Source: Actinomycetota bacterium
GTDB taxonomy: Bacteria > Actinomycetota > Acidimicrobiia > IMCC26256 > JACPCJ01
NCBI GenBank assembly: GCA_016179865.1
Contig: JACPCJ010000095.1
Span: forward strand, 1 to 64,000
Reading direction: 5' to 3'
Length of the DNA: 64,000 nucleotides
A model generated the notes under the pieces. That model searched no databases and had not been told where the DNA came from. It saw nothing but the letters and a program-made list of their open reading frames with translations. How positions within the stretch are numbered: the first letter of the stretch is position 1; each line of letters starts with the position of its first letter. Below, piece by piece: positions 1 to 64,000 of the stretch. A program made the position numbers and the translations under genes.

Positions 1-1548
1 CAGAACGACGGTGTCCGCGGGATCGACCAGCATCTGGCTCGTCACCACGATGTCCTGGTGCACCCGGAGCGGGACCCGCTCCAGGGCACGGTGCACGGCA
101 GGGGGGTCGGGCAGCACGTCGAGGAAGTTCCCGCCGCTCGACCAGAGCACGTCGAGGTCGCCGCGCCCGGCGGCCTCGACCATCTCGGAGGCCGTCAGGC
201 CGGGTCGGTCGCCGATCGGAAACCCGTACCGCTCGCCGAGCTCCGAGGCCGAGGCCGGGTCCACCGGAATCCCTCCCGGGAGCACGGTGGCGTAGGCCCC
301 CATCTCGGCCCCGCCCTGGACACCCGAGTGCCCCCGGATGGGCATGAGCCCCGCCCCCTCCCGCCCGACGTTGCCGCGGGCCAGGGCGAGGTTGACGATG
401 GCCTGCACGTTGTCGGAGCCGAAGGCGTGCTGGGTGATCCCCATCGACCACACGAAGATCGCCGCCCTCGACTCGCGATACAGGGCGGCGAAGCGCCGCA
501 TGTCGTCGACCGACGCACCCGAATCGCGCTCGAGGTCCGCGAACGACGCGGCGTCCAGCACTGCCCGCAGGTCGTCGAACCCGGCCGTGTGGCCGCGGAT
601 GAACTCGTCGTCGGCTCCGCCGTCCTCGATGAGGAGCTTGAGCACGCCGTTCACGAACGCCACGTCGCCGCCGGTGTGGATCGAGAAGAACTCGTCGGTC
701 ATGCGGGTGCCGAACAGGGCACTCTCGACGTTGCTCGGCACCCAGTAGCGCTCCAGGCCCGGCTCGCGGTACGGGTTGACGACCGCCACCTTCGTCCCGG
801 CCTTGCGCGCCAGATACAGGTACTTCATGAAGACGGGCTGGGCGTTGGCGACGTCGGAGCCGAACAGCACGATGAGGTCGGACCGGAACAGGTCGGAGTA
901 CGAGATCGTGGTGGCGGCGGCGCCCACGGACCGCTTCAGGATTGCGGTCGAGGGCGCGTGGCAGACGCGGGCGGCGTTGTCGACGTTGTTGGACCCCATC
1001 GCCCGCACTGCCTTCTGGGCGGCGTAGTACACCTCGTTCGTCAGGCCCCGGCTCGTGAGATAGAGGCCGAAACGCTCGGGCCCGGCGGCGCGGATCCGCC
1101 CCGCCACGAGATCCAGGGCCTCGTCCCACGACACCCGGCGGAAGCCCGCTTCCCCCCGGCGCCGGACCATGGGCCAGGCCAGGCGCCCGAGGTCACGCAG
1201 CTCGGCGCCCGTCATCTGCCGGAGCGGGGCGACCTCCCGGAGGGAGCGCTTCTTGATCGGCCCCATGGTGTTGACCCGCAGGAGGCTGAGCCGGGTCGTG
1301 CACAGGTGGACGCCGCTGATCGTCCAGTCGCGCGTCCCCGCCACGCCGAGGGCGCAGCCGTCGCAAACGCCCCGGCGGAGAATTCGCCAGGCGTAGAGCG
1401 GGTGGCGGCGGTTCTCCCAAACCGTCCGCAGCATCTCGGCGTAGGCGTTGGGCTTCGTCTCGCCAAGCCCGTACGGCTTCCAGCCGACCCACAGGTCGTG
1501 CCGCATCCGCTTCGGCGCCTTGATCGTGCCCCGGTGCTTCTGCCCCAT
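1..1548 (-). CDS. Formate dehydrogenase-type molybdopterin oxidoreductase (FdhF/YdeP-like), C-terminus cut by window edge
   Basis: Own translation of the minus strand (not in ORF track): MGQKHRGTIKAPKRMRHDLWVGWKPYGLGETKPNAYAEML...GVCDGCALG...MGSNNVDNAARVCHAPSTAILKRSVGAAATTISYSDL...; ATG overlaps the fdhD stop (ATGA). Confidence 0.88.
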   Translation of the reverse strand, partial: MGQKHRGTIKAPKRMRHDLWVGWKPYGLGETKPNAYAEMLRTVWENRRHPLYAWRILRRGVCDGCALGVAGTRDWTISGVHLCTTRLSLLRVNTMGPIKKRSLREVAPLRQMTGAELRDLGRLAWPMVRRRGEAGFRRVSWDEALDLVAGRIRAAGPERFGLYLTSRGLTNEVYYAAQKAVRAMGSNNVDNAARVCHAPSTAILKRSVGAAATTISYSDLFRSDLIVLFGSDVANAQPVFMKYLYLARKAGTKVAVVNPYREPGLERYWVPSNVESALFGTRMTDEFFSIHTGGDVAFVNGVLKLLIEDGGADDEFIRGHTAGFDDLRAVLDAASFADLERDSGASVDDMRRFAALYRESRAAIFVWSMGITQHAFGSDNVQAIVNLALARGNVGREGAGLMPIRGHSGVQGGAEMGAYATVLPGGIPVDPASASELGERYGFPIGDRPGLTASEMVEAAGRGDLDVLWSSGGNFLDVLPDPPAVHRALERVPLRVHQDIVVTSQMLVDPADTVVL

Positions 1549-2399
1549 CAGCCCAGATCGACCTGCTCGGGGTGGCTGTACACGTTGAACGAGCCGTCGC
1601 GCACGAATCCCACCACGGTGACGCCCAGGCGAGCTCCGGCCTCCACGGCCAGGCTCGACGGCGCCGATACCGCGCACACCACCGGGATCCCGGCGACGGC
1701 GGCCTTCTGCACGATCTCGAAGCTCGCCCTCCCCGAGACCATGAGGGCGTAGCCCGACAGCGGGAACCGTCCGGCCAGGAACTGCTCGCCGGCCACTTTG
1801 TCGACGGCGTTGTGGCGGCCCACGTCTTCCCGCACCGCCACCAACTCTCCGGAGGCGTCGAACAGCCCAGCGGCGTGGAGCCCGCCCGTCTCCTCGAAGA
1901 CGGCCTGGGCGCCCCGCAGGAGGCCGGGGAAGGCCGAAATCTGCGACGCCGGGCGGGCGGCGCCGCGCTCCACCGGGGCGCAGCGGACCTCGACGTCAGC
2001 GATCGACGCCTTGCCGCATACGCCGCAGCTCGACGTGGCCAGGAAGTGACGCCGCAGCTCAGGATCCCACTCCCGGCGCAGGCGCACCGTGACCACGTTG
2101 TACTCCTGGGCGCCGTCGGGGCCCACGCAGTAGGCGATCGACTCGATCTCGCCCGGGGCGGCCACGAGGCCCTCGGTCGCGAGGAAGCCGGCGGCGAGGT
2201 CGAAGTCGTCGCCCGGAGTGCGCATCGTGACGACCAGGGCCTCAGGTTCTCCGCCCAGGCCGCCCACGCGGATCTCCATGGGTTCCTCGGTGGCGAGCCG
2301 GTCAACGCGCTCGGCGGCGCCACCCGGCCGTTGCGAGACGATCCGCACCCGCGCCGTACGTGTGCGGGCTTCGTGGTGCTCGACTCGATCAGTCCCCAC
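1548..2399 (-). CDS. fdhD: Formate dehydrogenase accessory sulfurtransferase FdhD
   Basis: LAAGFLATEGLV, SSCGVCGKASI, EDVGRHNAVDKV, SGRASFEIVQKA motifs; start (GTG 2399) inferred, overlaps mobA end. Confidence 0.9.
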   Translation of the reverse strand: MGTDRVEHHEARTRTARVRIVSQRPGGAAERVDRLATEEPMEIRVGGLGGEPEALVVTMRTPGDDFDLAAGFLATEGLVAAPGEIESIAYCVGPDGAQEYNVVTVRLRREWDPELRRHFLATSSCGVCGKASIADVEVRCAPVERGAARPASQISAFPGLLRGAQAVFEETGGLHAAGLFDASGELVAVREDVGRHNAVDKVAGEQFLAGRFPLSGYALMVSGRASFEIVQKAAVAGIPVVCAVSAPSSLAVEAGARLGVTVVGFVRDGSFNVYSHPEQVDLG

Positions 2400-2964
2400 G
2401 CAGCGCCTCCAGGTCGCCCGGGGTGTCGATGTCGGAGAAGGCGTCGGCGGGAGCCACCCGCGACCAGTCGGCCTCGGAACACCGCCGGCAGGGGACCCGG
2501 TCCAGCAGCGCGTGCATCGACGCCTCACCCGCCGCCACCAGCTCCCCCGCCACGGCCATGGCCTCGGGTGAGTAACGCGCGCAGAGAGGCTGGAGCCTTC
2601 CACCCCCCTCGGGGACGACGCTGTCGGTGGTGTCGGCGTTGACGATGAGTTCCAGCAGTCCAGCCGTCACCCGGGGCATGTCGCAGGCGAGGAGGAGCAC
2701 GGGCCCATCGTGCCCGTGCTCGACGCGGAGTGCATGCCCACCGGCGACGAGGGCCGCGAGGGGGCCGGAACCGGGCGGGACCTCCTGGATCGCGGGAAGG
2801 GGGCTGCGCCCCGGCCCGACCTCCAGGCAGGGGAAGCACACGTTGGCGAGGACGGCGGCGGCGTGCTCGGCCAGGGAGAGCCCGTCGAGGACGACGGCGG
2901 CCTTGTCGCGACCCAGGCGGCGGCTGGCCCCGCCGGTCAGGAGCAGGCCGGCGACGCGCGTCAC
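2389..2964 (-). CDS. mobA: Molybdenum cofactor guanylyltransferase MobA-like
   Basis: N-term GLLLTGGASRRLGRDKA, LLLACDMPRV; adjacent to fdhD. Confidence 0.85.
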   Translation of the reverse strand: MTRVAGLLLTGGASRRLGRDKAAVVLDGLSLAEHAAAVLANVCFPCLEVGPGRSPLPAIQEVPPGSGPLAALVAGGHALRVEHGHDGPVLLLACDMPRVTAGLLELIVNADTTDSVVPEGGGRLQPLCARYSPEAMAVAGELVAAGEASMHALLDRVPCRRCSEADWSRVAPADAFSDIDTPGDLEALRGD

Positions 2965-2986
2965 CAGTTAGCGGCGAGCAACTGGC

Positions 2987-3784
2987 TCACCAGTCGATGC
3001 CGAGGGACTGGCGCATGATCGCTTCGAACTCGGCGTCGCCCAAGCCAGCCCGGGTGGCCGTGGCCAGCTCGGCGTCGGCGCCAACCGGGATCCGCAGCGG
3101 CGTCTCTTCCGCCTCGATGGCGTCGGCGATGGCGACCGCTACCACTTCCGGCCCCGGGCGCTCGCCGCCGAGAAGCTGCTCGTCGGCCTTGCTCATCTGC
3201 TCGAAGAGCGGGGCGTACAAGCCCTCGACGTTGTACTGCGGTGCGGACTCGCTGATGTTCGTGGCGAAGTAGCCGGGCTCGATGATGACCACCCGGATGC
3301 CGAACCGGCCCATCTCGTAGTGGAGCGTCTCAGACAGGGCTTCGAGGGCGAACTTCGACGCCGAGTAGGAGCCAGAGAGCGGGAGGCCGATCCGGCCCGC
3401 CACCGAGGACACGTTCACAACCGTGCCGCCGCCCCGCTCGCGCATGCCGGGAACGACGGCGTGGAGGAGGCGGATGACCCCGAACACGTTCGTCTCGAAG
3501 AGCGCCCGGATCGCCTCCATGGGCACGCCCTCGACGGGACCGCGCATGCTGACCCCCGCGTTGTTCACCAGCACGTCGACGTCGCCGGCGACCTCGACGG
3601 CTGCCGCGACGGACGCATCATCGGTGACGTCGAGCGCCACGCGCTCCTTCACGTCGATGTCGTCGAGCGTCCCGGGCCGCCGCGCCGTCGCGATGACCTC
3701 GTGCCCGCGCTGGGTCAGCTCGATGGCCGCCGCCCGGCCGAACCCCGTCGAACACCCCGTGATCAGTACTCGTGCCATCGTCAC
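2987..3784 (-). CDS. SDR family oxidoreductase
   Basis: VLITGCSTGFGRA, NNAGVS, YSASKFALEALSE. Confidence 0.85.
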   Translation of the reverse strand: MTMARVLITGCSTGFGRAAAIELTQRGHEVIATARRPGTLDDIDVKERVALDVTDDASVAAAVEVAGDVDVLVNNAGVSMRGPVEGVPMEAIRALFETNVFGVIRLLHAVVPGMRERGGGTVVNVSSVAGRIGLPLSGSYSASKFALEALSETLHYEMGRFGIRVVIIEPGYFATNISESAPQYNVEGLYAPLFEQMSKADEQLLGGERPGPEVVAVAIADAIEAEETPLRIPVGADAELATATRAGLGDAEFEAIMRQSLGIDW

Positions 3785-3907
3785 TCCCCCTCGTCAGGTC
3801 GTGCGCCGAAGTCTGCCCGCTTGAACGAATCCGCGCCGGATGCACCCTCGACCCCGACCCGGTTCCCGACTTACGGTGACGACGGGCACGACCTGGGGGG
3901 CGAGACC

Positions 3908-4630
3908 ATGCACGTACGACGCCGAGTTTTCCTGGCGACGATGGTCGCGGCGGTGATCGCGGTGGGCGGCGAGCCGGCGGCGGCGAGTCATTCCTGGAAT
4001 GGCTACCACTGGCCTTCCGGGCCGGGGCCCGTCACCGTGAGCCTCGGGGACAACGTCGGCGGGACGTGGGACGGGCTCCTCGTCGTGGTCGACGGGCAGT
4101 GGGACACGACGTACGTCGACGTGGCGGCCGGCGCGGGGGCGTCGGACGCCGCCTGCTCGCCGGTCGCGGGGCGGGTCGAGGTGTGCAATGGCGAGTATGG
4201 CGAGAACGGCTGGCTCGGTCTGGCGACGGTCTGGTTCGACAGCGGCGGCCACATCGCTCAGGGCACCGTTCAGGTCAACGACAGCTACTTCCTGACGCCG
4301 ACGTACGACAACGACACGGCTCGACTCCACGTCATGTGCCAGGAGGTCGGGCACACCCTCGGCCTCGGCCACCAGAAGAAGCCCCAGGCGAGGTCGTGCA
4401 TGAACGACTCGTGGGGGCTGTTCAACACCGACTACGACCAGCCCAACCAGCACGACTACGACCAACTCAACTCCCTCTACGCCCACGACGACACGGCACC
4501 CGGCGGCGGCACACCGTGCCGGAACCCGAAGAAGTGTCAGCAGGGTGCGGGCCAGGACGAGAACGTGAAGGTCGAACGTCTGCCCAACGGCCACACCAAG
4601 GTCACCTGGATCACCCCCGCCAGCGCGTGA
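3908..4630 (+). CDS. Secreted metzincin-like protein with QExGHxxGxxH motif
   Basis: Signal peptide MHVRRRVFLATMVAAVIAVGGEPAAA; HVMCQEVGHTLGLGHQKK followed by CMNDSW; start moved inside ORF 3320..4630. Confidence 0.65.
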   Translation: MHVRRRVFLATMVAAVIAVGGEPAAASHSWNGYHWPSGPGPVTVSLGDNVGGTWDGLLVVVDGQWDTTYVDVAAGAGASDAACSPVAGRVEVCNGEYGENGWLGLATVWFDSGGHIAQGTVQVNDSYFLTPTYDNDTARLHVMCQEVGHTLGLGHQKKPQARSCMNDSWGLFNTDYDQPNQHDYDQLNSLYAHDDTAPGGGTPCRNPKKCQQGAGQDENVKVERLPNGHTKVTWITPASA

Positions 4631-4685
4631 CTTTTCCTTCCCTTCGGCGTGAAGCCTGCAACGTCGAAGCGGAAGGAACACGGAC

Positions 4686-5219
4686 ATGCGCACCATCCGA
4701 CTGATCGTCCTCGTCCCCCTCGTCAGCCTCGTCTTCGCCGCCCCCGCGGGCGCCAATCACGACGCGGACGTAGGGAACCGGACCCGCCACGTGCAGGCCC
4801 ACCCCTGCTGGAGCGACATGAAGATCCTCGAGTCGCCCGGCGAGCAGACGCTGACCGGACCGGGCGGGCCGAACCTGCGCAACATCACGAAGATCACGGG
4901 GTCGACCGACGGTGGGTGCCGGATCCCATCGCCCGGCCTCGGCGCCGACTTCGTGAACTGGAGCGCCAGCTTCTCAGGACCGAGCGGCAGCTGCGCCGAC
5001 GCCGATGTGGAGTGGGACTACCCCGTCACCGACTGGGGGAACCTGAACTGCCCGATCAACAACCCCGCCACGGGCACCTACACCTTGAACCTGCACGTGG
5101 TCATCCACCCCTACCTCGACCCCGCCGAGGACGGCTGCGTGAAGCAGTTCGCCTACGACGGCGTTTACAAGGTCTGCGACTGGGCGCTCAGGACGCTCGT
5201 CGTCGACCTGCCGGCGTAG
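4686..5219 (+). CDS. Secreted hypothetical protein
   Basis: Signal peptide MRTIRLIVLVPLVSLVFAAPAGA; Cys-containing mature part. Confidence 0.6.
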   Translation: MRTIRLIVLVPLVSLVFAAPAGANHDADVGNRTRHVQAHPCWSDMKILESPGEQTLTGPGGPNLRNITKITGSTDGGCRIPSPGLGADFVNWSASFSGPSGSCADADVEWDYPVTDWGNLNCPINNPATGTYTLNLHVVIHPYLDPAEDGCVKQFAYDGVYKVCDWALRTLVVDLPA

Positions 5220-5236
5220 GGCGGGTGGCGTGACCC

Positions 5237-6589
5237 TCACCTGAGATCCACGCCCCGGAGCCGAAGGAGCGAGTCGACGGCGCCCGAGAGCCCGAACCGG
5301 TCGAGGACGCTGCCGTCCCAGCGGCTGACGATGGTCTCGGGGTGGATGTCGAGGCCCAGCTCCAGGTTCCGCTCGGAGATGGAGCGCCCCTCGGCCCTCG
5401 CCGGCTCGCAGACAGGAGGGACGGGGGTGCCGTCGGGGCGGAAGAAGACGAACTCGTCGTCTCTGCGTTCGGCCACGAACCCCCTGGCGTGGACCGAGGT
5501 GTGATGGAAGCGGCACAGCTCCAGAAGGTTCCACAACTCGGTCGGCCCACCCCGAGAGCGCCAGATCACGTGGTGGGCGTCGACCCACTTCGTGTTCGTG
5601 CAGCCGGGGAACCGGCACCCCTGGTCCCGGGCTCGAAGGGCCCGGCGCATCGCCCTCGGAATGGCGGGCGCCTTCTCGCCCGAGTGGACCGGCACCCCGT
5701 CGATCTGGATCACGGGCACGCACGAGCCGTCGCAGAGGAGTCGGTCCAGCGTCTCGGAGGACAGGGCGGTGCCGTTCCCGAGGCAGCCGGCCTCATCCTC
5801 GTCCTCCAGGAGGGCCCGCAGGTCAAGGTGCACGTTCACCAAGAAGCGCTCCGAGAACGAGCGCTCTTCCGCGGAAGAGTCGAGGGCCATCTCGGCCAGG
5901 CGACAGAAGGCGTCGACCATGCGGGCCGACCAGGGGTCGGACGGCGTGTCGGTGGCGTCTTCCGCGGAAGAGTCGATCTCGGAAACGAAGTCGGCGATGG
6001 CCATGGTCTCGGCCACCGATTCGAGGGCAGCCCGGGCCAGGGCCAGGCGCTCGGGAGGCAGGTGGACGACGATGGTGCCCGAGCCGTCGTCGTGCTCGAT
6101 CACGCTGAGCGCCCGTTCGTGGTGGTGCCTGCGGGCCTCCTCTCGCAGGGTGCGCTCCACAGCGGCCACGCCCTTCGTGATGCGCTCGAGCTGGGCCGCG
6201 GTAGAGGCCCGGGCCACGTCAACCAGATCGGATTCGGATTCGGCGGTGGCCACCCGGGTGATGGCCCGCACCTTGGAGTAGGAGAGCTCGCCTGAGAAGA
6301 ACGCCGCCCGGGTGACCGGAAGGTCCGAGAGCGCCCTCGCCACACGCACCCGCTCGTGGGCGGCGGGCATGGAGAGCCCGCAGCGCCAGTTCAGCCAGAC
6401 GGCAGTGGATCGACATCCCCACACCGCGTAGCCCTCTCGGCGGTCGAACTCTCCGATGAGGGCCAGCCAGCGGGCCTCGGCGGCGGCCAAGTGAGCGGCC
6501 AGCTCGGTGATCTCGGCCTCGATGCGCTCCAGCGGGACCGCCTCCAGTACCCCGGGCGACACCCCGGGCTCTACGACAAGCGTGTCCAT
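5237..6589 (-). CDS. DUF222/HNH endonuclease signature protein (13E12-like)
   Basis: C-terminal RDQGCRFPGCTNTKWVDAHHVIWRSRGGPTELWNLLELCRFHHTSVH HNH motif. Confidence 0.85.
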   Translation of the reverse strand: MDTLVVEPGVSPGVLEAVPLERIEAEITELAAHLAAAEARWLALIGEFDRREGYAVWGCRSTAVWLNWRCGLSMPAAHERVRVARALSDLPVTRAAFFSGELSYSKVRAITRVATAESESDLVDVARASTAAQLERITKGVAAVERTLREEARRHHHERALSVIEHDDGSGTIVVHLPPERLALARAALESVAETMAIADFVSEIDSSAEDATDTPSDPWSARMVDAFCRLAEMALDSSAEERSFSERFLVNVHLDLRALLEDEDEAGCLGNGTALSSETLDRLLCDGSCVPVIQIDGVPVHSGEKAPAIPRAMRRALRARDQGCRFPGCTNTKWVDAHHVIWRSRGGPTELWNLLELCRFHHTSVHARGFVAERRDDEFVFFRPDGTPVPPVCEPARAEGRSISERNLELGLDIHPETIVSRWDGSVLDRFGLSGAVDSLLRLRGVDLR

Positions 6590-6708
6590 GGCCTTCTCCT
6601 GTCTTGAATAGAACGAACTGATATACGCTTATTGTAGCTGGCGGGAGTGACACTTGTGCGTCTGGGACCGGGTGAAGGCGTCTTCCGCGGAAGACACGAG
6701 GGGGCTGT

Positions 6709-6915
6709 ATGCTGATCTGCATGCAGAGCACGAGTGTCAGGATCGACGCTGCCACCCACCAGGAGCTCAAGCGCCTCGCAGCCGAGATGAACACGACGGT
6801 GGGCAACACGGTCTCGCTCGCCGTCCGCGCGCTCCGCCAGGACCGCATCGGCGAGGAGTTGAGCGCCCCGTCGGGTGAAGACGAGGGCACCTGGCTCGAT
6901 GCCGACGTCAGGTGA
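6709..6915 (+). CDS. Antitoxin-like protein (RHH/MazE type)
   Basis: STSVRIDAATHQELKRLAAEMNTTVGNTVSLAVRAL; overlaps following MazF-like ORF. Confidence 0.65.
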   Translation: MLICMQSTSVRIDAATHQELKRLAAEMNTTVGNTVSLAVRALRQDRIGEELSAPSGEDEGTWLDADVR

Positions 6916-7240
6916 TGTCGTTGACCTCGAGCTGGGCGTGCCGCAGGGTCGAGAGGCTGGCATTCGCCGCCCCGCGGTCCTGGTGACGGCCCAGCGCATC
7001 CTCGACGCAGGCGCGTCGGTCATTCACGTCGTCCCGCTCACGACGACCATTCGTCGGTTTCACTCGGAGATCGTCATCGAGCCGGATGAGGCCAACGGCC
7101 TCGACGACGTTTCCGCCGCCCAGTGCCAACACCTCAGAGCCGTCTCCCGCGGCCGGATCCTCGAGGTCCGCGGCAATGTTGGCGCCGGCGTGCTGGCGCA
7201 ACTCCGCGAGACGATCGCGGTGATCCTTGATCTGCCGTGA
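6899..7240 (+). CDS. MazF/PemK-like endoribonuclease toxin
   Basis: GIRRPAVLVTAQRILDAGASVIHVVPLTTTIRRFHSEIVIEP...GLDDVSAAQCQHLRAVSRGRI; start ATG 6899 inferred. Confidence 0.75.
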   Translation: MPTSGDVVDLELGVPQGREAGIRRPAVLVTAQRILDAGASVIHVVPLTTTIRRFHSEIVIEPDEANGLDDVSAAQCQHLRAVSRGRILEVRGNVGAGVLAQLRETIAVILDLP

Positions 7241-7286
7241 TGATGGTGAACGAGCCGACGACGTGGGACTGCGCGACCCTGTTCGG

Positions 7287-7649
7287 ATGCTGCTGATCGA
7301 CGCCGCCAATGTGATCGGGTCTCGCCCAACCGGCTGGTGGCGCGATCGGCCAGGTGCGGCACAAGGCTTCACAGAGCGAGTGCGGGCGACGGTGACCGCG
7401 GGACGGCTGGGCCCACCCGTGACCATCGTGCTCGAGGGCCGAGCCCGGGCCGGAGCCGATGAGGCGGACGTGGACGGCGTCGAGGTCGTGCATGCGCCCG
7501 GTGAGGGCGACGACACCATCGCCGCCATCGCCGCCGCCAATCGTGACGTGGTCGTGGTCACGGCCGACCGTGAACTGGCCCAACGGGTCCGAGCCGCCGG
7601 CGCGGAGGTCGTCGGGCCGAACTGGCTGCTCGACCAGCTCGTCGACTGA
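7287..7649 (+). CDS. NYN domain (YacP-like) putative RNA-binding/nuclease protein
   Basis: MLLIDAANVIGSRPTGWWRDRPGAA...VVVVTADRELAQRVRAAGAEVVGPNWLLDQL. Confidence 0.75.
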   Translation: MLLIDAANVIGSRPTGWWRDRPGAAQGFTERVRATVTAGRLGPPVTIVLEGRARAGADEADVDGVEVVHAPGEGDDTIAAIAAANRDVVVVTADRELAQRVRAAGAEVVGPNWLLDQLVD

Positions 7650-7718
7650 CCTGCGGACCGAAGCCGGGGCCGGGGATGAGGCCGGCCGGCACCCGAGGTC
7701 CTGAGGCGGGATGCAAAC

Positions 7719-7750
7719 GCATACCGTTTTGCTGATCACTATTGGTATGC
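7719..7750. promoter_or_regulatory. Candidate operator of the second TA module
   Basis: Inverted repeat GCATACC-N18-GGTATGC immediately upstream of the antitoxin start at 7759. Confidence 0.4.
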
Positions 7751-7758
7751 TGTTCGGG

Positions 7759-8013
7759 ATGGCTACCGAACAAATCGCAGTCCGGCTGCCCGATGAGCTG
7801 CTGGTCGTGCTCGATGATCTCGTGGCGCGGGGCGTCTACAAGAGCCGAGCTGCCGCCGTCCGCGCCGGGATCGAGGCCGTGTTCGAACTCGATCGCCGTC
7901 GGCGAACGGACAGTGCAGTGGTCGAGGGGTACCGGCGCCTTCCGCCGACGCCAGCCGACCAACAGGCAGCGATCGCGTCGCTGCGAGACGCGATCGTCGA
8001 GGAGCCTTGGTGA
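7759..8013 (+). CDS. RHH (CopG/ParD-like) antitoxin
   Basis: MATEQIAVRLPDELLVVLDDLVARGVYKSRAAAVRAGIEAVFE; start within ORF 7711..8013. Confidence 0.75.
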   Translation: MATEQIAVRLPDELLVVLDDLVARGVYKSRAAAVRAGIEAVFELDRRRRTDSAVVEGYRRLPPTPADQQAAIASLRDAIVEEPW

Positions 8014-8327
8014 CCGATCCCCGTCGTGGAGAGGTGTGGTGGGGTGAGATCGAGGGTGTTGGGCGCCGGCCCTTCCTGGTGATGAGCCGCTCGGCCGCCA
8101 TCCCGGTCCTCAACAGCGTGCTTGCCGCTCCCGTCACGCGAACCATCCGCAACATCCCGACCGAGCTGCGGCTGGGGGCGGACGACGGGATGCCTACCGA
8201 GTGTGCGGCCGGCTTCGACAACCTTCGGGTCGTCCCGAAGGGATACCTCGTCGAACGGCAGTGCGCCCTCGAACCATCCCGGCTCGCCGAGGCATGCCGG
8301 GCGCTCCGGGCTGCGATGGACTGCTGA
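8007..8327 (+). CDS. MazF/PemK-like toxin
   Basis: DPRRGEVWWGEIEGVGRRPFLVMSRSAAIPVLNSVLAAPVTRTIRNIPTE. Confidence 0.88.
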   Translation: MVTDPRRGEVWWGEIEGVGRRPFLVMSRSAAIPVLNSVLAAPVTRTIRNIPTELRLGADDGMPTECAAGFDNLRVVPKGYLVERQCALEPSRLAEACRALRAAMDC

Positions 8328-8391
8328 CCCGCCGCTCCGTGACAGATCACTGGCGTGTCGCAGCTGAGGACCGTCGACCTCGGGCCCTCGC

Positions 8392-8907
8392 GTGAGCCGC
8401 GGCTTCGTGTTGTGGCCGGATGCCGACGGGTCGGCGGCGATCCGAGGATTCTGGGATGCGTTGGCCACGGCAGCGCTGCCGTCGTGCAGCACGCACACCC
8501 ATCGCCTGCACCAGCCTCACATCTCTCTGTCGGTCGCAAACGAGCTGCCAGTGCAAGCGGCCCTTGACGCCGTCGGGGCAGTCCCGAGCAAGCCGATCCG
8601 GTTGCGGATCGAGTCCATCGGCCTATTCCCGGGCGGGGTGCTCTTTCTCGCGTGCGTTCCCAACCGGGAGCTTCTTGTCGAACAGCGGCGCGTCCACCAA
8701 CTCGTCGGGCCGCTCGGGACCGGGACCTGGCCGTTCCTCGCTGAGGGTGAGTGGATGCCTCATGTGACTTGCGGCTGGGGTCTCAGGGAGGACCAGTTCG
8801 CGCAAGCCGCCGCCTTGGCGACGAAGTGGCTCCCCATCCACGGGTGGCTCGACCACGGCGGAGTCGAGGACGGCACCACCGGAGAAAGCTGGCCCGCGCC
8901 CCAGTGA
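8392..8907 (+). CDS. 2'-5' RNA ligase / 2H phosphoesterase family protein
   Basis: Two HxT/S motifs: PHISLSV and PHVTCGW at family-typical spacing. Confidence 0.75.
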   Translation: MSRGFVLWPDADGSAAIRGFWDALATAALPSCSTHTHRLHQPHISLSVANELPVQAALDAVGAVPSKPIRLRIESIGLFPGGVLFLACVPNRELLVEQRRVHQLVGPLGTGTWPFLAEGEWMPHVTCGWGLREDQFAQAAALATKWLPIHGWLDHGGVEDGTTGESWPAPQ

Positions 8908-8997
8908 GGTGGTTCCCCGCCGGTGCTCTCTCGGGATCGCCGGACGGGGCCACTGATCCGTCGATAGGGGCCAGGCGACCCGTCGCACTACTGGTAT

Positions 8998-9021
8998 CCT
9001 TACCTCGATACGAGAGTAAGG
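8998..9021. promoter_or_regulatory. Candidate operator of AbrB/PIN module
   Basis: Near-palindrome CCTTACCTCGATACGAGAGTAAGG just upstream of GTG start 9030. Confidence 0.4.
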
Positions 9022-9029
9022 AGGTGGTC

Positions 9030-9278
9030 GTGGACGCTGCCGCGAAGGTCACGTCGAAGGGGCAGGTGACGGTCCCGAAGGCAGTTCGTGATGCGCTCGG
9101 CATCAAGGAGGGAGACGAGGTCGTCTTCCGCGTCGAGGGCGATCGGGCTGTTCTGGCTCGTACGCCGGACTTCCTCGATCTGGCGGGCACGATCCGGGTG
9201 CCCGCGGCGAAACGCAACGTGGCCTGGGATGAGGTCATCCGGCGTACGAGGTCCGACCGAGCCTCGGCGCGGCGTTGA
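9030..9278 (+). CDS. AbrB/SpoVT-domain antitoxin
   Basis: AKVTSKGQVTVPKAVRDALGIKEGDEVVFRVEGDRAVLA; Shine-Dalgarno AAGGAGG upstream of GTG 9030. Confidence 0.85.
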   Translation: MDAAAKVTSKGQVTVPKAVRDALGIKEGDEVVFRVEGDRAVLARTPDFLDLAGTIRVPAAKRNVAWDEVIRRTRSDRASARR

Positions 9279-9676
9279 GCGCGTTCATCGACACGAACGT
9301 CCTGGTCCGTCATCTGACAGGCGACCCGCCCGAGATGGGGGCACGGGCGACCGCCTACCTCCGACAGGAGCGGGAGCTGTTGCTCACTGATCTGGTGGCG
9401 GCCGAGACGGTGTACGTCCTGGAGTCGTTCTACGAGGCACCCCGAGCCGATGTCGCCGAAGCGCTGCGCTCGCTGCTCGCCTTCGACTCGATCGTCTGCG
9501 TCGATCCCGCGCTGCTGCTGCGAGCGGCCGAGGTGTACGAAACCGATGGGATCGACTTCGCCGAGGCCTACCTCGTCGCCTGTGCCGAGAGCACCGGGGT
9601 CGGCAACATCGCCTCCTTCGACCGGTCCCTCGATCGCGTCGACACGATCGAGCGGGTCGAGCCGCCGCCGGTCTGA
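9275..9676 (+). CDS. PIN-domain (VapC-like) toxin
   Basis: SAFIDTNVLVRHLTGDPP...DAVFAEAYLVACAE-like C-term (DGIDFAEAYLVACAESTGVGNIASFDRSLDRV). Confidence 0.85.
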   Translation: MSAFIDTNVLVRHLTGDPPEMGARATAYLRQERELLLTDLVAAETVYVLESFYEAPRADVAEALRSLLAFDSIVCVDPALLLRAAEVYETDGIDFAEAYLVACAESTGVGNIASFDRSLDRVDTIERVEPPPV

Positions 9677-10032
9677 TCCGCGGGCACCGGCCGCCGGCCG
9701 CGAACGCGACGACGACGTAGGTCGGCGTGGCGGGCGAGTTTCTGTCGGCGCCGGTCATCCATCGCGGTGGTGCGCGAACCGGCGTGACGCGCGGAACCCG
9801 GTGGCTCACCGTCGACGACTACGCAGCCCTCTGCTCGGAAGAACCCGCAAGCGCGCTGGCCCGACATCACCGTTGTCGACGCCACCCGCGAGTAGCGGAC
9901 TGGTGGCTGGGCGCATCCGTCGAGCAGACACTCAGGTCACCTGATCTCGATCGGATTCCCCAATCCGATTATCCGAGCAGTGCGGCACGTCTTGCGCTGT
10001 CGTCCTTGGCTTGGCGACGGCATCATGAGGCC

Positions 10033-10839
10033 GTGGCGGAGTTTGTCGTGACCTCAGATGGTGAACGACTCGCAGTCGATATGGCTGGCGAGGCTGCTGG
10101 CGCATCGGTGCTGCTTTGTCACGCGCTGGCCGGGGGCCGGGAGACATGGAATGGCGTCTCGGCCGAGCTTCTTGCGTTTGGCTGTCAGGTGGTGACGTTC
10201 GATCAGCGAGGCCACGGTGAGTCGTCAGGTCCGGGGACGGTCACCGTCGAGCGTCTCGCCAACGATGTCGTTGAGGTGGTCACCCAGCTTGGGCTCGAAG
10301 AGGTATCTCTGGCCGGGCACTCAACGGGTGGCTACGCCCTCTTGGCGATCGATCCTGAGTTTCTCGACGAGCGAGCCCGATCAATCACAACGCTTGGGAC
10401 GACAGCGAGGCTCGAGAGTGCGCGCACGCGGGCGATGCTGCGCTGGGCTGGCTCACCAACGGCCGCGCGCCTCCAGGCGACTCGCTGGCCGGGAAAGATG
10501 CTCGTCCGAAGAGGAGCGTTCGGGCCCGATCCGACAGATGAAGCGATCGATATGACCTGGGCGACCGCTGCCCAGTGCTTGCCCGAAACGCGACGCCGCT
10601 ACATCACCGCCCTACTTGAAGGGTCAGATCTCACCAACCGAGTTGGCGCGATTCCAGTGCCGGTTACCTCGATCGCTGGCAGTCGAGACCGCGTCACGCC
10701 ACCCGAGCACGCTCGGATGATCGCCGAGATCGCGGCCGACGGGCGCTTTGTCGAACTCACTCACGTTGGTCACATGATCCCCGTCGAAGCGCCGACGGAG
10801 ACTGCCACGGCGATCATGGCTTCAATCGAGCGCCCATGA
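10033..10839 (+). CDS. Alpha/beta hydrolase
   Basis: FDQRGHGESSG, LAGHSTGGY, GSRDRVTPPEHA, THVGHMIPVEAP; start inferred. Confidence 0.8.
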   Translation: MAEFVVTSDGERLAVDMAGEAAGASVLLCHALAGGRETWNGVSAELLAFGCQVVTFDQRGHGESSGPGTVTVERLANDVVEVVTQLGLEEVSLAGHSTGGYALLAIDPEFLDERARSITTLGTTARLESARTRAMLRWAGSPTAARLQATRWPGKMLVRRGAFGPDPTDEAIDMTWATAAQCLPETRRRYITALLEGSDLTNRVGAIPVPVTSIAGSRDRVTPPEHARMIAEIAADGRFVELTHVGHMIPVEAPTETATAIMASIERP

Positions 10840-11047
10840 CCGCGCATCCTTCGCCAACCCGGCGCTCGCAGTTTCCTGCCGCGCAGTTGTCGTGATCGAG
10901 CCCCCAGCCACCCGAATCACGACGATTGCGCGGCGTGAAACGCGCCGGCGGCCACTTCGGTCAACAGACCGGCGGGTCCCGACCTTGGGTGCGGGGCGGA
11001 CCGGTCGATAGCCTTCGCCCGATCCGCCCCCGTCCCAAGGAGACCGG

Positions 11048-12115
11048 ATGCCGCTCGCGGCCGCCGAACGCGCGCTGCTCGAAGAGCGCCGCCCGCTAAC
11101 CAAAGAAGAGGTGCTCGCCGTCGCGCGTCTCCCCCTCGACGACCTGCCCGACCTCATCGCCCTCGCCCACAAGGTGCGGCTCGAATACCGCGGCCCTGAG
11201 GTCGAGCTCGAGAGCCTGATCAACGCCAAGTCGGGAGCGTGCGCCGAGGACTGTGCCTTCTGCTCGCAGTCCGCGCACTTCGACACCGGGGTCGACGTGT
11301 ACCCCTTCCTCGACGTCGAGGAGGTCGTCGCCGCGGCACGCGACTCCCGTGACGCCGGGGCCACCCAGTTCTGCATCGTGGTCGCCGTGCGGGGCCCGTC
11401 GGAGCGCCTATTGGATCGCGTCATCGACGCCGTTGACGCCGTCCACGCCGAGACGGGGCTGGAGGTCGCGTGCTCCCTCGGGCTCCTGACCCCCGAGCAA
11501 GCGCAGCGCCTCGCCACGCACGGCGTCCGTCGCTACAACCACAACCTCGAGGCCCCTCGCTCGATGTTCCCCCGGATCTGCACGACGCACACCTACGACG
11601 ACCGGGTCGAGACGGCGCTGCTCGCCAAGTCGACGGGGATGGAGCTGTGCTGCGGCGGGATCATGGGCATGGGCGAGACGCTCGAGGAGCGCATCGACTT
11701 CGCCTTCGAGCTGGCGGCGCTCGACCCGTGCGAGGTGCCGGTCAACTTCCTCAACCCGCGGCCGGGCACGCCGCTGGCTGCGACCCCGGTGCTCTCATCA
11801 CGCGAAGCCCTGCAAGCCATCGCCCTCTTTCGGCTCGTGATGCCCGCGGCGTGGATCCGCCTCGCCGGGGGCCGCGAGCTGGTGCTCGGCGAACTCCAGG
11901 CCATGGGGCTCTACGCCGGAGCCAACGCCCTCATCATCGGCAACTACCTCACCACCCTGGGCCGGACGCCGGAAGAGGACATCGCCCTCCTCGACGCCCT
12001 CGGCATGCCGGTCGCCGACGGCCCGGGAGAGGGTCGCTACGTAGTCGCCGCCGACGGCACCCACGCCCTGCCCGCCCGCCCTCCCCGCACCCGGATCCCG
12101 TTGAACGTCGAGTGA
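11048..12115 (+). CDS. bioB: Biotin synthase
   Basis: Radical SAM motif CAEDCAFCSQSAHF; operon with bioA/F/D. Confidence 0.95.
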   Translation: MPLAAAERALLEERRPLTKEEVLAVARLPLDDLPDLIALAHKVRLEYRGPEVELESLINAKSGACAEDCAFCSQSAHFDTGVDVYPFLDVEEVVAAARDSRDAGATQFCIVVAVRGPSERLLDRVIDAVDAVHAETGLEVACSLGLLTPEQAQRLATHGVRRYNHNLEAPRSMFPRICTTHTYDDRVETALLAKSTGMELCCGGIMGMGETLEERIDFAFELAALDPCEVPVNFLNPRPGTPLAATPVLSSREALQAIALFRLVMPAAWIRLAGGRELVLGELQAMGLYAGANALIIGNYLTTLGRTPEEDIALLDALGMPVADGPGEGRYVVAADGTHALPARPPRTRIPLNVE

Positions 12116-13476
12116 ACGCCACCGGGGACTACCGGAAGCTCGACCAGGCCCACGTCTGGCACCCGTTCACCCCGATGTCCGTCTGGCTCAACGACGACCC
12201 GCTCGTCATCGAGCGGGGTGAGGGCTGCGAGCTGATCGACACCGACGGCAACCGCTACCTCGACGGGGTCTCGTCGCTGTGGGTCAACATCCACGGCCAC
12301 GGCCACCCAGCCATCGACGCCGCCATCCGCGAACAACTCGACGCCGTTGCCCACTCAACCTTCCTCGGCCTCACCCACCCCCCGGCCATCGAACTTGCCG
12401 CCCGCCTCGTCGCCATCGCCCCTGGGGATCTGACCCGGGTCTTCTTCTCCGAGAACGGCGCCGCCGCCGTCGAGGTGGCCCTGAAGATGGCGTACTCCTA
12501 CTGGCGCAACCAGGGCCAGGAGCGCGACCGCTTCGTGCGCCTCCAGCACGCCTACCACGGCGACACAATCGGCGCCGTGTCCATCGGGGGCATCGAGCGC
12601 TTTCACGACAGCTACCGCCCGCTGCTCTTCGCCACCGCCGAGCTGCCGGCGCCCTACTGCTACCGGTGCCCGCTCGGCAAGGAGTACCCCTCGTGCGACA
12701 TCGCCTGCGCCGACGAGCTGGAGCCGCTCCTCGCCCGCGAGGGAGACCGGGTGGCGGCCGTGGTGGTGGAGCCACTCGTGCAGGGCGCCGCCGGGATGAT
12801 CACCGCCCCCGACGGGCACCTGGCCCGCGTCGCCGAGATCGTCCGCCGCCATGGAGTCCTGTTGGTCGTGGACGAGGTGGCCACCGGCTTCGGGCGCACG
12901 GGACGGATGTTCGCGTCGGAGATCGACGGCGTGGAGCCCGACATCATGTGCCTCGCCAAGGGCATCACCGGGGGCTACCTGCCGCTGTCCGCCACCCTCG
13001 CCACAGAGGCCGTCTTCGACGCCTTCCTTGGGGCCCCCGAGGAGCACAAGACCCTGTACCACGGCCACTCGTACTCCGCGAACCCGCTGTGCTGCGCGGC
13101 GGCGCTCGCCAACCTGGCCGTCTTCGAGGAGGAACGCACCCTCGAGGGGCTTGAACCCAAGATCGAGCTGTTGCGCGAGCTGTTGGAGCCGCTCCGCCGC
13201 CACCCCAACGTGGGCGACATCCGCCAGCGGGGCTTCATGGTCGGGATCGAGCTGGTGGCGGACAAGCAAACCAAGGCGGAGTTCGACGAGGCCCTCCAGA
13301 CGGGGGCCGAGGTGGCACGCCGGGCCCGCCCCAAGGGAGTGATCGTGCGGCCCCTGGGCGACGTGGTGGTGCTGATGCCGCCCCTCGCCATGTCGGAGCA
13401 GCAGCTCAACACGCTGGTCCGGGCCGTGGCCGAAGCGATCGACGAAGCGTGCGCCGCAGTGGGGAGTTCGCCATGA
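12112..13476 (+). CDS. bioA: Adenosylmethionine-8-amino-7-oxononanoate aminotransferase
   Basis: LDQAHVWHPFTPM, DGVSSLWVNIHGHGHP, DEVATGFGRTG, KGITGGYLPLSATL; GTG start 12112 within ORF 11470..13476. Confidence 0.93.
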   Translation: MNATGDYRKLDQAHVWHPFTPMSVWLNDDPLVIERGEGCELIDTDGNRYLDGVSSLWVNIHGHGHPAIDAAIREQLDAVAHSTFLGLTHPPAIELAARLVAIAPGDLTRVFFSENGAAAVEVALKMAYSYWRNQGQERDRFVRLQHAYHGDTIGAVSIGGIERFHDSYRPLLFATAELPAPYCYRCPLGKEYPSCDIACADELEPLLAREGDRVAAVVVEPLVQGAAGMITAPDGHLARVAEIVRRHGVLLVVDEVATGFGRTGRMFASEIDGVEPDIMCLAKGITGGYLPLSATLATEAVFDAFLGAPEEHKTLYHGHSYSANPLCCAAALANLAVFEEERTLEGLEPKIELLRELLEPLRRHPNVGDIRQRGFMVGIELVADKQTKAEFDEALQTGAEVARRARPKGVIVRPLGDVVVLMPPLAMSEQQLNTLVRAVAEAIDEACAAVGSSP

Positions 13477-14645
13477 CCGATCCCCTCGACTTCCTCGACG
13501 AGGAGCTGGCCGGGCTCGACGCCGCGTCGCTCCGGCGCCGGGTGCGCTCGCTCTCGTCGGCCCAGGATCCCGAGGTCGTGCTCGACGGTCGCCGGCTCGT
13601 GCTGCTGGCGTCCAACAACTATCTCGGTCTCGCCAACCACCCGCGGGTCGTGGCCGCCGCCAAACAGGCGGCCGACGAGTGGGGGGTCGGTGCAGGGTCT
13701 GCCCGCCTCATCAGCGGGGGCGTCACGCTCCACGACGAGCTGGAGCGGCGCCTGGCCGAGTTGAAGGGTCAGGCCGACGCCGTGCTGTTCTCCTCCGGCT
13801 ACCTCGCCAACCTCGGCACGATCTCGGCGCTCGTCGGGCCCGCCGACGCCGTGTTCTCCGACGAGCTGAATCACGCCTCCATCATCGACGGGTGCCGGCT
13901 GTCGAGGGCCGGCGTCCACGTCTACCCCCACCGCGACGTCGACCAGCTCGAGAAGCTCCTCTCTGACTGGCGCCGCGACCACGCCGGCGACCGTGCGCTC
14001 GTGGTGACCGACTCGGTCTTCTCCATGGACGGCGACCTGGCGCCCCTCCCCGACCTCGCCGATGTGTGCGAGGCGTACCGGGCCATCCTCATGGTCGACG
14101 AGGCCCACGCCACCGGCGTCGTAGGGCCCGAGGGGCGGGGCGCGGTGGCCCACTTCCGCATGGAGGATCGGGTACCGGTCGTCATGGGCACCCTGTCGAA
14201 GGCCCTCGGGTCCGCCGGGGGGTTCGTCGCCGGGTCGGCATCGCTCTGCGACTACCTGCGCAACCGGGCGCGGGCATTCATTTTCGACACGGCCATGCCG
14301 GCGCCCGTGGCGGCCGCAGCTCTGGCCGCGCTCGACCTGTTGACGTTGGAACCAGGGCGGCCGGAACGGGTTCGCGACCGGGCCCTACGCCTGCACGACG
14401 AGCTGCGCCTCCTCGGATACGAGGCGCTGGCACCCGACGCCGCCGTGGTTCCGGTGATGGTGGGCGAGGCCCAGGTCGCGGTCGACCTCGCCGCTCGGCT
14501 CCTCGATCTGGGCGTTCTCGTTCCGGCCATCCGGCCCCCCACCGTCGCTCCCGGCACCTCCCGCCTCCGATGCACCGTCATGGCGAGCCACACCGACGAC
14601 CATCTCCGCCGCGCCGTCGACGCCTTCGCTGCCTGCGCACCTTGA
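13473..14645 (+). CDS. bioF: 8-amino-7-oxononanoate synthase
   Basis: LLASNNYLGLANHPRV, VDEAHATGVVGPEGRG, GTLSKALGSAGGF. Confidence 0.92.
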   Translation: MTDPLDFLDEELAGLDAASLRRRVRSLSSAQDPEVVLDGRRLVLLASNNYLGLANHPRVVAAAKQAADEWGVGAGSARLISGGVTLHDELERRLAELKGQADAVLFSSGYLANLGTISALVGPADAVFSDELNHASIIDGCRLSRAGVHVYPHRDVDQLEKLLSDWRRDHAGDRALVVTDSVFSMDGDLAPLPDLADVCEAYRAILMVDEAHATGVVGPEGRGAVAHFRMEDRVPVVMGTLSKALGSAGGFVAGSASLCDYLRNRARAFIFDTAMPAPVAAAALAALDLLTLEPGRPERVRDRALRLHDELRLLGYEALAPDAAVVPVMVGEAQVAVDLAARLLDLGVLVPAIRPPTVAPGTSRLRCTVMASHTDDHLRRAVDAFAACAP

Positions 14646-15289
14646 CCATTCGCTTCGTCACCGGCACCGACACCGGCGTGGGCAAGACGGTAGCGGCCGC
14701 CGCCCTCGTACGGGCCTCGGTCGCGGACGGCCGATCGGTCATCTACTTCAAGCCGGTCCAGACCGGCGTCGGCCCCGCTGAGCCAGGTGACGCCGACTTC
14801 GTGCGGGCCGCAGCCGAGGTCACGGCGGTCGAGGGCCTGCGATTCCCCGACCCGCTTGCCCCGGCTGTGGCGGCGGAGGTGGCGGGCGAGAAGGTGGACG
14901 CCGACGCGCTCGCCACCCGGGCCCTCGATCTGGCGGCGGAGGTCGACGATCTCGTCGTGGAGGGGGCCGGGGGCCTGCTCGTGCCCCTCTCCGACTCCGT
15001 CGACATGGCGGGCTTTGCGCGGATGCTCGGCGCCGAGCTGGTGGTGGTGGCTCGCCCGACGCTCGGCACCCTCAACCACACCGCCCTCACCCTGGAGGCT
15101 GCTCGCGCCCGCGGCTTCGAGCCCGTCCTGGTCATCGCCGGATGGCCAGCGGAGCCCGACCTGACCGAAACCACCAACCGCGCCCGGCTGGAAGCGATGG
15201 CCCCGCTCCTGGGCGTCGTGCCCGCCATCCCCGGCCTCAACGTCGAGGCGGGAGCGTGCCCGGAGCCACCGGTGCTCCGGCCCCGCTGA
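14642..15289 (+). CDS. bioD: Dethiobiotin synthetase
   Basis: RFVTGTDTGVGKTVAAAAL, YFKPVQTGV, VEGAGGLLVPL; TTG start overlapping bioF stop. Confidence 0.92.
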   Translation: MTIRFVTGTDTGVGKTVAAAALVRASVADGRSVIYFKPVQTGVGPAEPGDADFVRAAAEVTAVEGLRFPDPLAPAVAAEVAGEKVDADALATRALDLAAEVDDLVVEGAGGLLVPLSDSVDMAGFARMLGAELVVVARPTLGTLNHTALTLEAARARGFEPVLVIAGWPAEPDLTETTNRARLEAMAPLLGVVPAIPGLNVEAGACPEPPVLRPR

Positions 15290-15295
15290 TCCACG

Positions 15296-15682
15296 ATGGG
15301 ATGGGCCCGCTGGGTGGTTGGCGCCGTGGCGTTCGTCGGCGCCGCGTGGCTCGGCGTCTTCCTCCTCGCCCGCCGGCTGCCACCCGGGGTTGCACGAGAG
15401 GCCGTGCTCTTCATCCCGCACGCGGTGGTCACGGTCAAGCGTCTGATGCGAGATCCGAGCGTGCCCCGGCGGGTCAAACTCGTGCTGGCCTTCGCCGGCC
15501 TCTGGGCCTTCTCTCCCATCGACCTCATCCCCGAGTTCATCCCCGTGGTCGGGGTCCTCGACGACCTCGTCGTCGTAGCGTTTGCACTGCGGTACGCAGC
15601 CCGGCACACACCGCCTGAATCGCTCCGCGCCGCCTGGCCGGGAGATCCCCGCTTGCTGAATCGACTTCTGGGGCACCCATGA
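15296..15682 (+). CDS. DUF1232 (YkvA-like) membrane protein
   Basis: LVLAFAGLWAFSPIDLIPEFIPVVGVLDDLVVV. Confidence 0.8.
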   Translation: MGWARWVVGAVAFVGAAWLGVFLLARRLPPGVAREAVLFIPHAVVTVKRLMRDPSVPRRVKLVLAFAGLWAFSPIDLIPEFIPVVGVLDDLVVVAFALRYAARHTPPESLRAAWPGDPRLLNRLLGHP

Positions 15683-15722
15683 TGGGCGTCAAGACCTGCC
15701 TGCCCAGCGCCGACAAGGAACC

Positions 15723-16364
15723 ATGCCGCCGGTGAGCATCGAGATCCCCAAGCTCCGCGCGCTTGTTCGACACGCCTTGCCCAACGTGGTCGAGGCCACG
15801 CTCGCCCCGCTGGCGGTCTTCTACGGCGCCATGTGGGCGATCGGCGTCTGGGGTGCGCTCGGCGCCGCCCTCGTGTGGTCGTACGGCGCCATCGGCTTCC
15901 GGCTCGTAACGGGCCGGCGCGTCCCGGGGATCCTGCTCCTCGGCGCCTTCGGCCTGACGGCACGCACCGTCGTCGCCCTCGCCAGCGGCAGCACCTTCGT
16001 CTACTTCCTCCAGCCGTCGCTGGGAACTGTCGCCGTGGCCGGCACCTTCTTGATGTCCGTTCCCGCCGGGCGCCCGCTGGCCCAACACCTCGCCGTCGAC
16101 TTCTGCCCGCTCCCCGAAGCGTTCATGGCCCACCCGCATGTGCAGGTGTTCTTTGCCCGCATCTCGGTGCTCTGGGGCTTCGTGTTCCTGGCCAACGCCG
16201 CCACCACGGTGTGGTTGCTCATGAGTCAGTCGATCGGGGTCTACCTCTTGGCCAAGACGGTAACCGGGTGGGCCCTGAGCGGCAGCGCCATCGGCATCTC
16301 CGCGTGGTGGTTCCTGCGGTCGATGCGCGGCGAAGGCATCGCCGTCACCCGCGCCCCCGCCTGA
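15723..16364 (+). CDS. VC0807-like integral membrane protein
   Basis: Multiple hydrophobic segments; family call tentative. Confidence 0.55.
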   Translation: MPPVSIEIPKLRALVRHALPNVVEATLAPLAVFYGAMWAIGVWGALGAALVWSYGAIGFRLVTGRRVPGILLLGAFGLTARTVVALASGSTFVYFLQPSLGTVAVAGTFLMSVPAGRPLAQHLAVDFCPLPEAFMAHPHVQVFFARISVLWGFVFLANAATTVWLLMSQSIGVYLLAKTVTGWALSGSAIGISAWWFLRSMRGEGIAVTRAPA

Positions 16365-16370
16365 TTCACA

Positions 16371-16417
16371 AACTTTGGATCTTCGCGTGGGCTATGCCCG
16401 CGCAAAGACCCAAAGTT
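16371..16417. terminator. Hairpin between convergent genes
   Basis: 22-nt arms AACTTTGGATCTTCGCGTGGGC / GCCCGCGCAAAGACCCAAAGTT (3 mismatches), 3-nt loop; between + CDS end 16364 and - CDS end 16425. Confidence 0.7.
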
Positions 16418-16424
16418 CGGGGAG

Positions 16425-17000
16425 TCAGGGCTGGTAGCGCTCCACGAGGCCGTCGAGGGCGGGGTCGTTCGGCGCCTTGCGGGCCGCGTCGGTCGGGGTC
16501 CCCAGGTAGAGGAACCCGACGACGTCGTCTTCACTGCCCAGGCCGAGCGCACTTCGCACGCGCGGGTCGTAGGCGGGGTCACCCGTGCGCCACATCGAGC
16601 CGTAACCCAAGGCGGTGGCGGCGAGAAGCACGTTCTGGGCCGCGGCCACGGCGGCGTCGCGCTGTTCGACCCACGGGATCTTCTCCGACGGCCTCCGAAC
16701 CGCGCACACGACCACGACCATGGGTGCCCGGCGGAGCTTGGTCAGCTCCTTCTCGTGTTTCGCCGGCTCCGGGTCCTTGCCTGCCTCCTCGCAGCGGGCG
16801 AGATAGGCGTCGGCAAGGACCTTGCCGAAGGCGTCCATCCCGTCGTCCTCGAGCACGACGAACTTGAACGGGCGCAGCGAATCGTGGTCGGGCGCGCAGG
16901 CCGCCGCCTCGAGGATGACCTTGAGGTCGTCGTGCGAAGGCGCTGGTTCTCCGAGGCGACCGATGGACCGGCGGGCTCTGATCGCTTCGACTGCGTCCAT
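16425..17000 (-). CDS. Nitroreductase family protein
   Basis: AIRARRSIGRL...DHDSLRPFKFVVL...AAQNVLLAATALGYGSMWRTG. Confidence 0.85.
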   Translation of the reverse strand: MDAVEAIRARRSIGRLGEPAPSHDDLKVILEAAACAPDHDSLRPFKFVVLEDDGMDAFGKVLADAYLARCEEAGKDPEPAKHEKELTKLRRAPMVVVVCAVRRPSEKIPWVEQRDAAVAAAQNVLLAATALGYGSMWRTGDPAYDPRVRSALGLGSEDDVVGFLYLGTPTDAARKAPNDPALDGLVERYQP

Positions 17001-17016
17001 CCGACCTCCATGGAAA

Positions 17017-17034
17017 CCTGACGTGGGCGTCAGG
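17017..17034. promoter_or_regulatory. Palindromic box CTGAC-N6-GTCAG (site 1)
   Basis: CCTGACGTGGGCGTCAGG in divergent promoter nitroreductase/acyl-CoA synthetase. Confidence 0.65.
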
Positions 17035-17050
17035 ATACGATCCCGCTCTC

Positions 17051-19207
17051 ATGGGGAACCAGCCACGGCTCGACGTCAGCGGACGCCCGGTCGCCCTGCG
17101 CGACATCGATCTCGAGCGATTCTTCCGGCCGAAATCGGTGGCCGTCATCGGCGCGTCCGACACCAGCGCCCGCCCCAACACCGCCATGTGGCGCAAGATC
17201 CGCGACTGGGGCGAGGCATGGGGCGCCACCGTGCACCCGGTCAACCCCAACCGCGACACGATCGACGGCGTCCCCTCCTTCGACAGCGTCGCCGACGTCC
17301 CTGGCGACCTTGATCTCGCCGTGATCCTCGTCGGTCAGGCGGTCGAGGCCTTCGAGGCCGTCCTCGAGAAGAAGCCGGCCTTCGCCGTGATCTTCGCCGC
17401 CGGCTTCGCCGAGGTCGGGCCCGAAGGGGAGGAACTCCAGGCCCGCCTGGAAGGCCTGGTCGCCGAGGGCGACACCCACCTCCTCGGGCCCAACACCAAC
17501 CTCAACGCCTTTGAGGTCTACCCCGAGGGCAACCCGGGACGGGCGCTGGCGCTCATCACCCAGAGCGGGCACCAGGGTCGGCCCATCTTCCAGGCCCAGG
17601 ATCTGGGCCTCAACATGTCGCACTGGGCACCCACGGGGAACGAGGTCGACCTCGAGTTCGCCGACTTCGCCCGCTACTTCGCCGACCTCCCCGACGTCGG
17701 CGTCATCGCCGCCTACGTCGAGGGCTTCAAGAACGGCCGCAGCTTCATGCTCGCCGCCGACCACGCCGCCCGGCAGGGCAAGCCCCTCGTCATCGTCAAG
17801 GTCGGCCGCACCGACGAAGGCCGGTCGATGGCCAAGTCCCACACGGGCCACCTCACCGGTTCCGACGCCGTCGTCTCGGCAGCCTTCCGGCAGTTCGGGG
17901 TCATCCGAGTCGACGGGCTCGACGAATTGCAGGACACGTCGATGATGCTCGCCCGGGCCGCACCACCCCGGGGCCCCGGCCCGAGCGGGCGCTCAGAGCG
18001 GAAACCTGGCGTCTGCATCTATGCCATCTCCGGCGGCACGGGCGCCCACATGGCCGACATGGCCGCCGCCGCCGGGCTGCGCCTCCCCGACCTGACCCCC
18101 GCCACCCAGAAGAAGCTGCACCAGTGGATCCCCACGTACCTGCGCGTCTCCAACCCCGTCGACAACGGTGGGGCACCGTCGGCCGACGAGCGGGGACCCA
18201 AGATCCTCGACGCCATCATCAACGACCCCAACGTCGACCTCGTCATCTGCCCCATCACCGGGGCGCTGGCGAGCATGAGCCTGCCGTTGGCCCGCGACCT
18301 GGTGGCCGCCCAGCAGAAGACCCACAAACCCATCTGCGTGATCTGGGGCTCCCCCACGTCCGACGGTGAGGCGTACACCGAGGTGCTCTTGAAGTCGAAC
18401 CTCCCGGTGTTCCGCACCTTCTCGAACTGCGTGGGCGCGGTGAAGGCCTACTTCGACTACCACGAGTTCCTCGGCCGGTACCGCTCCCCATTCGAGAAGC
18501 CGGTGCTTCGAAGGTCGGCCGTCGCGGGTGGGGTCGACGCGTTGCTCGCCACGCCCGGGGCGATGTCGGAGTGGCGCTCGAAGGAGGTGCTCACCGCCTA
18601 CGGCATCCCGGTCACCCGGGACACGCTCGTGACTTCTTCCGCCGAGGCCGCCCGGGCGGCGGCGAAGACGGGATTCCCGGTCGTCCTCAAGGCGTCGTCG
18701 CCCGACCTCCTCCACAAGAGCGACCTCGGGCTCGTGAGGGTCGGCCTGAGCTCGGCCGGCGAGGTGAAGCGCGCCTACGGCGAGCTGATGGACACGGTCG
18801 CCGAGAAGGCGCCCCGGGCCCAGGTCGAGGGGGTGATCGTCTCGGAGATGGTCGAGGGTGGCGTCGAGTGTGTCGTCGGCGTCAGCCAGGATGACCTCTT
18901 TGGGCCCACCATCATGTTCGGCCTGGGCGGGATCTTCGTCGAGGTCCTGCACGACGTGACCTTCCGCGTCCCCCCCTTTGACCGGGCCGAGGCCGGGCGC
19001 ATGATCCGGGAGGTACAGGGCTTCCCGCTCCTGGCGGGCGCCCGCGGCCGGGCGAAGGCAGACCTCGGGGCGCTGGTCGACGTCATCCTGAAGGTTCAGC
19101 GGCTGGCCCTCGACCACGCCGGATCCTTGGCCGAACTCGACATCAACCCGCTCGTGGTGCGGACCAAGGGCGCCGTCGCCCTCGACGCCCTCGTGGTCGC
19201 CCGATAG
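17051..19207 (+). CDS. Acyl-CoA synthetase (NDP-forming type, acetate-CoA ligase-like)
   Basis: SVAVIGASDTSARPNTAMWRKI, LITQSGHQG, C-terminal ATP-grasp FPVVLKASSPDLLHKSDLGLV, LDINPLVV. Confidence 0.88.
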   Translation: MGNQPRLDVSGRPVALRDIDLERFFRPKSVAVIGASDTSARPNTAMWRKIRDWGEAWGATVHPVNPNRDTIDGVPSFDSVADVPGDLDLAVILVGQAVEAFEAVLEKKPAFAVIFAAGFAEVGPEGEELQARLEGLVAEGDTHLLGPNTNLNAFEVYPEGNPGRALALITQSGHQGRPIFQAQDLGLNMSHWAPTGNEVDLEFADFARYFADLPDVGVIAAYVEGFKNGRSFMLAADHAARQGKPLVIVKVGRTDEGRSMAKSHTGHLTGSDAVVSAAFRQFGVIRVDGLDELQDTSMMLARAAPPRGPGPSGRSERKPGVCIYAISGGTGAHMADMAAAAGLRLPDLTPATQKKLHQWIPTYLRVSNPVDNGGAPSADERGPKILDAIINDPNVDLVICPITGALASMSLPLARDLVAAQQKTHKPICVIWGSPTSDGEAYTEVLLKSNLPVFRTFSNCVGAVKAYFDYHEFLGRYRSPFEKPVLRRSAVAGGVDALLATPGAMSEWRSKEVLTAYGIPVTRDTLVTSSAEAARAAAKTGFPVVLKASSPDLLHKSDLGLVRVGLSSAGEVKRAYGELMDTVAEKAPRAQVEGVIVSEMVEGGVECVVGVSQDDLFGPTIMFGLGGIFVEVLHDVTFRVPPFDRAEAGRMIREVQGFPLLAGARGRAKADLGALVDVILKVQRLALDHAGSLAELDINPLVVRTKGAVALDALVVAR

Positions 19208-19217
19208 ACCCTCACCG

Positions 19218-20390
19218 ATGGTCGACTCTCCGGCGTTTGTGAAGGACGCGACCTGCATCGTCGGCATCGGCCAGACCGAGTTCGCCAAGGCACTCGAGCC
19301 CTCAGAGAAACAACTCGCCCTCACCGCCATCAAGGCCGCCCTCGACGACGCCGGGATCAACCCGTCGGAGGTGAACGGCCTCTCCTCCTACACGATGGAG
19401 AACGTCGAGGAGTTCGACATCGCCCGCAACCTGGGCCTCGGCGACGTCACGTGGTTCTCCCAGGTCGGCTACGGCGGAGGCGCCGGGTGCGGCGTGGTGG
19501 GGAACGCCGCCATGGCCGTGGCCACAGGACAATGCGACGTTGCCGTGGCGTGGCGGTCGAGAAAGCGCGGAGCCCGCACGTCCCGCCCGTGGGCGGGCGT
19601 CGGCCAGCGCGTCAGCGGGCATCCCCAGTGGAGTCGCCCGTTCGGCCTGCTCCGCCCGGTCGACGAGGTGGCGATGCTCGCCCGCCGGGCCATGCACGAA
19701 TACGGCTGGACCCGAGACCACCTCGCCAACGTGGCCCTCGCCTTCCGGGCCCACGCCAATCGCAACCCGAGTGCCCAGATGTACGGCAAGGAGATGACCC
19801 GCCAGGACTACACGGATGCCCGCTGGATCAGCGAGCCCCTGTGCTTGTTCGACAACTGCTTGGAGACCGACGGCGCCAGCGCCGTCGTGATCGTTCGCTC
19901 CGACCGGGCCCGCCACTGCCCCCAGCCGCCCGTCTCCATCCACGCCTTTGCCCAGTCGATCAACCGCCAGCACCAGGTGATGACGAACTACTTCGGCGAC
20001 GACCCGCTCGAAGGGCCGGCCTGGGCCTGCGCGCGCCGGCTGTGGTCGCTGGCCGATGTGGGTCCCGGCGACGTCGACGTCGCCCAGATCTACGACGCCT
20101 TCTCGCCCCTCGTGCCCTTGTCGTTGCAGGGCTACGGCTTCTGCGCCAAGGGCGAGGGCGGACCGTTCACCGACGACGGCGCCCTGGAGTGGCCCAACGG
20201 GCGCCTGCCGACCAACACGTCGGGCGGGGGAATGTCGGAGGCCTACGTCCACGGGTTCAACCTGATCACGGAGGGTGCGCGCCAGATCCGGGGCCAGGCC
20301 ATCAACCAGGTCGAGGGGGCCGAGGTGTGCCTCGTGACGAGCGGCGAGGGCGTCCCCACCGGCGCCCTCCTCCTGACGGCGGCCCGATGA
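19218..20390 (+). CDS. Thiolase-like / lipid-transfer protein
   Basis: CIVGIGQTEFAKALEPSEKQLALTAIKAALDDAGI; DVAQIYDAFSPLVPLSLQGYGFCAKGEGG; NTSGGGMSEAYVHGFNLI. Confidence 0.85.
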   Translation: MVDSPAFVKDATCIVGIGQTEFAKALEPSEKQLALTAIKAALDDAGINPSEVNGLSSYTMENVEEFDIARNLGLGDVTWFSQVGYGGGAGCGVVGNAAMAVATGQCDVAVAWRSRKRGARTSRPWAGVGQRVSGHPQWSRPFGLLRPVDEVAMLARRAMHEYGWTRDHLANVALAFRAHANRNPSAQMYGKEMTRQDYTDARWISEPLCLFDNCLETDGASAVVIVRSDRARHCPQPPVSIHAFAQSINRQHQVMTNYFGDDPLEGPAWACARRLWSLADVGPGDVDVAQIYDAFSPLVPLSLQGYGFCAKGEGGPFTDDGALEWPNGRLPTNTSGGGMSEAYVHGFNLITEGARQIRGQAINQVEGAEVCLVTSGEGVPTGALLLTAAR

Positions 20391-20395
20391 CTCCT

Positions 20396-20508
20396 CGCTT
20401 TTGCCCTAGTGCACCGGCGATTCGCGGCGTCATCGGACATAAGTCACCCGGTGCCGCTCGCTTGTGCCCGGTTCGTCCGCACCGGCCGGGCGCAAAAGGG
20501 CAGAAGCG
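20396..20508 (+). promoter_or_regulatory. Structured leader / possible cis-regulatory RNA before DUF35 gene
   Basis: P1 CGCTTTTGCCCT(20396-20407)/AGGGCAGAAGCG(20497-20508); P2 GCACCGG(20411-20417)/CCGGTGC(20448-20454); P3 TTGTGCCCGG(20462-20471)/CCGGGCGCAA(20486-20495). Confidence 0.4.
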
Positions 20509-20952
20509 ATGATCGAGGGGATCCTCCTGCCCGAGCTCGACGACGACTCGCGGCCGTTCTGGGACGGGTGCGCGGCGGGCGAACTCCGGGTGCAGGCATG
20601 CGGCGAGTGCGGGCGGCTCCGGTTCCCACCTCGACCCATGTGCCCCTGGTGCCAGTCGTTCGCACACAACTGGAACGCCGTCTCGGGCCGGGGTCGGGTG
20701 TGGTCGTTCGTCGTGCCCCACGCGCCGCTTCTCCCCGCCTACCAGGAGTTCGCCCCCTACAACGTCATCGTGGTCGAGCTGGACGAGGACCCGACGATCC
20801 GCATGGTCGGCAACCTGGTGGCTTCGGAATATCAACCCATCAACTCGGTCGACCCCTACTCGATTGAGATTGGGCAGCCTGTGCGCGTGGTGTTCCAGCG
20901 CCTGGGCGAAGGCGAGGAGGCCGTGGCGCTCCCCCGGTGGGTGCGGGCTTGA
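20509..20952 (+). CDS. Zn-ribbon OB-fold (DUF35) acyl-CoA-associated protein
   Basis: ACGECGRLRFPPRPMCPWCQS rubredoxin-like Zn ribbon; downstream of thiolase. Confidence 0.88.
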   Translation: MIEGILLPELDDDSRPFWDGCAAGELRVQACGECGRLRFPPRPMCPWCQSFAHNWNAVSGRGRVWSFVVPHAPLLPAYQEFAPYNVIVVELDEDPTIRMVGNLVASEYQPINSVDPYSIEIGQPVRVVFQRLGEGEEAVALPRWVRA

Positions 20953-20954
20953 CC

Positions 20955-21006
20955 GGCCTAAAGGTCAAATACCCCCGTCCCAGCCCCGGTTCATGACCTT
21001 TAGGCC
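20955..21006. terminator. Inverted repeat between convergent genes
   Basis: Perfect 13-nt arms GGCCTAAAGGTCA / TGACCTTTAGGCC. Confidence 0.5.
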
Positions 21007-21059
21007 AGCGCACCGTACCGGTGCCCGGTGACGGTTACGCCTTCATCACGCCCGGCGGC

Positions 21060-21554
21060 TCAGGGGGCGGGGCTGTACACCTCGGGCTCGACGATCGTGG
21101 TGGTCCAGCTCCCCGACAGATCGCGATCCTCCAGCGCCCTGACGGCGTCGACCGCGAACCGGGCCACGGTGGCCGCCTCGGTCGCCGCCGGCGTGAGCAC
21201 CGAGTTCTCGAAGTTCTCGTGCTGGCGGAAGCCCTCCGGAAGGGCCATGCCCGCCGCAGCGAGGAGATCCACCGTCGGGGTGTCGAAGCCGGAGGGCAGG
21301 GCGATGAGATAGAGCGGAGCGCCTCCCGCGTCGGCGTCGATCGTGATCTGAGCGGTGGCGGTGTTCTCGGGCGCGCCCTTGAGCCGACTCAGGAAGCCCT
21401 TGCGCTCGGGGGCCGGCGGGGGTGGCCCGGCCAGGTGCAGATAGTTTCCGATGGGCTTGCGCTGCTCCTCTTCGAGGAGCTGGCGAAGCTGCGCCGCCGG
21501 CGTGTCGACGTTCGGGGGCGTAAACGGATAGTCCTCATTCCAGGTGAAGCCCAT
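21060..21554 (-). CDS. Hypothetical protein
   Basis: Uninterrupted ORF MGFTWNEDYPFTPPNVDTPAAQLRQLLEEEQRKP...; consistent with minus strand neighbours. Confidence 0.55.
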   Translation of the reverse strand: MGFTWNEDYPFTPPNVDTPAAQLRQLLEEEQRKPIGNYLHLAGPPPPAPERKGFLSRLKGAPENTATAQITIDADAGGAPLYLIALPSGFDTPTVDLLAAAGMALPEGFRQHENFENSVLTPAATEAATVARFAVDAVRALEDRDLSGSWTTTIVEPEVYSPAP

Positions 21555-21563
21555 GTCGACAAC

Positions 21564-21929
21564 CTACGCATCGCGGACAGGCCGCGTGAGGTAGAAGCGG
21601 TTCCCGTCCGGATCGGCGAACAGAAACGAGCTGAACCCGGGCGAGTCGACGATGTCGGAGCAGTCGACCCCCGCCGCCCGCAGTTCGCCGAGCAGCTCGG
21701 CGGGGTCACGGTCGGTCACTAGGTTGACGGTGGCCGCGCCGCTGCCCGTGAGGCCCCTCCCCTGCCAGAGCGCCTGGCTCGGCTCGAGGACGAAGAGGAA
21801 CCCGCCGACCTGGTACGTAGCGAAGCGGTGCTCGTCCTTGCCCTCGAAGATCGGCTCAAGCTCGAGCTTCTCTCGGTACCAGGCCAGGGCGGCGTCGAGG
21901 TCGGCCACGTAAAGCGACGCCGCCGCCAT
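21564..21929 (-). CDS. VOC/glyoxalase family protein
   Basis: ASLYVADLDAALAWYREKLELEPIFEG...SFLFADPDGNRFYL. Confidence 0.85.
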   Translation of the reverse strand: MAAASLYVADLDAALAWYREKLELEPIFEGKDEHRFATYQVGGFLFVLEPSQALWQGRGLTGSGAATVNLVTDRDPAELLGELRAAGVDCSDIVDSPGFSSFLFADPDGNRFYLTRPVRDA

Positions 21930-21952
21930 GGAGAGGGCACCGAGGGAAGGAC

Positions 21953-23278
21953 TCACTCCCCCTGCTCGCCCGCCGGCTTCCCCATCGAGGCCATGGCCTC
22001 CATGAGGGTGAGGATGGTGACCTCCTTCTCGGGCGGGTGGATCTCCTTGCCCGACGGCGTGGGCCGGGTGTCGACGTCGGTCGCCTGCGCCCGCAGCGCC
22101 CCCACGGTGCACTGCTCCTTGGGGATGTGCCGGTAAGGGTCGTACGAGAAGAGCCGCATGGCGTTCTCGTGCGTGATCTTGTTGATCTCGTCGTCGGGAA
22201 GATCGGCGAGGTACTTCATCGCCGTCTCGGGCGCGAAGGGCCACGTGGAGTCGGAGTGCGGGTAGTCGCACTCCCAGGTGATGTGGTCGAGGTTGAGGTG
22301 ATGGCGGTTCTCGACCCCGAAGGCGTCGTCGATGAAACACGTGATGATGCGCTCGTGGAACATGTCGCTCGGGCGCTTGCCGTCGGGGAACGTCGAACCC
22401 GTCCACGCCTTGTGGTGCTCGTAGACGTAGTCGATTCGCTCGAGGAAGTACGGGATCCATCCGATGCCGCCCTCGGAGAGGGCGAAGCGCACCGGGAACT
22501 CCTTGAGCACGCGCGACCACACCAGGTCGGACGCCGCCTGAACGATGTTCATTGGCTGGAGCGTGATCATCACGTTGAGCGGAGCCTCCGGCGAGGTGAT
22601 GACGACCTCGCTCGAGGAGCCGATGTGGAGGCAGATGACGGTCTCGGTGTCGGCGCACGCCTTCCAGAAGGGGTCCCAGTGGGGGTCGTGGATCGACGGC
22701 CAGCCGAGCTTGGCCGGGTTCTCCGAAAACGTGACCGCGCGGCAGCCCTTCTCGGCATTGCGGCGCACTTCGGCGGCCATCTCGTCGGGGCTCCAGATCG
22801 GCGGGAGCTGGAGGGGGATGAACCGGCCCGGGTACGTGCCGCACCACTCGTCAATGTGCCAGTCGTTGTAGGCCCGCAACATCGTGAGGGCCAGGCTCGG
22901 GTCGACGATCTCAGCCTGCACCGGCTTGGCGAAGAACTGACCACAGAACTGGGCGTGGCTCGGGAAGCACATCGAGCCCAGGACCCCGTTGGCGTTCATG
23001 TCTTTGATGCGCTCGTGGATGTCGTAACAGCCGGGCCGGATCTCGGCGAACGACGCCGGCTCGGTGCCATACTCCTCCGGGGGCCGGCCGGCGACCGCGT
23101 TGAGGCCGATGTTGGTGGCGGCCTGCCCCTGCCACTGCCACTCCTCGGTGCCGTCGTCCTTGGTGACGAGCTTCGGTGCTTCGTCTTTGAACTGTTCGGG
23201 GACGTGGCCCTCGTACATGTCGGGTGGCTCGACCACGTGGTCGTCGACGGAGACGAGGATCATGTCTTCCACGTTCAT
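21953..23278 (-). CDS. Amidohydrolase family protein (ACMSD-like TIM barrel)
   Basis: MILVSVDDHVVEPPDMYEGHVP...DHITWECDYPHSDSTWP. Confidence 0.85.
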   Translation of the reverse strand: MNVEDMILVSVDDHVVEPPDMYEGHVPEQFKDEAPKLVTKDDGTEEWQWQGQAATNIGLNAVAGRPPEEYGTEPASFAEIRPGCYDIHERIKDMNANGVLGSMCFPSHAQFCGQFFAKPVQAEIVDPSLALTMLRAYNDWHIDEWCGTYPGRFIPLQLPPIWSPDEMAAEVRRNAEKGCRAVTFSENPAKLGWPSIHDPHWDPFWKACADTETVICLHIGSSSEVVITSPEAPLNVMITLQPMNIVQAASDLVWSRVLKEFPVRFALSEGGIGWIPYFLERIDYVYEHHKAWTGSTFPDGKRPSDMFHERIITCFIDDAFGVENRHHLNLDHITWECDYPHSDSTWPFAPETAMKYLADLPDDEINKITHENAMRLFSYDPYRHIPKEQCTVGALRAQATDVDTRPTPSGKEIHPPEKEVTILTLMEAMASMGKPAGEQGE

Positions 23279-23287
23279 GGCGTCCCC

Positions 23288-24460
23288 CTAGTCGTCCAGT
23301 TGGAAGATCCGGATGGCGTTGCCGGCCAGGATCTTCTCGCGTTCTTCAGCGGTGCACTCCGCCAGCGTCTCGGTAATCACCTTGCGGCTGTGGGGCCAGT
23401 CGTTCCCGTGGTGCGGGTAGTCGGTGGACCACATCATGTTGTCGACGCCGACCTGCTGGCGCTGGCGCACGCCCGCCGGGTCCCAGATGTAGGTGGCCGA
23501 CATGTTGCGGTACCAGTACGTGCTCGGCGGTTCCGTGATCGGGATGTCGCTCCACGAGCGGTTGCGCCAGTACTTGTCGTCCATCTGTTCGAGAAAGTGC
23601 GGGATCCAACCCGTCGACACCTCCACCATGCAGACGTGCAGCTCCGGGAACCGCTCGAAGGTGCCCGTGAAGATGAGCTGACCGATCGTGCTCGGGACCA
23701 TCGAGAACACCCCAGCGAGGCTGGCGGCAGCGCGAGCGCCCGCCATCTCGCGCTTCCCATCCTTCTGGCCCTGGCCGTAGAGGCGCGCCTGACCCTGGCG
23801 GGCGGCCTGCCGCTGGCTCCTCGAAATGAGGTTGATGTGGATGGTGACAGGCACCCCCTCGTCGACCGCCGCGGCCCAGAAGGGGTCGTCATCCTCGGAG
23901 ATCATGTCGCCCCCCGAGGGCCAGCAGGAGACCACCACGCCCTTGAACCCGCGTGCCTTGGCCTTCCGAAGGGTGTCGACGGCGGTGTCGATACCGAGGG
24001 ACGGGATCTGGGCCATGCCGAGGAGCCGGGTGTGGTCCGGAGCGCAGAACTCGTCCCAAAGGAAGTTGTTGTACGCCTCGACGCCGGCGAGGACGGCGGC
24101 GTCGTCATCGTGACCGAGCCAGTACCCGATGGTCCGCTGGGGCGGGAAGATCACCTCGGCGTCGACGCCGTCGGTGTCCATGTCCTTCAAGCGCTCGGCG
24201 CCGTTGTAACAGCCGGATCGGGCCTCGTCGTAGGTCACGCCGGTCCAGCGGAACTGGTCCCACGGCATCCCGGGCGTCGCCGTCAGGCCGATGGGGTCCG
24301 GCGTCTCGGAGCCGGGGGTGAGCCAGGCATCCCCGCCGTCCTGGTCCTTCACGAGCTTGGGCGCCTGGTCCTGGAACTGCTCGGGCAGCCAGTTCTTCCA
24401 GATGTCGGTCGGCTCGAGGACGTGGGCATCGGCCGAGATGATGCGGTACTCCCCCCTCAT
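23288..24460 (-). CDS. Amidohydrolase family protein (paralogue of preceding)
   Basis: RIISADAHVLEPTDIWKNWLPEQF...DNMMWSTDYPHHGNDWPHS. Confidence 0.85.
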   Translation of the reverse strand: MRGEYRIISADAHVLEPTDIWKNWLPEQFQDQAPKLVKDQDGGDAWLTPGSETPDPIGLTATPGMPWDQFRWTGVTYDEARSGCYNGAERLKDMDTDGVDAEVIFPPQRTIGYWLGHDDDAAVLAGVEAYNNFLWDEFCAPDHTRLLGMAQIPSLGIDTAVDTLRKAKARGFKGVVVSCWPSGGDMISEDDDPFWAAAVDEGVPVTIHINLISRSQRQAARQGQARLYGQGQKDGKREMAGARAAASLAGVFSMVPSTIGQLIFTGTFERFPELHVCMVEVSTGWIPHFLEQMDDKYWRNRSWSDIPITEPPSTYWYRNMSATYIWDPAGVRQRQQVGVDNMMWSTDYPHHGNDWPHSRKVITETLAECTAEEREKILAGNAIRIFQLDD

Positions 24461-24547
24461 CGGGTCGCCGCCTCCGGCGGCTGCCCCGATGAGCGGGGCC
24501 GCCCATTATTGATTCGCTCGCTCCGCTCGCTCATGCTCCTTACCGTA

Positions 24548-24565
24548 CCTGACACGTGTGTCAGG
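24548..24565. promoter_or_regulatory. Palindromic box CTGAC-N6-GTCAG (site 2)
   Basis: CCTGACACGTGTGTCAGG in divergent promoter amidohydrolase/CoA transferase. Confidence 0.65.
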
Positions 24566-24602
24566 TTCTACCCCCGTGAACGCGCCGTAGTCTCTCGGGT
24601 CA

Positions 24603-26723
24603 GTGGAGGCGCTGCTCGCCGGAATTCGGGTCGTCGACGCCGGCGGCGAGCCGGTCTCATTGGCCGGCCGGATTCTCGCCGACCTCGGCGCCGAGGTCGG
24701 GCCAGCCACGCCGAGGGCGCTCGCCCGGGCCGACGTGGTGATCGAGACCCCGGGGTGGCCGGGATGCCCCGTACTCGACCCCGCCGATGCCCCCGACGCC
24801 GTCTGGGTGCGGGTGACGCCGTTCGGGCTCGACGGGCCCCGGAGCGGGTGGCGGGCGTCTGACCTCGGGATCATGGCGGCGTCGGGCAACATGCACGCCA
24901 CGGGCGACCCGGACCGGCCGCCCGTCCGGCCGAGCGAGCCTGCCGCCTACGCCCACGTCGGACCCGAGGTCGCCTTCGCCGCGCTCAGTGGCCTGGCGCG
25001 GGGTGGGCCGGCGATGATCGACGTGTCGATGCAGGAGGTGGTGCTGGCCGCCAACATGTGCGCCCCCGCCCGGCTCGCCCGCACCGGAGAACACGTCCGC
25101 CGGCGGGGCGCCAACATCGGGCGCACACGGGAGATCTGGGCCTGTAGGGACGGGTGGGTGAGCTTCGGCCTGCGAGGGGGGAAGGCCAGGGCGGCCAGCC
25201 TGGAGACCGTCACCCGCCTGTGCATTGAGGCCGGGATCGCCCCTCCCGAAATGGCCGCCATCGACTGGACGGCCTGGTCTCACACGGAGGCGCCAGACGA
25301 CGAGCTCAAGGCGATCGAGGACGCCGTGGCGCGCCTCTTCGCCCTCCGGACCATGGCCGAGTGGTACGAGGTCGCGTGCGAGACCAACCTCATGCTCGCC
25401 CCCATCAACTCGCCGAAGGAGATCTACGGCTCGGCCCAACTCGCCGCCCGCCACTTCTTCGACCCGTCCACTGGCCGCCCCCGCACCTTCGTCCACGCCC
25501 GAGCCCCTGTTCTTGACGGTGGATTCCGTCGTATGGACGGAATCCACCGTCAAGAACGAGGGGGGAACGACGGCGCGGGGCCGTGGGCGGGGACGAAGAT
25601 CCTCGAATTCGGGTCAGGGGCCGCCGGCCCCATCGCCACCCGGTACTTCGTCGAGCACGGCGCCACCGTCATCCGGGTCGAGTCGAAGACCCGGCCCGAC
25701 TTTCTCCGCACCTACGCCCTCGGGCCCGGAAATCCCTTCGGGCTCGAGGGCTCGGTCATGTTGGACGGGTTGAACGTCGGGAAGCTCTCGGTCACCCTCA
25801 ACCTCAAGCACCCCAGGGGGGTGGCCCTGGCCGGCCGGCTCGTCCACTGGGCCGACGCCGTGGTCGAGAACTTCGCGCCCAAAGCGATGAGGGGCTTCGG
25901 CCTCGGCTACGACACCCTGGCCGCGGGCAGGCCCGACCTCGTCATGGTGTCGTCGTGCCTCAACGGCCAGACCGGGCCCCACAAGGACTACCCGGGTTTC
26001 GGAGGTCAGGGCGCCGCCCTCTCGGGCTGGAACTTCGTGACCGGGTGGCCCGAGCGGGAGCCCGTCGGGCCGTTCGGCACCATCACCGACTCCCTCGCTC
26101 CCCGCTTCGTCGCGACCGCCTTGGCCGCCGGGCTCCTCTACCGGCGGGCGACGGGCGAGGGTGTGTACCTCGACGTGTCGCAGGTGGAGTGTGGGGTCTA
26201 CGCGCTCACCGACTGGCTCCTCCACTATCGGAAGACGGGCGAAGCCCGGGGCCGGAACGGAAATGGCCACCCGCGGGCGCTCGTTCACGGCGTGTTCCCA
26301 TGCCGGGGGGACGACCGCTGGGTCGCCGTGGCCTGCTGGACCGACGAGGACCGGGACGCGCTGGCGAGGGTGGTGGGCGGGGCCGACCCCGACGCCCTCG
26401 GGGCCTGGACCTCGACCCAGGACCGGGAGGAGGTGGCCGAGACCCTCCAAGCCCTCGGCATCGAGGCCATCCCGGTGCAGGGCTTCGAAGACCTGCTGGC
26501 GGACCCCCAGCTCGCACACCGAGGCCACTTCGTGACCCTCGACCACCCCGTGATGGGCCCGGGGCCGTATGAGCGCAACGGCTTCCGGGTGGCGGACGCC
26601 CCCGGCGGCTACGCGTCTCCCGGCCCCACCCTCGGGCAGCACACTCGCGAGGTGCTCGCCGGCATCCTGGGGCTCACCGACCAGGAAGTCGACGCCCTTG
26701 AAGCCGACGGTGCCCTCGACTGA
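24603..26723 (+). CDS. Two-domain CaiB/BaiF (family III) CoA transferase
   Basis: N half LLAGIRVVDAGGEPVSLAGRILADLGAEV; C half KILEFGSGAAGPIATRYFVEHGATVIRVES...LDGLNVGKLSVTLNLKHPRG. Confidence 0.85.
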   Translation: MEALLAGIRVVDAGGEPVSLAGRILADLGAEVGPATPRALARADVVIETPGWPGCPVLDPADAPDAVWVRVTPFGLDGPRSGWRASDLGIMAASGNMHATGDPDRPPVRPSEPAAYAHVGPEVAFAALSGLARGGPAMIDVSMQEVVLAANMCAPARLARTGEHVRRRGANIGRTREIWACRDGWVSFGLRGGKARAASLETVTRLCIEAGIAPPEMAAIDWTAWSHTEAPDDELKAIEDAVARLFALRTMAEWYEVACETNLMLAPINSPKEIYGSAQLAARHFFDPSTGRPRTFVHARAPVLDGGFRRMDGIHRQERGGNDGAGPWAGTKILEFGSGAAGPIATRYFVEHGATVIRVESKTRPDFLRTYALGPGNPFGLEGSVMLDGLNVGKLSVTLNLKHPRGVALAGRLVHWADAVVENFAPKAMRGFGLGYDTLAAGRPDLVMVSSCLNGQTGPHKDYPGFGGQGAALSGWNFVTGWPEREPVGPFGTITDSLAPRFVATALAAGLLYRRATGEGVYLDVSQVECGVYALTDWLLHYRKTGEARGRNGNGHPRALVHGVFPCRGDDRWVAVACWTDEDRDALARVVGGADPDALGAWTSTQDREEVAETLQALGIEAIPVQGFEDLLADPQLAHRGHFVTLDHPVMGPGPYERNGFRVADAPGGYASPGPTLGQHTREVLAGILGLTDQEVDALEADGALD
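25509..25557. repeat. Perfect hairpin inside CoA-transferase ORF
   Basis: 22-nt arms GTTCTTGACGGTGGATTCCGTC / GACGGAATCCACCGTCAAGAAC, 5-nt loop GTATG. Confidence 0.85.
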
Positions 26724-26737
26724 GAGGTGGCGCGTAC

Positions 26738-27241
26738 CTATGGGCAGGAGAAGCCGGCGAGGGCGGTCAAGTCGCAGTTCGTCTTCCGGCTGATCTTCCA
26801 GACGCCGTCCTCCGACACCGCGCCTCCGGCAAAGGCGAACAACAGCGGGTTGCCGTCGTAGAGGATGTCGAAGGCCACGTCGGCGGTCACGTCGCTCGTG
26901 AAGGTCACCGACGTCACGGCGACGGTCCGATGCCCACCCGGAGCGACGCCTTGCGCCTTCTTGAGCGTGGGAAGGATCTCGTCGATGTCTTCGGCCAGGG
27001 GCAGCGAGTCCGCCTCGGGCGTCGCGGAGTCGAAGTACTTCTCGAACGTGGCCCGGATCTCTGCCTCGGCCGCACCCGGATCGGCCGGGGCCTTCGGCTT
27101 CGGAGCCGCCGTCGTTTCCGGCGCGTCCGTCGACTCGGGAACCGTTCGGGACCGCTCGGCTCCCTCGTCCGAATCGCTCCCGCACCCGCCAAGAACGACC
27201 GCCCCCACCGCCAGCAACATCAACACGCGCCCGACCCGCAT
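26738..27241 (-). CDS. Putative lipoprotein
   Basis: MRVGRVLMLLAVGAVVLGGCGSDSDEG lipobox-like. Confidence 0.75.
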   Translation of the reverse strand: MRVGRVLMLLAVGAVVLGGCGSDSDEGAERSRTVPESTDAPETTAAPKPKAPADPGAAEAEIRATFEKYFDSATPEADSLPLAEDIDEILPTLKKAQGVAPGGHRTVAVTSVTFTSDVTADVAFDILYDGNPLLFAFAGGAVSEDGVWKISRKTNCDLTALAGFSCP

Positions 27242-27354
27242 GGCCCGACCTCCCCTTTGGCCGACCTGGGTTCAAGGTATTGACGCGATGTCGACACGGG
27301 CAGGGGGGCATTCCCTCCGATCCGGTGGAGGAACGGGGCAAACCTCGATAGAAA

Positions 27355-27370
27355 CTGACGCCGACGTCAG
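27355..27370. promoter_or_regulatory. Palindromic box CTGAC-N6-GTCAG (site 3)
   Basis: CTGACGCCGACGTCAG in divergent promoter, 14 bp before ATG 27385. Confidence 0.6.
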
Positions 27371-27384
27371 CTGAGGGGGGATCC

Positions 27385-30105
27385 ATGCGCGCCCGTGTCG
27401 TGATGGTTGTGGTGCCGCTGCTCGCGGCACTCGTTCCGATGGCTACGGTCAGCCCGCCGGTACAGGCCGGGCAGGTCTCAGGCGGGAACCGCTCCCTCGT
27501 CTTCAACGGGCAGGGAAACGACCTCGGCGTCTACGACTCGGCCTCGGGCGCGAAGCAGACGCTGATCCACAACGTCGGCGCCGATCCCGAAACCGGACGC
27601 GACATCAACGCCCAGATCTGCTTCACCGAGATCGGTGGCGTGCGCTACTTCATCGCCGGAGAGGACTCCGGCCAGGACACGCCCGAAGGCTCGCCCGGCT
27701 GGGGCTGGTTCGCCCTCACCGGCGACGAGGTCGGTGAGCTCGGCTGGACCCAACTGGGCAAGCTCCGTCCGACGTGGTCGGGAGGTGACCAGGCCGAGAA
27801 CTACGGCTGCGGGTTCCTCCCCGACGGACGCCTGATCACGACGGACGTCGGCGACCAACTCCCGCACCAGCCCGCCAGCGGTCAGCTCATCGAGTGGTTC
27901 CCCAACAGCGACGCCACCTTCGCCGACGCCACCACCCCCGGCGGTGACTGGCACAACGTCGACAACCGCCTGGACACCAACTACTGCAAGATCGACACCT
28001 CGATCGGCACGGCCGGCGGCACCTGGGTGGACGGGGGCTGGGTCTACGCCGCCGCCAACCGGCCCGGCCCCAGCGGTCCGGGGGGCATCTACCGCTACGA
28101 GATTGCCGACTTCCCGACCGACAGCACCTGCGCGGGACTCGGCAACCAGGCCGACCTCGTCGACGAGGGCGTGGTCACTCGCGAGCTGTGGCTCGCGAGT
28201 GACCCGTTCGTCTTGACCCCGAGCGCGGCCATCCCGAGCGGCCGGGAGTGGAACACCTTCCCGACCTGGTACGTCTCGAGCGTCTTCACGGGCGTCATCG
28301 CCGAGTACGCCGACACGGGAACCGCGCGGGTGCACGTCCGCAACGTGATGGAACCCCCGGCCGGTGCACCCCTGGGCCAGCTGGACGACTTCGCCGAGGA
28401 AAGCGGGCTTCCCGTCAACGACGGCGGCACCCCATACGGCCTCGGGCTCACCGCTTCGGGCGACCTTTGGTACGCAGACCTCGGGATCCAGGGCGACGGC
28501 CCCGCCGACGGTCACGGATCGGTGCAGCGCATCACCCTCGACTCCCAGGGGAACGCGCAGCGCCTCATCGTCGACGACGGCCTCGACTACCCCGACGGCA
28601 TCGGGGTGCTCGACTTCCCCGTCACTCGCGAGCTGGCCCGGGGCTCCTTCCCCGACGCGACCGACCGGCACGCCACGTCGGACTCCCGCTGCGACGCCTG
28701 GCGGATGTACGGGCGCGACGCCAGCCGGGCCTTCTCGACACCCGACGGCTGCTCGGCCATCGACACGACCAACGCCGCCACACTCGTGCCGCGATGGACA
28801 TTCAAGACCGAGAAGACGGTGACGGCCTCCCCCGCGGTGTCGAACGGGCGCGTGTTCGTGGGTGACTGGAGCGCCCACATGTACGCCCTCGACGCCGATG
28901 ACGGGTCGCTCGTCTGGAAGGAGGGTCCGTTCACGTCCCCGGGCGCTGCCTTCGGGCCCATCGTGTCCTCGGCCGCCGTGGCCGAGGTGCGCATCGACCG
29001 GCACCGGGAGGAGCTGGTGATCTTCGGCGCCGGCCCCCGCCTGATCGCGCTGCGAGCCGACGACGGGTCGGTCGTGTGGAGCCGCGAGGTCGACTACGCC
29101 GGTACCGACGCCGACCTCCCGGCCGGAACGCCGGTCGAGGTGGAGTCCTCGCCTGTGGTCTGGAAGGGCGTCGTCTACGTCGGCATGGACAACCACAACA
29201 CCGGTGGGACCGGAGTGCGCGGGGGCCTGCTCGCCGTGGACGCCGCCACCGGCGACCTCCTCTGGAAGTTCGAGCCCGAGGACCCGGCGCGTGCGGGTGA
29301 CCCGGCCACCGACGCCGGCTGCGGCGGCGTCTGGTCGTCACCGACCGTCAGCACCCACGACCGGCTCGTCTACCTCGCCACCGCCAACTGTCCCGACGGC
29401 GACTTCGAGTGGACGCCGAACACCGAGGCGATCACCGCCCTCGACGCCGGCACCGGCGAGGTCAAGTGGTCGTTCCAGCCCCACACCGCCAACCACAAGG
29501 ACTGGGACTTCGGCGCCACCCCGAACTTGTTCGAGGCGGGAGGGCGGCGAGTCCTCGGCGCCGGAAGCAAGGACGGGTGGTACTACGCCCTCGACGCCCG
29601 CACCGGGGCATTGCAGTGGAAGACCAAGGCCGCCGACGGCGGTGACGTCAACGAGAACTTCGCCATCGGCGGGTTCATCGGGTCCACCGCCGCCCACAAG
29701 GGCAACGTATACGGCGGAACCGCCATCGGCGGCCCGCCCTACTACCACTCCTTCGACGGAGCGACGGGTGAGGTCCGCTGGCGCGGCGCCCAAGCACCCT
29801 CGTATGCAGCTTCGGCCGCCGTGCGCGGGGTGGTGTTCTCGGGCGCCCTCGACAACCTGCTGAAGGCGTACGACACCGCCACGGGAGCGGTCGTGTGGTC
29901 GTCGCCGCTCTTCGGGCCCATCTCCTCCGGACCGGCCATCGTCGGGAACTCGGTCTATGTGGGATCGGGCACGTCGTCGTCCGATGCCTGCGCCAAGGAG
30001 TTCGGCGAGGAGATCAACGACTTCTGCCAGCAGGCCTTCGACGAGGTGGTGGGCTCGACCGGCGGCATCCATGCCTTCGGTCTGGCGACGTCCGCCCTTC
30101 CCTGA
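27385..30105 (+). CDS. Secreted PQQ-type beta-propeller repeat protein with extra N-terminal propeller-like domain
   Basis: Signal peptide; repeated blades such as GRVFVGDWSAHMYALDADDGSLVWK, GGLLAVDAATGDLLWKFEP, ALDARTGALQWKTKA, KAYDTATGAVVWSS. Confidence 0.8.
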   Translation: MRARVVMVVVPLLAALVPMATVSPPVQAGQVSGGNRSLVFNGQGNDLGVYDSASGAKQTLIHNVGADPETGRDINAQICFTEIGGVRYFIAGEDSGQDTPEGSPGWGWFALTGDEVGELGWTQLGKLRPTWSGGDQAENYGCGFLPDGRLITTDVGDQLPHQPASGQLIEWFPNSDATFADATTPGGDWHNVDNRLDTNYCKIDTSIGTAGGTWVDGGWVYAAANRPGPSGPGGIYRYEIADFPTDSTCAGLGNQADLVDEGVVTRELWLASDPFVLTPSAAIPSGREWNTFPTWYVSSVFTGVIAEYADTGTARVHVRNVMEPPAGAPLGQLDDFAEESGLPVNDGGTPYGLGLTASGDLWYADLGIQGDGPADGHGSVQRITLDSQGNAQRLIVDDGLDYPDGIGVLDFPVTRELARGSFPDATDRHATSDSRCDAWRMYGRDASRAFSTPDGCSAIDTTNAATLVPRWTFKTEKTVTASPAVSNGRVFVGDWSAHMYALDADDGSLVWKEGPFTSPGAAFGPIVSSAAVAEVRIDRHREELVIFGAGPRLIALRADDGSVVWSREVDYAGTDADLPAGTPVEVESSPVVWKGVVYVGMDNHNTGGTGVRGGLLAVDAATGDLLWKFEPEDPARAGDPATDAGCGGVWSSPTVSTHDRLVYLATANCPDGDFEWTPNTEAITALDAGTGEVKWSFQPHTANHKDWDFGATPNLFEAGGRRVLGAGSKDGWYYALDARTGALQWKTKAADGGDVNENFAIGGFIGSTAAHKGNVYGGTAIGGPPYYHSFDGATGEVRWRGAQAPSYAASAAVRGVVFSGALDNLLKAYDTATGAVVWSSPLFGPISSGPAIVGNSVYVGSGTSSSDACAKEFGEEINDFCQQAFDEVVGSTGGIHAFGLATSALP

Positions 30106-30139
30106 CGGGTCCTAAGCTCCTGACGCGCTCCAAGAGGGA

Positions 30140-30592
30140 TCAGGAGAACAGGGCTTCGACCGTGCCGAGCGTGGCGCCGCCCTTCTTCCCGGTGCACAGG
30201 TGGGCGGTGAGGGCCGTGAAGGTGACCACGGCGACCCCCTCCGTACCCTCGGGGACGTCCACCGTCGTGTCGTTGCAGAACATCACGCTCTGGGCGTGAC
30301 TCGGGCCCCACCAGTACACGACGGCGCCACCGACGTAACTGGTGACGGCGTCCGCGATCTCCACGTGGACGGAGGTCTCGCCCGGGGCGGGCTCGAAACA
30401 CGCCACGCTCACGTTGACGTCCGCCTCGCAGGCGGCGATGAGCTGCGGGATGACCCCGACGATCGTGTCACCCGTCCCGCCGAGGTACCGCTCAACCTCG
30501 CGCCGGCCCCCTTGGGCGTCGGCGGTGTTCCCGGTGGCGCCGACCGCGATCAGTGCGACGATAAGTGCTGCGGTGATGGTGCGAATGCGCAT
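30140..30592 (-). CDS. Secreted hypothetical protein
   Basis: MRIRTITAALIVALIAVGATGNTADA signal peptide; start within ORF 30140..30652. Confidence 0.6.
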   Translation of the reverse strand: MRIRTITAALIVALIAVGATGNTADAQGGRREVERYLGGTGDTIVGVIPQLIAACEADVNVSVACFEPAPGETSVHVEIADAVTSYVGGAVVYWWGPSHAQSVMFCNDTTVDVPEGTEGVAVVTFTALTAHLCTGKKGGATLGTVEALFS

Positions 30593-30701
30593 GGTGCGCC
30601 TCCTGTGAACGCGCTGCTTCACAGGCGGGTACGCCGGGAGCGCGGCCACCACGCGAAAATCCCGGGAATCGGGCTCGGGCGGAGCGCGACGCGGCAGTGC
30701 G

Positions 30702-31487
30702 CTAGGCGGGCATGCAGCCGCCGCCGTCGACCACCAGGGTCTGACCGGAGACGAAGGCGGCGTCGTCCGAGGCGAAGAAGACGGCCGTCCCGGTGAGGTC
30801 TTCGGGCTCGAGAGCCCGCTTCATGGCCGTCATCATCGTCACCATGGGGAGGAACTCCTCGGGGACGATCTTCTTTGTCGCCTCGGTCATGGTGACGCCG
30901 GGCGCGATGCAGTTGACGGTGATGTTGTACGCCCCGAGCTGGGCGGCGAGGAACTTTGTGAGCCCCACCACGCCCCACTTGGTCTGCGAGTAGGTGAAGG
31001 CCGAGACCTCGGTGAACTTCTCCATTGGCGGGAGCATGTAGATGTAGGCGGCCGCCGACGACTGGTTGATGATCCGGCCGCCGCCCTTCTCCACCATGAC
31101 CGGCGCCACCGCCCGGGCCATGAGCCAGGCCCCGTGCAGGTTCACCGAGAACACCTTCTGGAGGTACTCGTAGCTGTTGTCGGTGTTGTCGATGTCGTAG
31201 TACAGGGCGGCGTTGTTCAAGAGCACGTCGACGGTGCCGAAGGCGTCGAGGGTCTGCTTCACGCACTCCTTGGCCGACGCCTCGTCCGAGATGTCGACTT
31301 GCACGAAGATCACGTCCTCAGAACCGTGCGTGCCCGTCAGCTCGTCGAGGGCGCCTTCGCCGCGCTCCTCGCTGATGTCGGCCACCACGACCTTGGCCCC
31401 CTCGGTGAGGAAGCGGTCGGCGTAGGCGAGACCGATCCCCTGCCCAGCTCCGGTGATGATGGCGACCTTGCCGTCCAGACGTCCCAT
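30702..31487 (-). CDS. SDR family oxidoreductase
   Basis: KVAIITGAGQGIGLAYA, NNAALY, VSGQTLVVDGGGCMPA. Confidence 0.88.
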   Translation of the reverse strand: MGRLDGKVAIITGAGQGIGLAYADRFLTEGAKVVVADISEERGEGALDELTGTHGSEDVIFVQVDISDEASAKECVKQTLDAFGTVDVLLNNAALYYDIDNTDNSYEYLQKVFSVNLHGAWLMARAVAPVMVEKGGGRIINQSSAAAYIYMLPPMEKFTEVSAFTYSQTKWGVVGLTKFLAAQLGAYNITVNCIAPGVTMTEATKKIVPEEFLPMVTMMTAMKRALEPEDLTGTAVFFASDDAAFVSGQTLVVDGGGCMPA

Positions 31488-31514
31488 GTCCCGTCCCCCT
31501 GCTCCTGCGCGGGC

Positions 31515-32012
31515 CTACGACCGATGGATGAGGTTCATGCGGGCGGTGAGCACGAGCTCGCCCGACTCGTCGCGGTACTCGTTCTCGGTGACCACGAACG
31601 TCATGGTCCGCTCGCCCGACTGCTTCTGGTAGACGTCGGTGACCTTGCCCTCGTGGGAGAGCTTCGTGCCCACGACGAGCGGTGTGTGGTACTCGAACTC
31701 CTGCTCCCCGTGGAGGATGATCCCGCCCTCTTTCATGAGGGCGCCGATGATCCCCATGATCGGGCTGACGGGCTGGTCGGCGGGCTGGTCCTCGGGGTAG
31801 GCGCCCCACGAACCCATGGCGAAGCCCCACGTCGGCGGGGCGGGGATGTTGTCGAAGCCCGCCGCCTGCGCGGCGTCGAGGCGCTGGTAAATCGGGTTGT
31901 CGTCCTTCACCGCCTTGGCGAAGTTCGAGACCGGCTGGCGTTCGACCGTGAGAACCGACGACCCGGTCGGCTTCCCGATGTGTTCCTTGTACTGCTCGAC
32001 GTCCACTGGCAT
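31515..32012 (-). CDS. MaoC-like / FAS1-type dehydratase domain protein
   Basis: YQRLDAAQAAGFDNIPAPPTWGFAMG...LHGEQEFEYHTPLVVGTKLSHEGKVTDVYQKQSGERTMTFVVTENEY. Confidence 0.8.
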   Translation of the reverse strand: MPVDVEQYKEHIGKPTGSSVLTVERQPVSNFAKAVKDDNPIYQRLDAAQAAGFDNIPAPPTWGFAMGSWGAYPEDQPADQPVSPIMGIIGALMKEGGIILHGEQEFEYHTPLVVGTKLSHEGKVTDVYQKQSGERTMTFVVTENEYRDESGELVLTARMNLIHRS

Positions 32013-32042
32013 GTGCCCGGCTCCCGGTAGGTCACGTACTCT

Positions 32043-32060
32043 CCTGACACGAGCGTCAGG
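32043..32060. promoter_or_regulatory. Palindromic box CTGAC-N6-GTCAG (site 4)
   Basis: CCTGACACGAGCGTCAGG in divergent promoter MaoC-like/SDR. Confidence 0.65.
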
Positions 32061-32102
32061 TTTCTGACCCGGGATTCAACCAGAACACGAGGGGCTACGC
32101 AC

Positions 32103-33050
32103 ATGGGACTGCTGGAAGGCAAGGTGGCGATCGTCACGGGGGCGGGCCGGGGAATCGGCCGGGGAGAAGCCCTCGAGCTGGCGAGGCAGGGGGCCAAGGT
32201 CGTCGTCAACGACGTCGGGGCCAGCGTTACTGGAGAGGACGCCACCGGGGAGGGCGAGGACACCAAGATCGCCGACGTCGTCGTCGAGGTCATCCAAGAG
32301 CGCGGCGGCGAGGCCGTGGCGAACTACGACAACGTCGCCACCTGGAGCGGCGCCGCCAACGCCGTGGCCCAGGCTGTCGACGCCTTCGGGCACCTCGACG
32401 TGGTCGTGAACAACGCCGGCATCCTGCGCGACGCCGTCATCGTCAACATGACCGAGGAGCAGTTCGACTCGGTGGTGGCCGTGCACCTCAAGGGCACGAT
32501 GGGCATGACCCACCACGCCGCCAACCACTGGCGCGAGCGCTCGAAGGCGGGCGAGGACGTCAAGGCCGCCATCGTCAACACCGTGTCGTCGGCGGGGCTC
32601 CAGGGCAACGTGGGCCAGGCCAACTACGGCGCCGCCAAGGCCGGCATCGCCGCCCTCACGGTGATCTCCTCGCTGGAGCTGGGCCGCTACGGCGCCCGCG
32701 CCAACGCCATCGCACCCGGCGGGATGACCCGCATGGTGGGCGTGGCCGTGGCCAAGGACATCGAGATCAAGGAGGCTGACGAGTATCCCGAGGACGGGCC
32801 CTTCGAGCGGCTCAACCCGGGCAACTCGGCACCCATGGTGGCGTGGCTGGCCTCTGATGCGTCGGCGCCCGTGACGGGCCAGGTGTTCCGCGCCGTCGGC
32901 AACACCCTCGCCCACTACCGGGGCTGGAGCCTGGGCGAGATGATCGAAACGCCCAAGGAGCCCCGCCGCTGGAACCCCGAGGAGCTGACCGACGTCGTCT
33001 TCGGCCGCATCTTCGGCGCCAAGGCCACCGGCCTCCAGATGGGCGGCTGA
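32103..33050 (+). CDS. SDR family oxidoreductase (multifunctional-enzyme type 3-hydroxyacyl-CoA DH-like)
   Basis: KVAIVTGAGRGIGRGEALELARQGAKVVVNDVGAS, NNAGILRD, NYGAAKAGIAALT. Confidence 0.88.
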   Translation: MGLLEGKVAIVTGAGRGIGRGEALELARQGAKVVVNDVGASVTGEDATGEGEDTKIADVVVEVIQERGGEAVANYDNVATWSGAANAVAQAVDAFGHLDVVVNNAGILRDAVIVNMTEEQFDSVVAVHLKGTMGMTHHAANHWRERSKAGEDVKAAIVNTVSSAGLQGNVGQANYGAAKAGIAALTVISSLELGRYGARANAIAPGGMTRMVGVAVAKDIEIKEADEYPEDGPFERLNPGNSAPMVAWLASDASAPVTGQVFRAVGNTLAHYRGWSLGEMIETPKEPRRWNPEELTDVVFGRIFGAKATGLQMGG

Positions 33051-33055
33051 TCGGG

Positions 33056-33961
33056 TCAGCCGACCGCTTCCAACTCGGCTACGTCGTCGACCTCGCCTAC
33101 CTCGCGCAGCCGGTCGAGCGCGGCGTCGTCGTCCACGAGGTAGGAGTCGAAGAAGGCGACCATCGAGTCGACCACCACGTCGAAGTACGGCTGCTCCCCC
33201 ACGTACGGCGGGGAGTGGCTGGCGGCGATGAGGGTCGCGAAGTACTTGGGTGGCGGCGCCTGCTCGAAGGCCGACTGACCGAGGGCGTACAGCACGAGCA
33301 GGTCGCGGTCGCCGTGGACCATGAGGAGGGGTGGGGCGTCGTCGTCGGCGAACCACGCGCCGCTCGGCGCCAGGATGGCTGCGCCGGCAAGCGAGACTAC
33401 GGCGTCGAGGCGGTCATCCAGGCAGCACGAGTGGTACCCGGCCATGAGGCTGGTGATGGCGCCCAAAGAGTGCCCAGCGGCGGCAATCTCGTCCTCGTCG
33501 ATGAGGCCGGCGAACTGGCTACCGGCGACGCTCGACGCCGCCAGAACCTCGTCGATCACAAAGCTCACGTCGGCCGGTTGGTTCGTGACGTCGAGGAGCT
33601 GGGCTCCGCCCGCGCCGCTGGTCTTGGGGAACGTCGGCGCCACGACCACATACCCGGCCTCGGCCAAGGGCTCGGCAAGCGGATCGAGGAACCGCGCCGC
33701 CGCGCTAAGACCGTGGGAGAGCACGACCATGGGGAACGGCCCCGCACCTCTGGGCCGATGCACGCGCACCGGCAGCGTGCGATCGCGACCCTCGTCCTCG
33801 AAGGTCTCCTCGAACACCTCGACCGGGAACGGACGTCGCTCGACGATCGACGCCGGGGTCCGCGTCGATGGGGTGGCCGTGGAGGTGGGCACCGAGCCGG
33901 TGCCGCACGCGGCACCCAAGAGGGCGCCCACCACGGTGATCGCGGCTGCGAGCCGGTGCAT
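33056..33961 (-). CDS. Alpha/beta hydrolase, exported lipoprotein
   Basis: Lipobox GALLGAACG; FPMVVLSHGLSAAARF, AAGHSLGAITSL. Confidence 0.8.
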   Translation of the reverse strand: MHRLAAAITVVGALLGAACGTGSVPTSTATPSTRTPASIVERRPFPVEVFEETFEDEGRDRTLPVRVHRPRGAGPFPMVVLSHGLSAAARFLDPLAEPLAEAGYVVVAPTFPKTSGAGGAQLLDVTNQPADVSFVIDEVLAASSVAGSQFAGLIDEDEIAAAGHSLGAITSLMAGYHSCCLDDRLDAVVSLAGAAILAPSGAWFADDDAPPLLMVHGDRDLLVLYALGQSAFEQAPPPKYFATLIAASHSPPYVGEQPYFDVVVDSMVAFFDSYLVDDDAALDRLREVGEVDDVAELEAVG

Positions 33962-33984
33962 TGTCGGAGCCTAGGATCCGGCCC

Positions 33985-34818
33985 GTGCAGGGGGACTTCG
34001 AGACGCTCCACTACGAAGAGGGCGAGGGCGTCGCCTGGGTAACGCTCAACCGGCCCGACGTCCACAACGCCTTCAACTCGACCATGCAGCGGGAGTTGAA
34101 GGAGCTGTGGCGGGGGCTGCGCCGCCACGATGACGTGCGCTGCGTCGTGCTGACGGGAGCCGGCGAAAAGGCGTTCTGCACCGGCATCGACCGCGCCGAG
34201 ACCATGGGCGCCCGTCGTGAAGAAGGGCACGAACGCGAAGCCCACGTCGGGTCGGGCACCACTCCGTTCATGTTCGACGACCCCGGCGAAGACGTCGGCC
34301 CGAAGACCAACGACCTCTGGAAGCCCGTGATCGCAGCCGTCAACGGCATGGCCTGCGGCGGCGCCTTCTACATGCTGGGCGAGGTCGACTTCATCATCGC
34401 CGTCGAGGGGGCCACCTTCTTCGACCCCCACGTCACCTACGGCATGACCGCCGCCTTCGAGCCCATCCACATGCTCCAGAAGATGCCCTTCCACGAGATC
34501 ATGCGCCTGTCGCTCCTCGGGAACCACGAGCGGATGTCGGCAACCCGGGCCCACCAGATCGGGCTGGTGTCTGAGCTGGCCTCCGACCTCGACGACCTGC
34601 GCGAGAAGGCCCAGTGGGCCGCGGCCGCCATCGCCTCGGCGCCGCCGCTGGCCATCCAGGGCACGCTCCGAGCGATCTGGATGGGGCTCGAACAGACGCG
34701 GTCGCAAGCCCTGGCCGAGGCCTACGCCTACATCGGCCTCGGCACCAACCAGGAGTCGATCGCCGAGGGCCAGGCCGCCTTCGCCAGCGGGAAGCGGATC
34801 GACTGGCGGCTGCGCTGA
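33985..34818 (+). CDS. Enoyl-CoA hydratase/isomerase family protein
   Basis: VAWVTLNRPDVHNAFNSTMQREL, GAGEKAFCTGID, AAVNGMACGGAFYML. Confidence 0.87.
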   Translation: MQGDFETLHYEEGEGVAWVTLNRPDVHNAFNSTMQRELKELWRGLRRHDDVRCVVLTGAGEKAFCTGIDRAETMGARREEGHEREAHVGSGTTPFMFDDPGEDVGPKTNDLWKPVIAAVNGMACGGAFYMLGEVDFIIAVEGATFFDPHVTYGMTAAFEPIHMLQKMPFHEIMRLSLLGNHERMSATRAHQIGLVSELASDLDDLREKAQWAAAAIASAPPLAIQGTLRAIWMGLEQTRSQALAEAYAYIGLGTNQESIAEGQAAFASGKRIDWRLR

Positions 34819-34820
34819 CG

Positions 34821-35966
34821 ATGGCCGTCCGGGTCGCCATCGTGGGTGCCGCCCTGTCCGACTGCGGGCGCGTCGACGACAAGTCGCCGTTCCACCTCCA
34901 CCAGCAGGCGGCGTCTCGGGCTCTCGCCGACGCCGGGCTCACCAAGGACGACGTCGACGGGTTCATGTCGACCGGCATGGGCGTCCTCGCCCCCGTAGAG
35001 GTGGCCGAGTACATGGGTTTGAAGCCCCTGTGGGCGGACTCGACGGGGGTGGGCGGGTCGACGTGGGAGTTCATGGTCGAGCACGCCGTGGCCGCCATCA
35101 GCGAGGGCCTCGTCAACACGGTCGTCCTCGCCTACGGGTCGACCACCCGGGCCGACCTGAAGCGGGGCCGGCGCGGCGCCAACCTGAGCTTCGGCACTCG
35201 AGGCCCGGTGCAGTTCGACGCCCCGTTTGGGCACACGCTGATCGCCAAGTACGCCATGGTCGCCCGGCGTCACATGCTCGAGTTCGGAACCACCATCGAG
35301 CAGCTCGCCGAGATCGCCGTGTCGGCGCGTCACAACGCCAGCCTGAACCCCGAGGCCTACTACCAGGACCCGATCACGATCGACGACGTGCAGAACGCGC
35401 CGATGGTGGCCGACCCCTTCACCACCCTCCACTGCTGCATCCGCTCCGACGGCGGGGGCGCCGTGGTGCTCACGGGCGAGGATCGAGCCCGCGACACCGC
35501 CAAGGCCCCCGTCTGGGTACTCGGCACAGGCGAGGCCATCTCCCACACCACCATGAGCGAGTGGGACGACTTCACCGAGTCTCCGGCGGCCCGCTCCGGC
35601 CGCCTCGCCTTCCAGCGGGCCGGCGTGTCGCCCGACGACATCGACGTCTGCCAGCTCTACGACGCCTTCACCTCCATGGTGCTCCTGACCCTCGAGGGGC
35701 TCGGATTCTGCGAGAAGGGCGAGGGAGGGCCGTTCGTGGAAGACGGAAAGCTGCGGGTGGGCGGCACCCTCCCCACAAACACCGACGGGGGCGGGCTGTC
35801 GTCGTGCCACCCCGGGATGCGAGGGATGTTCCTGCTCGTCGAGGCCGTCCGACAGCTCCGGGGCGAGTGCGGCCCGCGCCAGGTTGACGGAGCCCAGCTC
35901 GCCTGCGTCAACGGGACGGGTGGGTGGTTCTGTTCCGCCGGAACCGCCATCCTCGGCGTGGAGTGA
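34821..35966 (+). CDS. Thiolase family protein
   Basis: VAIVGAALSDCGRV...VCQLYDAFTSMVLLTLEGLGFCEKGEGG...TNTDGGGLSSCHPG. Confidence 0.85.
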   Translation: MAVRVAIVGAALSDCGRVDDKSPFHLHQQAASRALADAGLTKDDVDGFMSTGMGVLAPVEVAEYMGLKPLWADSTGVGGSTWEFMVEHAVAAISEGLVNTVVLAYGSTTRADLKRGRRGANLSFGTRGPVQFDAPFGHTLIAKYAMVARRHMLEFGTTIEQLAEIAVSARHNASLNPEAYYQDPITIDDVQNAPMVADPFTTLHCCIRSDGGGAVVLTGEDRARDTAKAPVWVLGTGEAISHTTMSEWDDFTESPAARSGRLAFQRAGVSPDDIDVCQLYDAFTSMVLLTLEGLGFCEKGEGGPFVEDGKLRVGGTLPTNTDGGGLSSCHPGMRGMFLLVEAVRQLRGECGPRQVDGAQLACVNGTGGWFCSAGTAILGVE

Positions 35967-35979
35967 CCGGACGACCCAC

Positions 35980-36030
35980 CGAACTTGGTTTCTTTTCCTC
36001 GCGATGGTGTGAGAAACGAAACCAAATTCG
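35980..36030. repeat. Intergenic palindromic repeat copy A (between convergent genes)
   Basis: CGAACTTGGTTTCTTTTCCTCGCGATGGTGTGAGAAACGAAACCAAATTCG; reverse complement is 42/51 identical to 56152..56202. Confidence 0.75.
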
Positions 36031-36043
36031 GGGCGGGGCGGGA

Positions 36044-36643
36044 TCAGCCCGTGCCGCCGAAGAAGCCTCGGTGGATCATGGTGGCCATGTTGTCGAGGAG
36101 GGCTTCCTCGTCGACGGCGATCCCTCGTGACAGCACGTAATAGAAGGTGCGTTCGATCATGGCCAGCATGGCCGGGGCGGCCAGCTCCGGGTCGACGTGG
36201 GGCGGTGCAGCTTCAGCGATCCGCGCTCGCAGGGACGCCGTGATGTCGGCAAACGCCTTGGCCCCAACCTGCGCCAGCGCCGGATCGGGAACGTGATCCT
36301 CCATCCAGGAGCGGACGACGGGGCCATAGTGGCGGTAGCTGACGCTCCATCGCTCGAGCCATTCTCGAAGCTGCGCGCGGCCGTCGGGACCCTGCGACAC
36401 TGGGCCCAGCCCGGCGACCGTCGCCTTCACGTCCTCGGCACACTCCTCGGCGAGCGCCCGCACGAGGTCTTCCTTGTCGGCGAAGTAGAGGTAGAAGGTG
36501 CCGTGCGAAATGCGGGCGGCCTTCACGATGTCGTCGACGCGGGTGGCGTGGTAGCCGCGGTCGGCCAGCACCCTCATCCCGGCGTCCATGAGCTTGGACA
36601 TGGTCCGCTTGCCGCGTGTGCGGGTGACCTTTTCGCTCGGCAC
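36044..36643 (-). CDS. TetR family transcriptional regulator
   Basis: MRVLADRGYHATRVDDIVKAARISHGTFYLYFADKEDLVRAL HTH; GTG start inferred. Confidence 0.9.
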   Translation of the reverse strand: MPSEKVTRTRGKRTMSKLMDAGMRVLADRGYHATRVDDIVKAARISHGTFYLYFADKEDLVRALAEECAEDVKATVAGLGPVSQGPDGRAQLREWLERWSVSYRHYGPVVRSWMEDHVPDPALAQVGAKAFADITASLRARIAEAAPPHVDPELAAPAMLAMIERTFYYVLSRGIAVDEEALLDNMATMIHRGFFGGTG

Positions 36644-36814
36644 GTAATCGTCTCCACCGGGGGGCACTGAGGTGCTGGGTACCGTCGCCGCCGAGGCGGC
36701 CCGGCGTTTCGGCGATCGTACCGCCTGCGTGGTGCCTAACGGCCGTCGACGCCCTGCCCCTGACGGCGATGGACAAGGTGGATCGGACGGCATTCTCGGC
36801 CCTGGTGCAAACTG

Positions 36815-36829
36815 CTGACTCCCCGTCAG
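36815..36829. promoter_or_regulatory. Variant palindromic box (N5 spacer)
   Basis: CTGACTCCCCGTCAG between TetR and acyl-CoA dehydrogenase genes. Confidence 0.4.
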
Positions 36830-36861
36830 ATCCCTAGCTGCCCCGTTTCTGAGACCAGGCC

Positions 36862-38031
36862 ATGCACCTCGACTTCACCCAGGAACAGGACGACCTCCGC
36901 GACTCCATCCGCGCCGTCCTCGAACGCGAGTGCCCGCCCTCGGTCATCCGGGGACTGGTGGAGAAGACCGGGGACGCAGCGGCTCTGTGGCAGACCATGG
37001 TCTCGCTCGACTGGCCGGCGCTCACCGTCCCGGAGGAATGCGGGGGCGTGGGCTACGGGTATGTGGAGCAGGCCGTCTTAGCCGAGGAGCTGGGACGCGC
37101 CATCGCCCCCGGCCCGCTGTTCCCGACCGTCACCCAGTTCGTTCCCGCCGTGCGCGAGGCGGGCTCACCCGAACAGGCGAAGCGCTTCCTCGGGGCCGTC
37201 GCCGCCGGCGAGCTGACCGGCACCCTGGCCGTCGCCGAGGTGACCGGCCGCTGGGACACGACGTCGCTGGCCACCAGCGCCCGCCCCGATGACGGCGGCT
37301 GGGTGATCAGCGGCGAGAAACGGTTCGTGATGGAAGCCGGATCCGCCGACGAGATCGTGGTGGTGGCCGGGTTGGGTGATTCCGACGTGACCAGCGACCT
37401 CGGGCTCTTCGTGGTGCCAGCCGGCGACCTGGAGATCGAGCCCCTCGACGGGCTCGATCCGAGCCGCCAAGTGGCGACGGTGCGACTCGACGGCGTCCGG
37501 GTCGAACCCGACCGGCTGCTCGGTGGGGCCGACCACCTCTCCACCGTGACTCGCGTTCTGGAGGAGTCGACCGTCGCTCTGGCCCTGGAAACGCTCGGCA
37601 CCTGCCAGGCCATTCTCGACCTCAACGTCGAGTACGCCAAGGAGCGGGTGCAGTTCGACCGGCCGATCGGGTCGTTCCAGGCCGTGAAGCACCGCCTCGC
37701 CGATGGCCTCGTGGCACTCGAGCGGGCCCGGGCCTGCTGCTACTTCGCCGCCGCCTGCATCGCGGAAGACGATCCCCGGCGCACCCTGGCCGCCTCGGTG
37801 GCGAAGGCGGCGACGGGCGACTGCCAGCGGTTCGTGACTCGAGAGGGCATCCAGCTCCTCGGCGGCATCGGCTACACGTGGGAACACGACATGCACCTCT
37901 ACGTGAAGCGGGCCAAGGCCAACGACGCCCTCTTCGGAACGGCGGGCCAGCACCGGGAACGCATCGCCAAGCTGGTGGCCGACCGCCGCCTCGCCCACCA
38001 CGGCCCCCGCTGGACCCTCGACGGCCGCTGA
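36862..38031 (+). CDS. Acyl-CoA dehydrogenase
   Basis: FTQEQDDLRDSIRAVLE...CQAILDLNVEYAKERVQFDRPIGSFQAVKHRLAD...LLGGIGYTWEHDMHLY. Confidence 0.9.
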   Translation: MHLDFTQEQDDLRDSIRAVLERECPPSVIRGLVEKTGDAAALWQTMVSLDWPALTVPEECGGVGYGYVEQAVLAEELGRAIAPGPLFPTVTQFVPAVREAGSPEQAKRFLGAVAAGELTGTLAVAEVTGRWDTTSLATSARPDDGGWVISGEKRFVMEAGSADEIVVVAGLGDSDVTSDLGLFVVPAGDLEIEPLDGLDPSRQVATVRLDGVRVEPDRLLGGADHLSTVTRVLEESTVALALETLGTCQAILDLNVEYAKERVQFDRPIGSFQAVKHRLADGLVALERARACCYFAAACIAEDDPRRTLAASVAKAATGDCQRFVTREGIQLLGGIGYTWEHDMHLYVKRAKANDALFGTAGQHRERIAKLVADRRLAHHGPRWTLDGR

Positions 38032-38090
38032 CCCCCGTTCTTGGGTTCTTTGTTGCGCTCTGAGCGCAACAAAGAACCCAAGAACGGGGG
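38032..38090. terminator. Perfect 59-bp palindrome between convergent genes
   Basis: 29-nt arms CCCCCGTTCTTGGGTTCTTTGTTGCGCTC-t-GAGCGCAACAAAGAACCCAAGAACGGGGG. Confidence 0.85.
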
Positions 38091-38094
38091 CGGG

Positions 38095-38922
38095 TCAGAG
38101 GGGTTCGCCGGGGGCCTCGAACTGGGGATGCTCGAGGCCGCCGTCGACCTGGAACACCTTGCCCGTCACCCAGCCCGAGGCCGGCGTGGCCAGGTAGACG
38201 GCCATGGCGGCGACGTCTTCGACTTCACCGAGCCGCTGCATGGGCGTCTTGGACTCCATGTCGGTACGGATGTCGTCGTTGGCGGCCACGAAGTCGAGGG
38301 CCGAGGTGAGGACCGACCCCACCTCGATGGCGTTCACCCGGACCTTGGGCGCGAACTCGGCCGCCAGTTCCCGGGTCAGCCACGAGAGGGCGGCCTTGGC
38401 GGTGCCGTAGGCGGCGAATCCCCGCAGCACCATGGATCCGGCTCGGGACGAGATGTTGATGACGGAGCCGGCCCCCGCGGTCTTCACCATCTTGGGGACG
38501 GCGAGCCGGGTCAGCAGGAAGGCGGAGGTGACGTTGAAACGGAACGCCTCCTCGAACGACTTCTCGCTCGTCCGCAGGGCCTCGCGCGGCGGCCACCCCC
38601 CGGCGTTGTTGACCAGGACGTCGATGCGACCGAACTCGGCGAGGGCCGCCTCGACCAGCCCTTCCAGGTCGGCGCGCTCCATCACATCGCAGCGCACCGG
38701 GAGCGCCTTGCGGCCAACCGACTCGACGAGGCCAGCCGTCTCGTCGATCTGCTCCTGGGTGCGGGCGGCACAGACCACATTCGCCCCCACCTCGGCCAGG
38801 GCCAGCGCACACCCCCGGCCGATCCCTCGACCCGCCCCGGTCACGACGGCGACCTGGCCGTCTTCGAGGTGGAACCGATCCAGGATCACCACGGGTGGGG
38901 ACCCTACCCGTGCCCGCGCCAT
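38095..38922 (-). CDS. SDR family oxidoreductase
   Basis: GQVAVVTGAGRGIGRGCALALAEVGANVV, NNAGG, YGTAKAALSWL; start inferred within ORF 38095..39621. Confidence 0.87.
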   Translation of the reverse strand: MARARVGSPPVVILDRFHLEDGQVAVVTGAGRGIGRGCALALAEVGANVVCAARTQEQIDETAGLVESVGRKALPVRCDVMERADLEGLVEAALAEFGRIDVLVNNAGGWPPREALRTSEKSFEEAFRFNVTSAFLLTRLAVPKMVKTAGAGSVINISSRAGSMVLRGFAAYGTAKAALSWLTRELAAEFAPKVRVNAIEVGSVLTSALDFVAANDDIRTDMESKTPMQRLGEVEDVAAMAVYLATPASGWVTGKVFQVDGGLEHPQFEAPGEPL

Positions 38923-38931
38923 GATTCGCCG

Positions 38932-39174
38932 GTGGACAAAGTCGGACCCGAACGCGAGTTGGCCGCCGGACTCGGGCTCGCCGCCGCCATGGCCGGAGGG
39001 GTGGCGCTCGCCTGGGTCGTCATCGTTCCCGCCGTGGTCGGCTTCGCGGTCTTGGCGATCGCCCTCGGCACCTGGGCCTCGGCTCGAGGCGAGCATCCCG
39101 TCGTCGGGAGCATCGCCGTGGGGATCGGCGTCGCCGACTTGCTCGCCCTTTTCGCTTTGTGGGTGACCGCCTGA
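38932..39174 (+). CDS. Small membrane protein
   Basis: VDKVGPERELAAGLGLAAAMAGGVALAWVVIVPAVVGFAVLAIALG...; two or more hydrophobic segments. Confidence 0.5.
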   Translation: MDKVGPERELAAGLGLAAAMAGGVALAWVVIVPAVVGFAVLAIALGTWASARGEHPVVGSIAVGIGVADLLALFALWVTA

Positions 39175-39267
39175 CTCCGGAGGGGTACCCGGGTTACGCC
39201 AGGAACGCACCCCCCTTGGGTAGCGTTGGGCGACCGGAGCCGAGGGGGCCGTGAGGAGATCCGGGTC

Positions 39268-42177
39268 GTGAAATACCGACGTGCGCTGATCGCCGCGGCC
39301 GTCCTTGTCGCCGTCGGGGTCCCGCTGCTCACTTCGGATCCGGTCGCCGCTGACACCGACACCTTCTCCTACACCGGGTCCGCGCAGACCTGGACGGTTC
39401 CCGCCTGCGTCACCTCGGCCACCTTCGACGTCCAGGGCGCCCAAGGCGGTTCTGGCGGACAGATTGGGAACTCCGGCGGAGTGGGCGGCCTGGGCGCACG
39501 GGTCGTCGCCACGATCGGGGTCACCCCCGGCGAGGCGATCCAGATCAATGTCGGCGGGGCGGGTACCACTGCCGTCGGGAGGAGCACCACTGGTTCCGGG
39601 GGTTTCAACGGGGGCGGGCAAGGAGGGAACCAGGGCACCGGTGGAGGAAACGGCGGCGGAGGCGGGGGCGGATCGGACATCCGCCAGGGAGGTACGGCGC
39701 TCGCCAACCGGGTGATCGTGGCCGGTGGTGGAGGTGGCGGTGGTGGTGGCGGATCGAACGGTTCGGGTGGAGTCGGCGGGAGCGCGGGGTCAGACGGTGA
39801 CACCGGCGGGAACGGGACCGGTACGGGGCCCGGCGGTGGCGCCGCAACGCCGGGCGGGGGGGGAACCCAGTCAGCCGGCGGCACCGCGGGTGCCAACTTC
39901 ACGGCCGGCTGGGTGACGCCAGGCGCGGGGAGTTCGGGCCAAGGGGGCCTCGGGGGATCGTACGGCGACCAGGGTGGTGGCGGCGGGGGCGGGTACTTCG
40001 GCGGAGGAGGCGGTGGGGCCGCCGACGCTCGCGGGGGCGGGGGCGGGGGCGGGGGGTCGAGCCTGAGCGCGGGAGGTTCGGTCACCGCGGGCTTCCGGAG
40101 CGGCAGCGGCGTGGTTGCCGTGACGTACACCCCCTGTTCAGCCACCACCACCACAACGACAACCACGACGACCTCCACCACCACCACGACGACCACCACC
40201 ACCACGACGACCACGACGACCACCACCACCACGACGACCACGACGACCACCACCACCACCACGACCATCCCGGTCGCGTCGCCCGCGGTACCGATCACAC
40301 TCCCGACGACGACCACCACGACGATCCCGGTCTCGTCGCCGGCCATCCCCGTGCCGCTCACCACCACGACGACGCGACCGCGGCCGACAACCACAACGTC
40401 GAGCAGCAGTACCACCACCACGACGACGACCACAACGGTCCCCGCGCCCAAGATCGCACTGGAACTGGGGATCGGGCTCGACGAGCCCGTAGTCGGCGCT
40501 CGGGTCACGGTCTCAGGCCAGGGGCTCCTTCCGGGGTCGACGGCGCACGTGATCGTCCGCTCCACGCCCGTGGAGATCGGAACCGCCACCGTCGGCCAAG
40601 ACGGGAGCTTTACCGGGCGGTTCGCGCTCCCAGCCGACCTGGCGCCCGGCGACCACCACGTCATCGTGGAGGGAACCGGTGCCGACGGCGCGGCCGTCTC
40701 TGATTCCACCGGCTTCACCGTCGGCGAACACGGCGAACTCGTGTCGGTCGAAGACCCGGCCGCCCTCCCGAGTTCACCTTCGGGTGGTTCGCCGTCGCCT
40801 GGCGCCGTGGAGGGTCCAGCCGCCTTTGCCCGCTACGACCCGAGCGAGCACGCCCCGGAGGTCATCGAGGTCACGGTGGCGGGGATGACGTTGCTGGCGT
40901 TGACCGGGGCCGCGGGCATCGGCGGGGGGGCCGGCTCGGATAGCGCGCGCGGGTCCCGGGAGAATGCGCCACGGCGCAAGGGAAAGGTCAGCAGCATCTC
41001 GGTGACCTCCTACGACCACAGTTTCGACGGGCAACGCTGGGGAGACCGCTCGCCAACCTGGCGGTGGGGTGCGACCCCCCGCGTCGACACCTGGAGCGCG
41101 ACCGGGCCACCAGCGCTCGCCCCACGATCCGCTCTGCTGAGCACCGTGGCCGCGGACGCCACCTACCTCCGGGCGATGCTCGGCGCGGCGTGGGCTGCCT
41201 TCCCAGCCATCGGTGCCCTGCTCGGTCTCCTGGCCGCCATTGACACTCACGGATACGCGCTGCCGCCGTCGTGGGGACTCCTCCTGGCCGTCGTCGTCCT
41301 CGGGATCATCGACTCGGCTTCAGGGTTCGTGGCCGCGGCCGTGTTCGCGATCGGCGTCGTCGTATCCGGCGGCTTGGACTCCAGCGCGGCCCTTCGTGGG
41401 CTGCTCGGCGTCTGCGTGCTCGGATTCGCCATCATCGTGATGGCCAGCTACGAGCGACCGCTCCGCCGATCACCGTCGTCTGATCCCGAGGGCTGGTACG
41501 ACCGATGGACCGACGTCGTCATCGCCGCCCTGGTCGCGGCCTTCGCTGCGCGAGGGATGCTCTCGGCCCTCCCCGGTCTCTTCGGGCTCGACCTCCCCAT
41601 CGCCGAGCGCGCCGACCAGCTCGCACTCGCCGTCCTCGTCACGACCGCTGCACGCGTCGGGTTGGAGACGGTCGCCGCCAACTTGTATCCCGAACGGCTG
41701 GAGAAGGTGTCTCCTGGAGTCCTCCCCAGGCCTCCTCGTCCACTCTCCCTTGGCTACGTCGGGATCAGCGCCGTCCTGTTCGGCTTCGTTGCCGTGGCGT
41801 TCGTGGGGAACCGCTGGGAGCTGTACGCGGGGGCAACGCTCTTCGCCGTGGCCAAGGGTCTCAAGGTGTACGCGAAGTCGCTTCCCAACTTCGAGCCCAT
41901 CTTCCGTTGGTTCCCGCGCGGCTTCCCGAATTTGGTGCTCGTTCTCGTGGCGTCCCGCTGGTGGGGAGATCTGATGACTGACGTCATCGACGATCCGCGA
42001 CGCCTGATCACACTCGGGTTCGTCGTCCTCGCCGTCCCCGGGTTCATCGACTCGGTCGTCAGGCTGTTCGGCCGTGAGGGCCGAGGCTTCGAGCTGACGT
42101 GGCCAACCCGCCTCGCCGGCGCAGGCCTGGCGGCGTTCTCAGTCGCGTACGTCCAGGGATGGTGGGTCTTCGCGTAG
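39268..42177 (+). CDS. Glycine-rich / poly-Thr / multi-TM surface protein
   Basis: Signal peptide; Gly-rich block FSYTGSAQTWTVPACVTSATFDVQGAQGGSGG...; T-tract; Ig-like segment ALELGIGLDEPVVGARVTVSGQGLLPGS; long hydrophobic C-terminal part with several TM segments. Confidence 0.8.
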   Translation: MKYRRALIAAAVLVAVGVPLLTSDPVAADTDTFSYTGSAQTWTVPACVTSATFDVQGAQGGSGGQIGNSGGVGGLGARVVATIGVTPGEAIQINVGGAGTTAVGRSTTGSGGFNGGGQGGNQGTGGGNGGGGGGGSDIRQGGTALANRVIVAGGGGGGGGGGSNGSGGVGGSAGSDGDTGGNGTGTGPGGGAATPGGGGTQSAGGTAGANFTAGWVTPGAGSSGQGGLGGSYGDQGGGGGGGYFGGGGGGAADARGGGGGGGGSSLSAGGSVTAGFRSGSGVVAVTYTPCSATTTTTTTTTTSTTTTTTTTTTTTTTTTTTTTTTTTTTTTTTIPVASPAVPITLPTTTTTTIPVSSPAIPVPLTTTTTRPRPTTTTSSSSTTTTTTTTTVPAPKIALELGIGLDEPVVGARVTVSGQGLLPGSTAHVIVRSTPVEIGTATVGQDGSFTGRFALPADLAPGDHHVIVEGTGADGAAVSDSTGFTVGEHGELVSVEDPAALPSSPSGGSPSPGAVEGPAAFARYDPSEHAPEVIEVTVAGMTLLALTGAAGIGGGAGSDSARGSRENAPRRKGKVSSISVTSYDHSFDGQRWGDRSPTWRWGATPRVDTWSATGPPALAPRSALLSTVAADATYLRAMLGAAWAAFPAIGALLGLLAAIDTHGYALPPSWGLLLAVVVLGIIDSASGFVAAAVFAIGVVVSGGLDSSAALRGLLGVCVLGFAIIVMASYERPLRRSPSSDPEGWYDRWTDVVIAALVAAFAARGMLSALPGLFGLDLPIAERADQLALAVLVTTAARVGLETVAANLYPERLEKVSPGVLPRPPRPLSLGYVGISAVLFGFVAVAFVGNRWELYAGATLFAVAKGLKVYAKSLPNFEPIFRWFPRGFPNLVLVLVASRWWGDLMTDVIDDPRRLITLGFVVLAVPGFIDSVVRLFGREGRGFELTWPTRLAGAGLAAFSVAYVQGWWVFA
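40142..40266 (+). repeat. ACC/ACG triplet tract coding for poly-Thr
   Basis: Near-continuous Thr codons (about 40 Thr with one Ser). Confidence 0.9.
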
Positions 42178-42184
42178 GACGCGA

Positions 42185-42712
42185 CTACAGGTCCGGCGAC
42201 TCGGGAGTCGCCGCCTCGGCGGCGATCGGGAGCGGCTCCCGGAAGGGCACGACCATGGACGAGAAGTCGGCGAAGGCGATGATCCGCCCGTCCTCGTCGA
42301 GCACCCGGCACTCCACGACGACGAGCTGGCGGCCGGCCCGCATCACCTGGGCCTCGGCCCGCACCCTGGTTCCCTTCGCCCGCCCCAGGTAGCGGACGTG
42401 CATGTCGGCGGTGACGATCGTGTTCTCGCCGGGTACGAACGCGCTGTTGTGGGCGGCGGCGGTGCCGGCGGCGACGTCGACCAGGGTGGCGATGGCCCCA
42501 CCGTGGAGGTTGCCCCCGCTGTTGAGCGCACCCGCCGTCACCGGCATCTCGACCACCACCAGCTCGTCGTCGATCTGGAGGAACTCGAAGTCGAGGAGCT
42601 TGTGGAGCGGCGTCTCCTTGAAGGCGTTGCGCAGGGCCTCGGCGAACTCGGGCGTCCCCCGAGCCACGACGTGAGACAGGTGGGACGGGCGCTCCGGCGG
42701 CGGGTCACTCAC
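42185..42712 (-). CDS. PaaI/hotdog thioesterase family protein
   Basis: GALNSGGNLHGGAIATLVDVAAGTAAAHN; GTG start 42712 inferred. Confidence 0.87.
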   Translation of the reverse strand: MSDPPPERPSHLSHVVARGTPEFAEALRNAFKETPLHKLLDFEFLQIDDELVVVEMPVTAGALNSGGNLHGGAIATLVDVAAGTAAAHNSAFVPGENTIVTADMHVRYLGRAKGTRVRAEAQVMRAGRQLVVVECRVLDEDGRIIAFADFSSMVVPFREPLPIAAEAATPESPDL

Positions 42713-42735
42713 CCGGCCGAAGCTAGCCCCGCCGC

Positions 42736-43983
42736 CTACCCCCAGACGACCGGAAGGGTCGGAGGCGAGCGGAAGGTCATCCCGGTGATGTGGGGGGGCG
42801 GCGCGTCGGGGTCGACGCGCACTTCGGGGAGGCGATCGAACACCCGGTTCATCACCACCGTCGTCTCCATCCGCGCCAGGTGCATCCCGAGGCACATGTG
42901 CGGCCCGAAGGCGAAGGCCAGGTGCTGCTGGGGCTCGCGGAAGATGTCGAATTCGTCCGGCCGGTCCCAACGGGTCTCGTCGTGATTGGCCGACCCGACG
43001 GCGACAGCCACCACCGCACCCTCCGGAATGGCCACGCCACAGAGCTCGGTGTCGCGCGTGGCCAAACGCTGGATGAGCAGGAGGGGCGCCTCCCACCGCA
43101 GCGCCTCCTCGATGGCCTGCGGAAGGAGCGACCGGTCGGCGCGCACGGCGTCGAGCTGGTCGGGATGGGTCAGCAGACCGGTTAACAGGTTGCTGGACGA
43201 CCGGTAGGTCGTCTCCGCCCCTGCGGGCAGCAGCAGCCGGAGGAAGGCGATGATCTCGTCGTCGTTCAGCCGGTGGCGCTCGCCGCCCTCGTGAAGCTCG
43301 GCCAGGGCAAGGACGGAGATCAGGTCTTCGGCGGGGGCTACCCGGCGCTCGTCGATGATGCCCTTGAAGTAGTCGTACAGGAGCTTCGAGGCCCGCACCG
43401 CCTTTTCGTAGTCGATGCTGACCGAGATCAGTTCCACCGCCCACCGGTGGAACTGCGCGAGGTCGTCGTACGGCAGGCCCAACATGTGCCCGATCACGGT
43501 GACCGGGAACGGGAAGGTGAGCTGGCGCACGAGGTCGGCCCGCCCTTCGTCGACGAACTCGTCGATGTGGGCGTCGACGACGGGGCCGACCACGTCGGAT
43601 TCCCAGCGCTCCATGGCCTTCCGGCTGAACGCCTGCTGGATGAGCGACCGGTAGTGGTGGTGCTCGGGCTCGTCCATCTCCAGGATCGAGTGGCCGAACA
43701 CCTCACCCATCACCGGGGCGTAGCCCGACGACGAGAACGTCTCACCGTCACGGAGGCACTGCTGGACGGCCTCGAACGAGTAGGCCGTGAAGACGGGCGG
43801 CATGTCACCGAAGTCGCCGAGGTCGGCGTCGGCCGCCAAACCCATGAGGGCGCGGATATCGGCCGGGGACACCGGCGCCTCCCTCCGGCGCTCGGCCAAG
43901 TTGGGATACGGATCCTGGATCCGGCCCGCGCCCATGGCGCGGTTGAACTCCTCGAAGGGATCGGGCTCGGTGGTGGGCTGCAT
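42736..43983 (-). CDS. Cytochrome P450
   Basis: LLPAGAETTYRSSSN, EEALRWEAPL, FAFGPHMCLGMHLARME heme-binding motif. Confidence 0.93.
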   Translation of the reverse strand: MQPTTEPDPFEEFNRAMGAGRIQDPYPNLAERRREAPVSPADIRALMGLAADADLGDFGDMPPVFTAYSFEAVQQCLRDGETFSSSGYAPVMGEVFGHSILEMDEPEHHHYRSLIQQAFSRKAMERWESDVVGPVVDAHIDEFVDEGRADLVRQLTFPFPVTVIGHMLGLPYDDLAQFHRWAVELISVSIDYEKAVRASKLLYDYFKGIIDERRVAPAEDLISVLALAELHEGGERHRLNDDEIIAFLRLLLPAGAETTYRSSSNLLTGLLTHPDQLDAVRADRSLLPQAIEEALRWEAPLLLIQRLATRDTELCGVAIPEGAVVAVAVGSANHDETRWDRPDEFDIFREPQQHLAFAFGPHMCLGMHLARMETTVVMNRVFDRLPEVRVDPDAPPPHITGMTFRSPPTLPVVWG

Positions 43984-44004
43984 TGTTCGGGCTCCCGTGC
44001 GAAG

Positions 44005-44020
44005 CTGACGCCGGTGTCAG
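44005..44020. promoter_or_regulatory. Palindromic box CTGAC-N6-GTCAG (site 5)
   Basis: CTGACGCCGGTGTCAG in divergent promoter P450/MFS. Confidence 0.6.
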
Positions 44021-44064
44021 GTCTTGAAGGTACCCCCGCCGCGCCGGCCCGTCGAGGGCGCGCC

Positions 44065-45384
44065 GTGCGGTACGGCGCCTTCCCCCTGGTTGCGCTGGGC
44101 GCCACCGTCGCCTTGGAGAACGGTGAGCGGCTCTCGCTGGCTCAGGCCGTCGACGGCATCCAGGGCGCCTTCGGTGTCTCCGACCGCGCCGTGGGGTTCC
44201 TCCCCGCGGCCATGATCCTGATCGGCGTCGTCGGAGCCTTCCCCTTCGGGTTCCTCGCCGATCGCATGCGCCGCACCTTCCTGCTGGCGGGGGGCATGGC
44301 CGTCTGGACCGTCTGCATGGGCCTCAACGGGCTCGCCCCCACCTACGCCCTCCTCTTCGCCGCCCGCCTGGGCGTGGGGGCCGTGGAGGCCAACGGCCCC
44401 GCCGCCGTGTCGCTGATCGCCGACTACTACCCGGTGCAGGAGCGAGCCAAGCGCATGGGCCTGTACCAGTCGGGGGGTCTCGTCGGCGGCATCCTTGGCC
44501 TGCTCGTCGGGGGCCTCGCCGTGCAGCATTTCGGCTGGCGCTCCGCGTTCTGGCTCTGGGTGCCGCTCGGGGTGCTCGTTGTCATCGCCGTCGCCCGCCT
44601 GCCCGAGCCTCGGCGGGGGGATCACGACGCCGACTTCCACGACACGCCCGTCATGGACGGCGTGGCCGCCACCGAGGTGGTCACCCTGCCCGAGCCCACT
44701 CGCGTCGGACAGCTCGACTACGCCTCAGCCACGCCCCGCCAGGTGTACCGCGAGCTGCTCTCCATCCGCTCCATGTGGTTCGCCGTCCTCGCCATCACCA
44801 TCTCAGGGCTGCTGCTCCAGGGCCTCCAGTTCTGGGCCGTCGAGTACTTCAAGCGGGTGCACGGCCTCACCGCCGGCGAGGCGGGCGTGTTCGTGACCAT
44901 CTTCGGGCTCGGCGCCGCCGTCGGCGTGGTGGCCGGCGGCTTCCTCGCCGACCGCTTCCTCGTACGGGGCTATGTGAATGCGCGGGTGTACGTGGTCGCC
45001 TTCTCGTCGATCGCCGCCACCGCGCTCCTTCTCCCCGCCTTCCTCAGCACCAACCTGGTCGTGAGCGGGGTTCTGATGTCGTTCGGAGGGATGTTCCTGA
45101 CCCTGCCCATCGCCCCCGGCGAGGCCCTGATGAACGACGTCGTCGTCGCCCAGCTCCGGGGGCGGGCGGCCACCATCCGCTCGGTGGTGCGCAGTGCGGC
45201 CGCCGCCGGGCCCGTCATCATCGGATTCCTGTCCGACGCCTACACCCTGCGGGTGGCGTTGGCGCTCGTGGTCCCCATCTACGCCGCCGGTGGCCTGCTC
45301 ATGCTCCTCGCCGCCCGCAGCTACCCCTCCGACCTCGCCTACGTCGGGGCCGAGACGCGCCGGGTCCGCGCCCAAGCCCCCTGA
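44065..45384 (+). CDS. MFS transporter
   Basis: FPFGFLADRMRRTFLLAGG; multiple TM; start uncertain (44014 also possible, would overlap site 5). Confidence 0.87.
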   Translation: MRYGAFPLVALGATVALENGERLSLAQAVDGIQGAFGVSDRAVGFLPAAMILIGVVGAFPFGFLADRMRRTFLLAGGMAVWTVCMGLNGLAPTYALLFAARLGVGAVEANGPAAVSLIADYYPVQERAKRMGLYQSGGLVGGILGLLVGGLAVQHFGWRSAFWLWVPLGVLVVIAVARLPEPRRGDHDADFHDTPVMDGVAATEVVTLPEPTRVGQLDYASATPRQVYRELLSIRSMWFAVLAITISGLLLQGLQFWAVEYFKRVHGLTAGEAGVFVTIFGLGAAVGVVAGGFLADRFLVRGYVNARVYVVAFSSIAATALLLPAFLSTNLVVSGVLMSFGGMFLTLPIAPGEALMNDVVVAQLRGRAATIRSVVRSAAAAGPVIIGFLSDAYTLRVALALVVPIYAAGGLLMLLAARSYPSDLAYVGAETRRVRAQAP

Positions 45385-45388
45385 GAAT

Positions 45389-45404
45389 GTGACGGCAGCG
45401 TCAG
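45389..45404. promoter_or_regulatory. Degenerate palindromic box
   Basis: GTGACGGCAGCGTCAG, 100 bp upstream of 2-hydroxyacid dehydrogenase gene. Confidence 0.4.
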
Positions 45405-45503
45405 GTTTCGGCCACCATCTGTGCATTGGCGCCGGGCGGGGACCTCTCAGGGGTGCCCGGCGACAGGCGAGCGAGGCCGGGACGGACGAGGGAGCAAAGG
45501 AAG

Positions 45504-46484
45504 ATGCCTGACCGACCGCGAGCTTTCGTCACCGCGCCGTTGCGGGGAGCAGGCTTCGAGAAGCTCCAGACCCTGGCCGACGTGATCTACGAACCCTGGA
45601 TCGAGCAGACGCCGCTGCGAATGATGAAGGCCGACGAACTGGCGCAGCGCCTGGAAAGTGAAGGAGCCACCGTCGTCATCGTCGAAGCCGACGAGGTGAA
45701 GGGGCCGGTCCTCGACCTGCCGCTCCTCGCCATCGGCTCCACCCGGGGCGACCCCAACAACGTCGACCTCGACACCGCCACCGCCAGGGGCATCCCCGTC
45801 TTGCGGGCACCGGGCCGCAACGCCGACGCCGTAGCCGAGATGACCGTGGCCCTCCTCTTCGCCGTCAACCGGCACCTCATCGCCGCCGACCGCGATGTTC
45901 GGGCCGGTGACGTCTACCAGGACGGCACCATTCCCTACCAGCGCTTCCGGGCCTGGGAGCTGAACGGTCGCACCGCCGGCCTCGTCGGTCTCGGGGCCGT
46001 CGGGCGGGCAACGAAGTGGCGGCTCGAAGGCCTCGGAATGCGGGTCCTGTCGTACGACCCCTACAACGCCGACGCCACGCACGTGGACCTCGACGCCATG
46101 CTGGGTGAGGTCGACGTCCTGTCTATCCACGCCGTGGTGTCCGACGAAACCAAGGCCATGATCGGCCCCGAGCAGTTCGACCGGATGCGGGACGGAGCCA
46201 TCTTCCTGAACACCGCCCGGGCCCAGATGCACGACGGCGAGGCCCTGTTGAAGGCCCTCACGTCGGGCAAGCTCGCCGGCGCGGGGCTCGACCACTTCGA
46301 GGGCGAGTGGCTCGACCCAGCGTCCCCGCTGGCGTCCATGCCCACCGTCGTGCTCACCCCCCACATCGGCGGCGCCACCTACGACACCGAGGCCAATCAC
46401 TCGCAGTTGATCGCCGACGGCCTGGAGGCCATCCTGCGCGGCGAGCGACCCGCCAACCTCGCCAACCCGGAGGTGTGGAAATGA
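45504..46484 (+). CDS. D-2-hydroxyacid dehydrogenase family (phosphoglycerate dehydrogenase-like)
   Basis: AGLVGLGAVGRATKWRLEGLGMRVLSYDPY...VVLTPHIGGATYDTE. Confidence 0.88.
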   Translation: MPDRPRAFVTAPLRGAGFEKLQTLADVIYEPWIEQTPLRMMKADELAQRLESEGATVVIVEADEVKGPVLDLPLLAIGSTRGDPNNVDLDTATARGIPVLRAPGRNADAVAEMTVALLFAVNRHLIAADRDVRAGDVYQDGTIPYQRFRAWELNGRTAGLVGLGAVGRATKWRLEGLGMRVLSYDPYNADATHVDLDAMLGEVDVLSIHAVVSDETKAMIGPEQFDRMRDGAIFLNTARAQMHDGEALLKALTSGKLAGAGLDHFEGEWLDPASPLASMPTVVLTPHIGGATYDTEANHSQLIADGLEAILRGERPANLANPEVWK

Positions 46485-47143
46485 CGGAGGCCCGCACGCC
46501 CGACGAGGTCAAGGCCGAGGTGCTCGAGGTGGCCCAGGAGCTGTACCGCAAGGGGCTGGTCGAGGGGACGTCGGGCAACGTCTCCGGCCGCATGCCCGGC
46601 GGCGAAACGGTGTGCATCACGCCGTCGTCGGTGGCGTACCTCCCGATGACCATCGACGACCTCGTAGTGATCGACCTGGACGGGGAGGTGGTCGACGGCG
46701 AGCGCAGCCCGTCGTCGGAGAAGGGCCTCCACCTCGCCTGCTACCAGGCCTTCCCCGAGGTCGGGGGCGTCATCCACTCGCACCCGGTGTACGCCACCAT
46801 GTTCGCCCTCGCCCGCGAGCCCGTCCCGGCCGTCATCGAGGAATTCGTGGTCTTCGTCGGTGGCGACGTGCCCTGTGCCGAGTACGCCACCACCGGCACC
46901 GACGCCGTAGGTGAGGAACTCGTCAAGCACCTGGCCGACCGGAGCGCCGCCCTCATCGCCAACCATGGGATGTGCTCCATCGGCGCCACCGCCGAGCGCG
47001 CCCTCCACACCGCCCTCGTGGTGGAACGCAGCGCCCAGATCGTCTGGGGTGCCCGCCTCCTCGGCAAGGTCCACGACATCCCCGACGAGGTCAACACCAA
47101 CTTCGCCGGCGTGTACCGGTGGATGCGCGAGAACGGGATGTAG
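46481..47143 (+). CDS. Class II aldolase/adducin family protein
   Basis: GLVEGTSGNVSGRMPGG...VIHSHPVYATMFALARE...LIANHGMCSIG. Confidence 0.88.
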   Translation: MTEARTPDEVKAEVLEVAQELYRKGLVEGTSGNVSGRMPGGETVCITPSSVAYLPMTIDDLVVIDLDGEVVDGERSPSSEKGLHLACYQAFPEVGGVIHSHPVYATMFALAREPVPAVIEEFVVFVGGDVPCAEYATTGTDAVGEELVKHLADRSAALIANHGMCSIGATAERALHTALVVERSAQIVWGARLLGKVHDIPDEVNTNFAGVYRWMRENGM

Positions 47144-47145
47144 CG

Positions 47146-48564
47146 ATGGGGGCAGCGATCCTCGCCTGCGGCGGTGCGGCCCCCGACTGGCGGGTCGACG
47201 CCGGTGGCGTCCGCGCCGCGTGGGGTGGCCCGGCCCGAGCGGCCGAGAGCGGGAAGCAGGCGAAGGGTCGGATTGCGGTCTGCGCCCCCGACGAGGACAC
47301 GCTCACCCTGGCTTGGGAAGCCGGCAGCCGGGCCGTGGCCGCCGCCGGGCTCGACCCCGACGCCATCGACGGGCTGTGGTGGGGCACCACCCGGCCGCCC
47401 TTCGCCGAGGGCCCGAGCCACGCCTACCTCGCCTCGGCCCTGGGCCTGCGTCCCTCCGCTCGCGGCGCCCTCCTCTCCGGGTCGACCCATTCCGGAGTCG
47501 ATGCCCTCCTCGCCGCCGCCGACGCCGTGACGGCCGGGTCGGTCTCGACGGCGCTCGTGGTGGCGTCGGACGCCCTGGTGCCAGGCCTCGGCACCGCCTT
47601 CGAAGCCCGCTGCGGCGCCGGAGCGGCGGCCTTCCTGCTCTCGGCCAGCGGGCCGGCAACGCTCGGCCCCGTCGCCACTCACTCCCGGCCGGTGGTCGAC
47701 CGCTACCGGGGCGACGGCGAGGAGGCGACGCGCGACCTCTACGACGCCCGCCTGTTCCGCGAAGAGGTCTTCGTCCCCGAGATCGTCGAGATCGCCGGAT
47801 CGCTCGAAATGCCCGACGACACTCGCTGGTCGCTCCCCGACCCTGACGGGCGCATGGCCGCCGCCGCCTGCCGCAGGCTGGGGGGCGAACTGGCGTCGGC
47901 GTCCGTGTTCGAAGCCCTCGGCGACAGCGGTGCGGCCGCGCCCTTCCTCGGCTTGGTCGCGACGCTGACCTCGCCGGGCCCGGCCGGCGTCGTCGCCTAC
48001 GGCGGAGGGCGAACCACCGCGGTGGCCGTTGACGTGGGAGGGCCGCTCAGCGACGTCGCCGACCTCGCCTTCCTGGTGGGGGGCCGCGAGGTGTCCTACG
48101 CCGAGGCACTCCGGTCGCGGCGCCAACTCGTGCCGAGCGGCGAGACGGTGGAGATGGGCTTGCCCCCGGGGGGCGCGGCCTTTGTCCGCGGCAACCCGGA
48201 AATGCTCGGGCTGTTGGGCGGGCGTTGCGTGGACTGCGGCACGATCTCGACCCCGCCCTCCATCCACCCTCACTGCGTGAGCTGCGGGGGGCCGAAGCTC
48301 GAGCCGGTGGCGCTCGCCCGCACCGGCACGGTGCATACGTACGTCGTGAACCACACCATGCCCGCTCCGTTCGAGGCCCCGCTTGCCCTCGCCGTCCTCG
48401 ACCTCGACGACGGCGCCCGACTCATGGTGCAGGCCACGTCGCCCGAGGGGGTCGAGATCGGGGCCGACGTCGAGCTGGTGCTGCGCCGGTACGCGCTCGA
48501 GCGCGGCGTCCCCGTCTATGGGTTCAAGGCCCGACCGAAGCCCACGACCCGGATCGCCGGCTAG
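47146..48564 (+). CDS. HMG-CoA synthase-like fold fused to DUF35 OB-fold
   Basis: N-terminal thiolase-superfamily-like; C-terminal GGRCVDCGTISTPPSIHPHCVSCGGPKLEPVALARTGTVHTYVVNHT. Confidence 0.75.
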   Translation: MGAAILACGGAAPDWRVDAGGVRAAWGGPARAAESGKQAKGRIAVCAPDEDTLTLAWEAGSRAVAAAGLDPDAIDGLWWGTTRPPFAEGPSHAYLASALGLRPSARGALLSGSTHSGVDALLAAADAVTAGSVSTALVVASDALVPGLGTAFEARCGAGAAAFLLSASGPATLGPVATHSRPVVDRYRGDGEEATRDLYDARLFREEVFVPEIVEIAGSLEMPDDTRWSLPDPDGRMAAAACRRLGGELASASVFEALGDSGAAAPFLGLVATLTSPGPAGVVAYGGGRTTAVAVDVGGPLSDVADLAFLVGGREVSYAEALRSRRQLVPSGETVEMGLPPGGAAFVRGNPEMLGLLGGRCVDCGTISTPPSIHPHCVSCGGPKLEPVALARTGTVHTYVVNHTMPAPFEAPLALAVLDLDDGARLMVQATSPEGVEIGADVELVLRRYALERGVPVYGFKARPKPTTRIAG

Positions 48565-48575
48565 GGGAGGCCAAC

Positions 48576-49751
48576 ATGTGGAACAAGGTCGCCGTCGTCG
48601 GCGCCGGGCTCATCAAGTTCGGCGAGCTGTTCGACCAGAGCTACGAGCAGATGGCCGCGGGGGCGTTCAAGGCGGCGTCGGAGGCCGTCGACTTCGGCTT
48701 CGACCCGTCGCTCGTCGACGCCGCCTTCGTCGCCACCCAGCGGGGGACGTTGTGGGGGCAAGAGGGCGTCGGCGGCAACACCGTCCCGTCCGCCATCGGC
48801 CTGTCGGGGATCCCGTGCACCCGGATCGAGAATGCCTGCCCGTCGGGCTCCGACGCCTTCCGGGTCGGAGCCATGGCGGTGGCCAGCGGCGTGCACGACG
48901 TGGTGCTGGTCATCGGCGTCGAGAAGATGCGCGACAAGTCGACCGAGGAGGGCCTGCTCGCCCGGGCCGCCGCCGGCCACCCCATCTACACGCGGGGCGA
49001 GACCGCCCCGGTGCTCTTCGCCCCCTTCGCCACCCGCCACATGCACGAGTTCGGGACAACCCGGGAGATGCTCGCCCACGTGGCGGTAAAGAACCATCAC
49101 AACGGCGCCCTCGACCCCTACGCCCACTTCCAGGACGAGATCACGGTCGAGCAGGTGCTCGAATCGCCGCCCGTCTGCCACCCGCTCCACCTCCTCGACT
49201 GCTGCCCGCAGACCGACGGGGCGGCGGCGGCCATCCTCGTGCCCGCCGAGCGAGCGGCGGAGTTCACCGACAAGCCTGTGTACGTGGGTGGCTTCGGCGT
49301 GGCCACCGACCACCCGTACCTGCACGAGAAGTCCACCTTCGTCGGGCTGCCCGCCACGGTGGCGGCGTCGCAGCGGGCCTACGAGATGGCCGGGCTCGGG
49401 CCGTCCGACGTCGACATGGCCGAGGTCCACGACTGCTTCACCATCACCGAGATCCTCGACATCGAAGACCTCGGGTTCGTGGAGAAGGGCAAGGGTGGCC
49501 AGGCGGTGCTCGACGGTGAGACCCAGCTCGGCGGTCGCATCCCGATCAACACGTCGGGGGGCCTCCTCGCCAAGGGTCACCCCATCGGGGCAACGGTCGT
49601 GGCTCAGCTCACGGAGTGCTGGTGGCAGCTCAGGGAGGAGGCCGGCGAGCGCCAGGTCGCCATCCGCAACGGCATCGCCCTCCAGCACAACGTCGGCGGC
49701 CGCGGCTCGGGCGTGTCCGTGGTCAACATCCTCACGCGCCCCGTCACGTAA
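48576..49751 (+). CDS. Thiolase (acetyl-CoA acetyltransferase-like)
   Basis: VAVVGAGLIKFGELFDQSYEQM, NACPSGSDAFRVGAMAV, VHDCFTITEILDIEDLGF, NTSGGLLAKGHPIGATV. Confidence 0.9.
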   Translation: MWNKVAVVGAGLIKFGELFDQSYEQMAAGAFKAASEAVDFGFDPSLVDAAFVATQRGTLWGQEGVGGNTVPSAIGLSGIPCTRIENACPSGSDAFRVGAMAVASGVHDVVLVIGVEKMRDKSTEEGLLARAAAGHPIYTRGETAPVLFAPFATRHMHEFGTTREMLAHVAVKNHHNGALDPYAHFQDEITVEQVLESPPVCHPLHLLDCCPQTDGAAAAILVPAERAAEFTDKPVYVGGFGVATDHPYLHEKSTFVGLPATVAASQRAYEMAGLGPSDVDMAEVHDCFTITEILDIEDLGFVEKGKGGQAVLDGETQLGGRIPINTSGGLLAKGHPIGATVVAQLTECWWQLREEAGERQVAIRNGIALQHNVGGRGSGVSVVNILTRPVT

Positions 49752-49759
49752 CGAGTCAC

Positions 49760-50551
49760 ATGATCCACACGGAGCAACACGAGGGCGTGCTCACGATCAC
49801 CCTTGATCGTCCCGAGGCGAAGAACGCCCTGAGCATCGAGATGCGCGACGACCTCGTCGCGGCCCTCATGCACGCGAGGGCCGACGGCGACGTGCGGGCC
49901 GTGCTCGTCACCGGCGTCGGCGACGCCTTCTGCGCGGGCATGGACCTGCGGGCCTCGACGGTGGCCCAGGCGGGCGGCGGCGACTTCGAGGCCCGCTCGA
50001 CCTCCGAGGCCCTCCGGGTCGGGGTGCAGGCCATGATCCGCGAGCTTTGGGAGCTCGACAAACCCACGGTGGCCGCCGTCAACGGCGTGGCGGTGGGCCC
50101 GGGCGCACACCTGGCCTTGTCCTGTGACTTCGTCCTTGTCCACCCGGGGACCCGGTTCGTGTGGTCGTTCCACAAGTGGGGCCTGGTGGTCGACGCCGGG
50201 GGCGCGTATCTCCTCCCCCGCCTCGTCGGCCTTCCCCGAGCCAAGGCCATCGTCATGCTGGGCGAAGGGGCGACCGGCGAGGAGGCCGTCGAGCTCGGTC
50301 TGGCCTACCGGTGCGTTGACGAGAGCGCCCTCCTCGACGAAGCGCGCTCGCTCGCCGCCCGCCTCGCCGCCGGCCCCACTCGCGCCCTCGGGCTCTCGAA
50401 GCGCCTCCTCAACCGGTCGTTCGAGACCGACCTCGCCGAGTCGCTGGAGGCCGAGGGTCACTTCCAGGCGCTCGCCACCACGACCTCGGATCTCCAGGAA
50501 GGGATGGCGGCGTTCAAAGACAAGCGTGACCCCGAATTCCGGGGCCGCTGA
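49760..50551 (+). CDS. Enoyl-CoA hydratase/isomerase family protein
   Basis: VLTITLDRPEAKNALSIEMRDDL, VGDAFCAGMDL, AAVNGVAVGPGAHLALSCDFVL. Confidence 0.88.
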   Translation: MIHTEQHEGVLTITLDRPEAKNALSIEMRDDLVAALMHARADGDVRAVLVTGVGDAFCAGMDLRASTVAQAGGGDFEARSTSEALRVGVQAMIRELWELDKPTVAAVNGVAVGPGAHLALSCDFVLVHPGTRFVWSFHKWGLVVDAGGAYLLPRLVGLPRAKAIVMLGEGATGEEAVELGLAYRCVDESALLDEARSLAARLAAGPTRALGLSKRLLNRSFETDLAESLEAEGHFQALATTTSDLQEGMAAFKDKRDPEFRGR

Positions 50552-50605
50552 CGAGGTCGGTTTCTCAGCGCGGCGCATCAGGACCGGGCGAATCGGGCAT
50601 ATCAT

Positions 50606-50621
50606 CTGACACCAGCGTCAG
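50606..50621. promoter_or_regulatory. Palindromic box CTGAC-N6-GTCAG (site 6)
   Basis: CTGACACCAGCGTCAG upstream of exported protein. Confidence 0.6.
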
Positions 50622-50738
50622 TTTCGGGGACGGCGGGGGCCGGGGCGGAGGAACGGGGGCAGCGTGCGTCGAAGCATGGGAGCGGAATCACCGAAGCGTC
50701 GCTCCGCACGCAACGCGCAACGGAACCACGGGGGGGCC

Positions 50739-52151
50739 ATGCGCATCCGAGTTTGGGCCAGTCGGGCGTGCCTCATCAGCGCCGCCAGCCTGACCGCCCT
50801 CGCGCTCGTCGCCCCTCCCATCCGGGCCGACGTCGCCGCCCGGCCACCCACGTTCGAGGCCACCGGGTTCGCGTCGGCCATCCAGGCCAGCATCAACACC
50901 GACCCCCAGACGTTCGTGGCCGACCTCGTGCGCATGGACCTGCCGCACGGCCAGAGCGCCTTCGGCGCCGACGGCTTGGCCCGCTCCCGGGCGGCCTCCA
51001 TCTTCCCGGGCGTGGGGGCGGCCGAAGGCCCGAGCCTGGGCTGGGGCCAGGCGTGTGGCCAGGGATTCCCGTGCGAGGAGTTCTTCCCCGACGGCGGCTT
51101 CCCGCCCCCCTACCCGCTCAGCGCCGAGGCCGAGAACCCCACGGTCACAGAGGCGCGCCCGACCGTTAAGGGGCAGCAAGTCGGCGAGCCGGGCGACCCG
51201 GTCTCGTTCACGCTGGCCGACGTCGTGGCCACCGCCACCGACGACGAGGCCACCACCACGGCCGTCGGCGTGAGCGACGCCGCCAACCCCTCCACCGTCC
51301 ACGTCGGCCGCCTCTCCGCCATCACGAAGCTCCGCATAGAGGGCGGCGTCGTCGTGGCCGAAGCCGAGTCACGCCTGTCCGAGGTCTCGCTCTTCGGCGG
51401 CGTGGTGCAGATCGACCAGATCGTGGCCCGGTCCGTCTCCAAGGCCGACGGCGACAGGATCCTGACGAATGCGCCCCAGGTCACCATCGGCGGGGCCACC
51501 GTCGGCGGCCAGCCCGTGAGCATCACCGATCGGGGCATCGTCAACAAGGACGGCCCCCAAGACCAGGGTCTCCTGCCCACGCTGGGCGAGGGCGTGGAGC
51601 GGATCTTCGGCGCCGGGCCGGTCAGCGTCCGCCTCATCGACACCGAATCCGACACCCGCGAGGGCACCGCCCGCGGCGACGCCGTCGGGGTGCTGGTGCA
51701 CTTCGAGGTCAACGCCTCGGGCTTCCCGAGCGGCACGACCGTGATCGGCGACCTCATCCTCGGCACGGCCTCCACCCTCGGCTTCGCCGACCAGGACTCC
51801 TTCTCGGACGAGGACCTGAGCTTCGACGACGAGTTCTTCTTCGAGGACGACTTCAACGTGATCGACGACCTCGGAGAGTTCGAGGACGCCGAGGAGGAAT
51901 TCGGCGACGACTTCGCCGCCGTGTTGGGTGAGCAGGCCAGCTTCGACGGACAGGAACTGGCCGTCCCGGCCGCGCTGTCGGGCACGGCCAACGAGGGGCG
52001 CACCCTCACCCGGTTCGAACCACTCGAAACACTCTTGCGTGGGGTTGCGGCCGACCGCATCAAGTTCCTATACCTTGCGTGGACGCTGGCCCTCGTGGGG
52101 CTGGCACTCGGGTCTCGCCTCCGCCCCTTCCGGGTCAGCTCGCACCGGTAG
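50739..52151 (+). CDS. Exported protein with acidic stretch and C-terminal TM anchor
   Basis: MRIRVWASRACLISAASLTALALVAPPIRA signal; DSFSDEDLSFDDEFFFEDDFNVIDDLGEFEDAEEEFGDDF; FLYLAWTLALVGLALGSRLRPF. Confidence 0.65.
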   Translation: MRIRVWASRACLISAASLTALALVAPPIRADVAARPPTFEATGFASAIQASINTDPQTFVADLVRMDLPHGQSAFGADGLARSRAASIFPGVGAAEGPSLGWGQACGQGFPCEEFFPDGGFPPPYPLSAEAENPTVTEARPTVKGQQVGEPGDPVSFTLADVVATATDDEATTTAVGVSDAANPSTVHVGRLSAITKLRIEGGVVVAEAESRLSEVSLFGGVVQIDQIVARSVSKADGDRILTNAPQVTIGGATVGGQPVSITDRGIVNKDGPQDQGLLPTLGEGVERIFGAGPVSVRLIDTESDTREGTARGDAVGVLVHFEVNASGFPSGTTVIGDLILGTASTLGFADQDSFSDEDLSFDDEFFFEDDFNVIDDLGEFEDAEEEFGDDFAAVLGEQASFDGQELAVPAALSGTANEGRTLTRFEPLETLLRGVAADRIKFLYLAWTLALVGLALGSRLRPFRVSSHR

Positions 52152-52192
52152 GCTCGGGAAGACCCGGGCGTCCGGGGAGTGCAGGGGGACAC

Positions 52193-52774
52193 GTGGCGGA
52201 TCGGGCATCCAACGAGGCGGCCAAGCAGGCGAAAGACGCGGACGCGGCGGCCAAGCGCGCCGGTCGGGCGGCCACCGAGGAACTTCCCGACGTCGGGCTG
52301 TTCTGGCGGTGGGCAGGGCAGGCGACGCGGCCGGTCGCCGGCTGGATCCTGATCGCCCTCGGGGCGATCGCCATCGTGGTCGGCTACCTCGGCGTCTCCC
52401 GCGAGGCGCTGGTGGCCAAGCAGATCCCGTACCTCGTATCGGGCGGCATCGGCGGCATGGTGCTCGTGGCCGTGGGAGCCTTCTTCCTCGGCACCGAAGA
52501 CCTCCGCCGCCAGCTCCTGCGCCTCGACCGCATCGAGGAGCAGGTCGACGAGTTGCACGCCGTCCTCCTCTCTCGTCGTGACGCCCCCACGCGAGGCGGC
52601 AACGGCGCCAGCGGGTCGACCGTCGCCCTGGCGGGCGGCAGCACCTATCACCGGTCGAGCTGCCAGATGGTGACGGGCAAGCACGGCGTAGAAGAGGTGA
52701 ACGCCCGCGCCATCTCCCGGCGCAACCTCGAGCCCTGCGGGATCTGCGAGCCCCAACCCGTCAAGGCCGGCTAA
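52193..52774 (+). CDS. Membrane protein with two TM segments
   Basis: GWILIALGAIAIVVGYLGV, LVSGGIGGMVLVAVGAFFLG; C-terminal YHRSSCQMV...LEPCGICEP. Confidence 0.6.
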   Translation: MADRASNEAAKQAKDADAAAKRAGRAATEELPDVGLFWRWAGQATRPVAGWILIALGAIAIVVGYLGVSREALVAKQIPYLVSGGIGGMVLVAVGAFFLGTEDLRRQLLRLDRIEEQVDELHAVLLSRRDAPTRGGNGASGSTVALAGGSTYHRSSCQMVTGKHGVEEVNARAISRRNLEPCGICEPQPVKAG

Positions 52775-52789
52775 GCCCGCGGGCCGGCG

Positions 52790-54602
52790 GTGTACTACGC
52801 CCAGCTCGTCCTGACCGGCCTCACCCGCGGGGCCCTGCTGTCCCTTGCCGGCATGGGGCTCGTGCTCACCTACCGCGCCACCGGCATCTTCAACTTCGCC
52901 CACGGTGCGATCGGCGTGTTCATCGCCTACGTGCTCTACGCCTTCAACGCCCAGTGGCATGTGCCGGTCGGCATCGCCGCGCCCCTGGTGCTCCTCGGGG
53001 TCGGGCCCCTCCTCGGCGTCCTCCTCGAGCGGGCCGTGTTCCGCCCCTTGGCCCGAAAGGGCGCCACCACGACCGAGAAACTGGTCGCCACCCTCGGCGT
53101 TTTCGTGCTGCTCCTCGGCGTCGTCATCGTCGTCTGGTCGGGCACGTCGCGGGTGGGAGTGAAGCTCGTCCCGGCCAAGCCGCCGCCTCCCGGGGGGCCC
53201 TGGAACCCATCATCCTCAACCTCACCATGCTCGAGGTGTTCTCAATCGCCGTCGTGGCTCGGCTGACCAGCATGCCCATCGCCGCCGGGGCCGGGCTCCT
53301 GCTCCTCGGTGCCGGCAACGAGCTGTTCAAGGAGATCACGCTCGCCGGAGGCCGGGGCATCCTGGGCGACTCATTCGACGCCCTGAAACCCAACCTCTCG
53401 GTCGTCCTCCTCTTCGGGGCCTTGCTCGTCTACAAGCGGCTCGACATCGTCGGAGAAGCCGCCGAGCGGGTGCAGCGCTTGGCGACGCCGATCCGGGAGT
53501 CGACGGTCGTCCGCACCGCGCTCACGGTCGCCGTGCTCGGCGTCACCCTGATCGCCCTCCCCCTCTTCCTCGACGACAACGGGCTGGACCGGGCCCAGAG
53601 CTTCCTCGCCTTCGCCGTCATCTTCGTCTCGATCGTGGCCGTGACCGGGTTCTCGGGCCAGATCACCCTCGGGCAGGCCGGCTATGCGGGCCTGGGGGCC
53701 TGGATGGCGGCCCGCATGGGCAACGCCTGGGACATCCCGGTGATCGTGGCCATGGTGCTCGGCGCCATGGTGGCCATGGGCGCCGGGGTGCTGACCGGCT
53801 ACCCGGCCCTGCGCCGCCGGGGTCTCTTCCTCGCCCTCACCACCCTGGCGATGGCCCTTCTCATCTTCCGATTCGTTCTCCAGAACAAGGACTTCGCGGG
53901 AGGGTCGGACGCCCTCCAGGTCTTCCGTCCGTCTTGGTTCGAGGGCCCGGTCGGCTTCTACTACTTCGAGCTCGGCTGGCTCGCCCTCATGTTCCTCCTC
54001 GCCCGCAACCTGCGGAGCGGCCGGCTGGGGCGGGCCCTCGGGGCCATGCGCGACTCCGAGGACGGTGCCCGCTCGGTGGGCATCGACCTGCGGGCCTACA
54101 AGCTCTTCATCTTCGGGGCCAGCGCCTTCATCGCCGGGATCGGCGGGGCCCTCCTCACCCAGCGGGCTGGGGTGATCGAGGCCGAGCAGTTCTTCCCCCT
54201 CAACAACCTGTTCTGGTTCGCCGCCGTCGTGGTAGCCGGCGTCACCTCGATCTCGGGAGCACTGCTGGCGGCGTTCATCTGGGTCATGCTCGACATCGTC
54301 CTCGGCACCGACGGCGTCTCCCAGCTCGTGATCGGGGCCGGGGCGCTCCTGCTGGGGCGGCTGCCGGGGGGGAGCCTGACGGGCATGCTGCGGACGGGGC
54401 TCGACCGGGCCGAGGCCAGTGCCCGACGAACGTTCAGCGCCGCCCGCACGCGCCAGCTCGCCGCCCGCGAGCTGGTGGGCGCACCCGAGCTGCGCCCCAC
54501 CGACCTGTACGCACCCAGCGAGTTCGCCCGCAAGGTCATCGCCGAGAATGGGAGGCGCGCGGTCCGCCCGCCGCGGCGTCCGGTCCGCACCGGGGGGCGG
54601 TC

Positions 54603-54606
<4 letters not shown>
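52790..54606 (+). pseudogene. Fused LivH-LivM-type ABC permease, interrupted (frame change plus apparently missing LivH segment near 53190)
   Basis: Frame of 52790: GALLSLAGMGLVLTYRATGIFNFAHGAIGVFIAYVLY...; continues in frame of 52954..54606 from LEPIILNLTMLEVFSIAVVARLTSMPIAAGAG then LivM-like FSGQITLGQAGYAGLGAWMAA. Confidence 0.7.
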
Positions 54607-55410
<804 letters not shown>

Positions 55411-55430
<20 letters not shown>

Positions 55431-56127
55431 CGGGGTGCGCTCGGGCTACGGGCGCGTCGAGATCCTCCATGAGATCAGCCTGTCGGTCCCCGAGGGCGCG
55501 GTCGTCGCCGTGCTCGGGCCCAACGGGGTGGGCAAGACCACCCTGCTCCGGGTGATCTCCGGGACGCTTCCAGTCTGGGAGGGCGCCGTGCGCTTCGACG
55601 GCCGCGCCATCAACCGGCTCTCGGCCTACCAGCGGGCGCGGCGGGGGATCACCCTCATCCCCGAGGGCCGGGGTGTGTTCCCCGGGCTGTCCGTCGACGA
55701 GAACCTGGCCATCGCCGCCCGAGCCAGCGACGCCGATGCTGCGTGGCGAGACGAGCGCCTCGACGACGTCAAGAAGACCTTCCCCCGTCTCGCCGAGCGG
55801 GCGCTCCAGCGGGCGGGCACGCTCTCGGGCGGTGAGCAGCAGATGCTGGCGCTCTCCCGCGCCTTCCTCGCCAACCCCCGGCTGCTGCTGCTGGACGAGA
55901 TCTCGATGGGCCTGGCTCCGATCATCGTGGAGGAGCTGTTCGCCAACGTGTCGCGGCTGAAGCGTGAGGGGCACACGATCGTCCTCGTGGAGCAGTACCT
56001 CACCTATGCCTTGGAGCTGGCCGACATCTGCTACGTGATGAGCAAGGGCCAGGTGGCCTTCTGCGGCGAGCCCGCCGAGCTGCGCTCGGGCGACGCCCTC
56101 GCCGGCTCCTACTTCGGCGGCTCGTAA
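55411..56127 (+). CDS. livF: ABC transporter ATP-binding protein (LivF-like)
   Basis: VVAVLGPNGVGKTTLLRVISG; LIPEGRGVFPGLSVDENL; LSGGEQQMLALSRAFL; LLLDEISMGLAP. Confidence 0.9.
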
Positions 56128-56151
56128 GCGTAAGCCCCGCCACCCCCCACC

Positions 56152-56202
56152 CGTTCTTGGTTTCGTTTCTCACACCAGGTCGCAGAAAAGAAACCAAATT
56201 CG
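56152..56202. repeat. Intergenic palindromic repeat copy B (between convergent genes)
   Basis: CGTTCTTGGTTTCGTTTCTCACACCAGGTCGCAGAAAAGAAACCAAATTCG; inverted relative to 35980..36030. Confidence 0.75.
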
Positions 56203-56215
56203 AACGCGAGCTGGC

Positions 56216-57829
56216 CTACGTGGAGCCGTCGTCGACGGGCTCGTAGCTGTAGTACGACGAGCCGAGGCACACGAAGCCGTTGCCCGAGCCCGACTTGTCG
56301 ATGAAGCCGCCCTTGGCGTCGTCCCACTGCACAACCGAGAAGCAGTCGGGCTCGACGGCGTTGAAGTTGGCCCCGTCGGGCCGCCAGTCCCAGTTCCCCG
56401 GCTCCACGATGTCGCCGGGGCCGTTGTAAGAGCCGTCGAGCTTGCCGAGGTACTTGAGCAGCCCCTCCCGGGTGACGTTGGGGCCCATCGACTTCACCCC
56501 CTCGACGAAAAGCGCCGCCGCGGTCCAGCCGTCGACCGCCCACTGGCGCATGGCGAAGTTGGGCTGGTACTTCGCCATGGCGTCGCGGAACTTCTTGACC
56601 TCGGCGTGGTCGGTACGCGTGTACGGCACGGAGGACCCCGTCGCCCAGATCGAACTCCGGCACGGGCTCGAGAAGGAATCGCCGACCGTCTGGCTCCACC
56701 CGGCGATGGTGGTCACCGCCGCCTTCACCGTGAAGCCGAGGCGGTCCATGGCCTCACAGAGCTTCTGGAACCCGGCGATGTCGATGGCCTGGAAGAACGC
56801 CTCGGCCCCGGCCTGGCGCATGCGGATGACCTCGCCGTCCCACGCCGGGTCGGCCAGGTTGCGCCCCTGGCCGTTGTTGGGCGTGTAGACGACGTCGATG
56901 CCCTCCCGCTCCATGCCGTCGGCGATGAAGTTGCCCGCCGTCCGAGAGATGGGCTCGTCGTAGAAGATCACCGCCGCCTTGGTGATGCCGAGCTGCTCCT
57001 TGAACCACCGGTACTGCCCGCTCTGGATGTGGAGAAGTCCGTCGGTGCCGAGCTGGGTGCCGTCGCGGGGGTTGCCGTCGCCGCCGTACAGCGAGAAGAG
57101 ATACGGCCACTTGTCGTAGGCGTTGGAGATCGGGATCCCGCCGACGTCGGGCACCTTCTTCTCGTTGACGAGGGGCGCCCCGGCGTAGGACCGGGTGGCG
57201 TTGCCGACGAAGGCAAAGATCTTGGAGTCGTCGATGAGCTTTCGGACGCACTCCTTGTTCTTGTCGGAGTTCTCCTTGTCGTCGCAGGTGACGAACTTGA
57301 TCTTGCGCCCGCACACCCCGCCAGCGGCGTTCAGGGCCAGGAAGAAGGCTCGCGCTCCCTCGTAGGGGCCGGCGAAGGCCTCGGGGCCGAGGGCCCCACC
57401 GCGAGCGGCGATGTTGCCCACCAGGATCGAGTTGGCGGTGACGCCGGTGTCGGAGGCCGTGTTGGGGCCGCCGCAATCGCTGCCGGCGCCCGACCCGCCC
57501 GACCCACCCGACCCGCCCGACCCACCCGACCCGCCGGAGCGACCCGTCCCGCCGCTGCCGCCCGAGCCTCCTGAACCACCAGAGGATCCAGAACCGCCGG
57601 ACCCACCGGAGCCGTCGTCATCAGAGCCGTCGTCGTCAGAGCCGTCGGTCCCGCCGGTGTCGCCGTCGACGAACAGGTCGTCGGCCGAGGCGTTCTCGTC
57701 GCCGCCGACCGACTCGACGCCCTCGCCCCGGGCGGCGGCGATGAAGTCGTCGTTGTCGAGGCGCGTACCGCACGCGGCGGATAGGAGGGCAAGCGTTGCC
57801 GCAATGGCGACCAGTCCATGACGACGCAC
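56216..57829 (-). CDS. ABC transporter substrate-binding lipoprotein (branched-chain type) with Asp/Gly/Ser linker
   Basis: Lipobox LSAACG; GSDDDGSDDDGSGGSGG linker; ILVGNIAARGGALGPEAFAGPYEGARAFFLALNAAGGVCGRKI; adjacent to liv genes. Confidence 0.87.
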   Translation of the reverse strand: MRRHGLVAIAATLALLSAACGTRLDNDDFIAAARGEGVESVGGDENASADDLFVDGDTGGTDGSDDDGSDDDGSGGSGGSGSSGGSGGSGGSGGTGRSGGSGGSGGSGGSGGSGAGSDCGGPNTASDTGVTANSILVGNIAARGGALGPEAFAGPYEGARAFFLALNAAGGVCGRKIKFVTCDDKENSDKNKECVRKLIDDSKIFAFVGNATRSYAGAPLVNEKKVPDVGGIPISNAYDKWPYLFSLYGGDGNPRDGTQLGTDGLLHIQSGQYRWFKEQLGITKAAVIFYDEPISRTAGNFIADGMEREGIDVVYTPNNGQGRNLADPAWDGEVIRMRQAGAEAFFQAIDIAGFQKLCEAMDRLGFTVKAAVTTIAGWSQTVGDSFSSPCRSSIWATGSSVPYTRTDHAEVKKFRDAMAKYQPNFAMRQWAVDGWTAAALFVEGVKSMGPNVTREGLLKYLGKLDGSYNGPGDIVEPGNWDWRPDGANFNAVEPDCFSVVQWDDAKGGFIDKSGSGNGFVCLGSSYYSYEPVDDGST

Positions 57830-57924
57830 GTGGCGTTCCCCCTTCGCGCCGGTACTCCGAAAGATAGGACGTGCACACGCGGGGTGGTATTCGGCCCCGG
57901 TTCGCCCGGCGAGTGTACGCGGAA

Positions 57925-57942
57925 CCTGACACCGATGTCAGG
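57925..57942. promoter_or_regulatory. Palindromic box CTGAC-N6-GTCAG (site 7)
   Basis: CCTGACACCGATGTCAGG between divergent SBP gene and 57949 CDS, ends 6 bp before ATG. Confidence 0.65.
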
Positions 57943-57948
57943 TGTGGA

Positions 57949-58560
57949 ATGATCCGCCTCGTGGGCCCGGTCTGGCTGTCGCCCGAGGATCACGCGGTTG
58001 TAGCCGCGGCGGGTGATCGGCTCGTGCCCGGATCGGCTGAAACCGGCGTGGCCGACTATGTCGACACCCTGCTCGGCGCCTTCGAGTTCGACCCGCCCCG
58101 GATCTGGGCCGGCGGCCCGTTTTCGGGGCGCCACGGTGGCGAGGCCGGGTTCGACTCATTTCTGGCCCTTGGGGCCGTCGAGGAGCTGGCCTGGCGGACG
58201 CGGATCGAGGGTTCGCGCGGGCTACCGGAGCGGGAGTTCAACGGGCCGGTCCGGGGGCTCCAGGAGGAGTACCGGGACGGGCTGGCGTCCCTGGGCACCG
58301 ACTTCGCCACCCTCAGCCCCGAGGAGCAGGACGCCCGACTCGGCGCCGTGCCTGAGTTCAAGGCCCTCCTCTACCGCCACGCCTGCGAGGGCATGTACGG
58401 AGACCCGGTCTACGGCGGGAACCGCGGCGGCGCCGGGTGGGCGGCCATCGGGTTCGCGGGCGACGTCCAGCCCCGCGGTTGGACGGCCGTCGAGATGCGG
58501 CCCCCGGCCGCATCCGAGGACGGGCGGCCCCCGGCCGCATCCGAGGACGGGCACGCGTGA
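57949..58560 (+). CDS. Gluconate 2-dehydrogenase subunit 3-like protein
   Basis: LYRHACEGMYGDPVYGGNRGGAGWAAIGFAGDVQPRGW; next to GMC oxidoreductase. Confidence 0.8.
   Translation: MIRLVGPVWLSPEDHAVVAAAGDRLVPGSAETGVADYVDTLLGAFEFDPPRIWAGGPFSGRHGGEAGFDSFLALGAVEELAWRTRIEGSRGLPEREFNGPVRGLQEEYRDGLASLGTDFATLSPEEQDARLGAVPEFKALLYRHACEGMYGDPVYGGNRGGAGWAAIGFAGDVQPRGWTAVEMRPPAASEDGRPPAASEDGHA
58498..58551 (+). repeat. 27-bp tandem direct duplication
   Basis: (CGGCCCCCGGCCGCATCCGAGGACGGG)x2, encoding PPAASEDGRPPAASEDG. Confidence 0.9.
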
Positions 58561-60242
58561 ACGACGCCCGAGCCGTCATCGTCGGAAGCGGGCCGGGGGG
58601 CGCCACCGCGGCCGACGTGCTGACGGCCGCCGGCTGGGACGTCGTCATCCTCGAGAAGGGGCGCAACCACCTCATCGACCTCGAGGCGCCTTATGAACCC
58701 AAGGGTGAGTTCTCCAACGACGAGCTGAAGTTCGGCTTCCGGCACTTCCTCGGCCCCGACCCGCTGGCCGAGCCCCGCACCTTCCGGCGGGGTGAGGCCG
58801 ACGGCGATCGGATCCACGTGGGTGACGTCAACAACTTGCCGAGCACGGTGGGCGGAGGCGGGCCCCACGCCGACGGGAAGCTCCCCCGGTTCCGGGAGGA
58901 CGACTTCCACGTGCGCTCGGCGTTCGGTCCGATCGAGGGGGCGGCGGTGGAGGACTGGCCGCTCACCTACGACGAGCTGGAGCCGTACTACGCCGAGGTC
59001 GAACGGCTCATCGGGGTGGCCGGAGCCGCCGAGGCCAACCCCTTCGCCGCTTGGCGATCAGGGCCGTACCCCATGCCGCCGGGGCCCGACATGTACGGCG
59101 CCACCCTCACGGCACCGGCGGCCGAGAAGCTGGGGCTCCACCCCTACCGGGCCCCGACCGGGGCCAATAGCGAGCCCTACGACGGGCGGCCGGCGTGCAA
59201 CAACTGCGGGTTCTGCGGGTTTTACGGCTGCCCCATCCACGCCAAGGGCGACCCCATCGCCTCGCTGCGCCGGGCCCTCCTGACCGGGCGATGCGAGATC
59301 CGGCCCGAGGCGTACGTCACCGAGGTGGTGCTCGACGGGTCGGGGCGGCGGGCGACCGGGGTCCGGTATCTGGACGCCGGTCGGCGGGTGCAGGAGGTGC
59401 GGGCCGAGCACGTCGTGCTCGCGTGCGGGGCGTTCGAAACCCCCCGCCTTCTGCTGCGGAACGGCCTCGCCAACTCGTCGGGGCTGGTGGGACGGTTCCT
59501 GACGGTCCACTTCCAGACCTTCGTGGTCGGGGGCTTTCCCTTCGACCTCCTCGGCGACCGGGGCCGCGCCGTCACCCACTTGCACGACGACTTCATCGTT
59601 CCCGGGCCTGACGACGTCGCCGCCGCCCGCGAGGCCGGGCTCCCGTGGATGAAGGGCGGCGTGGTGGAGCACGGGAGCGCGGCGGGGCCGATCCAGGAAG
59701 CCGTCGAGTATCCGCCCGGGGAGCTGCACACGGCTGCCATGCGCGAGTCGGCGCTCCGGCGGAAGCTGTGGGTCTTCACGATGCAGGGTGAGGACCTCCC
59801 CCAGGCCACCAACCGGATCGACCTCGACCCCGCGGTGGTCGATGCCTGGGGGTTCCCCGCCGGACGGCTGACGTACTCGCCCCACCGCCACGAGCTGGTG
59901 GCCTCGGCGCACTTCGCCCCCAAGCTGGAGGCGGTGCTGAGGGAAGCCGGGGCCGAATGGACCATCGCCACCACGTCGCCGCCCGCCCCTGACGCCGCCT
60001 TCGACACCCCGCTCGGGGTGGCCCCGGCGTCGCGCCACATCATGGGGACGTGCCGGATGGGGGCCGATCCGGCGACCTCGGTCGTCGACCCCGAAGGCCG
60101 GTTCTGGGACGTGGAGAACATGGTGTGCGCCGACTCATCCGTCTTCGTCACCGCCGCCGGCTACAACCCCACCCTCACGCTCACCGCCCTCGCCCACCGC
60201 ACGGCCTCGAAGCTCGCCGGGATCGGGCCTCCCGGCGGATGA
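58557..60242 (+). CDS. GMC family oxidoreductase
   Basis: VIVGSGPGGATAADVLTAAGWDVVILEKG; NNCGFCGFYGCPIHAKG; HIMGTCRMGADPATSVVDPEGRFWDVENMVCADSSVFVTAAGYNPTLT. Confidence 0.9.
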   Translation: MNDARAVIVGSGPGGATAADVLTAAGWDVVILEKGRNHLIDLEAPYEPKGEFSNDELKFGFRHFLGPDPLAEPRTFRRGEADGDRIHVGDVNNLPSTVGGGGPHADGKLPRFREDDFHVRSAFGPIEGAAVEDWPLTYDELEPYYAEVERLIGVAGAAEANPFAAWRSGPYPMPPGPDMYGATLTAPAAEKLGLHPYRAPTGANSEPYDGRPACNNCGFCGFYGCPIHAKGDPIASLRRALLTGRCEIRPEAYVTEVVLDGSGRRATGVRYLDAGRRVQEVRAEHVVLACGAFETPRLLLRNGLANSSGLVGRFLTVHFQTFVVGGFPFDLLGDRGRAVTHLHDDFIVPGPDDVAAAREAGLPWMKGGVVEHGSAAGPIQEAVEYPPGELHTAAMRESALRRKLWVFTMQGEDLPQATNRIDLDPAVVDAWGFPAGRLTYSPHRHELVASAHFAPKLEAVLREAGAEWTIATTSPPAPDAAFDTPLGVAPASRHIMGTCRMGADPATSVVDPEGRFWDVENMVCADSSVFVTAAGYNPTLTLTALAHRTASKLAGIGPPGG

Positions 60243-60306
60243 CCCGAATCCCCCCGTTCGGGGGCAGACGTGACGGATTTCACTCCTACACACTGGTTGT
60301 GGGAAA

Positions 60307-60321
60307 CTGACGATCCGTCAG
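60307..60321. promoter_or_regulatory. Variant palindromic box (N5 spacer)
   Basis: CTGACGATCCGTCAG. Confidence 0.4.
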
Positions 60322-60357
60322 AAATTGTTCGTATCTACGAACGCGCGCAGCGTGAAA

Positions 60358-60373
60358 ATGACCGCGACGTCAG
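60358..60373. promoter_or_regulatory. Degenerate palindromic box
   Basis: ATGACCGCGACGTCAG upstream of exported protein 60487. Confidence 0.35.
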
Positions 60374-60486
60374 GTCCCGTGGTGCGTAAGAAGGAAGAGA
60401 ACACCAGCTAGGACGGTCGCCGGGCGGACATGGCTCCGGCGCCGCGGAGCCAACCAACCAGAAACCACACAGAAGGAGTAGCAACC

Positions 60487-61152
60487 ATGCTGCGGAAGCT
60501 TCTTGCCCTCGGCGCCGGCGTCGCCGTCGCCCTTGCGGGGGTCGCAATCAGCCCGGCGTCGGCAACGCACTCGCTCGACAACGTCGTCGCGAGCGTCAAC
60601 GGCGGCGTGTCCATCAACCTCGGTGCCTGCACCGACCAGCACGGTCACCCCGGTAACGCCGCGCAGTTCACCGACGTCGTCATCGACGGCACGTTCATCG
60701 CGGGGGACAACGGCCTCGCCGGGTTCCGCGGCGCGGTCGACGTCGCCACCGTGAACGTGTGTGTGGTCGACGACGTCGCAGTCGGCCCCCTGCCCATCAT
60801 TGCCCACGGAAACCTCGGCGCAGCGGGCTTCCAGTCGCCAAACCCCGGTGACAACCCGCTGAACCCGCTCGGGAGCGACGTCTGCCTCTACGGCACGCTG
60901 CTCGCCGGTGGCGAGTTCAACAACAACGGTGCGGTGACCTCTCGAGCCATCATCAACGCCACCTACACCGTCAACCAGCCCGTGAGTGGTGGCTGCCCGA
61001 CCGACCCGCTTCTGCGGGGTGGTCAGATCGCGGCCTCAGCGTCGTCGGTCGCCCTTGAGGCTGACGTCGCCGTGATCCCCGCCGGCCAGGTCACGGGCGG
61101 CGAGTTGGACGACCAGGTGTCCGCACAGGTTCACACCGTCCACACCTCGTAG
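60487..61152 (+). CDS. Secreted hypothetical protein
   Basis: MLRKLLALGAGVAVALAGVAISPASA signal; RBS AAGGAG upstream. Confidence 0.7.
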   Translation: MLRKLLALGAGVAVALAGVAISPASATHSLDNVVASVNGGVSINLGACTDQHGHPGNAAQFTDVVIDGTFIAGDNGLAGFRGAVDVATVNVCVVDDVAVGPLPIIAHGNLGAAGFQSPNPGDNPLNPLGSDVCLYGTLLAGGEFNNNGAVTSRAIINATYTVNQPVSGGCPTDPLLRGGQIAASASSVALEADVAVIPAGQVTGGELDDQVSAQVHTVHTS

Positions 61153-61162
61153 CCACTTGCAG

Positions 61163-61191
61163 CGGTGGCCGCCTGTAATCACCGGCCGCCG
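61163..61191. terminator. Hairpin
   Basis: CGGTGGCCG / CGGCCGCCG after stop at 61152. Confidence 0.45.
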
Positions 61192-61206
61192 TGATGAAAA
61201 ACGAGA

Positions 61207-61248
61207 CGGGCAGCGGCCAGGCGGAGTCATCCGCCTGGCCGCTGCCCG
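61207..61248. terminator. Perfect hairpin
   Basis: 19-nt arms CGGGCAGCGGCCAGGCGGA / TCCGCCTGGCCGCTGCCCG, loop GTCA. Confidence 0.75.
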
Positions 61249-61324
61249 ATCCCAAACACACCGCTTCAGGCGACAGCAACCCCAGATCTCCAAACGGCAC
61301 ACGCACCTCTGTCGGGGAAACGCC

Positions 61325-64000
61325 GTGAACCCAACCCACCGCAGTGCAACGCAGGCCCCGTCCCGGAATGGGATCGGTGACAGCCGTTCTCGTCGACACT
61401 TGTCCCGATTCGCGCGGGCGGTACTCGCCGTGGCGGCGAGCGCCACCGTGCTGCCAGGCGTGACCCTGACACACGCCGCTCGGGCCACGACCAGCCAGAA
61501 CGAGGTCGCCGTCGTTGCCAAGATCACAGATGCCGCACTCGACAGCCAAGGGGCCCCCGCCCCCCTCATCGTCGACTCCCGCCGGAACCTGGGGTTCGCC
61601 ATCGGACGCGTCGGTGGCGATAACCCTGTTCTGACCGCGTACAACCTCCGGACTCTGACCCGTGACCCCAACAACACGGCCGCCACGACGCTCGACTCCA
61701 GCGACATCTTCCGCTTCGCCGTCGACGAGGAACGCGGGCGCCTGATCGGCCCCGAAAAGTCGCTCGCCCTCGATACGAACCCCTGCAGCAACGACAACCC
61801 CGCCAGCCAGAGCAAGGTCCGCGTCCACGACTACGACGACGCGGGCAAACTTGCTCTGGAGGCGACCCTGACCATCCCTTGCTCGGGCGCGTTCAAGTTC
61901 GTGCCCTTCTCTGCCTCCATCTTCCGCACGCCGAGCGGCCGCCAGAAACTCCTTGCCGCCGGGACCTACGCGCACGAAGGCAGCCACAACAGCCAGCCCC
62001 AGACGAAGAACAACCTCGGTCAACCCTTGATCGTCCGCCAGATGGATCTGGGACTCCTCGACAGTCCTGATTGGAGAGACGCCCTGGATTGGGAGATCGA
62101 CCTTCGCTACGGCGGGTGCGGACGTTGGGACGAGTCGTACCGGGTCCTCGTCGAGAAGCTGGGCTCCGACGTTCTCTCCTATTGCTGGGACACGGAACCG
62201 CTGCTTCGGAGCCTGGGCGCCCAAGGCTATGTCGTCCGGGTCCCGCTCCACGCGCGCTCGGCTGCTGACGACACACCCATCCCCCTGACCCTGAAGGGCA
62301 CCCCAGTTCTGCCAGATCCAACAAACCCCACCCCGTTCCTCAAGCCACCTCAAGTCCCACCGAACCCCAATCCGTTGGACTGGATCGGGGGTGGCGATCC
62401 GGTGGGGTTCCCCCTCAAGGTCATCCACTTCCTCTGTCCGCTCCCAGTGCCGATCCCGAATACGCCGCCCAACGCCGTCGCCAACCTCTGCAACAACTCG
62501 CCCAAAGGCGAGCCCACCCCCGATCTGTCTGACCTCGGCTTCGATAGCGACCAAGCGATCGACGAGACGACGAACTTCGCCGAAGACCTCGCTGACGAGG
62601 TTGACCCGAACGAGGTGGTTCCGCCGTTGTCGGATCCCAGCAACCCGACCGGTTCCAAGTTCGTCGCCAATGCTGTGGTCAAGCGCATCCCGACGTTTCC
62701 GGGAGACGCCTCGCCGTTCGTCGACCGGGGATCGTCGCGACTTCTGCTCCTCACCGCCGACGCGACAAACGGCAATGCCGTCTGGGTGTTTGACCCCCGG
62801 GAGGGAGCCGAGCGCTTCGTCGGGCTCTTTACCGGCGGCGACCCGGAGGCCAATCCGCTGAAGACCGCAGCGGGCTTCGACCCGGTAAGCGGTCGGGGGT
62901 ACGTGGTGACCTCGAAGGGGCTGCTCGTTGGATCTGTGCGCAAGACCCCGATCGGCGGCCGCGTCTTCCCTGTAGTCGGAGACTTCGAGGAGAATGGCAA
63001 GCTCTTCGAGCAGACGGTCCCGGCGCAAAGCGTTGGCGTGGCTCCGTCCCTGCATCGCCTCTTCGTGCCCGTGCTCGAGCAAGAGGTTCTGCCGCCGCTC
63101 CCCACGCCACAGCCGGCAGAAATGCCGCGCGTGGAACGCCTGGTGGCAATGTTCGGCAAGCTGTTGGGCGCACTCCGCGAGACGCCGCCCAACACCAACC
63201 AAGCGCTCGCTGCCATCCAGGAGTTCCTCGACAAGGACCCGCTGGGCAAGAACGTCAAGGAATGCACGAAGGATGGTGCAGTCGTGGCGGCGCTTCGCCT
63301 TACCACCTGCCTCAACAAGATCGTCGAAAGCCTGAGCAACGAGAGCGCCGTCCAGACCATCGACACGTGTCTCACCGCCATGAGAGGCCTGTTGCGCACG
63401 GACGGCACCTTGCCGACGAGCGACCAAATCAGCGCGGCGGTCGGGACGTGCACGGCCGCTCTGGGCGAGTACGTCGGCCAGCCGCCCCCACCGCCGGCCC
63501 GTCCCCAGGCTGAGCGCGCCTACTACCTGGTATTGGAGGATCGCTCGCCGGAGCCACCCATCCAGGCAAGCGACGATCCTGACAGCCGGACCCTGCAGAT
63601 CGCCGAGGAGGATGGCAAGACCGACGTCGACAAGACGGGAGCCTCGCTCGCCGCTGGCGCTCACGTCGTCGTCACAGGAGGACTTCCACGCGCCGTCAAC
63701 CAGCTCGACCCCCTCTGCGAAGCCCCCAACGAAACGTGGGAGACGCGAGTCCCGGTGAAGGAGCGGGACCTGCTCAACAGGCAGTGTCTCGCTGACCAAA
63801 TCGTGAGCCGAGGCAACCGCGAGTACTTCGTCGCGTACGCCGACGTCGACACTGGAACATCGACCGGAGCCAATGCCGAGGCGTCCGGCGTGTTCGTGCC
63901 GCTCACAGAGCGCCCGACCGACGAGGACGTGAGGAACCTCGGCTCTTGCGGCGCTGGCGCGGCGAGCCGCCTTGCCAATCCCGCAACCTCTCAAGATCCC
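61325..64000 (+). CDS. Large exported protein, truncated by window edge
   Basis: Own translation (absent from ORF track because it has no stop in the window): VNPTHRSATQAPSRNG...FARAVLAVAASATVLPGVTLTHAARATTSQNEVAVVAKITDAALDSQGAPAPLIVDSRRNLGFAIGRV... open to 64000. Confidence 0.8.
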   Translation, partial: MNPTHRSATQAPSRNGIGDSRSRRHLSRFARAVLAVAASATVLPGVTLTHAARATTSQNEVAVVAKITDAALDSQGAPAPLIVDSRRNLGFAIGRVGGDNPVLTAYNLRTLTRDPNNTAATTLDSSDIFRFAVDEERGRLIGPEKSLALDTNPCSNDNPASQSKVRVHDYDDAGKLALEATLTIPCSGAFKFVPFSASIFRTPSGRQKLLAAGTYAHEGSHNSQPQTKNNLGQPLIVRQMDLGLLDSPDWRDALDWEIDLRYGGCGRWDESYRVLVEKLGSDVLSYCWDTEPLLRSLGAQGYVVRVPLHARSAADDTPIPLTLKGTPVLPDPTNPTPFLKPPQVPPNPNPLDWIGGGDPVGFPLKVIHFLCPLPVPIPNTPPNAVANLCNNSPKGEPTPDLSDLGFDSDQAIDETTNFAEDLADEVDPNEVVPPLSDPSNPTGSKFVANAVVKRIPTFPGDASPFVDRGSSRLLLLTADATNGNAVWVFDPREGAERFVGLFTGGDPEANPLKTAAGFDPVSGRGYVVTSKGLLVGSVRKTPIGGRVFPVVGDFEENGKLFEQTVPAQSVGVAPSLHRLFVPVLEQEVLPPLPTPQPAEMPRVERLVAMFGKLLGALRETPPNTNQALAAIQEFLDKDPLGKNVKECTKDGAVVAALRLTTCLNKIVESLSNESAVQTIDTCLTAMRGLLRTDGTLPTSDQISAAVGTCTAALGEYVGQPPPPPARPQAERAYYLVLEDRSPEPPIQASDDPDSRTLQIAEEDGKTDVDKTGASLAAGAHVVVTGGLPRAVNQLDPLCEAPNETWETRVPVKERDLLNRQCLADQIVSRGNREYFVAYADVDTGTSTGANAEASGVFVPLTERPTDEDVRNLGSCGAGAASRLANPATSQDP

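Follow-up and report, generated by a model that had tools for sequence, protein, structure and literature searches.

The parS and NBS sites of ParB and Noc (TGTTTCAC-GTGAAACA, TATTTCCC-GGGAAATA) are perfect palindromes of 14-16 bp, and a few residues at the DNA interface switch specificity (PMC7383237). REP and REPIN elements are dispersed, short, genome-specific palindromes that are matched to the RAYT gene they flank (PMC2817692, PMC3116915). The REP13E12 repeats of M. tuberculosis belong to the DUF222/HNH family and are known as a repeated gene (Gordon 1999, cited in PMC10589994). DUF222/HNH genes, REP13E12 included, are numerous in many Actinomycetota and form a family of unknown function.

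We compared these systems with a DUF222/HNH gene that carries perfect palindromes inside and upstream of its coding sequence. It lies in a 64,000-nucleotide stretch of DNA from an Actinomycetota bacterium, the whole of which is called the window. The palindrome is very probably, as judged from sequence comparison, the cognate binding site of the HNH protein whose gene carries it. The predicted helix-turn-helix fold of this protein appears to resemble that of ParB and Noc, and the parS and NBS sites resemble a half-site GTTTCCG (PMC7383237). Unlike ParB and Noc, the DUF222/HNH protein lacks a match to the CTPase domain and has a C-terminal HNH nuclease instead, its sites lie in and around its own gene, and specificity differs between paralogues. 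The likeness to REP/RAYT and REPIN systems lies in the dispersed palindromes matched to a gene that they flank, but here the palindromes are perfect and without a loop, the copies are few and the partner is an HNH protein. REP13E12 is likewise a multicopy member of the same family, and LexA-type boxes lie near several family gene starts here; however, open PMC papers yielded no description of a cognate palindrome for REP13E12, nor of the 14-mer or of DUF222 palindromes. McrA and ScoMcrA match in the HNH domain, by sequence profile or fold, but differ in the DNA-binding part.

The DUF222/HNH gene and its palindromes

The gene and palindrome features in the window are:

5237..6589, minus strand: DUF222/HNH gene, 450 aa, proposed palindrome reader (PF02720 profile)
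6326..6406, minus strand: predicted helix-turn-helix codons, residues 62-88 (AF2 models, Foldseek)
6365..6367, minus strand: residue 75 codon, Pro here; tracks the second half-site base, C here
6356..6358, minus strand: residue 78 codon, His here; tracks the first half-site base, T here
5489..5629, minus strand: HNH nuclease motif codons, residues 321-367 (conserved columns among relatives)
5864..5879, no strand: palindrome copy 1, CTCTTCCGCGGAAGAG, in variable loop B of the HNH gene; minus-strand peptide SSAEE
5958..5971, no strand: palindrome copy 2, TCTTCCGCGGAAGA, in variable loop A of the HNH gene; minus-strand peptide SSAED
6680..6695, no strand: palindrome copy 3, GTCTTCCGCGGAAGAC, in a divergent intergenic gap; recurrent HNH-gene upstream position

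As the earlier note had reported, the exact 14-mer TCTTCCGCGGAAGA is present three times (5865-5878, 5958-5971 and 6681-6694), and nothing else in the window comes even within 2 mismatches of it. Copies 1 (5864-5879) and 3 (6680-6695) extend to perfect 16-bp palindromes, and copy 2 does not extend. Copies 1 and 2 do lie inside the DUF222/HNH coding sequence, where they encode SSAEE and SSAED, and copy 3 occupies the gap between the divergent HNH gene and the first antitoxin gene. It is ~90-105 bp away from the HNH start and ~15 bp away from the antitoxin ATG, upstream of both. An operator of the neighbouring toxin-antitoxin module was set aside as an explanation, since the upstream site recurs at HNH genes elsewhere. 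The neighbours beside the HNH gene (6709-7240, 7711-8327 and 9275-9676) are toxin-antitoxin-like genes, comprising two antitoxin and PemK/MazF-like pairs and one PIN-domain-like ORF; the profile search covered the first PemK.

The window protein matches PF02720 (DUF222) with an E-value of 9e-24 and 84.8 bits (curated cut-off 24.4). Its N-terminus is a helical domain and its C-terminus is HNH, and a ParB CTPase domain gave no Pfam match in this protein. The HH...N...HH motif and zinc cysteines of the predicted HNH nuclease are intact; among relatives, R321, C325, P328, G348, H362, H363 and H367 are invariant and H339, H340 and N354 nearly so. PF01844 (HNH) is matched by 40 of 43 relatives and, weakly (E 0.07), by the window protein itself, and the C-terminal part matches the HNH domains of McrA and IscB. 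Residues 1-160 were modelled with AlphaFold2 at a mean pLDDT of 95, and the predicted fold of the N-terminal domain appears to resemble the ParB/Noc DNA-binding domain. All 24 best PDB matches obtained with Foldseek are ParB, Noc or Spo0J, with a TM of up to 0.63 against the site-bound Noc DNA-binding domain and E-values of 0.26 or worse; PF17762 gave one weak match (E 0.087).

LexA-type boxes (mostly TCGAACATATGTTCGA) were seen near DUF222 gene starts at L025, L039, L041, L142, L242, L249, L250 and L266. Their occurrence at such genes across Actinomycetota suggests SOS control of the family.

The 14-mer in its own genome and elsewhere

The genome to which the window belongs (G000) is an incomplete metagenome-assembled genome (MAG) of 2.5 Mb in 144 contigs, 70% complete. 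It contains 8 exact copies of TCTTCCGCGGAAGA, whereas the reversed-letter control gave 0. Chance is excluded, since ~0.006 copies are expected from a composition estimate for this genome. The 14-mer is thus far from abundant genome-wide, abundance unrelated to HNH genes being what the earlier note had named as telling against a special role. Near matches amount to 2 one-mismatch sites and a few two-mismatch sites, followed by background; the one-mismatch copy on contig C30 is probably a chance match, as its frame and gene differ. Two paralogous HNH genes, whose DNA is 83% identical, have four of the eight exact copies by inheritance, with the same 93-bp spacing; when the two were compared for synonymous-site constraint, 8/8 codons were identical, a weak signal (p about 0.09). 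The remaining four copies lie, one each, upstream of the window HNH gene, in a lipoprotein linker, close to the 3' end of a P450 gene and, at the end of recR, within a MITE-like repeat.

Among 394 other genomes of the class, 0 copies of the exact 14-mer were found, and the pattern was therefore generalised to a core with free arms. A scan of 257 Gb of genomes with GACTCTTCCGCGGAAGAS returned 17 loci, and the multi-copy genomes were Actinopolymorpha rutila (22 exact copies), MAG YP4.bin48 (seven) and YB1_3 (two). Within YP4.bin48 and YB1_3, the palindrome sits in DUF222 genes, in a variable loop between conserved blocks; a DUF222 gene of MAG 0813_bin15 has a one-mismatch copy in the same place. 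Genomes picked by the 14-mer were excluded from the clean order and phylum counts given below. Absence of the 14-mer around orthologues had also been proposed as evidence against a link to the HNH gene. The exact string is indeed mostly absent there, but an equivalent palindrome stands in its place, so that a search for the string itself would mislead.

Equivalent palindromes in related genes

One clade of DUF222/HNH genes carries perfect palindromes of the form NNN-YCCGCGGR-N'N'N', in which the core is TCCGCGGA, or in rare cases a variant of it, and the arms are specific to the gene. The centre is CCGCGG in most and CCATGG in one, and the arms include GCGTTCC, CGGTTCC, CGTTTCC, GCTTCC, GGTCCC, GGCTCC and GCGTCC, with TCTTCC in the window gene. 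We found 26 perfect palindromes of at least 16 bp in the DUF222 genes of relatives against ~3.4 expected from codon shuffles, a count that includes genomes chosen with the 14-mer. The sets not chosen in this way gave 14 sites against 0.58 expected for the order, and 18 against 0.49 phylum-wide, the latter set having been fetched after the pattern was seen. Sites exceed both codon-based and dinucleotide-based shuffles. Copies within one gene have the same arms in 29/29 pairs (8.4 in shuffles, maximum 19), and sister genes may differ (CGT in L021, GGT in L022).

The palindromes recur in particular places: upstream (between about -35 and -150), in loop A (between about +570 and +725), in loop B (window copy 1, L256 and L264) and at the 3' end or shortly after it. 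Two genes, in G003 and G017, combine sites in three of these places (upstream, loop A and 3'), and a gene in G029 is bracketed by sites. Carriers correspond approximately to one clade (4 label changes against 14.6 shuffled, 0/500) on a tree in which many inner branches are weakly supported; the palindrome is absent in two members of this clade. Relatives thus carry equivalent palindromes, with other arms, in the same places, in line with a site that the HNH protein recognises. This suggestion of the earlier note is strongly supported by these palindromes and by the covariation of the arms with the predicted recognition helix described below, but homing in the strict sense finds no support. Intact sites are found inside, upstream and downstream of the gene, and the target is not interrupted by the gene, contrary to a strict homing site.

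Plasmids, phages and viral contigs contain almost no close relatives. A phage-labelled metagenome record (MT835797, an unverified phage contig) holds a DUF222 gene with a 22-bp palindrome, AAGCGTTCCCGCGGGAACGCTT (L270, 2207-2229).

Covariation between protein residues and half-sites

Half-sites are written as h1h2h3-TCCG. For h1, the top alignment column is residue 78 (normalised mutual information 0.89, next column 0.39; 0/500 permutations of the column maximum), with Arg accompanying G in 13/13 cases, Gln accompanying C in 3/3 and His or Phe accompanying T in 3/3. For h2, the top column is residue 75 (p 0.006), which is Arg in 8/9 genes that have G and is never Arg where h2 is C or T. The two residues are three apart in the second helix of the predicted helix-turn-helix (62-70, 74-87). 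On the tree, h1 and the class of residue 78 each change six times, and all six changes are joint; of the independent contrasts, only 2 (residue 78) and 1 (residue 75) fall on branches with strong support.

Among genes that did not belong to the training set, L252, L038 and L270 fit at both residues, and L160 agrees at residue 78, its half-site TCT being read from its one-mismatch copy and an exact copy on the same contig. L154, also outside the training set, is an exception, with Thr75 and G, which fits at 78 and misses at 75. Further exceptions are L231, a gene with a stop codon that was likewise no part of the training set (Gln78 with GGT; fits at 75, misses at 78), and L023 (Gly75), whose N-terminus is poorly aligned. 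A. rutila, also outside that set, combines T with Tyr78, a residue found nowhere else. These comparisons suggest that two residues of the HNH protein largely predict the outer site letters in related bacteria. It is the pairing of palindrome and clade, the identity of arms within genes, this covariation and the predicted, apparently ParB/Noc-like fold that make a cognate site very probable.

Three DUF222 clade genes with differing half-sites (L141 GTT, L154 GGT and L160 TCT) are present in one genome, G397, which offers a natural test bed for specificity switching.

Proposed function and possible autoregulation

We consider it likely that a joint explanation applies, combining a cognate site, dimer binding, self-damping and, speculatively, nicking or cutting behind the dispersed copies. 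Because of the site symmetry and the predicted fold, a dimer would be expected to bind the palindrome symmetrically in the major groove, like ParB-parS and Noc-NBS. The upstream copy (6680-6695) would damp transcription of the HNH gene itself, and further binding would come from the two copies inside it, where the gene tolerates the encoded Ser-Ala-Glu peptide. More speculatively, the HNH domain might nick or cut at or near bound palindromes and so give rise to a few dispersed copies. A wider reading is put forward tentatively: a widespread two-part element of Actinomycetota, in which a ParB/Noc-like reader fused to HNH would recognise a parS-like palindrome, retain copies of it in promoter, loops and 3' end of its own gene and disperse others over the chromosome, the specificities of protein and site co-switching via two recognition-helix residues. 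A cognate site with a two-residue rule would be the first readable function for the DUF222 family. The family would become testable, as the site is predictable from the protein sequence, and it would provide a natural series in which both DNA-binding specificity and target sites change.

Pure autoregulation is a possible, though doubtful, alternative. Here, the palindromes would be operators or roadblocks in their own gene only, HNH catalysis would act elsewhere, and the dispersed copies would be incidental or a small regulon; in a variant, a linked regulator instead of the HNH protein would use the palindrome. In about ten genes a copy precedes the start by 35-150 bp, perfect palindromes and a helix-turn-helix suit a dimeric repressor, and the LexA-type boxes suggest regulated genes. 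The self-control operator suggested in the earlier note is in keeping with this recurrent upstream position. However, copies are also found in loops and at the 3' end or past it, and the dispersed copies of G010, behind stop codons or between convergent genes, are in positions unusual for operators.

Dispersed copies

Across 15 genomes with close DUF222 relatives, TTCCGCGGAA occurs 73 times against 21 for the control, an uneven excess of which part, in G038, consists of asymmetric chance matches. The other 42 genomes show no excess (69 against 76). Nearly all matches in G038 and three control genomes are without extended symmetry and represent background. Where dispersed sites are symmetric, they fit the resident gene in G000 and G029, for most of G001 and for 2/3 in G044; in G001 there is also another set, with GGT arms. 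Of the 13 core matches in G010, 11 have symmetric GGT arms, and these do not fit the single DUF222 gene inspected in that genome. The arrangement typical of REP/RAYT, in which genome-specific palindromes are dispersed around a partner gene, is present. RAYT was nevertheless rejected as the partner, as the Y1_Tnp (PF01797) transposase was matched in 0/16 genomes, with 5 control genomes positive.

RAYT transposases spread REPs to new places. A comparable selfish pair, in which cutting by the HNH protein, at palindromes or close to them, is followed by repair that copies them elsewhere, seems rather unlikely here, even though dispersed copies are often gene-matched, the G029 gene is bracketed by sites, Y1 transposase is absent in 16 genomes and the HNH motif is conserved (40/43 match PF01844). 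Copy numbers are low (5-22), and comparison with homologues of the P450 and of an A. rutila dienelactone hydrolase reveals no additional residues at the palindrome. These two coding copies take the place of existing sequence, and clean insertion of a short element was rejected. Orthologous loci of G010 and G022 yielded no clean pair of filled and empty sites. The spreading element suggested in the earlier note thus holds as far as dispersed copies exist, but not as net insertion in the two host proteins or as the work of a RAYT. Autoregulation and nuclease-driven, REP-like dispersal are both compatible with the evidence.

It is improbable that unrelated machinery spreads the repeats and that DUF222 genes are tolerant hot spots. 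The 22 copies of A. rutila, mostly extragenic and with only one of ~33 DUF222 genes nearby, and the G000 copy within a MITE-like repeat would fit such a process, but it does not predict arm letters that track predicted recognition-helix residues. That Ser-Ala-Glu linkers happen to spell TCCGCGGA is scarcely credible, for although all exact coding copies examined (G000, G395, G396) use the SSAE frame and some unrelated lipoproteins encode the string singly, the 14-mer occurs in 0/394 class genomes, the sites exceed codon- and dinucleotide-based shuffles, and upstream and intergenic copies have the same arms, bearing out the earlier argument that coding constraint fails to explain the intergenic copy.

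In A. rutila (L107-L126), most of the 22 exact copies lie within GGATTCTTCCGCGGAAGAATCC or a close variant. Many copies there and in G010 come right after stop codons (often 10-100 bp behind them in A. rutila) or between convergent genes, and those of A. rutila may double as terminators. One G010 copy (L229, ~1495) forms a hairpin of an apparent RNase P RNA gene, and the G022 orthologue has an imperfect version of the palindrome.

The MITE-like repeats of the own genome are composite inverted repeats with ends GATCCACCGATCTGAG and an inner hairpin TTCTGGAGCAAGT...ACTTGCTCCAGAA, located as follows:

L010, 2850-3250 (C89)
L013, ~1980-2200 (C25)
L170, L174 and L175

One repeat copy appears to replace the normal recR 3' end, and several contigs start in a MITE-like repeat.
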